Translations under genes and position numbers: made by a program
The notes under the pieces: generated by a model
Databases searched by the model: none
Told to the model about the DNA's origin: nothing
Seen by the model: the letters and a program-made list of their open reading frames with translations, nothing else
Assembly (NCBI GenBank): GCA_947630415.1
Contig: CANRHM010000003.1
Span: 1-32,905 of the forward strand
Length of the DNA stretch: 32,905 nt
Direction: 5' to 3'
Source: an uncultured Bacilli bacterium
GTDB lineage: Bacteria > Bacillota_I > Bacilli_A > RF39 > UBA660
In this document: positions 1 through 32,905 of the stretch, in pieces
Layout: each line of letters starts with the position of its first letter
Numbering within the stretch: the stretch's first letter is position 1

Positions 1-255
1 TCTTTCATCTCCTGCATATAGTATGACTTATTTCCTTAAATTTTATACAATGACTTTTTCAAGAATTATTTACAATTTTTTCATAAGCACTTTACAACTA
101 GAACCGAAGTAATCTGTTATTTATTTTCTCTATAACAAAAATTTATATTATCACTTTATCTAGTAAAGATTTTAAATTTATAAATATATTGACAAGCAAA
201 AGATTTTAATATTAATATTTAATTAGATGATACCAATTACTATGATGGAGGAAAT

Positions 256-1281
256 ATGAATAAGATTAAAATTAATATGCTATCGATGGCCGATCAAGTG
301 GGAGGTCAAGGTGTAGGAAGTGCTTATTTAGAACTTTTAAATTTACTTAAGAAAAAAGGAAAAAAAGATTTTGAAATTGTTGTTAACAAAGGAACGAAAT
401 ACGATATTCTCCATGCCCATACAGTGGAACCTAGAAATCTTTTTAAAATGCTTTTAACCAAAGGAAAAACCGTTTGCTATGTGCATTTTCTACCCAATAC
501 TTTGGATGGTTCTATTCATCTTCCAAAACCCATCTTTGCGATTTTTAAAAAGTATGTACTCTATTTTTATAAAAAAGCAGACTATTTAGTGGTCGTCAAT
601 CCTTCTTTTAAAAAAGAAATGATTTCACTTGGCTTAAAAGAAGAAAAAATATTCTACATCCCCAACTTTGTTTCAACTAAAAACTTTTATCCTAAAAAAC
701 AAGATAAAGAAAAATTAAGAAAGAAACTAAATTTACCAGAAAAAGCCTTTATTATCTTAGGAGCAGGACAAGTGCAAACTAGAAAAGGTGTCCTTGACTT
801 TATCGAAATTGCCAAGAAAAGAAAAGATGATCTCTTCCTCTGGGCAGGAGGCTTCTCTTTTGGTAACATCACCGATGGTTATGAAGAACTAAAAAAAGTC
901 ATGGAAAATCCACCAGAAAATGTACGTTTTCTAGGTATTATTCCACGAAATGAAATGAACGATTTATATAACGCTGTGGATCTTTTACTAGTTCCTTCCT
1001 ATAATGAACTTTTCCCTATGACCATTCTAGAAACGGCTAGTACCAATACGCCTTTTGTTTTAAGAGACTTAGAGTTATATGAAGAAATCTTATTTAACAA
1101 ATATCCAAAAGCTCATGATAATAAGGATTTTATCGAAGCCATAGACACTTTAAAAAAGAATCCTAAAGAATATCAAAAACAAGTGGAGTATACCAAAGAA
1201 ATAGCTTCCTACTATAGTGAAGACGCCATCTATAAAAAATGGAAGAAGTTTTATACGGATGTCGTAAATGATAAAAAATAA
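256..1281 (+). CDS. Glycosyltransferase, GT4-like (GT-B fold)
   Basis: 341 aa ORF with RBS GGAGG; motifs GAGQVQTRKGVLDFIEIAKKR, FLGIIPRNEMNDLYNAVDLLLVPSYNELFPMTILETAS typical of GT4 C-terminal domain. Possible promoter TTGACA-17-TTAATA near 190-217. Confidence 0.85.
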   Translation: MNKIKINMLSMADQVGGQGVGSAYLELLNLLKKKGKKDFEIVVNKGTKYDILHAHTVEPRNLFKMLLTKGKTVCYVHFLPNTLDGSIHLPKPIFAIFKKYVLYFYKKADYLVVVNPSFKKEMISLGLKEEKIFYIPNFVSTKNFYPKKQDKEKLRKKLNLPEKAFIILGAGQVQTRKGVLDFIEIAKKRKDDLFLWAGGFSFGNITDGYEELKKVMENPPENVRFLGIIPRNEMNDLYNAVDLLLVPSYNELFPMTILETASTNTPFVLRDLELYEEILFNKYPKAHDNKDFIEAIDTLKKNPKEYQKQVEYTKEIASYYSEDAIYKKWKKFYTDVVNDKK

Positions 1282-1313
1282 ATATTTATCTTTGCTTTAT
1301 AATAGGTGATGAT

Positions 1314-1820
1314 ATGGAAGAAAAAGTAATTCAAAAGTTCAATACCTATTTTCCTATGTTTGCTGATTTTAATTTAGAAGGAACAAGTTACATTGTAGGA
1401 GGATTCCTTACCAGTATTCTCTTGAATGAAGAAATACACGATTTAGATATTGTTATCTTAAATGGTAATAAAGCAAATATAAAAGAAAACTTAGATAAAG
1501 AACATCTCTCCTACCACGAAAATTATTTTCATGGTTATAAAGTACAAATAGATGCTAAAATCATCGACATTTATCCAACCTCTAACTTAAAAGAATGCTA
1601 CCAATACAATATCGAAGGATTATTCTTTGATATTGATAAAAAAGAGTTTGTTGAAACCACTTTTATGGAAGCTTTAACCGAAGGAAAGTTAAAAGAGTTA
1701 AATCCCCATAACCGTGGTAAAAACAGAAACGAAAGAAAAGAAAAACTAGAAAATCGGTTTCAAAAACTATTAACGTTAAAAGAAGAAAATCAATTACCCA
1801 ATATAAAACCCTTTAGATAA
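1314..1820 (+). CDS. Nucleotidyltransferase-like protein (polyA-polymerase/CCA-adding head-like motif)
   Basis: 168 aa; N-terminal YIVGGFLTSILLNEEIHDLDIVIL resembles GG...DxD nucleotidyltransferase core. Confidence 0.5.
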   Translation: MEEKVIQKFNTYFPMFADFNLEGTSYIVGGFLTSILLNEEIHDLDIVILNGNKANIKENLDKEHLSYHENYFHGYKVQIDAKIIDIYPTSNLKECYQYNIEGLFFDIDKKEFVETTFMEALTEGKLKELNPHNRGKNRNERKEKLENRFQKLLTLKEENQLPNIKPFR

Positions 1821-1840
1821 ACGCTAAAGGGTTCTTTTTT
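1807..1840 (+). terminator. Rho-independent terminator between convergent genes
   Basis: AACCCTTTAG-ataaacg-CTAAAGGGTT followed by CTTTTTT; 10 bp perfect stem. Confidence 0.9.
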
Positions 1841-2129
1841 AATTGTTTAATAAATCTAAGTTTTGTACATCTTCATTAATTTTATCAATGGTATCTTTAG
1901 AACAAGTTGCAAGGAAATGCATTATCGTATTGGGATTATCGTAGAAAAGATCAACTTTATAAAGAAGGATTTCTTTTAAATTGTGTATTCCTACCGATAA
2001 GAAATGATTAAGTATTTCTTCCACGCGTTCTTGATTAGTCGATAACTCCAAGATATCTCGTTCGGTAAGTTCTTCTTTTAAAGTCTCTAAATCTTCTTCT
2101 GATAAATTATAGTTTAGAAGGTATTTCAT
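1839..2129 (-). CDS. Hypothetical alpha-helical protein, possibly mTERF-like helical repeat
   Basis: 96 aa ORF; pattern GIHNLKEILLYKVDLFYDNPNTIMHFL; start overlaps end of upstream ORF (4 bp). Confidence 0.7.
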   Translation of the reverse strand: MKYLLNYNLSEEDLETLKEELTERDILELSTNQERVEEILNHFLSVGIHNLKEILLYKVDLFYDNPNTIMHFLATCSKDTIDKINEDVQNLDLLNN

Positions 2130-3955
2130 TTATGGGATCCTCCTTCTGTAGGAGCATAAATAGGTCCTACACATCCTTTTAAAGTCTGATACTCATTTTG
2201 TGTTACATAACTACCTTTGGTAATGCAATACATGAGTTTATCTTCTCCAGGAGCCATCTTATTTAAAGCACTATAGTATCTTAAGACCTTTGGTCTAGAG
2301 ATCGTTAGAGTACCAAACTTATAAACATAATCATTTCCTGGAACACGATAATTTTCTTCTAAATATTGAATTTCAGCATCTTTAAAGATTTCTTCGGAAT
2401 AAGTACCATTTTCATCTTCTTGAATTATACTATCGTACGTTGAAGCAAGTGGAGCCATATCTTCCATCGACATAAACGAAGTAAGGCGAATCGCTTCCAA
2501 ATACTTGTGTCCATAGCCAAAGTGGCGAACAAAGAAGTCCTTGCTAAGATTTCCTTCACGTGAATCTGAGAAAAGTTTTCGATAATAATCTACTTCCGAT
2601 AACTCGCTCTTTAACTGATGAGCAAGTGTTAACGTATCTTCCGTCATAGTGACAATACTAGAGGAATGATAACGAACATACTCCGAATAAAAACGGGGCA
2701 TAGTACTAGGTCCATGAAGTAATCCCGCTTCAATTAATTTATCTAAATGAAGTGCTAAATTATGGGAAGAATAAGCGGTTACCACTGGTGGTTTGATAGG
2801 AGATCCTTCAAAGAAACCATATGATGCAAGTATTTTATAATTTTCAAGCACTTGCTTATGAGGTGTCTTTAACGTATTTAATCCTACTCCACGTTTTAGT
2901 GATACATCATAACCTTGTTCAGTTAAGAACTTCTCATTATCAATCATATCTTGATAACTAGCATCAAATAAGTAACGATAGAATATGATTTTATCTGCAC
3001 CTTTACGCGTTCTTATTACATCACCAGGATTAATCCATACTCTTGGAGAATCAAAGAAAACATCTTCAAAATGACCATCTTTCTTCATTCTTTCAATTTG
3101 CTCTTGTACCGTTTGTCTCGATCCATAAGCAAAAATAGTTAATAAAGAAGCAGGACTAAATCGATTTAAGAGAGGACCTTTACCATCATCAAAAGATTCC
3201 CTCTGTAATAAAGAAAGAACATCTTCTATTTGGTTTGTATCTAAAAGGGGTGTCATCACAGCAGCATAATCATCATATAACTTATCTACTTCCTTAGGAA
3301 GTCCATGGGCATGAAAACAATCGAGCACTTCTTCTCTACTAAGTCCCTTTACATCGCGACCTTTATCGTTATATCTTTTTATTTCAATTAAGAGACTTTT
3401 TTTATCATTAAAAGAAAGTTTTGGATCGTCCATCGCATTTAAGAAAAGTTCAAATTCATCTTGTGTAAAACGATCTGTATTATCTTTATCTTTATATTTT
3501 CCTAGTAATTGTTGATAATTATCTTGTTCCTCTACTAAAGGTCCGTCATCATCAATAACGTCTTTTCTTGCTTCCATTTTATGGGTAATAGTAGTCTCGG
3601 CTTCTTGTAACTGATGCTTAAAAGTAGCAAGGAATTTTTGTTGTTTTGAAGATAAATCCATCTTTAAAGCATTCGATAAAATACCTTCGTAGACAAGACC
3701 AATAATACGTAAATTTTCTTGGCAAGCCTTTAAATCCATCGCATCATTTAGCACATAACGTTCCAACAAGGTAGAAATAGCATTAATATCAAACAAACGC
3801 ACATTGCTTTGATCTTGTTCTAATTTTGAAAGAAATTCTAAACAAGATGCCTTATCTTCTTCTAATTCTTTGGTAATCTGATTTTCTTTTTGAGCTTGCT
3901 TTATTTTTTCATTCAATTCATTTACTTTTGCTTGTAATAAATCTTGTAAATGCAT
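2126..3955 (-). CDS. Hypothetical large alpha-helical protein with mTERF-like repeats
   Basis: 609 aa; coiled-coil N-terminus then segments such as VLENYKILASYGFFEGSPIKPPVVTAYSSHNLALHLDKLIEAGLLHG. Confidence 0.75.
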   Translation of the reverse strand: MHLQDLLQAKVNELNEKIKQAQKENQITKELEEDKASCLEFLSKLEQDQSNVRLFDINAISTLLERYVLNDAMDLKACQENLRIIGLVYEGILSNALKMDLSSKQQKFLATFKHQLQEAETTITHKMEARKDVIDDDGPLVEEQDNYQQLLGKYKDKDNTDRFTQDEFELFLNAMDDPKLSFNDKKSLLIEIKRYNDKGRDVKGLSREEVLDCFHAHGLPKEVDKLYDDYAAVMTPLLDTNQIEDVLSLLQRESFDDGKGPLLNRFSPASLLTIFAYGSRQTVQEQIERMKKDGHFEDVFFDSPRVWINPGDVIRTRKGADKIIFYRYLFDASYQDMIDNEKFLTEQGYDVSLKRGVGLNTLKTPHKQVLENYKILASYGFFEGSPIKPPVVTAYSSHNLALHLDKLIEAGLLHGPSTMPRFYSEYVRYHSSSIVTMTEDTLTLAHQLKSELSEVDYYRKLFSDSREGNLSKDFFVRHFGYGHKYLEAIRLTSFMSMEDMAPLASTYDSIIQEDENGTYSEEIFKDAEIQYLEENYRVPGNDYVYKFGTLTISRPKVLRYYSALNKMAPGEDKLMYCITKGSYVTQNEYQTLKGCVGPIYAPTEGGSHK

Positions 3956-3963
3956 AAATCATC

Positions 3964-4164
3964 CTACCTTTCCATTAAAAGTCGATATGTTCTTAAATAG
4001 AAGGAAAAATCACTATGACGTCTTTGAAAACGACTAATAAATTCATTCAAACTAAGTCCTAAATCAAAAGCAAGATCTTCCATATCGATTTTCTTATCTT
4101 GAATTAAGGTTAAGCAATCGGAACGAATGTCTAAAAAAAGTTGATCTAATTTATCGCGTATCAT
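3964..4164 (-). CDS. Small helix-turn-helix-like protein
   Basis: 66 aa; MEDLAFDLGLSLNEFISRFQRRHSDFSFYLRTYRLL resembles a compact HTH; 4 bp overlap with upstream ORF. Confidence 0.6.
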   Translation of the reverse strand: MIRDKLDQLFLDIRSDCLTLIQDKKIDMEDLAFDLGLSLNEFISRFQRRHSDFSFYLRTYRLLMER

Positions 4165-5678
4165 AATTCGATTCCTCCTTTAGGAAGAAGAGCTTTATCC
4201 ATTTCTTCTCTTATAATTGGTGCTTGGCTTAAAGTAGTTGCATCTTTCTCTTTAATTTTGGTAACAAGACTATTAATTTCTCTATCGTATCGTTTTGATA
4301 TATAAATGGCTTGATCAAAGATTTCTCCCGCTGGTGCAAAGGTAAGAATAACAAGGGAATCATTTCCTGCTTTCGTATAACAGCAAGCCATATTAGAAGA
4401 TCTTACCACGTACATATCATAATCAGTTTTTAGTTTCTTTTGTACTTTCGTATGTCTATTAGACATTTCAGGATCTTCTATACCTCTTTCCAAGCGATCC
4501 ATTAATAATTGAATTCGTTTCTTTTCACTAGCATTAAAATGAGTTAAATCGAAACAAGGACTATTCTTATCTAGTAAGAAGAAAATCTTAGATGCGGTAG
4601 GATGCGCCTCTTCCTGTTTACTAGCATTGTATTCATCAACAGAGTCTTTGACTTCATGGAGAAGACCTTCCGTCTCATCTAAATAAAGACTAGCTTCTTC
4701 ATAAACATCTTGATTTTGCGTTTCATTAGCAAAGACCGTTTGAAGTTCCTCTTTATACATTGATAACTCAAGTAATTGTACCATCAAGCGTTCTTCGACA
4801 TAAGAGAAACTAGAAGTATCAATTTCTCCCGTATCATCAGTCATCTTCATCTCTTTTTCACATGCAGCTAAGTTTTTTGCTAATTCTATTTCTTTTTCGC
4901 TTTTTCCTTGGTAAAGATAACTATATTGACTAAGGTAATCATTAATTTCCTTACTTAAAGCAGTATACCTTTCCCGAAGTGGTGCAAATAAATCTTGCTT
5001 TGGTTCTTCAGTAGGTACTACTTCTTCATGAGGGACCTCCACGATAACAGGAGCAGGAACCTCTTGAGATTCCATCACTGTAATAGGTTCTACCTCTACT
5101 TTTTTTGGTTCTACAGCCTGAACCACCGGTTCAACTGTTTTAGTTTTTGATGATTCAGGAGATGTTTTTTTCTTATGATTTGCTTTTACACAACTATCCC
5201 AAGCTTCTTTAGTTAAAACTGCAAGTTGATCTTCCTCTTCTAAACCACTTTGATCCAAAAGCGTTAAAAAATAATCAAAATCGTATTGTTCACGTCTTAG
5301 AACAGCACCAACTTTTTCTAATTCAGCTTCAACTCTATGAACCTGATCTTCTCCCTTACTTTCCAATACTACTCTTTTCTTAAAATAGTCATTTTTGGTA
5401 ATGGAATCAAGAGCCATTTGTACTTGTTCTGCATCCATGGCATCATGTGCTAAAAAGAAATCAATCACCCGAATGGAATTATCCAAATTGGGATCTAGTA
5501 AAAGAAGTCCTTCTCTGGCCTTTAAAACATTTTGGGCAGTTGGTGCATCTTCTAGTACCGTCATTTGTGAAAGTTTTCTTAACCGATCATTTAGTTGTGC
5601 TTTTTCTTGTTCTAGTTTTTTCCCTACACCTTGAACATAGGAATCAAACTTATTAATTGAAGTTACCTCTACTTGCAT
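4161..5678 (-). CDS. Hypothetical multidomain protein: coiled-coil N-term, P/E/V-rich linker, C-terminal domain with possible RelE/ParE-like pattern
   Basis: 505 aa; linker VEPVVQAVEPKKVEVEPITVMESQEVPAPVIVEVPHEEVVPTEEP; C-term VQKKLKTDYDMYVVRSSNMACCYTKAGNDSLVILTFAPAGEIFDQAIYISKRYD. Confidence 0.7.
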   Translation of the reverse strand: MQVEVTSINKFDSYVQGVGKKLEQEKAQLNDRLRKLSQMTVLEDAPTAQNVLKAREGLLLLDPNLDNSIRVIDFFLAHDAMDAEQVQMALDSITKNDYFKKRVVLESKGEDQVHRVEAELEKVGAVLRREQYDFDYFLTLLDQSGLEEEDQLAVLTKEAWDSCVKANHKKKTSPESSKTKTVEPVVQAVEPKKVEVEPITVMESQEVPAPVIVEVPHEEVVPTEEPKQDLFAPLRERYTALSKEINDYLSQYSYLYQGKSEKEIELAKNLAACEKEMKMTDDTGEIDTSSFSYVEERLMVQLLELSMYKEELQTVFANETQNQDVYEEASLYLDETEGLLHEVKDSVDEYNASKQEEAHPTASKIFFLLDKNSPCFDLTHFNASEKKRIQLLMDRLERGIEDPEMSNRHTKVQKKLKTDYDMYVVRSSNMACCYTKAGNDSLVILTFAPAGEIFDQAIYISKRYDREINSLVTKIKEKDATTLSQAPIIREEMDKALLPKGGIEL

Positions 5679-5721
5679 ACGTTCACCCCATCTATCTTAT
5701 AGTCTCTATTATTCTAAGGTA

Positions 5722-5750
5722 ATTATAGCAAAAAAAAGAGGCTTCGACAA
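5722..5750 (-). promoter_or_regulatory. Sigma70-type promoter for the 505-66-609-96 aa unit
   Basis: Minus strand TTGTCG - 17 nt - TATAAT, about 45-70 bp upstream of ORF start at 5678. Confidence 0.75.
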
Positions 5751-5771
5751 TCACTTTTATGGATTTTTATT

Positions 5772-5806
5772 ACGAAAAAAAGAAGTCCCTTTCACAAGAA
5801 CTTCTT
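5772..5806 (-). terminator. Rho-independent terminator after the 319 aa gene
   Basis: Minus strand AAGAAGTTC-ttgtgaaag-GGACTTCTT followed by TTTTT; 9 bp stem with one G.U. Confidence 0.8.
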
Positions 5807-6764
5807 ATTCCTTTATAAGTTGTTTATAATTGTCTTTAAATTGGGCTTCTGCCTTTTTAACATCGATCTTATCTTCTAAGTTTAAGTAACTAATAACACT
5901 TCTAAAGTCACTGGCCAAATCGTGTCCCATAATTCCCATACGATCTGGTTGATCAAAGAAAAGATCATTTTTGTTTAAATGAAGAGCACGTCTTATAAAT
6001 CTTTCTGAGCAAGTACAACCATAATTATCGCCCCAATAGGATCTTTGCACATCCATTGTTTCTAGAACACGGAACAAAATACGGCGACAAAACTCAACGC
6101 GACAAGAAGTCTTGTAAAGAGCTTCTAGATTGAGAGCGGAAGATTGTCTTTTGATGCCCACGGCAATTTGAATGAGTTCATTTCCTTCTTCGGATAACTC
6201 AAACGCATTAATTCCTACTTTGTAACCAGACTTTTCAAGTGCTTTTACCACATTCGTTAAAATAATCGCACGATTAAGCACTTGACTTTTTGAAGTCATG
6301 TGATTATAAGAAAGACTCGTATGAATCTGTACAAACTTAGGTCGTTTCACTCTTCTTCGGTCTTCATAACACAAAGGATCACCTCTAATATAAGAAGGAA
6401 CAATTAAGAATCCTCCTTGAAGGGATTTTACCGTTTCATAGGTATGAAGATTATGAACATTATCTTTCGATAAGTTTTTTTGAAGTGTTAAAAACTCCTG
6501 ATACCCTGGATCAACTGGTCCAATTAAATCTTCAAGTGCTTTTTTATAAGGTTTCCCTGCAAAATCGTAATCATTGGTTTCACTAGCAAGCTTATGAAAC
6601 ACACTTTCATTTATGGAAGGATTACTTTTTAAGTAACGATACAAGGAATCGAGCGAACTAAAGCGTGCTAAATAAAGACGATAACGTTCCCCATTTACTT
6701 CCAACACTTGAGGTGGAAACATACACTCTGGATAGTTAATATAATTCTGTGGATATTCTGCCAT
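5805..6764 (-). CDS. Putative VWA-like partner of the AAA+ ATPase, MIDAS degenerate
   Basis: 319 aa; FVQIHTSLSYNHMTSKSQVLNRAIILTNVVKALEKSGYKVGINAFE has the layout of a VWA beta1/MIDAS DxSxS segment with H in place of D; directly downstream of AAA+ gene. Confidence 0.55.
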   Translation of the reverse strand: MAEYPQNYINYPECMFPPQVLEVNGERYRLYLARFSSLDSLYRYLKSNPSINESVFHKLASETNDYDFAGKPYKKALEDLIGPVDPGYQEFLTLQKNLSKDNVHNLHTYETVKSLQGGFLIVPSYIRGDPLCYEDRRRVKRPKFVQIHTSLSYNHMTSKSQVLNRAIILTNVVKALEKSGYKVGINAFELSEEGNELIQIAVGIKRQSSALNLEALYKTSCRVEFCRRILFRVLETMDVQRSYWGDNYGCTCSERFIRRALHLNKNDLFFDQPDRMGIMGHDLASDFRSVISYLNLEDKIDVKKAEAQFKDNYKQLIKE

Positions 6765-6778
6765 AAGAATGCACTTCC

Positions 6779-9052
6779 TTATTTTTCTTTTCCTTTTTCA
6801 CAGTAGTAAATAAATCTTTTTGCTAGTTGCTTTTCTGAAACACGGCTTAGTGGTGCAGAACTTTGTTCAAGCGTTATTTGACCGGAAATATCGTAATAAC
6901 TTCTAAACTGTCTTGATAAATAATCAAGGTAATCTGGTCCTTTTGTTTGAATGAATTTTTGGCGAAGCACTTCATCCGCGGTTTTACTATTGTGTTCAAT
7001 GTACCTAGCGATGGCTTCGGCATCTCTTGTAGAAGCAATTCCAGAAACGGAAGATTTACCCTGTCTTCTAGCCCACGAATCACAAGCCTTTCTAAAGTTA
7101 GCAAAAATATGATACCAGTTGGTATGTTCTCCAAAGAGACGTTCTTCCACGCCGTTATCGTATTTAAATTCAATAGGCGTCATACGTTCCAAAACACTTT
7201 CATCGAGCTTTCCACGAGATGAGAATTCTTCACTTTCTCCTTCTCCATTTGTATTACCTGCTGCCATCATTCTAAAGTTAGGACTCATCGGTACAATCAT
7301 ATCTTCACCAAATGTAACATAAACCTTTTTGTTAGGATTTTGAATAACTTCAAGTGAACTTGAATAGATGCCATTCAAAGAAACAATCGAATCCGCATCT
7401 CCATTATCAAGTTCATCGTAACCTAAGAGTTTTCCATACGTAGTTGCCACAAAGGTTGGGGTTGCTCTATATCTTCCTTGTGGATCATTATAACCAATAA
7501 TACTATAATTACCGGTAATCTTTCCATTATCGATATAATCAAGTCCTAAAAGAGAAGCAACTTGACGCATCAAATGTGTTTTTCCACATCCAGAAGGTCC
7601 CCATAAGTAAACCCAATCGCCTTCCATTACACAACGAATGACTTCATCCGTTAACTCATGGAACAATTCTCCTTTTTCAAATCTTTCCTTCTTCAAAGCC
7701 ATTATTTTATCAAAACGTTTATTAAAAGAAATGGATTCATCAAAAGCTGGAAGAATTCCTTTATTCGTACTTTCTACTGGAATGGTTACATTAGGTCCCA
7801 TCGGAACAATTAAACGACTATTTCCAGATACATAGGTTCCTTTTTCTTTAGATGTTACTTTCTCCGGAGCACTAGTTACGACTACAGTTTGTTTTTGTAA
7901 AGACTCAATTTGAGCCATCATTTCTTTGATTTGTTTTTCTTGGTTCACTGATCCCAATAATTTTTGTAGTTTTTCATCGTTACTAAGATAATCTTTTAAG
8001 GTATCTAAGCTACTGTTAGCAGCATCCTGTAGTCTTATAAGTTCCGAAGTCGTAGTCGATTGTAGGGTACTAGCAGCAAGACGAAGATCACGCATTTTAA
8101 CAGATGCTTCTTCTAATAATTTATTAAATACTTGATCGCTACTGGATTTGAAAGATTCTTGAAGAGATAACAAATATTGATCTAATTTCTCAAGCATTTC
8201 TTTTCGGGCTTCACCTACTTTTTGATTCATTGAGCGAACGGCACCATCGGCATAATTACTGATGGTTTTTTTACCCAACTCCACACAGCCATCAATGATC
8301 TTTTTACCTTCCGTTGTAAGGGCGTCAATTCGTTCTTGGAAGGTATCGATGTTTTGATCCATCGCTTCTAATTTTTCAATCAAACCTTGTGCTTTTTCAG
8401 CTTCAGCTGAAATATTGGCTAAGGTCTTTTCTCCAACCGGATAGATACCTACTCGTTTTTTTACTTCGGTCAACCTTTTATCGTGATAGACAGAAACCGA
8501 TCCTAATTCCGTTTCAAGTCCATTCATAAAAGCAATAAGTTCATTTTTTAGCACAGTTGGATTAATACAGTAAGGACTTACTTCACAAGCATAAGACACA
8601 ATCTCTTGGTATTGTGATTTTAATGTCTCATTACTTAAAATAAGCCTTACAATTTGAATATAATCAAGACGATTATTAAACAAGGCATAAAGTTTCTTAT
8701 CAAGAACACCTTCACTAATCTCTCTAAAATCGTAAGCAATAAAGTTATTGATAATCATTTCTTTAATTGCACTATATTCCTTGGTTTCCATTCCTTGTGG
8801 AAGTAAGAAATGAACGGTATCAAGAACGCGATCAAACGTATTTGAAAAATCAGCATCATCCTCATAATTTTCTTGTAATAGTCCCAATACGACACGTTCT
8901 AAAAATTCATACTCAAAAAAGTCGTTATTGCGTTCTTTATTTTTAATACCCTGTACATAAGTAACTAAAGCTCTTTGCACCCCATAAGAGACATCCGATC
9001 TATTAATTGCTCGAATTAAATTTTTATATTGTTCTTCCATGTTATTTATCAC
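6779..9052 (-). CDS. AAA+ ATPase, MoxR/CobS-like, with long N-terminal coiled-coil region
   Basis: 757 aa; Walker A GPSGCGKT, Walker B LLGYDELDN, sensor-1 FRMMAAGNTNG, then SSRGKLDESVLERM. Confidence 0.88.
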   Translation of the reverse strand: MINNMEEQYKNLIRAINRSDVSYGVQRALVTYVQGIKNKERNNDFFEYEFLERVVLGLLQENYEDDADFSNTFDRVLDTVHFLLPQGMETKEYSAIKEMIINNFIAYDFREISEGVLDKKLYALFNNRLDYIQIVRLILSNETLKSQYQEIVSYACEVSPYCINPTVLKNELIAFMNGLETELGSVSVYHDKRLTEVKKRVGIYPVGEKTLANISAEAEKAQGLIEKLEAMDQNIDTFQERIDALTTEGKKIIDGCVELGKKTISNYADGAVRSMNQKVGEARKEMLEKLDQYLLSLQESFKSSSDQVFNKLLEEASVKMRDLRLAASTLQSTTTSELIRLQDAANSSLDTLKDYLSNDEKLQKLLGSVNQEKQIKEMMAQIESLQKQTVVVTSAPEKVTSKEKGTYVSGNSRLIVPMGPNVTIPVESTNKGILPAFDESISFNKRFDKIMALKKERFEKGELFHELTDEVIRCVMEGDWVYLWGPSGCGKTHLMRQVASLLGLDYIDNGKITGNYSIIGYNDPQGRYRATPTFVATTYGKLLGYDELDNGDADSIVSLNGIYSSSLEVIQNPNKKVYVTFGEDMIVPMSPNFRMMAAGNTNGEGESEEFSSRGKLDESVLERMTPIEFKYDNGVEERLFGEHTNWYHIFANFRKACDSWARRQGKSSVSGIASTRDAEAIARYIEHNSKTADEVLRQKFIQTKGPDYLDYLSRQFRSYYDISGQITLEQSSAPLSRVSEKQLAKRFIYYCEKGKEK

Positions 9053-10358
9053 CCTTTACTAATTTTTTCATTTTGGCTTTATTTAAAAAATCGCTAGCAT
9101 CAATGACTTCTTTTGAATCGACGGATACTAAAGATGCTTGTTTCAATCCCTCAAAACCTTCCTTACTTTCTCCTAAATGATAAAAGTAACGATTTTTAAG
9201 TTTTCCTTCATAGTAACCATTTCGTTTTAAATCGCTATCTAAAAAGTGCGTCTCTAATAAATAGAGATGATCTTTCTCCGATAAAGAAACGCCAATTACA
9301 CTTTTATCGACTTCATCTAAAACAACTTCTAAAGAATTCATCCCGGTTGTTCGATTTCTTCTATAGATTCTAGCATAATGTTCCCGTTCTAAAAAATGTT
9401 CTTTACTAGATGCTAAATAAAGATTATGAATTGTAATCATCTTTTCATCTTGGGTTACTTCATCAATCGAAGTAGCAAGTCCAAAAGAAGCCTTCCAAGG
9501 AAGTAAAAACCAAGAGAAGTTTGGCGTTTGGTATACGAAGTCAGGTAATATAGGCTTATCTACTTTTTCCAAATCGTGATTTTCATAACGAATAATGACC
9601 TCGTCTTTCTTAACTTCATACGTCGATTTAATCATGTCTTTTGTAACAAAATAATGAGCGATTGAAGTCATATTCAAAAAAGGAAAACTGGTCTTAACTT
9701 CGATAGCATCGTATTTAAATTCCAAATCCAAGGTAACTGGTGATAACGCATTCGTATTCCCCAGTTCAAAGTGATAAAAAGAATCACTTAATTTCGTCGC
9801 TAATAAAGGAACAAAATGTTCTATTCCATCAACTTTAGCCGACAATAAATACTGTTCTTGATAGCCACGAAAGATAGAAGAAAATTGCACCACTTGATCG
9901 GTCACTTGATATAACTTTTCTACGTGATAAAAGACGATATCCATCAAAGGAGAAAACTCATCTTCCAAAAAAAGAAGGCTTCCGTCATATCCTTTTTTTC
10001 CTTCAAAAAAGTGATATATCTTATCTTTTTCTCCAAGCAAACCACTATCAAGTACCTGTTTAGTGTGTTCATCGATGTCAATTCCTTGATATAAATGGAA
10101 AGGATCGGTAAGACTATTTTCATAAACCTGATTCTTTTCATCGTGATAAACCTCGACTACTTTCTTTACATACTCATTAAAGTATTCATCTTTAGCCGTA
10201 TAAGAAAGTTGTTTCCCTCCATCATACGTAATGGAAAGAACAGGAACAACTAAGGCTTTATTGGACTTATCTTGAATAACATCCCATAACTTTATAGACT
10301 CTAAGTTACGAATGTTATAAATAGCAATCAATTCTTCGTCCATACTTTTTAACTGCAT
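9042..10358 (-). CDS. Hypothetical protein, first gene of the AAA+ operon
   Basis: About 438 aa from ATG at 10358 (RBS GGGGGAAGG; ORF-track start 10376 lacks an RBS). No family recognised. Overlaps the AAA+ start by 11 bp. Confidence 0.75.
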   Translation of the reverse strand: MQLKSMDEELIAIYNIRNLESIKLWDVIQDKSNKALVVPVLSITYDGGKQLSYTAKDEYFNEYVKKVVEVYHDEKNQVYENSLTDPFHLYQGIDIDEHTKQVLDSGLLGEKDKIYHFFEGKKGYDGSLLFLEDEFSPLMDIVFYHVEKLYQVTDQVVQFSSIFRGYQEQYLLSAKVDGIEHFVPLLATKLSDSFYHFELGNTNALSPVTLDLEFKYDAIEVKTSFPFLNMTSIAHYFVTKDMIKSTYEVKKDEVIIRYENHDLEKVDKPILPDFVYQTPNFSWFLLPWKASFGLATSIDEVTQDEKMITIHNLYLASSKEHFLEREHYARIYRRNRTTGMNSLEVVLDEVDKSVIGVSLSEKDHLYLLETHFLDSDLKRNGYYEGKLKNRYFYHLGESKEGFEGLKQASLVSVDSKEVIDASDFLNKAKMKKLVKGDK

Positions 10359-10386
10359 CTTACCTTCCCCCCACATCTAGTTTTCT

Positions 10387-10415
10387 ATCCTATCATAAAA
10401 GCACCTTTATTTCAA
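10387..10415 (-). promoter_or_regulatory. Sigma70-type promoter for the AAA+ operon
   Basis: Minus strand TTGAAA - 17 nt - TAGGAT upstream of the 10358 start. Confidence 0.65.
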
Positions 10416-10478
10416 GAAAAATCAGTATCCAAAAGCATATTTTAAAAACCTAACTAATAGGATAAAACAGGTGATTGT

Positions 10479-11816
10479 ATGAATAAAGAATCTAAATTAT
10501 TTCTTCTACTCTTTATAGGACTTTTATCTTCTGTTTTAATAGGCTCCGTTATTTTAAGAAATAGGAGTCCTAAATTAAATACTCAAAAGGAACTTACCGC
10601 GACCGTCATGGCTTTTTCGGAAAACACTGTAACCGTCAAAGATGAAAATGATGTAGTTTATACGTTTGGCATATTAAAACAAGATAACATCGAAGTGGGA
10701 AGTACCATCAAGCTCTCCTATGAAGGAAACTTTATCGATGGTGTAATTGCTTCTTCTTACGAAGTAATTCCTGTTGAAAGTACTCCTAATACAGGTCTAT
10801 TCAAAGACTATTATAAGTTGGCCCAGGAAAAACTAGATACCCTATCACTAGACCAAAAAATAGGTCAATTATTCCTTGCTAGGTACGAAGATGTAACTAG
10901 TGAAACTCTAAAAACCTATCCTGTAAGTGGCTTTATCTTCTACCAAAAAGATTTTACCGATAAGACCAAGGAAGATGTATTAAAAAGAAGTAATGACCTA
11001 CAAAAACTAAGTACCATTCCCCTTCTATTAGGAGTCGATGAAGAAGGTGGGGATGTCGTTCGTATCAGTAGTAATCCGCTTCTAAGAAAAACACCTTTCA
11101 AGTCTCCTCAAGAACTTTATGAAGAAGGAGGATTTCCTCTCATTCAACAAGATACCATCGAAAAGAATAAACTCTTAAAAGAACTAGGTCTTAATCTAAA
11201 CCTAGCCCCTGTCGTAGATGTATCCACTGACCCCGGTGATTATATTTATAAAAGAACCATTGGACTAGGTACCAAGGACACCGAAACCTATGCCGAAACC
11301 GTGATTAAAGCAAGTAAAATGTCGTCTATTTCCTACACCTTAAAACATTTTCCAGGATATGGAAATAATCAAGATACCCATGAAGGGTCTTCTACCGATG
11401 AACGAGATTATGAAGAAATCATAGCACGAGATATTCCTCCATTTAAAGCAGGTATTAATGCAGGTGCTGAAGCCGTATTAGTAAGTCATAACATTGTAAA
11501 AAGTATTGATGGAGATAATCCTGCATCTCTATCCAAAAAAGTACATGACCTTTTACAAGACGAACTTGATTTTACAGGAGTTACCATCACAGATGATCTA
11601 GCTATGAGTGCTCTAGATGAAATAGAGGATAAAGAAATTAAAGCCATTCTTGCAGGAAACGACTTATTAATTACTTCCAACTATAAACAAAGTTTTACCA
11701 ACATCAAAGAAGCAATTAACAACAAAGAAATAACTACCTCTCAACTAGATTCCCATGTCTTAAAAGTATTAGCTTGGAAATACTACAAAGGACTCCTCTT
11801 AATCAATCAAAAATAA
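10479..11816 (+). CDS. Membrane-anchored glycoside hydrolase family 3, NagZ-like beta-N-acetylhexosaminidase
   Basis: 445 aa; N-terminal TM; DQKIGQLFLARY, GVDEEGGDVVRIS, KHFPGYGNNQDTHEGSSTDERDYEEI, TDDLAMSAL motifs. Confidence 0.88.
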   Translation: MNKESKLFLLLFIGLLSSVLIGSVILRNRSPKLNTQKELTATVMAFSENTVTVKDENDVVYTFGILKQDNIEVGSTIKLSYEGNFIDGVIASSYEVIPVESTPNTGLFKDYYKLAQEKLDTLSLDQKIGQLFLARYEDVTSETLKTYPVSGFIFYQKDFTDKTKEDVLKRSNDLQKLSTIPLLLGVDEEGGDVVRISSNPLLRKTPFKSPQELYEEGGFPLIQQDTIEKNKLLKELGLNLNLAPVVDVSTDPGDYIYKRTIGLGTKDTETYAETVIKASKMSSISYTLKHFPGYGNNQDTHEGSSTDERDYEEIIARDIPPFKAGINAGAEAVLVSHNIVKSIDGDNPASLSKKVHDLLQDELDFTGVTITDDLAMSALDEIEDKEIKAILAGNDLLITSNYKQSFTNIKEAINNKEITTSQLDSHVLKVLAWKYYKGLLLINQK

Positions 11817-11862
11817 TTGCTATTTTAATCAACATTCGTTATACTTCTAATAGGTGATGCAA

Positions 11863-12309
11863 ATGAAAAAAATAATCACATTCCTACTTATAATCTTACT
11901 CTTAACAGGTTGTCAAAATAAAGATCAAGTTCGCTGGGAAAAAGAGATAAAAAATCTACAAGAAACCGCTATCCAAGATAGTTCTAAAAAAATTTATCAA
12001 GAAGACATAACCGAAGCGATTACTTATTTAAAACAACATATTCTTAATCCCATAAACAATAGAGAGGTAGCCAAAAAGATCATTTATTATAGTACTTATT
12101 TAACAGAACTAGGTAATAAAAAAGAAGAAAACAAAGATCACATCATAACAAAAGTAAGTAGTCAAATACAAGACTATATCACATCTCTTTACAAAGAAAA
12201 AACAACCAACAAGAATGCCTTAATTCTATCAAAGGGAAATGTACTAGTTAGTGAATTACTCCAAATAAAAGAGGAAGACATCTCTTCCTTCATAACAGAA
12301 AACGGATAA
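11863..12309 (+). CDS. Putative lipoprotein
   Basis: MKKIITFLLIILLLTGCQNKD: signal peptide with lipobox LTGC; RBS AGGTGATGCAA before ATG 11863. Confidence 0.75.
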   Translation: MKKIITFLLIILLLTGCQNKDQVRWEKEIKNLQETAIQDSSKKIYQEDITEAITYLKQHILNPINNREVAKKIIYYSTYLTELGNKKEENKDHIITKVSSQIQDYITSLYKEKTTNKNALILSKGNVLVSELLQIKEEDISSFITENG

Positions 12310-12329
12310 TACAAAACATTATCCGTTTT
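12299..12329. terminator. Bidirectional terminator hairpin between convergent genes
   Basis: AAAACGGATAAT-acaaaac-ATTATCCGTTTT, 12 bp perfect stem. Confidence 0.85.
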
Positions 12330-12348
12330 ATTATGTTTAATGAGAAGT

Positions 12349-14118
12349 CTATATTTCTGCATTGACTAGTACAAGGCGGAACGAGTAGGTGGCGTACGCA
12401 GAGCCAAAGGTGTAGTAGTAGTAGAACACTCCAGCACTCGAGCTATGGAGATAGTAGCCGCCGCGGATGAACCACGGGGTCGTAGAGCTTACAAAACTAT
12501 AGGTATTACTATACCATCCTTTGGTTTCTGATAAAGCATGTCCATAACATTCACCATTCTGTGTACATGAGGTAGCAAAGTTAGTTGTATATAAATCATA
12601 ATACTTGGCATCTGGTATTAGATTAGTTTCTCCACTTGTCTTAAATCCGGAACTTTTTATTGTTGGTTTACCTGTAGCATCATCTTTTAGTGCACCCATT
12701 ACATATTCAAGTGCCCCACCACTCATATCATATACTCCTGTGATGTTTCCAGTCGTAGATGCTTTTTGTCCTGCTTCAGTATTATATGTATTTGCACAAC
12801 CAGAATCTTCACTTGCATTTGCTGTTGCTCCTGCTATTCCTGTTGTATAACTTGAACAGTTATTGATATATACTTCTTCCCCGTCATTTCCATATTTTCC
12901 ATACTCACTTTGTGATAGGTAGGCTACTGCTCCCCACTCACTATTCTTACTCATATGGGTATCGATACTTCCATCACTACTAAATCCATATTCAGTAGTA
13001 TTCTTGGCCATATTTTGTGATATTGTGAATGCTGTTGAAACTCGGATTCCTCTCCATGAGGTTACACTTGGCTTTATTTGTGGCGTTAATGTGGTTAAAT
13101 CACATCTGGTATTAACATCACCACTAGTTGATGGTGTACAGTTCTGTTCTTTATTACTAGTTTCAAATTTTCCATACCAGAATCCTTCTAATTGTTCTCC
13201 TCCAAAATCAAAGGCTGGATGTACTATATAATTGTCTTCATCTGCTAAAGTTAGATCTTTACTTATAAATTTTATTTTTATTTCTCCTGGATTTAAATAT
13301 TTTGGAGAAGAGGAACTTCCACTATTTGTTCCTCCTGCTGTTTTTATATCTACATAATCATATTCGTATCTCGGTATCCATACCCACATCGTATTGATAT
13401 CTTCTATATCTATTTTTTCTCCTACTTCTGCTTCTACATAATCACTTCTTTGTTGTGTTCCTGTTTCTTTTACTGTTACTGCATTTGCCCATTCTTGATT
13501 ACAATAATTATACCAACTCTTATCATTATTTGTACTATCTGCTTTGACCCATGAACTTTTGCCTTGATCCCATTTTACTGGAATCATTCCCTCTACTAAT
13601 TTTGGCACATTTGGTTGAGGCATATCTTCACATGATAATGCTTCATAAGTTCCTGTTATTTTTGTTTCACCTTCATTTAAAGCTAATTCTTTATTACTTA
13701 ATCCACATCTTCCATTTAAAGTTACGGTTTCAGAACTTGTTCCATTATTCTTTAATTTTAAAGTATAAGTTAACGTTGTTCCTGTGGCTAAATTTTGTAA
13801 TTCTATTTCACTTTCATTGCTACTTGCCGATAATACTTCGATGTTATTACTTCCACTATAGGTGATTATAGAATGAATATCTACTAAACTTTGATTCGTA
13901 AAAGTGACAGTTATCTCTTTTTCTTCTCCTCCTTGTAAAGTTACTTGATTGTTTTCTAAGTCGTTACTTTGAATGGGGCAAGAGACATCGCCTACGATAA
14001 TATTAAGTGCTCCTTTCTTTTCTGTACTTGTGGTAAATAATGCATAACTAAAACCGATGATCCCTGTAATCATTAATAACATTACAAAACTAAGCATCAT
14101 CTTAGTTCTATCTTTCAT
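12349..14118 (-). CDS. Surface protein with N-terminal membrane anchor/signal, beta-sandwich-like region and C-terminal FGE-sulfatase/C-type-lectin-like domain; candidate DGR variable protein
   Basis: 589 aa; MKDRTKMMLSFVMLLMITGIIGFSYALFTTSTEKKGALNIIVGD start; GVYDMSGGALEYVMG; C-terminus WFIRGGYYLHSSSAGVFYYYYTFGSAYATYSFRLVLVN matches the RGG...AG.F...G.A....FR.VL layout of DGR targets. Confidence 0.85.
   Translation of the reverse strand: MKDRTKMMLSFVMLLMITGIIGFSYALFTTSTEKKGALNIIVGDVSCPIQSNDLENNQVTLQGGEEKEITVTFTNQSLVDIHSIITYSGSNNIEVLSASSNESEIELQNLATGTTLTYTLKLKNNGTSSETVTLNGRCGLSNKELALNEGETKITGTYEALSCEDMPQPNVPKLVEGMIPVKWDQGKSSWVKADSTNNDKSWYNYCNQEWANAVTVKETGTQQRSDYVEAEVGEKIDIEDINTMWVWIPRYEYDYVDIKTAGGTNSGSSSSPKYLNPGEIKIKFISKDLTLADEDNYIVHPAFDFGGEQLEGFWYGKFETSNKEQNCTPSTSGDVNTRCDLTTLTPQIKPSVTSWRGIRVSTAFTISQNMAKNTTEYGFSSDGSIDTHMSKNSEWGAVAYLSQSEYGKYGNDGEEVYINNCSSYTTGIAGATANASEDSGCANTYNTEAGQKASTTGNITGVYDMSGGALEYVMGALKDDATGKPTIKSSGFKTSGETNLIPDAKYYDLYTTNFATSCTQNGECYGHALSETKGWYSNTYSFVSSTTPWFIRGGYYLHSSSAGVFYYYYTFGSAYATYSFRLVLVNAEI
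12361..12480 (-). other. Candidate DGR variable region (VR)
   Basis: GC-rich 3' end of the surface gene; 16 of 16 putative variable codons (TAC TAT CTC CAT AGC TAC TAC TAC TAC ACC TTT TCT TAC GCC ACC TAC) end in a pyrimidine, as expected from AAY template codons after A-directed mutagenesis. Confidence 0.7.
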
Positions 14119-14146
14119 TCAAATCACATCCTTATTATCTATTTCT

Positions 14147-14174
14147 ATTATAAAACTACCCCCCCCCATGTCAA
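14147..14174 (-). promoter_or_regulatory. Promoter with G9 homopolymer spacer, candidate phase-variable
   Basis: Minus strand TTGACA (14169-14174) T GGGGGGGGG TAGTTT TATAAT (14147-14152); spacer 16 nt containing nine G. Confidence 0.8.
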
Positions 14175-14195
14175 CTTTTTGTTAATTTCTTCTCA

Positions 14196-14218
14196 TAAAA
14201 AAAGAGGAGTATTCCTCT
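14196..14218 (-). terminator. Rho-independent terminator after the M23 gene
   Basis: Minus strand AGAGGA-atac-TCCTCT followed by TTTTTT. Confidence 0.75.
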
Positions 14219-15416
14219 AACGTGTGTACCAAGTCGTATAGGTTTTACTTGGAAAATTAATTACACTCTCGGCTCCTTTAAATCCACTGTTGTAACTTCG
14301 ATTTACAAAACTTACATAATTATCCCACTTACCACAATTGCTATCACTGAAGAGTCTACATGGCCATACCTCTAGATGTAAGTGAACTCCAAAGGCATAC
14401 CCCGTATCGCCCATGTAGCCTACAATCGTATTGGAATTAACTTGCATTCCAACATAGATATTGGAAGCATATCTACTAAGATGGGCATATAACGCTGAAT
14501 AATACGTTCCATTTATGGTACGATACTGAATGACTAAACATAAAGCTCCATTATTATCGTGGTAAATGTTCGTAATCGTTCCATTACCAATCGAATACAA
14601 AGCCGTATTTTTTCCTGTAGAACTACCAATATCGATTCCTCTATGGAGACTTCCCCAACGGTAGCCTATAAAACTAGTAACATATCCCGTTTTTATTGGT
14701 CTTAAGAAAACGGCATTACTACTAGTTACTGCACAATCTCTTCCAATTACTTGGTTACGAGAAGTACATCCTTGTTTCTTATAGTAATCGACTAATAACT
14801 TCTTATCACGCACTTGTTCTTCAAGGCTTGGTGATAATCCTTCAATTTCAGCAATCGAAACATTTAACTTTTTAATTTCTTCGTTTAAGCTAGCGACTTT
14901 CTTTTCATATTCTTCTTGCTTATTTTTAAGTTCCGTTTTCCGGTCTTCATTCTTTTTAATTAAATCATTTAATTCATTAATAACATTATCGTTATAGGCT
15001 GTAATTTGTTCTACTACCGAATAACGATAGATAAAATCCGTAATGGTATCTCCTCCAAAGACATATTCCATGTAGAGATTTTCTCCTTGACTCATTTGCA
15101 AATAAGCAAGAAGAGATTTGGTTTCTTCTTGTTTTTCTTCGATTTCTTTATTGGATTCAACAATTTCTTCTTGCAACTCCACCGACTCTTCACTCATCTT
15201 TTGCATACTATTTTTTAATGATTGAATCGTCGAGTTGTTGGTATCGACCTGATTTTCTTTATCATCGATCAAGGCTTGATTTTTTCGTAATTCTTCTTGC
15301 GCTTCTGCTAACTCATCGAGGTAGTCTCCATAAGTCACTTCTTCTGCTAAAACAGACATTGGAAATGAAGCAAAGAGAATAGCAATAACAAAAAGGGAAA
15401 TAACTTTCTTTTTCAT
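14217..15416 (-). CDS. Murein hydrolase activator/M23 peptidase with coiled-coil N-terminus (EnvC-like)
   Basis: 399 aa; signal peptide, long coiled coil, HRGIDIGSSTGKNTALYSIGNGTITNI and GVHLHLEVWP (M23); adjacent to ftsX. Confidence 0.85.
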   Translation of the reverse strand: MKKKVISLFVIAILFASFPMSVLAEEVTYGDYLDELAEAQEELRKNQALIDDKENQVDTNNSTIQSLKNSMQKMSEESVELQEEIVESNKEIEEKQEETKSLLAYLQMSQGENLYMEYVFGGDTITDFIYRYSVVEQITAYNDNVINELNDLIKKNEDRKTELKNKQEEYEKKVASLNEEIKKLNVSIAEIEGLSPSLEEQVRDKKLLVDYYKKQGCTSRNQVIGRDCAVTSSNAVFLRPIKTGYVTSFIGYRWGSLHRGIDIGSSTGKNTALYSIGNGTITNIYHDNNGALCLVIQYRTINGTYYSALYAHLSRYASNIYVGMQVNSNTIVGYMGDTGYAFGVHLHLEVWPCRLFSDSNCGKWDNYVSFVNRSYNSGFKGAESVINFPSKTYTTWYTR

Positions 15417-16315
15417 TATACTTTTAGATACCTCCTTACCGCATGGTAACTTCCAATGGTACCCACAATGATACCTAATAGAATAATTACCCCAGCCACA
15501 TAGAAGATAAAGGGTTCAGGTTTAATAAGTTGAATAAGTGGTGAAAATAAATTACCTTTAAAATAATTGTAAAAAGCAACATATCCATAGGTTAAGCCTA
15601 AAACTGGAACAATACTTCCTAATAGTCCTAAAATCATTCCTTCAATAACAAATGGTAACTTGATGGAAAAATTACTTGCTCCAACTAGTCGCATAATGGA
15701 AATCTCTCTTTTTCTTGAGAAAATCGTAAGTTTAATCGTATTAATGATTAAGAATACCGTTACAATGACTAAGGCAATCACGATTCCATAGGCAATCTTT
15801 TCAATGACACTAAAGGTGCCTACCAATTGTTCTACTGTTCCTTCACCATAACTAACTACCGCTACTTTATCAATTTTTTTAATTTCTTCCACAGTGGAAT
15901 TGATATTTTCTAACTTGGTTACTTTAACTAAATAACTATCACGTAAAGGATTATCTTTACTATCCCATTCACCCATCGTCTGCTTAAAAATCTCATCCGA
16001 ATCCATCATTTCTTGTTTAGATTCTTCTTTCGATTTAAACGTAATTTCTTCGATATTATCTAATCGTTCAATTGCACTTTTTACTTTGGCTACATCACTT
16101 TCGGTAGCATCATTTTCAATAAAGACCACCATCGTTACATCTTGTTTAATAACTTCCGTAAAATGATCCACATTCAAAGAGGCAATTAAAGAAACGGCTA
16201 CAATGATTAACGTAATCGTAATACACGAAATCGAAGCCATGGATAAAGAGAAATTTCGAAATACACTTTTAAAAGCATCGCGAATACTTCTAAATAACAT
16301 TCTAAAAAACTTCAT
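15416..16315 (-). CDS. ftsX: Cell division ABC transporter permease FtsX
   Basis: 299 aa; four TMs, MKFFRMLFRSIRDAFKSVFRNFSLSMASISCITITLI; FSRKREISIMRLVGASNFSIKLPFVIEGMILGLLGS; next to FtsE. Confidence 0.92.
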   Translation of the reverse strand: MKFFRMLFRSIRDAFKSVFRNFSLSMASISCITITLIIVAVSLIASLNVDHFTEVIKQDVTMVVFIENDATESDVAKVKSAIERLDNIEEITFKSKEESKQEMMDSDEIFKQTMGEWDSKDNPLRDSYLVKVTKLENINSTVEEIKKIDKVAVVSYGEGTVEQLVGTFSVIEKIAYGIVIALVIVTVFLIINTIKLTIFSRKREISIMRLVGASNFSIKLPFVIEGMILGLLGSIVPVLGLTYGYVAFYNYFKGNLFSPLIQLIKPEPFIFYVAGVIILLGIIVGTIGSYHAVRRYLKV

Positions 16316-16339
16316 TTACATCGGTCCTTTCTCTTAAAG

Positions 16340-17047
16340 TTAAAAGGAGTTGGCTGCCTCTTTTGCATACGTTCCTTTTTCGTAATCGGAAATTAATCTT
16401 CCTTCTTTTAAAACCACTACACGTTTCTTCATTTTGTTTACGATTTCTTTATCGTGTGTAGCCATAATAATCGTTGTTCCTAAAGTCTTATTGATATCTT
16501 CTAAGACTTTCATAATTTCCATACTCATCGTAGGGTCTAAGTTTCCTGTAGGTTCGTCGCAAAGAAGAAGTCTAGGATTATTGACAATCGCTCTTGCAAT
16601 GGCAACACGTTGTTGTTCTCCTCCTGATAATTGATCAGGATAGTTTCGAATCTTTCCTTTTAATCCTACTAACTCTAAGGCTTGTAACGTTTTCACTTTA
16701 ATAACGTCTCCCTTAGTACCAATCACTTCTAATGCAAAAGCCACATTTTCATAAACGGTACTTTTGGGAAGCAAACGATAATCTTGGAAAACGATTCCTA
16801 ATTTTCTTCTCAATTTATACACTTTGCGATTTCTTAGTTTAGCAACATTGAGTCCACCTAAAATAATTTCTCCCCGAGTGGGTTTTTCTTCTCGATAAAG
16901 CATCTTGATTAGTGTACTTTTACCACTTCCAGATCCACCAATAACAAAGACAAAATCACCTTTTTTAATTTTAAGATTCATATCGTATATAGCCGTAACT
17001 CCATTTTTATATTGTTTAGTCACGTCTTTAAGTCGAATTAATTCCAT
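16340..17047 (-). CDS. ftsE: Cell division ATP-binding protein FtsE
   Basis: Walker A GGSGSGKST, signature LSGGEQQRVAIARA, Walker B LLLCDEPTGNLD. Start ATG 17047 preceded by GAGGTG; the ORF-track start at 17059 is less likely. Confidence 0.93.
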   Translation of the reverse strand: MELIRLKDVTKQYKNGVTAIYDMNLKIKKGDFVFVIGGSGSGKSTLIKMLYREEKPTRGEIILGGLNVAKLRNRKVYKLRRKLGIVFQDYRLLPKSTVYENVAFALEVIGTKGDVIKVKTLQALELVGLKGKIRNYPDQLSGGEQQRVAIARAIVNNPRLLLCDEPTGNLDPTMSMEIMKVLEDINKTLGTTIIMATHDKEIVNKMKKRVVVLKEGRLISDYEKGTYAKEAANSF

Positions 17048-17122
17048 AGAGCACCTCAATTCAATTTATGGGTTATAAATAATTATATCATAGAAAATCG
17101 TCTTTTGTCGTTTTCTATCCCA

Positions 17123-18034
17123 TTATTCTTGGGTAATTTCTTCCAAGTTTAAGAGTTCTCTTTTGACCGAAGACTCATATGCATCAATTACTACAAAGAA
17201 ACTATCGGGGTCAATCTGCTTTACACCATTTGTCAGTTTAAAATAATCACGAGTGGGAATAACCGTCATTAAAACATGTTTCTTTTTCTCTAAGAAACCA
17301 CCCTTAACATTGAAAACCGTAACACCGGCATCTAACTCTTTTAAAATGAAAACCTTGACCTTTTCTTCTTCTGACGTAATGATATAGAAAGTTTTAGACT
17401 TGGAGATTCCTAAAAGAACTTTATCCATAACAATACTACTAACATAGAGAACAATGACTGAATAAAGGCCAATGGTAATACCAAAACAATAACTTCCTAT
17501 GATAATAACAATTAAGTTAATAATCATATTGACTTTACTGATACTAATTTTAAATTTTTCATAAATGATTTGACTTACAATCGTAAGACCTCCACTATTG
17601 AAGCCAACCTTGTAACAAATCCCATTGGTAAGTCCACTAAAAATACCAATGAATAACGATAATAGAATAAGATCTTTATTACCCACCATAATATATTCGC
17701 CAATATCTTTTGTCCATTCAACAAAAAGCGGAAAAACGAAAGTAGCAATAACCGCTCCTCCCGTTTTTTCAGGTCCCAACATGAAAAGACTAACGATTAG
17801 TAAAACAAAGCAAAGTACAAAAATCGTTGTTGCAGGAGATACATGAAATAGATGTTCAACAATCATGGCAACACTTCCATTTCCACCTGAAATAAGATGA
17901 GTTGGAAGTTGTAAAAGATTAAACATAACGGCATTGACAAAAAGCGCACCACAGAGAATAAGTGAACGGATAATCAAATGCCTCGATTTCATTTTAGGAG
18001 CCGTTTTCTCTTCTTCCTTTTTAAAAAACTTCAT
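17123..18034 (-). CDS. YitT family membrane protein (DUF161/DUF2179)
   Basis: Multiple TMs, NGICYKVGFNSGGLTIVSQIIYEK, C-term VLMTVIPTRDYFKLTNGVKQIDPDSFFVVIDAYE. Start ATG 18034 after RBS GGAGGTG. Confidence 0.85.
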   Translation of the reverse strand: MKFFKKEEEKTAPKMKSRHLIIRSLILCGALFVNAVMFNLLQLPTHLISGGNGSVAMIVEHLFHVSPATTIFVLCFVLLIVSLFMLGPEKTGGAVIATFVFPLFVEWTKDIGEYIMVGNKDLILLSLFIGIFSGLTNGICYKVGFNSGGLTIVSQIIYEKFKISISKVNMIINLIVIIIGSYCFGITIGLYSVIVLYVSSIVMDKVLLGISKSKTFYIITSEEEKVKVFILKELDAGVTVFNVKGGFLEKKKHVLMTVIPTRDYFKLTNGVKQIDPDSFFVVIDAYESSVKRELLNLEEITQE

Positions 18035-18035
18035 C

Positions 18036-18923
18036 TTAAGCACCTCCAGAAACCTCATAAGCATCACTTGCTACAAAGAAAGCCGATGGATCGATCTGGA
18101 AAATACCTTCTTTTAATTTAAAGTATTCGTTTGTGGGAACCACACACATCAACACTTTTTGTTTTTCTTTGGTATATCCTCCTCTTGCATCAAAAATAGT
18201 TACTCCATGATTTAAATAAGTTAAAATATATTCTTTGATTTCCACATCTTTTTCGGTAATAATGTAGAATGCTTTAGAACTTGAAATACCTAGAATCACT
18301 TTATCCGTTAAAATACTGATAATATACAAAACGATGATACCATACATAAGTCTTGTAACACCAAAGAAGAAAACACTACTGAAGACGATTAAGCCATCGC
18401 TTAACAACATCGCATTTCCTAAACTCATGTGCGCATATTTTGAAACAATTTGGTTGATGATATCCGTTCCACCAGTCGTAAATCCCGCTTTAAATATGAG
18501 TCCTGCACCAAGACCATAAAGCACTCCTCCAAAAAGAGCAAGCAATAACACCTGAGAAGTATCTACTGTAACATAATTACCAATCGTAGAAGTTAGTTGA
18601 ACAGCAAGTGGAAAGAGTAAAGAACCTAGAATCGATCCTTTGGTCTTTTCCCATCCTAAAGTAAAGTAACTAACTACTAATAAAATAATCGAACCCACTA
18701 AAATAAAGAAGGAAGGTTCAATATTCCATAAACTTTTAAAGATGATAGAAAGTCCACTTAAACCTCCAAAAACAATATTATTAGGAAGTAAAAACAAGTT
18801 GAAAGCAATGGAAGCAATAACAATACCAACGACTAACTCAATATAACGACGAATGATTTTAGTACCGTTAACTTTCTTTATAATTTCATCGGTTTTAGGT
18901 TTCTTTCTTCCAAATAATCTCAT
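18036..18923 (-). CDS. YitT family membrane protein (DUF161/DUF2179), tandem paralogue
   Basis: 295 aa; GAGLIFKAGFTTGGTDIINQIVSKYAHM; C-term VLMCVVPTNEYFKLKEGIFQIDPSAFFVASDAYEV. Confidence 0.87.
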   Translation of the reverse strand: MRLFGRKKPKTDEIIKKVNGTKIIRRYIELVVGIVIASIAFNLFLLPNNIVFGGLSGLSIIFKSLWNIEPSFFILVGSIILLVVSYFTLGWEKTKGSILGSLLFPLAVQLTSTIGNYVTVDTSQVLLLALFGGVLYGLGAGLIFKAGFTTGGTDIINQIVSKYAHMSLGNAMLLSDGLIVFSSVFFFGVTRLMYGIIVLYIISILTDKVILGISSSKAFYIITEKDVEIKEYILTYLNHGVTIFDARGGYTKEKQKVLMCVVPTNEYFKLKEGIFQIDPSAFFVASDAYEVSGGA

Positions 18924-20018
18924 ACATTTACCTCCTTCAAATAACTTTCAATAAATAGATCAAGGTCGCCATCTAAGACTTTGGAAACATTGCTGGTCTC
19001 AACCTTGGTTCTTGCATCTTTAACAAGGGAATACGGGTGAAGTACATAACTTCGGATTTGTGAACCAAAGTTGATAGAAGCGACTTCTCCTTTTAATTCT
19101 TTCTTTTCTTGTTGTTGTTTTTCCATTTCTAAAAGTTTAAGTTTGCCTTTTAAGATGGTAAGAGCTCTTTCTCTATTTTGTAACTGACTTCGCTCATTTT
19201 GACAAGTAACTACAATTTTCGTGGGAAGATGGGTAATACGTACGGCCGAATCTGTCGTGTTAACGTGTTGTCCTCCAGCACCTCCCGAACGATAAACATC
19301 TATTTTTAAATCTTTGGGATCAATTTCAATATCGATACTATTATCAATTTCAGGCGTTACTTCAATAGAAGCAAAGGAGGTATGTCGTTTATTATTAGCA
19401 TCAAATGGAGACAAACGTACTAAACGATGAACTCCTCGTTCACACTTTAAATAACCGTAAGCATAACTTCCTTTAATTAGAAGAGATGCCGATTTAATAC
19501 CTACTTCTTCCCCTTCTTGATAATCTAGTACCTCAATCTTGTATCCTTTCTTTTCAGCATATCTTGTGTACATTCTGTATAACATCATAGCCCAATCACA
19601 AGCTTCTGTTCCCCCTGCTCCAGAATGTACTTCTAAAATACAATTATTTTGGTCATACGGACCACTTAGTAAAAGAAATAACGATAACTCTTCGAGTTTT
19701 TTTTCCAAAGATGGAAGTGTTTCTTCGATAGAAGAAAGAATCTCACTATCCTCTTCTTCCATTAAATTAAACAAATCTAAATTATCTCCAATTTCCTTTT
19801 TTAATACGGTTATTTTTTCCGTAATATTTCTTAAACTAGACAATCTATCAATAACTTCTTTGGCCTCTTCTTGATGATCCCAAAAAGAAGCTTCATTCAT
19901 CTTTGCTTCTAAGTTTTTTTCTTCTTCTAATTTAGAATCAATGTCAAAGTGACCTCCATAAATCGCCAATTTCTTTTTGTAATTTCTCAAGTTGTCTCTT
20001 CATTTCATTTTTATCCAT
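18920..20018 (-). CDS. prfB: Peptide chain release factor 2, programmed +1 frameshift
   Basis: GGAGGQHVNTTDSAVRITHLPT; 0-frame ATG at 20018 encodes MDKNEMKRQLEKLQKEIGDLWRSL then TGA (19944-19946); CTT TGA C slip site preceded by SD-like TGGAGGT (19952-19958). Confidence 0.93.
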
Positions 20019-20052
20019 TTTTATCCCATTCCTTTTATTTATAACTAATTTT

Positions 20053-20082
20053 ATTATATCATAGCCCCATCTAAAACCACAA
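20053..20082 (-). promoter_or_regulatory. Possible promoter for prfB
   Basis: Minus strand TTGTGG - 18 nt - TATAAT (TATAAT = 20053-20058). Confidence 0.5.
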
Positions 20083-20092
20083 ATAACTTCGA

Positions 20093-20118
20093 AGAAAAAA
20101 GAGAAATCTCTTTCTCTT
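20093..20118 (-). terminator. Rho-independent terminator after the 431 aa gene
   Basis: Minus strand AAGAGAAA-gaga-TTTCTCTT followed by TTTT. Confidence 0.7.
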
Positions 20119-21412
20119 AAGCTTCTTTAGGTTCTCTATAAGTTTGTTTAATATTGTATTTAACATCTGGTAAAGCCGCTACCTCTTCGATGGTATGAAC
20201 ATCGTATCCCCTACTTTGTAATAAGGAAATAAGTTCTTCTTCTGATAAATATTCTTCACTTAAACGATCCCACTCAATTTCGCCATTAAGATTGGTAAGC
20301 GGAACAATCTCTACTTTAATACGTGTTTCAATTTCTCTTGTTCCATCTTTAAATGGTTTAGTATCAGGGACTACACGAGTATACTCACTCCAAGCACTCC
20401 AAACCTCACTATCATCAATGCGTTTGGCATTAGGAGATGGTTTAGAAGGAAGAAGATCACTTCTCTCCATCTTTTCAACACGATAGTATTTGCTAGCATA
20501 CGTCTTGGTTTCTTCATCACGTTTTGCACCTTGAACAGGAGCCGTTAAATAATACGTAATTTCTTCATCGCGATTCGTAGTACCTGATGGATAATAATAT
20601 TTAGGTCCATCATCGTTTTGAATATACCATTTATAAGCAAAATTTTGAGATACTTCTTTAAATGGATAAAGTTCATTTGGACTTTCTTTATAGTATTCTG
20701 TAACTAATTCCGTATTGGATTTATCTTGTGGATAATAGAAACGAACATCTCCTTGGTAAGCCCAATTCTTATCACGGTAACGATAATAGGTCGTTTGTTT
20801 TACGATTTTATAATTGGTATAAGGTACTTCATCTAACCACATGGTTTCTTTTTCACCCACGGTGGTTTTATCGGTATTTAACTTTTCAGCTTGATAAGAG
20901 AAATTTACCTTGGCATTCATTTTCCCTAAAATATCTTGTTCATTGACTAAAGGCTTTTCTTCTCCATAGGCAACCGTTGAAGTATTGTTTTCACATTGCA
21001 TACTAACTTCAAAATGATAATTACCACTTTCAAGTTTACATACTTTAACCATACTTACATCTTTATCACACTTTTTATAATAGTTGATATCGGATATTAA
21101 TTTTTGTTCTTGTATAGTTTGTAAGGCTACCGTTGTACAACTTCCATTAGAAGATGGTAACTTCGTTGGATCAAACTCAAAATATGTTTTTGCACTCGCT
21201 AAAAAATAATCTTGTGCAAGCGTTGATCCTGGTTGCTCAAAAGGATCAATTTTACTCACTTCATACGCATGCATTCCAAATACAGCTATCAAACCAATTG
21301 CAATAACGGAAATGATAACAAGTGCTATACGATAACGTTTAATCGTCTTTTTACTTGAATATTGATTTGGATTTTCATAATCGGTAATATTTTTATATTC
21401 GTTATTATCCAT
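20117..21412 (-). CDS. Hypothetical membrane-anchored extracellular protein, tyrosine-rich
   Basis: 431 aa; single TM after a short basic N-terminus (KKTIKRYRIALVIISVIAIGLIAVFG); no family recognised; RBS TAGGAGG. Confidence 0.75.
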   Translation of the reverse strand: MDNNEYKNITDYENPNQYSSKKTIKRYRIALVIISVIAIGLIAVFGMHAYEVSKIDPFEQPGSTLAQDYFLASAKTYFEFDPTKLPSSNGSCTTVALQTIQEQKLISDINYYKKCDKDVSMVKVCKLESGNYHFEVSMQCENNTSTVAYGEEKPLVNEQDILGKMNAKVNFSYQAEKLNTDKTTVGEKETMWLDEVPYTNYKIVKQTTYYRYRDKNWAYQGDVRFYYPQDKSNTELVTEYYKESPNELYPFKEVSQNFAYKWYIQNDDGPKYYYPSGTTNRDEEITYYLTAPVQGAKRDEETKTYASKYYRVEKMERSDLLPSKPSPNAKRIDDSEVWSAWSEYTRVVPDTKPFKDGTREIETRIKVEIVPLTNLNGEIEWDRLSEEYLSEEELISLLQSRGYDVHTIEEVAALPDVKYNIKQTYREPKEA

Positions 21413-21437
21413 AAATTCCTCCTACTTTCCTACTTTA

Positions 21438-21467
21438 ACTATATCATGCCAAAAGAGGCTATTTCAA
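21438..21467 (-). promoter_or_regulatory. Promoter for the 431 aa gene
   Basis: Minus strand TTGAAA - 18 nt - TATAGT. Confidence 0.55.
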
Positions 21468-21488
21468 GCAAAAGAAAAAGAAAATCGC

Positions 21489-21617
21489 TTATTTACGTCG
21501 ATTTTTTTCTAAATAAAGATTCTCTTTGGTAAAAGAATAACATTCTAAAGTAAAATCTAATAGAGGATTAGCATTTAAATTATTTTCAATATAGATGATA
21601 TTATTAATAAAATGCAC
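21489..21617 (-). CDS. Possible small protein (42 aa), not in the ORF track
   Basis: GTG start with upstream AAGGA; VHFINNIIYIENNLNANPLLDFTLECYSFTKENLYLEKNRRK*. Confidence 0.3.
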   Translation of the reverse strand: MHFINNIIYIENNLNANPLLDFTLECYSFTKENLYLEKNRRK

Positions 21618-21637
21618 ACTTTTTCAGTTCCTTCTTT

Positions 21638-22234
21638 CTATTTTATAAGCATCTTAGTTATCTTGCTTTCTAAATCACTTCTTCTTTCTTGATTCGAATC
21701 TATCACAAAATAAGAAGACATTATACGAGGAATAATTTTAAAAGTTTCCCCTTCTATTTCCATTTCATAATAGGGAACTTGCTTACTTTTTAAAACAAAT
21801 TCATCTAACACATTATAAAAAGAAGTTCCTTCTTCAAACTTTAAAAAAAGAGGTCTATAACTAGGATTAGACGAATCTAAAAAATAAGGATTTCCTTGAT
21901 GAAAGAAAAGAATTACATAAGTACATCTATCAACTAGATCATCAAAAGATATAAAACCAAAATCAATAAGAACATTCCCGTTAGTATCATAGGTATTATC
22001 GCCTATGACATTACAAATGAATTTCTTTTTTTCTTTTTCCTGAAACCAATCTTTTAATCCATAAAAGATAGCACTTTCATCGTAATACTTTTTATCAATT
22101 CCTACTTCAAAAGGAATTAAGTATGCTAGAAAAGGATCTATTGGAACCACAAATTTTGAAGAAGGCGCAATCGACTGCATGCTCTTAGGTTTCAAATAGG
22201 ATCGTAATTGGTCGATTCCTTTAATGCTTTCCAT
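21638..22234 (-). CDS. Hypothetical protein
   Basis: 198 aa ORF immediately downstream of a nucleotidyltransferase-like gene. Confidence 0.65.
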   Translation of the reverse strand: MESIKGIDQLRSYLKPKSMQSIAPSSKFVVPIDPFLAYLIPFEVGIDKKYYDESAIFYGLKDWFQEKEKKKFICNVIGDNTYDTNGNVLIDFGFISFDDLVDRCTYVILFFHQGNPYFLDSSNPSYRPLFLKFEEGTSFYNVLDEFVLKSKQVPYYEMEIEGETFKIIPRIMSSYFVIDSNQERRSDLESKITKMLIK

Positions 22235-22248
22235 ATATAAAACTCCTT

Positions 22249-22641
22249 CTAAAATTTCTTTTGTAATACTTTATCAATAAGTACAATATCTTTCTGGTCT
22301 TTTTCTCTATTTAAATATTGTTTTAGTTTTTTTACATCTTCTAATTTCTGAACTGGAATGCCTTCAATTAAATCAAAAGAAGGAGAATATAAATTGGAAC
22401 CAAAATTAATAGTATTATCGATATAATATAAACAATTGCCATCAGGTAGAACCCGCTCTAAAGTACAAGAATAATGCGTAAGCAAATACCTAAAATAAGA
22501 TTTAGTAACTGAAATATCAATATCTCTTGTTGTCTCTTTAACCCTTAAAAGAACGAGTGCTGCTCCCGAAATCACTAAATATTCATTTGGGTCAAAGGCA
22601 TACTGACGTAAAATAGTTAAAATTTGATTTCGATCAAACAT
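22249..22641 (-). CDS. Nucleotidyltransferase-like protein
   Basis: 130 aa; YLVISGAALVLLRVKETTRDIDISV: SGAA...DID pattern of AbiEii/MNT-like nucleotidyltransferases. Confidence 0.6.
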   Translation of the reverse strand: MFDRNQILTILRQYAFDPNEYLVISGAALVLLRVKETTRDIDISVTKSYFRYLLTHYSCTLERVLPDGNCLYYIDNTINFGSNLYSPSFDLIEGIPVQKLEDVKKLKQYLNREKDQKDIVLIDKVLQKKF

Positions 22642-22703
22642 TTTATTCCTTCTTTCTCTAGTTATGTCTTTCTATAATACGCTTTTAAGTTAAATTAAGC
22701 AAG

Positions 22704-22747
22704 AAACAAAAAGACTTTAAACAAAAGTTAAGGCCTTTATAAAGTCT
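22704..22747 (-). terminator. Probable terminator after the 220 aa gene
   Basis: Minus strand AGACTTTA...TAAAGTCT followed by TTTTG. Confidence 0.5.
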
Positions 22748-22755
22748 ATTTACAA

Positions 22756-23418
22756 TTACTTCTTCATTAAGATTTTTTCTTTTTGAGATAAATAATCCTT
22801 TTCACTAACTAAGTGATATTTTAAACAATCTTCTAATGAAGCTAGTTCTTGTCTTTTGGCTGTTTCTACTTCATTTTTCCAAAAACGTTCTTCTTCTAAC
22901 ATCGCTTTTATAGCCTCATCTTGTCCTTTTTTGATGCACAAATCAAAAAACTTGTACCTTGTATTATAATATCGATCTTGAAAATCATTAATGAATCTTT
23001 TTCCTCTTACAACTTTATTTTCTTGTTCAAAAGTAGCTTGTTCACTCAAAGGAATAGTGACCGTTCTTGTGGCATCTTCTAAGTCAAAATAAACAGAAAC
23101 CATATGTTCCTTATCTTCGTCATAATACGGCTTTCCAAATATTTCCTCGTATCTTTTAATAGATAGATCTATAGCCCAAAACCAAATGTGATTAGTCTCA
23201 TCAAGTGCACCACTTCCATACTTTTTAATCAATTTAGAAATTACATCTTTATAACAATTATCCACTCCAATATAAGATCTTTGTAACTCTAATAAGTACT
23301 TGTAACGTTTTACAATAGGATTTTCTTCTAATTCTTTAATCTCTTCAAAATCACTTTGTATAAGTCTTCTTTCCTCAGTATATTCTTTTCTTATTTGTTC
23401 TAATTCTTCTTTTTTCAT
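22756..23418 (-). CDS. Hypothetical protein
   Basis: 220 aa ORF with coiled-coil termini. Confidence 0.65.
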   Translation of the reverse strand: MKKEELEQIRKEYTEERRLIQSDFEEIKELEENPIVKRYKYLLELQRSYIGVDNCYKDVISKLIKKYGSGALDETNHIWFWAIDLSIKRYEEIFGKPYYDEDKEHMVSVYFDLEDATRTVTIPLSEQATFEQENKVVRGKRFINDFQDRYYNTRYKFFDLCIKKGQDEAIKAMLEEERFWKNEVETAKRQELASLEDCLKYHLVSEKDYLSQKEKILMKK

Positions 23419-23476
23419 AATCCAAAACCTCCTATTTTCCCCTCTTACTTATAATAACTCAAAAATTAAATAATTT

Positions 23477-24523
23477 CTATTTTTTATATTTATTAAGAAG
23501 CTCATAAATATATTTATAATATTCTTCTTTATGCATGGTATATGTTTCTATAATTTTATTTGCTGTCTCATAAGCTTTTGCATAGTCTTTCTTGGTAATA
23601 AGTCCTTTGTCATAAACTTCTTTCAATTCATCCTCATCCATTATAGTAGGTTCATATTCATTAGGAATACAAACATCTAGTTTCATATCCACAAAATAAG
23701 GATTTTCCGGATCACTAAAATCATTCATTTTTGTTATATCAAAATAACTTTCAATCAATTGATCTTGATCATCAAACATAACGGTTAACCACCAATTTTG
23801 ATCTTTAGGGGCAAATATCAATTGTTTAAAATGATTATCTGCAATTTTTACTTTTCCAATAGGAGAATCAACTACTAAAGGAGAAGATACCTCAATGATA
23901 CTTAAATAACAAACTTTACCTTCAAAAAATTCATTCTTGATATCTTCAACTTTGGTTTCCTTTTTTAAAATTCTTTTCCAATCATTTCTTTTTAAATCTT
24001 TAAAACCAAACTTGATAGAATTATCAAATCTGATTCTAGTTAAATATTGACGATCCGTTTCTCCAACAATGAAAGCTCCACAGTTAAGTTGAACTTTTAA
24101 TGATGCTGGATTATCTTTATTAAAAGATAAATAAACTTCATCTTCGGATATTAGTTCTCTACACTTATCAATAGCAAGTTCTAATCCTTTTGTTGCATAG
24201 CCTTTTCCTCTCATATTAGGTAAAATGCCATATCCAATATGTCCTGGTCCTTTTTTTAAATAATCATTCAAATAATGTCTTATTTTAAAAAGACCAACAA
24301 TCTCATCATCCCATAAAAAGAAATAAGTATCCGGTACATGCCCTTCTTCTAATTCTAATCCTTCCGCATTTTTTAATAATTTAGGAATAACTTTTTCTCT
24401 TAATTCTTCCTTGGTAATATCATGATATTTGTTTTCAAAACCATTTTCATTAAACGGGATTGCCTTAAATGCCTTATATTCTTCCTCAATATCCTCATAG
24501 TTTATTTTCTTTAAATAAAGCAT
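23477..24523 (-). CDS. GNAT acetyltransferase fused to a C-terminal DUF402-like domain
   Basis: GPGHIGYGILPNMRGKGYATKGLELAID (GNAT A motif); C-term ESYFDITKMN...YFVDMKLDVCIPNEYEPTIMDEDELKEVYDKGLI (DUF402-like). Start ATG 24523 after GGGAGG. Confidence 0.75.
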   Translation of the reverse strand: MLYLKKINYEDIEEEYKAFKAIPFNENGFENKYHDITKEELREKVIPKLLKNAEGLELEEGHVPDTYFFLWDDEIVGLFKIRHYLNDYLKKGPGHIGYGILPNMRGKGYATKGLELAIDKCRELISEDEVYLSFNKDNPASLKVQLNCGAFIVGETDRQYLTRIRFDNSIKFGFKDLKRNDWKRILKKETKVEDIKNEFFEGKVCYLSIIEVSSPLVVDSPIGKVKIADNHFKQLIFAPKDQNWWLTVMFDDQDQLIESYFDITKMNDFSDPENPYFVDMKLDVCIPNEYEPTIMDEDELKEVYDKGLITKKDYAKAYETANKIIETYTMHKEEYYKYIYELLNKYKK

Positions 24524-24537
24524 ATGATTACCTCCCA

Positions 24538-24864
24538 TCACATATTGTTATTAGTTAGCTCTTCATCTATCCAATTTAGATAATCTTTACTAGTGCTTGT
24601 AATATCAAACACAGCAAATTCAAAACATTCATAACTATGTATAGAGCTAATTACTTTGTAAATCTTTTTTTGAAATTCCTTTTTGGTCGTCATTTGAAGT
24701 AAATACTCCTTTGATACTTCTCTTTGTTGATGATAGTTCCAACTACTTTCACTTTCAATGATATGGCAACTGACCACGACTTTCATGTCTAATAATTTTT
24801 TAACAATGTTATCAATTTCATCTATATTGTTACTGGCCGTTTCAATCATACAATATTTAGTCAT
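24538..24864 (-). CDS. CutA1-like protein
   Basis: 108 aa; size and pattern TASNN..., CHIIESESSWNYHQQREVSKEYLLQMTTKKEF...IHSYECFEFAVFDI...YLNWIDEEL parallels CutA1. Confidence 0.7.
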   Translation of the reverse strand: MTKYCMIETASNNIDEIDNIVKKLLDMKVVVSCHIIESESSWNYHQQREVSKEYLLQMTTKKEFQKKIYKVISSIHSYECFEFAVFDITSTSKDYLNWIDEELTNNNM

Positions 24865-24921
24865 AATAATCTCACCTATAAAAATTATATCATAATATCA
24901 AAAAGATAAAAATAATAGGGA

Positions 24922-25359
24922 TTATATTTCAAGTTCCATAACTACATGAACAATTCCTTCTTCTAAGAAATCATTGGAAACCACTTTAAATCCAAATTTT
25001 TCATAAAAACCTATGGCATGTTTTTGAGCATCCATACATATTTTTTTGCAATTCATTTTTTCTTTAATCGATTGCAAACTTTGTTCCATCAATTCTTTAC
25101 CTACACCATTTCCATGTTTTAAAGTTAAAACTCTACCAATTTTAACAATCGCTTTATGTTCATCCTGATAAAATGCTCTAAGATAGGCTACAACCTTATC
25201 ATCCTTCATAAAAAAGCAATGTAAACTATCATAATCAATGTCATCCATATCTTGATAATGAATATTTTGTTCCATAACAAAAATTTCTGATCTTGCTTTT
25301 AATATTTCATATATTTCTGTAGCGGATAATTCATTAAATTTTTTGGATATTAAATTCAT
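24922..25359 (-). CDS. GNAT acetyltransferase, ElaA-like
   Basis: FNELSATEIYEILKARSEIFVMEQNIHYQDMDDIDYDSLH, RVLTLKHGNGVGKELMEQ, MDAQKHAIGFYEKFGFKVV. Start ATG 25359 after AAGGAG. Confidence 0.87.
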   Translation of the reverse strand: MNLISKKFNELSATEIYEILKARSEIFVMEQNIHYQDMDDIDYDSLHCFFMKDDKVVAYLRAFYQDEHKAIVKIGRVLTLKHGNGVGKELMEQSLQSIKEKMNCKKICMDAQKHAIGFYEKFGFKVVSNDFLEEGIVHVVMELEI

Positions 25360-25417
25360 ATATTTTCTCCTTACCAATTATTGTTTATTTCACTTAAACT
25401 TATAAAAATAATATTAA

Positions 25418-25924
25418 TTAAGATAATATAAAGGCAACAGTATTGCAAACAACAGCAATAAAGAACAGTACTCCTGTTAATAAATCTGTTTTATCTTTTC
25501 TTACTTTATAGCGACTTAAAAAAGTAACACAGTTATAAGCACATAGTAAACTAACTAAAGAGGAAGAAGGAATGTTTTTAAAAGTTGAAATAATTACTAA
25601 GATAATAAAGAATAAAGTCATGCCTATAATTCCATATTTCATAGATTTTAAATTTACTAATTCTGTTAATTTGATGACATTTTCTTCGCTCTTTTTTTCC
25701 ATATCCTTTTTTTCTATCGTTTCTCCAGCAAGTATATCATTTACACTCACTTCTAATATTTCACTAAGTGGTTTAAGTAGAGACATATCCATTAAACATA
25801 GTCCTCTTTCCCACTTGCTTACAGCATTTTTAGTAATACCTAGTTTTTCTGCTAGTTCTTCTTGTGTCAATTTTTTTAATTTTCTTTGGTTAGCAATAAA
25901 TTTGCCAATTTTTTCTTGATTCAT
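25418..25924 (-). CDS. XRE-family transcriptional regulator with C-terminal TM segments
   Basis: IGKFIANQRKLKKLTQEELAEKLGITKNAVSKWERGLCLMDMSLLKPLSEIL. Confidence 0.92.
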   Translation of the reverse strand: MNQEKIGKFIANQRKLKKLTQEELAEKLGITKNAVSKWERGLCLMDMSLLKPLSEILEVSVNDILAGETIEKKDMEKKSEENVIKLTELVNLKSMKYGIIGMTLFFIILVIISTFKNIPSSSLVSLLCAYNCVTFLSRYKVRKDKTDLLTGVLFFIAVVCNTVAFILS

Positions 25925-26176
25925 ATTTTTTCTCCTTCCAAGAAGAACTGTAACATTTAAATATTATTTTTTAAACATACTAAAAGTTTACTTTTAAAAT
26001 CATTTGTTTTGCTAGATATTATATCACTTTCAGATAGTATTTGATGGCACCTTAGACAAAGAGGTAATTTTATAAATAGTATTTTACTATTTCAACACGG
26101 AATCAAAGTAAATCTATTATATGGAAATTCATCAATTTTAATTCTGTAAGATTCCACGGAATTAAACTTTTCATTA

Positions 26177-27187
26177 TTAACTCTCTTTTTTTTGTACTTT
26201 TTTACTAATATCTTTTAATGTTTCTAAATACGCTTTTTCCACAGGACTAATTTCTTTTACTTGATACTTTTTATATTCACTTTTTGCTTTTTGTATTGCT
26301 TCTTCATGGCTTATAGCACCAGCGCCTATTAATTTACTTTCCCCTGTTGCAGATAAAATAGAATCTAGTTCTCTTATATAATCTTCCATATACATTTGTT
26401 TATGCCTAATTGCTTGAATTTCAGCAAAATCAAAATATCCTGATACCAAATTATTTAAAACTTTTAATTCTTCTTCTGTTAAATAATTTTTAGCAATAAC
26501 TACATCACTCATAACAGGAATATCCCCTCTGAAGGTTTTAAGTCCCATAAACGGTTTTTCGGAATCTGCTCTTTCATAAATTAATTCGGAGGCAGTATGA
26601 CCATGAGTAGCAAAATGAAGTTTATTTTGGACCATTTTAAAAAACTCAATCGACTTTTCATCTTTAGGATCATAATCAACTGCTGTTGCATATAAATCTA
26701 AAACTTGTCGATAAAGAACTTTTTCAGAAGATCGGATATCCTTTATTCTAGCAAGTAATTCTTTCCAATAATTGCCACCAGCATTGCCTTTAAGACGTTC
26801 ATCATCTAATGTGAATCCTTTTATCATATATTCTTTTAATCTTTCAGTAGCCCACTTTCTAAAATTAGTAGCTATTTTAGATTTAATACGATATCCTAAA
26901 GAAATGATCATATCTAAATTATAATATTTGACCTTTCTTTCTACATTTCTACTTCCTTCGCTTTGAACTGTCAAGAATTCCTTGACAGTTGAATTTTCAT
27001 CTAATTCTTGCTCATTAAATATATTTTTTATATGTAAACTTATATTTTGTTTGGTTGTTTTATATAATTCAGCCATTTGCTGTTGAGATAACCAAACAGT
27101 TTCATTCTCTAGTTTTACATCGATTTTAGTCTCTCCATCCTCTGATTGATAAATAATAATATTGTTAGAAATTTCATTATTATACAT
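26177..27187 (-). CDS. RhuM family protein
   Basis: 336 aa; WLSQQQMAELYKTTKQNISLHIKNIF, YYNLDMIISLGYRIKSKIATNFRKWATERLKEYMIKGF. Confidence 0.87.
   Translation of the reverse strand: MYNNEISNNIIIYQSEDGETKIDVKLENETVWLSQQQMAELYKTTKQNISLHIKNIFNEQELDENSTVKEFLTVQSEGSRNVERKVKYYNLDMIISLGYRIKSKIATNFRKWATERLKEYMIKGFTLDDERLKGNAGGNYWKELLARIKDIRSSEKVLYRQVLDLYATAVDYDPKDEKSIEFFKMVQNKLHFATHGHTASELIYERADSEKPFMGLKTFRGDIPVMSDVVIAKNYLTEEELKVLNNLVSGYFDFAEIQAIRHKQMYMEDYIRELDSILSATGESKLIGAGAISHEEAIQKAKSEYKKYQVKEISPVEKAYLETLKDISKKVQKKES
26966..26990. repeat. Intragenic inverted repeat in RhuM gene 1
   Basis: AACTGTCAAG-AATTC-CTTGACAGTT: 10 bp perfect arms, 5 nt spacer. Confidence 0.97.
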
Positions 27188-27262
27188 ATATACATCTCCT
27201 TAAATTGAACAAAATAATTTATTAAAATAATCATACAAAATAAATGTTTTTTCCTTTACATA

Positions 27263-28287
27263 CTATTTGTTTTCTATTTGCTTTGTTTCACTTAATAATC
27301 TATCAAAATCGGATACATAGTTTCTATCTTGTATAACTTTATATTTTTCATATTCAATTTCTGCTTTTTCTACTGCTTGTTTATGAGAAACTGTTCCTTT
27401 TCCTTCTAATACATCATAATGAAAAACTTTTATTGCATTTTCAACTTCTTTTTTCCAATCATCCATATACATTGCAATATTTCTTTCGGCATTATTTTCG
27501 GCTATATCTAAAAATAAATTTACTAAATTATTCAAATTTTTAATTTCTTTTTCATCTAAATAATTTTTGGCAATAGTAATATCTGATTAAGTATCTTCCC
27601 ATCAGGTGATTTATCCCAATTGGTAAGACCCATATTTTCTTTTGTAGAATCAACTCTATTATAAACTATTTCCGCAGCTGTATATCCAGTTATAGCGTAA
27701 TGAAATTTATTTTGAATCGTTTTATAAAATTCCATTGCTATTTCACTATTTTTATCATAATCTATTGAACATTCTGCAAAAATATCTGTAACTTTTTGAT
27801 AAAACATTCTTTCACTTGTACGAATTAATTTAATTCTTTCAAGTAATTTTTGAAAATATTCTTGATCTTTTTTATTGGCTTTCATGAACCTTTCGTCATT
27901 TAAAGCAAATCACTGAACCATATAATCCTTAATAATTTTATTTGCCCAAGTTCTAAATTTAATTGCTTTTTTAGAATTAACTCTAAATCCTATGGAAATA
28001 ATCATATCAAGATTATAATACGGATAAACTCTTTTAACTTTACGAGTTCCTTCATTTTGAACTTGTGCAATTTTTGCACAAGTTGAATTTTCATTTAATT
28101 CTTCATCTTTATAAATATTATTAATATGTCTAATAATACCGCTTCTATCGATGCTAAATAAATTTGCTAAAGCTTCCGTATTTAACCAAACATCTTCATT
28201 TTGAAGTAATACCTCTACTTTAGTATTTCCTTCCTCATCAATATAAAATAAAATATTTCTTTCATTTCCAATTAATTTATCTTTCAC
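27263..28287 (-). pseudogene. Decayed RhuM family paralogue (nonsense plus frameshift)
   Basis: Three consecutive ORF fragments (28287-27910, 27885-27556, 27535-27263) collinear with intact RhuM; in-frame TGA at YMVQ*FALNDERF versus YMIKGFTLDDERL, and frame loss near 27590 restored as SDITIAKNYLDEKEIKNLNNL. Confidence 0.88.
28060..28084. repeat. Intragenic inverted repeat in RhuM pseudogene, same codon position
   Basis: AACTTGTGCA-ATTTT-TGCACAAGTT: 10 bp perfect arms (11 with inner A-T), 25 bp footprint identical to RhuM gene 1. Confidence 0.97.
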
Positions 28288-28718
28288 AATTACACCTTCT
28301 CTAAAATTTAAAAAATCATACTCAAATATTATGATTGGATATTTCTCTTATATATTCGAAAATGATAAAATTGATAATTCTTCATATCATCATCCTCTAA
28401 CACCAACTTATCATACATACGTTTTAAGGTCAATTTATTTTTAATAATTTTTTTATTTATTTTTGTCCTATGAAAATAGATTATTTTTCTTAATTAAAAT
28501 CTTTGATTATTGTTAATTTGTAACAATTTATTTTTTTCCAAAAGTATTTTCCAAGCAAATTCCTAGTATATAAAAAATGTCAACAAAAATGTTAACATTT
28601 TCACAAAATTGTGACTACTTTTTTTAATAATCCTATAACTAAATTAATTGCACTCATTATTTCATCATAATTAAAAAGCATTTAAAATAAAATTTCAATA
28701 TATATAAAATTTTTTCTC

Positions 28719-30512
28719 TTAAATACATGGATGTGGACAATCACTACATTTATATACTTCTCTTTTTTTAACCAATTTTAAACTTTTATTTTGATTTATT
28801 ACAACTGGTTTTTCCAAACCCTTACATAGTGAAACATCATCTAAATATCTATCCATAGACATAATTTCTAAATGATTTTTTACTAATTGCCATCCCTTTT
28901 CAGTCATGATATGAACAGGAATTCTTATTCCAACTTGAGCTATTGCATTCGGTTCAATGTACTCTTTAATATATTTAGAAGCACAAGACCATATAATATC
29001 GGCATTTTTTAACATTGTTAATGCCGTAGACTCATTTATTCCAGTTGAACATAAACCAAATTTATAGATAGTTATATCATCTTTCTCTAATTCTTTAAGT
29101 TTTTCCATGAATTGATTGTCTTGAGCTGCTAAAGTAACCGCAATACTCTTATAGCCCATTTTTATTGCTTGTTTTACTCCTTCAATTTGATTTATTTCGC
29201 CCGTATATGGAAATACTGGAATAATTCCAGCATCTTTTGCAGTCTTTACTATTTTATCAGATGGACTGGTGTAAAATAATCCTGTCATTCTTTTAACTGC
29301 ACCCTGAGTATTAGAATCATTTGTTGTAATTATGGTCCCTAAATTATTTGATACTATAACCGCGGCATCTAACATCCCAGATTTAAAGCCTGAAGAAATT
29401 GTTTCACTTGCCCCAAACAAGACATTTGCCTCACAAGAATTAAGAGGACGACTCGTATCAAAATATCCAGTTTTAATTACTATTTGATTAATCAATTCAC
29501 ACATTAACTTACTTTGTTTATCGCTATCGCTAACATCTAAACTACTTATTAATTTTTCTGCTAATTCTCCCCCAACTTCCTTTAAAAGTTTTACCATAAG
29601 CGGACAATATTTAATTGGGATTGGTGTTGCTTTAACAGCAGTTAAATTACCATTTATTTTTTGAAGAATTACATAACTGCCAAACATTCTTGTGATATGC
29701 ATTTCTCTTTCAGAATAAAAATCTCTAATAATAGAATTTATATGCTGAGCGATTTGAAAGTTTTTCCAATTATTCCAATCATTAAGATATATGTTTAATT
29801 GATCATTTATAATTTTTATATCTAAAATCTCTGTATTAAAGTGTAGTCCAAAGTTAAATTTTTCTTCATTAAATCTAGTCACAAAGTATTCTACTAAACC
29901 TCCTTGCTGAAAATAGTTATAATAATCTAAGTCTTCCTTCTCCATATCAAAGTATTTTTCGACGTGAGGATTTTTTAAAGGAATAGAGTACATAAATACA
30001 CTTCCAATTTTAGAATAAAAATGTTTTAAAGTCCCACCTAAAATTTCGGTATCTTCTACATTTGTTTTATATAAAGGGATATTATCATTATCAGTTTTTA
30101 AAATCTCTGAAGTATGTTTATGTTTCTGATAATAATCAAGAATTTTAGTTTTTAAAGCATTTTCATATTTTAAACAGTTATCATCATTATATAATTTGTA
30201 ATCAATGTAATCCTTTCTTGATTGATTGACAGCATTTTCATAATCATAATCCATTAATAAGTAATAATAAATACCAATTCGATCCCTTGCCTCATAAGCT
30301 GGAATAATGGTCTCAATTGATACTCCACTCTTTATAATTTCTTGATCATTAAATCCTAACTTTCGATAAATGTCAGTAGCATCGGGTACAAAACCAAATT
30401 TCCAAAAATCAATAAGTAAAGCTTCATTTGTTTTATCAGTAAAACTACCATCTGCTGTTACGTATCCTTTTTTTGTTTCCAAAATATATTTAAGTCCATC
30501 ATGACTTGCCAT
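28719..30512 (-). CDS. Uncharacterised protein with DUF2099 (methanogenesis marker 8)-like C-terminal half
   Basis: FGASETISSGFKSGMLDAAVIVSNNLGTIITTNDSNTQGAVKRMTGLFYTSPSD...IEGVKQAIKMGYKSIAVTLA...GLCSTGINESTA...ADIIWSCASKYIKE; C-term CSDCPHPC. Start ATG 30512 after AAGAAGGA. Confidence 0.65.
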   Translation of the reverse strand: MASHDGLKYILETKKGYVTADGSFTDKTNEALLIDFWKFGFVPDATDIYRKLGFNDQEIIKSGVSIETIIPAYEARDRIGIYYYLLMDYDYENAVNQSRKDYIDYKLYNDDNCLKYENALKTKILDYYQKHKHTSEILKTDNDNIPLYKTNVEDTEILGGTLKHFYSKIGSVFMYSIPLKNPHVEKYFDMEKEDLDYYNYFQQGGLVEYFVTRFNEEKFNFGLHFNTEILDIKIINDQLNIYLNDWNNWKNFQIAQHINSIIRDFYSEREMHITRMFGSYVILQKINGNLTAVKATPIPIKYCPLMVKLLKEVGGELAEKLISSLDVSDSDKQSKLMCELINQIVIKTGYFDTSRPLNSCEANVLFGASETISSGFKSGMLDAAVIVSNNLGTIITTNDSNTQGAVKRMTGLFYTSPSDKIVKTAKDAGIIPVFPYTGEINQIEGVKQAIKMGYKSIAVTLAAQDNQFMEKLKELEKDDITIYKFGLCSTGINESTALTMLKNADIIWSCASKYIKEYIEPNAIAQVGIRIPVHIMTEKGWQLVKNHLEIMSMDRYLDDVSLCKGLEKPVVINQNKSLKLVKKREVYKCSDCPHPCI

Positions 30513-30624
30513 AAAAATCCTTCTTTCGTTATAAAATTTTTCCCTTTTCAATTGCATTATAAAACAATTTATGATATAAGTATAATATATATTTTTTATA
30601 TTAATTATAAGGGGAATTTATATT

Positions 30625-31512
30625 ATGAATATTAATTATGAATCTTACAAAATTTTTTACTATGTTGCTATGGAGGAAAGTATATCGAAAGCTGCAAATA
30701 AATTACATATTTCCCAACCTGCCGTTACATGGCAAATAAAGTCATTAGAAAATCAATTAAATATAGCTTTATTTACACGAACTAAAAAAGGGGTTTTACT
30801 AACCGAAGAAGGTAAAGTATTATTTGAATATGTAAAACAAGGTGTTGAAAGTTTTACTAATGGCGAAAACATGTTGACTAATATTAAAAATTTAGATTAC
30901 GGTACAATATCGATTGGTGCTAGTACAACTGTAAGTAAATATGTTTTAATGCCATACTTAGAAAAATTTCATGAAAGTTATCCTAACATAGAGATAAAAA
31001 TAATAAATGCTTTAACAGAGAATTTAATAAAAGACCTTAGAAAGGGCAATTTAGATATGCTTGTACTTAATTTGCCTATGAGCGAAACAAAAGATTTAAA
31101 AATTCAAAAAGTTATGGATGTTCAAGACATCTTTGTAGGAAATAAAAAATACTATGAATTAACGAAAGGTAATATTCAATTGGAAGAATTAAATAATTAT
31201 CCTTTGTTGTTTCAAAAAAGTCCATCAAATACTAGAACGTTCCTTAATAACTATTTAAATAAAAATAATATTAAATTAATACCAAAAACAGAAATAGTTA
31301 GCTACAATTTAATTATGGATTTTGTTAAAAGTGGATTTGGAATAGGATATGCAACAAGAGAATTTGTTAAAGAGGATTTAAATAAAACTTTATTTGAAAT
31401 AAAGGTTACACCTACTATTCCATCAAGATATATCGGTATTGCAACGCTTAATAAAACTATACTAAATTATAGTGCTCAAAAATTAATAACCCTCATGATA
31501 ACAAATCGCTGA
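30625..31512 (+). CDS. LysR family transcriptional regulator
   Basis: YKIFYYVAMEESISKAANKLHISQPAVTWQIKSLENQLNIALFTRTKKGVLLTEEGK. Confidence 0.93.
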   Translation: MNINYESYKIFYYVAMEESISKAANKLHISQPAVTWQIKSLENQLNIALFTRTKKGVLLTEEGKVLFEYVKQGVESFTNGENMLTNIKNLDYGTISIGASTTVSKYVLMPYLEKFHESYPNIEIKIINALTENLIKDLRKGNLDMLVLNLPMSETKDLKIQKVMDVQDIFVGNKKYYELTKGNIQLEELNNYPLLFQKSPSNTRTFLNNYLNKNNIKLIPKTEIVSYNLIMDFVKSGFGIGYATREFVKEDLNKTLFEIKVTPTIPSRYIGIATLNKTILNYSAQKLITLMITNR

Positions 31513-31540
31513 TAATTTAAGTTTATTATTTTATGTAATG

Positions 31541-31613
31541 CAAATAAATCCTCCTCTGATTTTAGATTTTGGTTGGCAGACCATTTTCTATTATATCAAA
31601 GGAGGATTTACTT
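31541..31613. repeat. Imperfect inverted repeat with CCTCCT/AGGAGG core
   Basis: AAATCCTCCT (31546-31555) and AGGAGGATTT (31600-31609), arms extend imperfectly to about 22 bp; internal GGT-TGGCAG-ACC hairpin. Confidence 0.7.
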
Positions 31614-31643
31614 TTCTTTTAACGCTATTGCTTCTTCAGCTCT

Positions 31644-31689
31644 CACCCGCATAGCGGGTGGTTTTACTATGTTCCTATCCTGGAACATA
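31644..31689. repeat. Two adjacent hairpins, possible IS200/IS605-like end remnant
   Basis: CACCCGC-ata-GCGGGTG (31644-31660) followed by GTTTTAC; then TATGTTCC-tatcct-GGAACATA (31668-31689). Confidence 0.45.
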
Positions 31690-31745
31690 AATAAAAAAAC
31701 CAGCACGAATGCTAGTTTATAATGTAATTATAAAATGTTTAATTG

Positions 31746-31772
31746 AAACCCCTTGATTTTACGGGGTTTTTG
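31746..31772 (+). terminator. Terminator-like hairpin
   Basis: AAACCCC-ttgattttac-GGGGTTT followed by TT. Confidence 0.5.
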
Positions 31773-31979
31773 GCATTTTGGGAACAAATTGAATTTTTTG
31801 CATACATTTTGTGCATGTTTTTCGATAATACAGTCAATGGAACATCAGTATTTATAGTATTATCTGTATTATCATTATTTCCAAACATAAACATTTATTT
31901 TATAGAAGTTCCTACTATTTTTAGAAACTTTTCTATTATAAATGATTACAAAACCATTGCGTATCTATTTATAATTATT

Positions 31980-32591
31980 TTATTTAGTATCAATACCTTT
32001 CATAGTATAAGTATTATAACCTTCATATTGATAACTAGCATCAATACCTTTCATATAAACTTCTCTATCATCTATTTTATCAGTCAATGCTTTTTCAATC
32101 AATAATTTGATTTCTGTATCTTTAATAGGACTTCTTTCCATTGCTAATAAATATTCTTCTTTTGAAACTTTGGACCAATCAACTACTTTGTTTAACTCTT
32201 TCTTTAAAATCAAATCTAACCATATTCTTGTGCTTCTTCCATTTCCTTCACGAAAAGGATGAGCAATGTTCATTTCTATGTATTTTTTTATAATGTCTTC
32301 CAAAGTATTTTGAGGCATTTTATCTATTTTCAATAATATGTCTTCTAAATACATAGCGGAAGCGAATCTAAAATTTCCTTTAGCTAAGTTTTCAGTCCTT
32401 ACTTTACCGGCAAATTCATAAACATCTTCAAATAAATATTTATGAATTTGAGATAAACCATTAAAAGTTCCAATTTCAAATTCATTAATCTTATTACTAT
32501 CAAATAATTCTAAAGCTTTGATTTTGGTAATTCTCTCTTCTTCCTTAGATAGTTCTATTTCATTGGTAATACCTAGTTTGTTCTGTAGCAT
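31980..32591 (-). CDS. Fic family protein, probable class III (C-terminal inhibitory motif)
   Basis: Catalytic HPFREGNGRSTR; C-terminal SYQYEG fits (S/T)xxxE(G/N). Start ATG 32591 after GGGAGATAGG. Confidence 0.9.
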   Translation of the reverse strand: MLQNKLGITNEIELSKEEERITKIKALELFDSNKINEFEIGTFNGLSQIHKYLFEDVYEFAGKVRTENLAKGNFRFASAMYLEDILLKIDKMPQNTLEDIIKKYIEMNIAHPFREGNGRSTRIWLDLILKKELNKVVDWSKVSKEEYLLAMERSPIKDTEIKLLIEKALTDKIDDREVYMKGIDASYQYEGYNTYTMKGIDTK

Positions 32592-32596
32592 TAGAC

Positions 32597-32905
32597 CTAT
32601 CTCCCATGACAATTCTTATACTTCTTGCCGCTTCCACATGGACAAGGATCATTTCTTCCTACTTTTTTAACACGTTTAGGAGTTGCCTTTTTATCGCTCT
32701 TATCTTCGTTCGTAAGTTTTTCTTTAACTACCTCTTTACGTTCAATATTTTGTCTTACTTCAGCACGTACTAAGAACGTGGTAATATCTTTATCAATTCT
32801 TTGTTGCATTTGATCAAAGAGTTCAAATCCTTCCATCGTATAAGCACGCAATGGATCATCTTGTCCATAACCACGAAGACCAATACCTTCTCTTAAATGA
32901 GAAAG
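32597..32905 (-). CDS. secA: SecA, C-terminal part (5' end outside window)
   Basis: Reading continues to window edge: [33 protein letters not shown]...[20 protein letters not shown] (SEC-C motif). Confidence 0.93.

Follow-up and report, generated by a model that had tools for sequence, protein, structure and literature searches.

A surface-protein gene of an uncultured Bacilli bacterium as a very probable remote target of a trans-acting, multi-target DGR

Described DGRs and the present locus

DGRs are usually pictured as a single cassette that serves one target or a few. The DGR of the phage BPP-1 (PMC3240598, PMC12875486) acts on one target in cis, where an 8-bp hairpin following the variable region (VR) strongly promotes homing, with residual activity when the hairpin is absent (PMC3240598). 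Remote targets have been described from bacteria. Treponema denticola has seven of them together with an HRDC accessory (PMC4891356), Trichodesmium erythraeum has two DGRs and 18 TR/VR-homologous loci (PMC8867640), and remote targets of the C-type-lectin-like (CLec) class are reported from cyanobacteria (PMC7517822). Thiohalocapsa PB-PSB1 contains nine DGRs with 15 targets and 21 VRs (PMC10907252). In one survey the VR copies of some template repeats (TRs) numbered a dozen or even in the hundreds, a single gene containing, for instance, 21 merged VRs (PMC6642488); surveys of metagenome contigs look beside the reverse transcriptase (RT) and miss remote targets (Roux et al., PMC8144416).

The window analysed here is a whole stretch of 32.9 kb, contig C3 of a gut bacterium's assembly (G000) of 140 contigs and 1.28 Mb that is 90.9% complete with 0.59% contamination. 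It contains a gene whose 3' end is almost certainly a VR, belonging to a remote target of a multi-target DGR that acts in trans. As in T. denticola, one TR and RT go with scattered surface targets whose C-terminal VRs differ mainly at template adenines; unlike T. denticola, with its seven targets and HRDC, this genome has 28 complete targets in 1.28 Mb, and an Avd together with a MutS_I gene. Dispersed paralogues diversified in trans, of the CLec class there and probably here, are a feature in common with Trichodesmium and other cyanobacteria, whereas the two DGRs and mostly cytosolic targets found there contrast with one detected cassette and probably anchored, surface-type targets here. Trans action is deduced as it was for Thiohalocapsa PB-PSB1, from VRs that match a remote TR at non-adenine sites, but that organism has nine DGRs and conflict-system targets. 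The TR, Avd, RT, adenine mutagenesis and 3' position of the VR recall BPP-1, although the targets here are remote and bacterial rather than a single phage gene in cis. DGRs with remote targets are thus already known, and what stands out is that a genome of 1.28 Mb combines a single detected cassette with 28 separate target genes. A target number of this scale was not found in the literature compared, and any priority is provisional.

The target gene and its template

The target gene is an ORF on the minus strand (12349-14118) encoding a 589-amino-acid surface-type protein with the C-terminal peptide WFIRGGYYLHSSSAGVFYYYYTFGSAYATYSFRLVLVN, and together with its homologues it makes up the 28 complete paralogous gene ends of the same genome. 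The VR is a 121-nt region on the same strand (12368-12488) at the 3' end of the coding sequence, its own end lying ~20 nt upstream of the stop codon. A preliminary description of the window had drawn attention to a GC-rich gene end, and this is borne out by a GC content of 54% at 12361-12480 against 33.6% in the remaining target gene. The maximum for 120-nt segments of the whole 32.9 kb falls at 12369 (57% GC), and the value of 12361-12480 is matched by no 120-nt segment elsewhere. The same description had counted NNY codons at all 16 residues between the conserved anchors. The predominance of NNY holds, but on recounting it is 17 of 19, the exceptions being two TCG codons that also read TCG in the TR. 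Elsewhere in the window (26177-28287), neighbouring ORFs are similar to one another (26177-27187 and the pieces 27556-27885 and 27910-28287), as though the two pieces were a second, split copy of the gene.

The protein begins with a hydrophobic segment (residues 1-31, minus strand 14026-14118; MKDRTKMMLSFVMLLMITGIIGFSYAL), likely to be a membrane anchor or signal. An Ig-like domain of ASH type follows (residues 32-92, minus strand 13843-14025; Pfam PF15780, 29.5 bits against a cut-off of 27). The C-terminal domain (residues ~168-589, minus strand 12352-13617), the end of which is formed by the VR, is probably FGE-type CLec-like. It matches PF03781 weakly, and a family profile of the C-terminal ~420 residues gives a weak match (E 0.002 and 0.009) to PDB 5VF4, the DGR variable protein TaqVP of Thermus aquaticus, which has an FGE-type CLec fold (PMC6328139). 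The FGE-sulfatase match reaches E<=0.01 in 7 of 51 family members, with the window protein below the curated cut-off. AlphaFold2 modelling of the 589-residue protein with an alignment of 11 sequences gives a mean pLDDT of 49.8, so the fold assignment rests on the weak profile matches, and an FGE-type CLec fold of the variable domain is likely. The likeness to TaqVP is one of variable domains; TaqVP has a single domain, whereas here the CLec-like domain comes after a likely anchor and an Ig-like domain. Related target proteins at L088:2777-4732 and L099:3062-4714 have a type IV pilin-like N-terminus (GFTLIELLAVI), which suggests that in these relatives pilin-like stalks carry the same lectin-like tip.

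ORF inspection and searches found neither RT nor template in the window, as had been stated, and the cassette had been proposed to act in trans from a TR with AAC and AAT codons. Such a TR lies in the same assembly, on the 3139-bp contig C130. Searching the genome with the VR DNA gives 26 matches, and BLASTN aligns the VR at 80% identity to C130:181-301, which encodes NPWFIRGGNYNNSSNAGVFNFNNNNGNANSNNSFRLVLAP and from which the VR differs mostly at adenines; besides this TR, the G000 assembly contains no other full-length TR-like match. C130 starts with the final ~50 nt of a target gene, ending ...GAGSYGSFRLVLAPIGA at the stop codon, and continues with a GC-rich hairpin, the TR, a MutS-domain-I ORF, Avd and RT. 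The MutS-domain ORF (156 amino acids; MutS_I 33.7 bits, cut-off 20.6) is MSL-like, and MSL (Pfam PF01624) has been reported among the accessory proteins of DGRs (PMC10053308). Avd exceeds the cut-offs of both NF033474 (80.3 bits, cut-off 80) and PF22296 (72.9 bits). The RT (C130:1333-2394, 353 amino acids; phrog_1423 E 2e-105; PF00078 64.9 bits, above cut-off) has an open frame with the catalytic motif YMDD and the motif IPIGNYTSQ, which conforms to the [IVL]GxxxSQ type of DGR RTs. It is one of two strong RT matches in the genome; the other (L014, C62:786-1406; PF00078 E 2e-48) is tied to no TR. The absence of RT and template from the whole genome, which would have counted against a DGR, is thus not what is seen. 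The RT type, the TR, the adenine-specific VR (see below), the accessory proteins Avd and MutS_I and the 3' position together identify the gene as a DGR target. A point against is that C130 forms a 3.1-kb contig of its own in an assembly broken into 140 contigs, so that its physical linkage to the chromosome is presumed.

Adenine specificity and alternative explanations

The alignment of the window VR with the C130 TR covers 38 codons; 18 of the 32 TR adenines are changed in the VR, compared with 6 of the 82 remaining bases (Fisher 6.3e-8). Three of these six non-adenine differences lie in the final three codons, where the homology ends on its 3' side, which leaves just three elsewhere. In the window VR each of the 14 AAY codons of the template reads NNY and retains the third base of the TR. 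Pooling 20 VRs gives NNY at 266 of 280 AAY positions, compared with ~50% pyrimidine at upstream third positions of the same genes.

Paralogues within the one genome were compared in place of strain alleles. Those on contigs C70 and C109 share 95.5% identity in an upstream stretch of 177 nt, but in the VR they disagree at 22 of 32 TR adenines and only 2 of 82 other sites (Fisher 8e-14). The corresponding upstream differences are 4 of 62 A-containing sites and 4 of 115 others; in the upstream parts of close pairs generally, A-containing sites are somewhat more changed, though far less than in the VRs. Five further close pairs show the same concentration at adenines (Fisher 9e-10 to 4e-12), and aligning the window gene with its relative on C19 gives VR differences at 21 of 32 adenines and 8 of 82 others (5e-9). 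In these comparisons near-identical paralogues vary chiefly at the adenines of the template.

A protein search of G000 gave 33 places, 28 of them being 3' ends of genes that include both a stop codon and a VR. The window gene had been called an orphan, a label that no longer applies to one of 28 complete paralogous targets with TR and RT in the same assembly. Testing each VR for adenine bias against the C130 TR gives significance after Bonferroni correction for 22 of the 28, with the window VR showing the fewest non-adenine differences of all. Close to thirty sister genes appear to be targets of the same C130 element. Viral contigs contain merely two relatives of the target protein.

Five of the 28 VRs, on C5, C51, C73, C108 and C110, lack significant adenine bias even before correction and belong to older paralogues. 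These would fit a DGR that formerly diversified the family, the members of which now drift or recombine as ordinary paralogues. The same may be said of G002, a sister species among the five genomes of the genus that were searched. It has 43 target matches, ~42 of them with VRs, and an intact TR (L183:8500-9200, G002:C2) that lies after a target gene and has a 3' flank almost identical to that of the G000 TR. Directly after this TR and the conserved flank come other genes, and neither RT nor Avd was found in the 93% complete assembly. The G002 VRs are less close to their own TR (at best 12 of 81 non-adenine differences), as expected if the machinery has been lost, or the RT and Avd may instead be missing from the assembly. 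For G000 such a relic is nevertheless unlikely. Its RT frame is open with the catalytic motif present, and several VRs keep nearly all non-adenine bases of the TR while differing from one another at about two thirds of its adenines, in genes that are ~91-96% identical upstream. The sister species G001 has two cassettes with the gene order MSL-Avd-RT, as on C130. On another of its contigs (L244:2500-2900, G001:C15), where there is no RT match, a TR-like copy is found beside a target gene.

A lesser chance still attaches to C130 being a binning contaminant from a related species, with the true cassette unassembled. C130 is short and the TR flanks of the sister species are very similar. In addition, the VRs of C37, C68, C129, C100, C34 and C105 have non-adenine differences in common (for instance, GCG-NCG at template codons 20-21), and these suggest that another template exists or once existed that is missing from the assembly. 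However, the bin has a contamination of 0.59%, C130 itself bears a VR end of the same family, and the window VR departs from its TR at so few non-adenine bases. A mechanism free of reverse transcription, be it gene conversion between paralogues or ordinary diversifying selection, would suit a large paralogous family whose VR ends have short identical tracts in common, but is extremely improbable as it predicts neither changes at the adenines of one non-coding copy beside RT and Avd nor the third bases kept in 14 of 14 template codons.

Homing, templates in the family and significance

By analogy with DGR biochemistry, an RT-Avd complex of the trans-acting DGR would reverse-transcribe the TR RNA, inserting random bases opposite its adenines, and the mutagenized cDNA would then replace the VR by retrohoming. 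The product would be a membrane-anchored protein with a re-randomized lectin-like tip. The 14 AAY codons, together with ATC, two AGC and TAT, would allow ~10^18-10^19 variants per VR. Such proteins would most likely act as a diversified set of adhesins or receptors that bind surface ligands of hosts, microbes or phages.

Folding and an inverted-repeat scan found no short GC-rich hairpin of the BPP-1 type right after the window VR. The same methods place a terminator-like hairpin at 12300-12326, ~40 nt 3' of the VR and between the target gene and a convergent ORF (11854-12309). Hairpins of 4-5 bp lie immediately 3' of the VR in ~7 of the 28 paralogues, for example GTGCTCGTCAGCAC. Homing at the window VR might, on this prediction, be less efficient.

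Across a family-wide sample the target domain occurs in 61 of 145 genomes and a related RT in 29 of 145. G008, from another genus of the same family, has ~30 target genes and one RT-Avd locus with no adjacent TR. It also has ~15 dispersed TR-like elements (L281-L295) of ~130 nt each, 14 of which can be aligned across leader, core and tail. Each consists of a promoter-like box resembling TATAAT, an invariant leader AATAGACGA..ACGGTGAT, a TR-like core, a tail GATTACAAGTAAAA..TTTGTAAAGTCTATT and a terminator hairpin. Three helices proposed for them show 99.3% pairing, compared with 36-48% in slid controls, and in four pairs both partners have changed. Rfam gave no family for the C130 TR or for three of these solo elements. 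When the G008 VRs were matched to the 15 elements, no pair differed cleanly at adenines alone (lowest Fisher values 5e-4 to 6e-4, uncorrected for many comparisons), so that 'solo template RNA genes' is a hypothesis for what they are. Two of the elements, L282 and L286 (G008 C12 and C21), differ, with the C21 copy as reference, at 9 of 31 adenines but 4 of 90 other bases, a pattern that would be expected had a non-coding copy undergone adenine mutagenesis.

It is possible, and suggested here only tentatively, that this family of gut Bacilli with small genomes possesses a split, genome-wide DGR, a single RT-Avd locus reaching dozens of dispersed genes for surface receptors in trans, with the templates also separate in some lineages. 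Should the G008 elements supply the one RT there with templates, particular templates could be directed to particular receptor genes in a manner reminiscent of an immune repertoire, an arrangement of which no description was found in the literature searched.

Comparable or larger target families occur in the relatives, with 42-43 members in G002 and ~30 in G008. These genomes offer natural material for asking how an RT acting in trans chooses among many VRs and why VR ages differ, as well as how a large receptor repertoire behaves in the host gut. With one cassette, a single small genome could keep re-diversifying its whole surface-receptor repertoire.

Follow-up and report, generated by a model that had tools for sequence, protein, structure and literature searches.

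Repeated poly-G spacer promoters ahead of surface-protein genes in an uncultured gut Bacilli lineage: a candidate phase-variable battery coupled to a DGR

Introduction

In pathogens, promoters with a run of G in the spacer are known, each as a single locus. The closest described example is porA of Neisseria meningitidis, in which the promoter of a surface-protein gene carries a homopolymeric G tract between the -35 and -10 hexamers, and tracts of 11, 10 and 9 G give high, medium and low expression, respectively (PMC3639595). The promoter that we describe here shares this arrangement, with a tract of similar length (9-11 G in porA; PMC3639595); however, porA is one gene in Neisseria, whereas here approximately 28-41 copies of one module are found in low-GC Bacilli, and their switching is a prediction. 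Poly-G is also linked to the promoters of a surface-protein family, tpr, in Treponema pallidum (PMC7864442); in comparison, the tract here lies exactly within a consensus -35/-10 spacer, many more genes are involved, and the system is coupled to a DGR. The multi-target DGR of Treponema denticola, with 2-7 targets, likewise has one TR and one reverse transcriptase (RT), VRs in dispersed surface genes (C-type-lectin-like there, and perhaps so here), and A-biased substitutions (PMC4891356), but in the present lineage two species have 32 and 43 profile matches per genome (fragments and TRs included), mostly with poly-G promoters where the 5' end can be read. Our literature search found no paper joining DGRs with poly-G promoters.

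What makes the arrangement worth pursuing? In this small-genome gut lineage, one poly-G module recurs at most DGR-type target genes. If the tracts slip in vivo, slippage should be visible in ordinary faecal metagenome reads, and a large, unstudied phase-variable regulon would be directly testable; one could also ask how DGR mutagenesis relates to the choice of expression, by which variants are exposed to selection.

The G9 promoter and the gene behind it

The window is the whole stretch of DNA that was analysed, 32,905 nt from an uncultured Bacilli bacterium. Its relevant features are as follows.

12349..14118, minus strand: gene for a surface-type DGR variable protein of 589 aa
12374..12488, minus strand: VR of that gene
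14147..14152, minus strand: -10 hexamer TATAAT
14153..14158, minus strand: remainder of the spacer, TAGTTT, conserved at most paralogous sites
14159..14167, minus strand: G9 tract in the promoter spacer, with a T at 14168 before the tract
14169..14174, minus strand: -35 hexamer TTGACA, read from the sequence
14175..14188, minus strand: conserved A/T element AAATTAACAAAAAG, adjoining the -35 hexamer on its upstream side
14197..14218, minus strand: terminator-like hairpin AGAGGAATACTCCTCT with T run at the end of the upstream gene, read from the sequence
14217..15416, minus strand: upstream gene, for an M23 peptidase with a PcsB-type coiled coil

Read from 14174 to 14147 on the minus strand, the full promoter is TTGACA T GGGGGGGGG TAGTTT TATAAT with a spacer of 16 nt, and the original prediction of TTGACA-T-G9-TAGTTT-TATAAT on this strand, with that spacing, was correct to the base. 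Because the preceding gene is closed by the terminator-like hairpin and T run, the element is the obvious candidate to drive the next gene, whose ATG begins at 14118, 29 nt past the -10 hexamer, with a ribosome-site-like AAGG (14133-14130) in between; transcription of this 589-aa gene (14118-12349) appears to rely on it. The A/T element, with per-position conservation of 88-100% over most of its length at 24 sites of the host genome, forms with the -35 hexamer an 11-bp direct repeat, TTAAC-N6-TTGAC, which we infer to be an UP element or a regulator site.

Within the window, this is the sole perfect TTGACA-N15-19-TATAAT (shuffles expect 0.08), and apart from the G9 tract no G/C run reaches seven, the next longest being six. 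The three overlapping seven-G matches that it provides were, however, equalled in 3 of 100 shuffles, which is not extraordinary, and thus the window statistics alone are suggestive only. Two other roles for the tract were ruled out: one G9 run is not the four-tract motif of a G-quadruplex, and reiterative transcription is excluded because the tract lies upstream of the -10 hexamer and is hence untranscribed.

The encoded protein has an N-terminal hydrophobic segment, FVMLLMITGIIGFSYALFTT, and ends in SFRLVL. An FGE-sulfatase-like C-terminal domain, and with it a candidate C-type-lectin fold to carry the VR, is weakly indicated (E=0.0069, below the cut-off, for the window gene; matches in 10 of 22 relatives), and fold comparison of poor models (mean pLDDT 41 and 49) gave no meaningful match. 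A test of the window protein for SipW-dependent TasA/camelysin kinship found no match to NCBIfam models, the SipW likeness being one seen by eye only; in another genus, one protein behind a poly-G promoter matches camelysin (Pfam), with SipW models below cut-off. The M23 peptidase gene belongs to an ftsE-ftsX-like operon, a conserved genomic site for the cassette, and the orthologue of this site is present in the sister species (L074).

A module repeated through the host genome

The host assembly (G000) is a MAG of 1,281,657 bases (1.28 Mb) in 140 contigs, 91% complete, in which we read the stretches around each site. It holds 28 G runs of at least seven; TATAAT follows 27 of them, 5, 6 or 10 nt on, and the 28th is interrupted by a contig end. 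A reversed control pattern gave 0 sites. This genome-wide count of G runs before TATAAT is the decisive statistic. Overall, the single-locus interpretation is partly supported and is here enlarged to a genome-wide battery. The module, TTAACAAAAAGTTGACAT-G8-10-TAGTTTTATAAT, is nearly invariant. The 25 class I/II sites have in common AATTAACAAAAAGTTGACAT-Gn-TAGTTT (or CAATTT)-TATAAT, with TTGAC at 24 of 24 and spacings of 14 (1 site), 15 (5), 16 (17) and 17 (1); the three class III sites, TTGAC(T/G)-Gn-TTAACTTTAT-TATAAT, precede short genes (267-281 aa). Among paralogues the tract ranges from G7 to G10. That the G-run element is a selected promoter module we regard as nearly certain.

Could the runs be chance homopolymers or assembly artefacts? 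The source is a MAG of 140 contigs with many sites at contig ends; nevertheless, independent assemblies of different species hold 28 to 41 copies each, with the reversed-pattern control near zero, and this explanation, of negligible probability, is already refuted.

Two variations among the host sites deserve mention. At five class II sites (L042, L057, L058, L062 and L066) the leader is longer (~80-120 nt), with an extra TATAAT-like box and a possible hairpin. At another two (L045 and L052, on contigs C29 and C73), 69 bp upstream are identical and are followed by G9 and G8, respectively, and by different genes and 3' flanks; the pair may have arisen by duplication or by recombination at the promoter, or may come from a mixture of strains.

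The genes behind the promoters

Where they can be read, nearly all products behind poly-G promoters combine a short, charged N-terminus with a single hydrophobic segment and a long exterior region, and are presumably surface-anchored; that a promoter-spacer G tract stands ahead of a surface-type gene, as originally proposed for the window, is borne out by the sequence. A conserved domain, ...CYGHALSET...RGG...GVF...SFRLVL, forms the end of most class I/II products. Its profile (A1) matched 32 times in the host genome, 43 in the sister species (G001), 21 in the third species of the genus (G002), and 0 and 3 in two further species (G003 and G004), counts that take in fragments and TRs. Where the 5' end can be seen, most of the matches in the host and sister genomes have a poly-G promoter. 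A1-type genes without a pure tract occur in the host (C7:18k), the sister species (two on C35, one on C4) and the third species (C116, C124 and C13), and others have an interrupted tract (C18 in the sister species; C3 and C10 in the third). One class I poly-G promoter of the sister species (L079, on C4) is an exception in another sense, standing ahead of a Band7/SPFH and SHOCT protein that is not of the hydrophobic-anchor surface type.

Comparison within the genus

The sister species (MAG CANQIE01, an uncultured Bacilli bacterium from rabbit gut) has 41 poly-G promoter sites and the third species 28; in the two further species, with no target genes or only three, there are 0. In the fetched stretches of the sister genome, G/C run lengths are bimodal: 37 runs of five, one of six and none of seven, and then 4 of G8, 33 of G9 and 4 of G10. 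All 41 long runs precede TATAAT; the shorter ones never do. At the 18 orthologous sites that upstream flanks define between host and sister species (81-96% identity over the matched stretch, at most 1.1 kb), the G-run promoter is retained in every case, although the 60-100 nt immediately upstream have often diverged past easy alignment. Tract length differs by one G at six of the 18. Another two have a base change on the border of the tract that alters the G count and leaves the spacing unchanged.

These comparisons bear on whether the modules are simply young copies, promoter and gene having spread between sites as one cassette, through either duplication or gene conversion. At some chromosomal sites the promoter class and the gene both differ between the two species (L043/L099 and L045/L095), from which we conclude that cassettes are exchanged at fixed positions, and the C29/C73 pair, with its common upstream sequence, different genes and unequal tracts, fits such traffic. 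As an explanation of why the tract itself is conserved, however, copying by descent seems to us improbable: retention at 18 of 18 orthologous sites suggests that old sites keep G8-10, G runs of eight or more are confined to promoters in the fetched sequence, and the run persists in the third species and in other genera amid unrelated spacer letters. The third species, for example, has sites of the form TTGACT-G8-10-TATGTTTGGCT-like, with flanking letters unlike those of the host and the same G8-10.

A dispersed repeat, AACGTCTCATAAGAG..AAAAACGTGACGTTAA(A/G)TAAA(A/T)A(A/T)TTTAC, lies upstream of several poly-G promoters of the sister species (L074, L089, L101, L102 and L104) and, occurring at contig breaks there, could mark cassette boundaries. 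That contigs break at the tract through heterogeneity among reads was rejected, as the breaks coincide with the upstream dispersed repeats and with 5' ends shared by paralogues.

Adjustable or fixed spacer?

The reading that we prefer, with a probability of about 0.58, is that of a graded, phase-variable promoter battery of the porA type, in which slippage of the tract switches expression. The G9 tract would serve as a spacer of adjustable length in a promoter of the sigma-A type that drives a surface-anchored, DGR-diversified protein. One-base slippage would shift the -35/-10 distance (15 nt for G8, 16 for G9, 17 for G10), which should adjust transcription stepwise, as happens with porA in meningococci. 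Cells of one population would then express differing subsets and amounts of ~30 surface proteins, and the DGR would separately rewrite binding sites in at least part of this set. The analysis shows the module itself, its repetition, its retention in sister species and its one-G differences; promoter use, within-population change in length and the effect on expression we infer by analogy with porA. A tract kept at all 18 orthologous sites and differing by one G at six accords with slippage that is slow and centred on one length, and the G7-G10 range among paralogues gives slippage further indirect support. Because the length distribution is narrow, with G9 in 33 of the 41 tracts fetched from the sister species, any switching probably proceeds slowly and by degrees.

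The same narrowness is compatible with a different, in our judgement unlikely, explanation, that the G tract is a required promoter part co-regulating a surface-protein regulon, held near nine by selection, with switching irrelevant; the tract might present RNA polymerase with DNA of unusual geometry or, with the TTAAC-N6-TTGAC repeat, form a site for a dedicated regulator. Flanks are near-invariant within a species, and the interrupted tracts of the third species, G4TG4 and G5TG3, preserve a total of nine, an observation that also favours the switching reading in that it suggests that tract length matters. Additionally, modal spacing is species-specific, as if each species had its own fixed optimum: two species, the host among them, have a mode of 16 and a third has one of 20, and other relatives cover 16-26 (at 26 no clear -35 hexamer is seen). 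The original prediction took 17 nt as the preferred spacing, which is not supported, and modal values of 16, 17-19, 20 and even 26 do not demonstrate a simple rule of sigma-70 spacing. Mismatch-repair genes in the genus point the same way, and mononucleotide slippage would be damped by them: MutL is encoded in the genus and MutS in three species searched, with MutS not found in the 91% complete host assembly and present in the sister species. Loss of mismatch repair as a cause of slippage was rejected on these grounds. Together, the narrow length range, the mismatch-repair genes and the species-specific spacing call for caution on switching, as does the chance that MAG assemblies give homopolymer lengths wrongly. 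On the other hand, a pure homopolymer is an odd encoding of a fixed spacer, and a fixed spacer sits poorly with the one-G differences at six of 18 orthologous sites, the G7-G10 range among paralogues, the G12-G16 tracts abutting the -10 hexamer in relatives, and the recurrence of pure G tracts before -10 hexamers in many genera whose spacers are otherwise different.

The DGR and its targets

The suggestion that the window gene encodes a DGR variable protein held up, with the retroelement found elsewhere in the genome. On contig C130 (L073), a TR at 181-295 is followed by an ORF with MutS domain I, by avd (NF033474, 80.3 bits; cut-off 80) and by the reverse transcriptase gene (RVT_1, 64.9 bits). 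Compared over 115 positions, the VR of the window gene and this TR differ at 22, of which 18 are TR adenines (p ~1e-6), and the gene is thus a genuine target of the DGR. Over the 14 readable genes, mismatches fall at 205 of 343 TR adenines vs 210 of 957 other positions, figures that the alignment score tilts mildly towards A mismatches. Several VRs resemble the C130 TR only poorly, which means that recent DGR targeting does not extend to every relative; many VRs are old, or poor matches to this TR. Viral contigs gave no match.

Slippage-tuned promoters, 28-41 of them, would choose what is expressed while one DGR rewrites binding regions, and the two layers of antigenic or adhesin variation would combine into a combinatorial surface diversity; we put this forward tentatively, at slightly under even odds.

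The MutS domain I (PF01624) of the DGR locus is a separate ORF (L073, 478-948) ahead of avd and the reverse transcriptase gene, and short MutS-I-like matches also occur in G002 and G267.

Distribution in the family and phylum

Of the 294 genomes examined from the family, 67 carry at least one G8+...TATAAT site, some ten or more and up to ~41, vs 13 for the reversed control pattern; spacer text is lineage-specific across the family. Other families have few or no poly-G promoters (396 sampled genomes of the phylum). Across the family, poly-G promoters and A1-type genes are not associated (31/36/86/141; Fisher p=0.26); a general family-wide pairing of the promoters with DGR-type genes is therefore rejected, and the pairing is confined to the host genus and a few relatives. 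The promoters and the A1-type genes are two separable systems, which come together in the genus and in a number of relatives, G008 for one. In two other genera (G183 and G267; L131 and L132), G12-G16 runs abut the -10 hexamer at spacings of 20-23, and runs of this length are expected to slip more readily.
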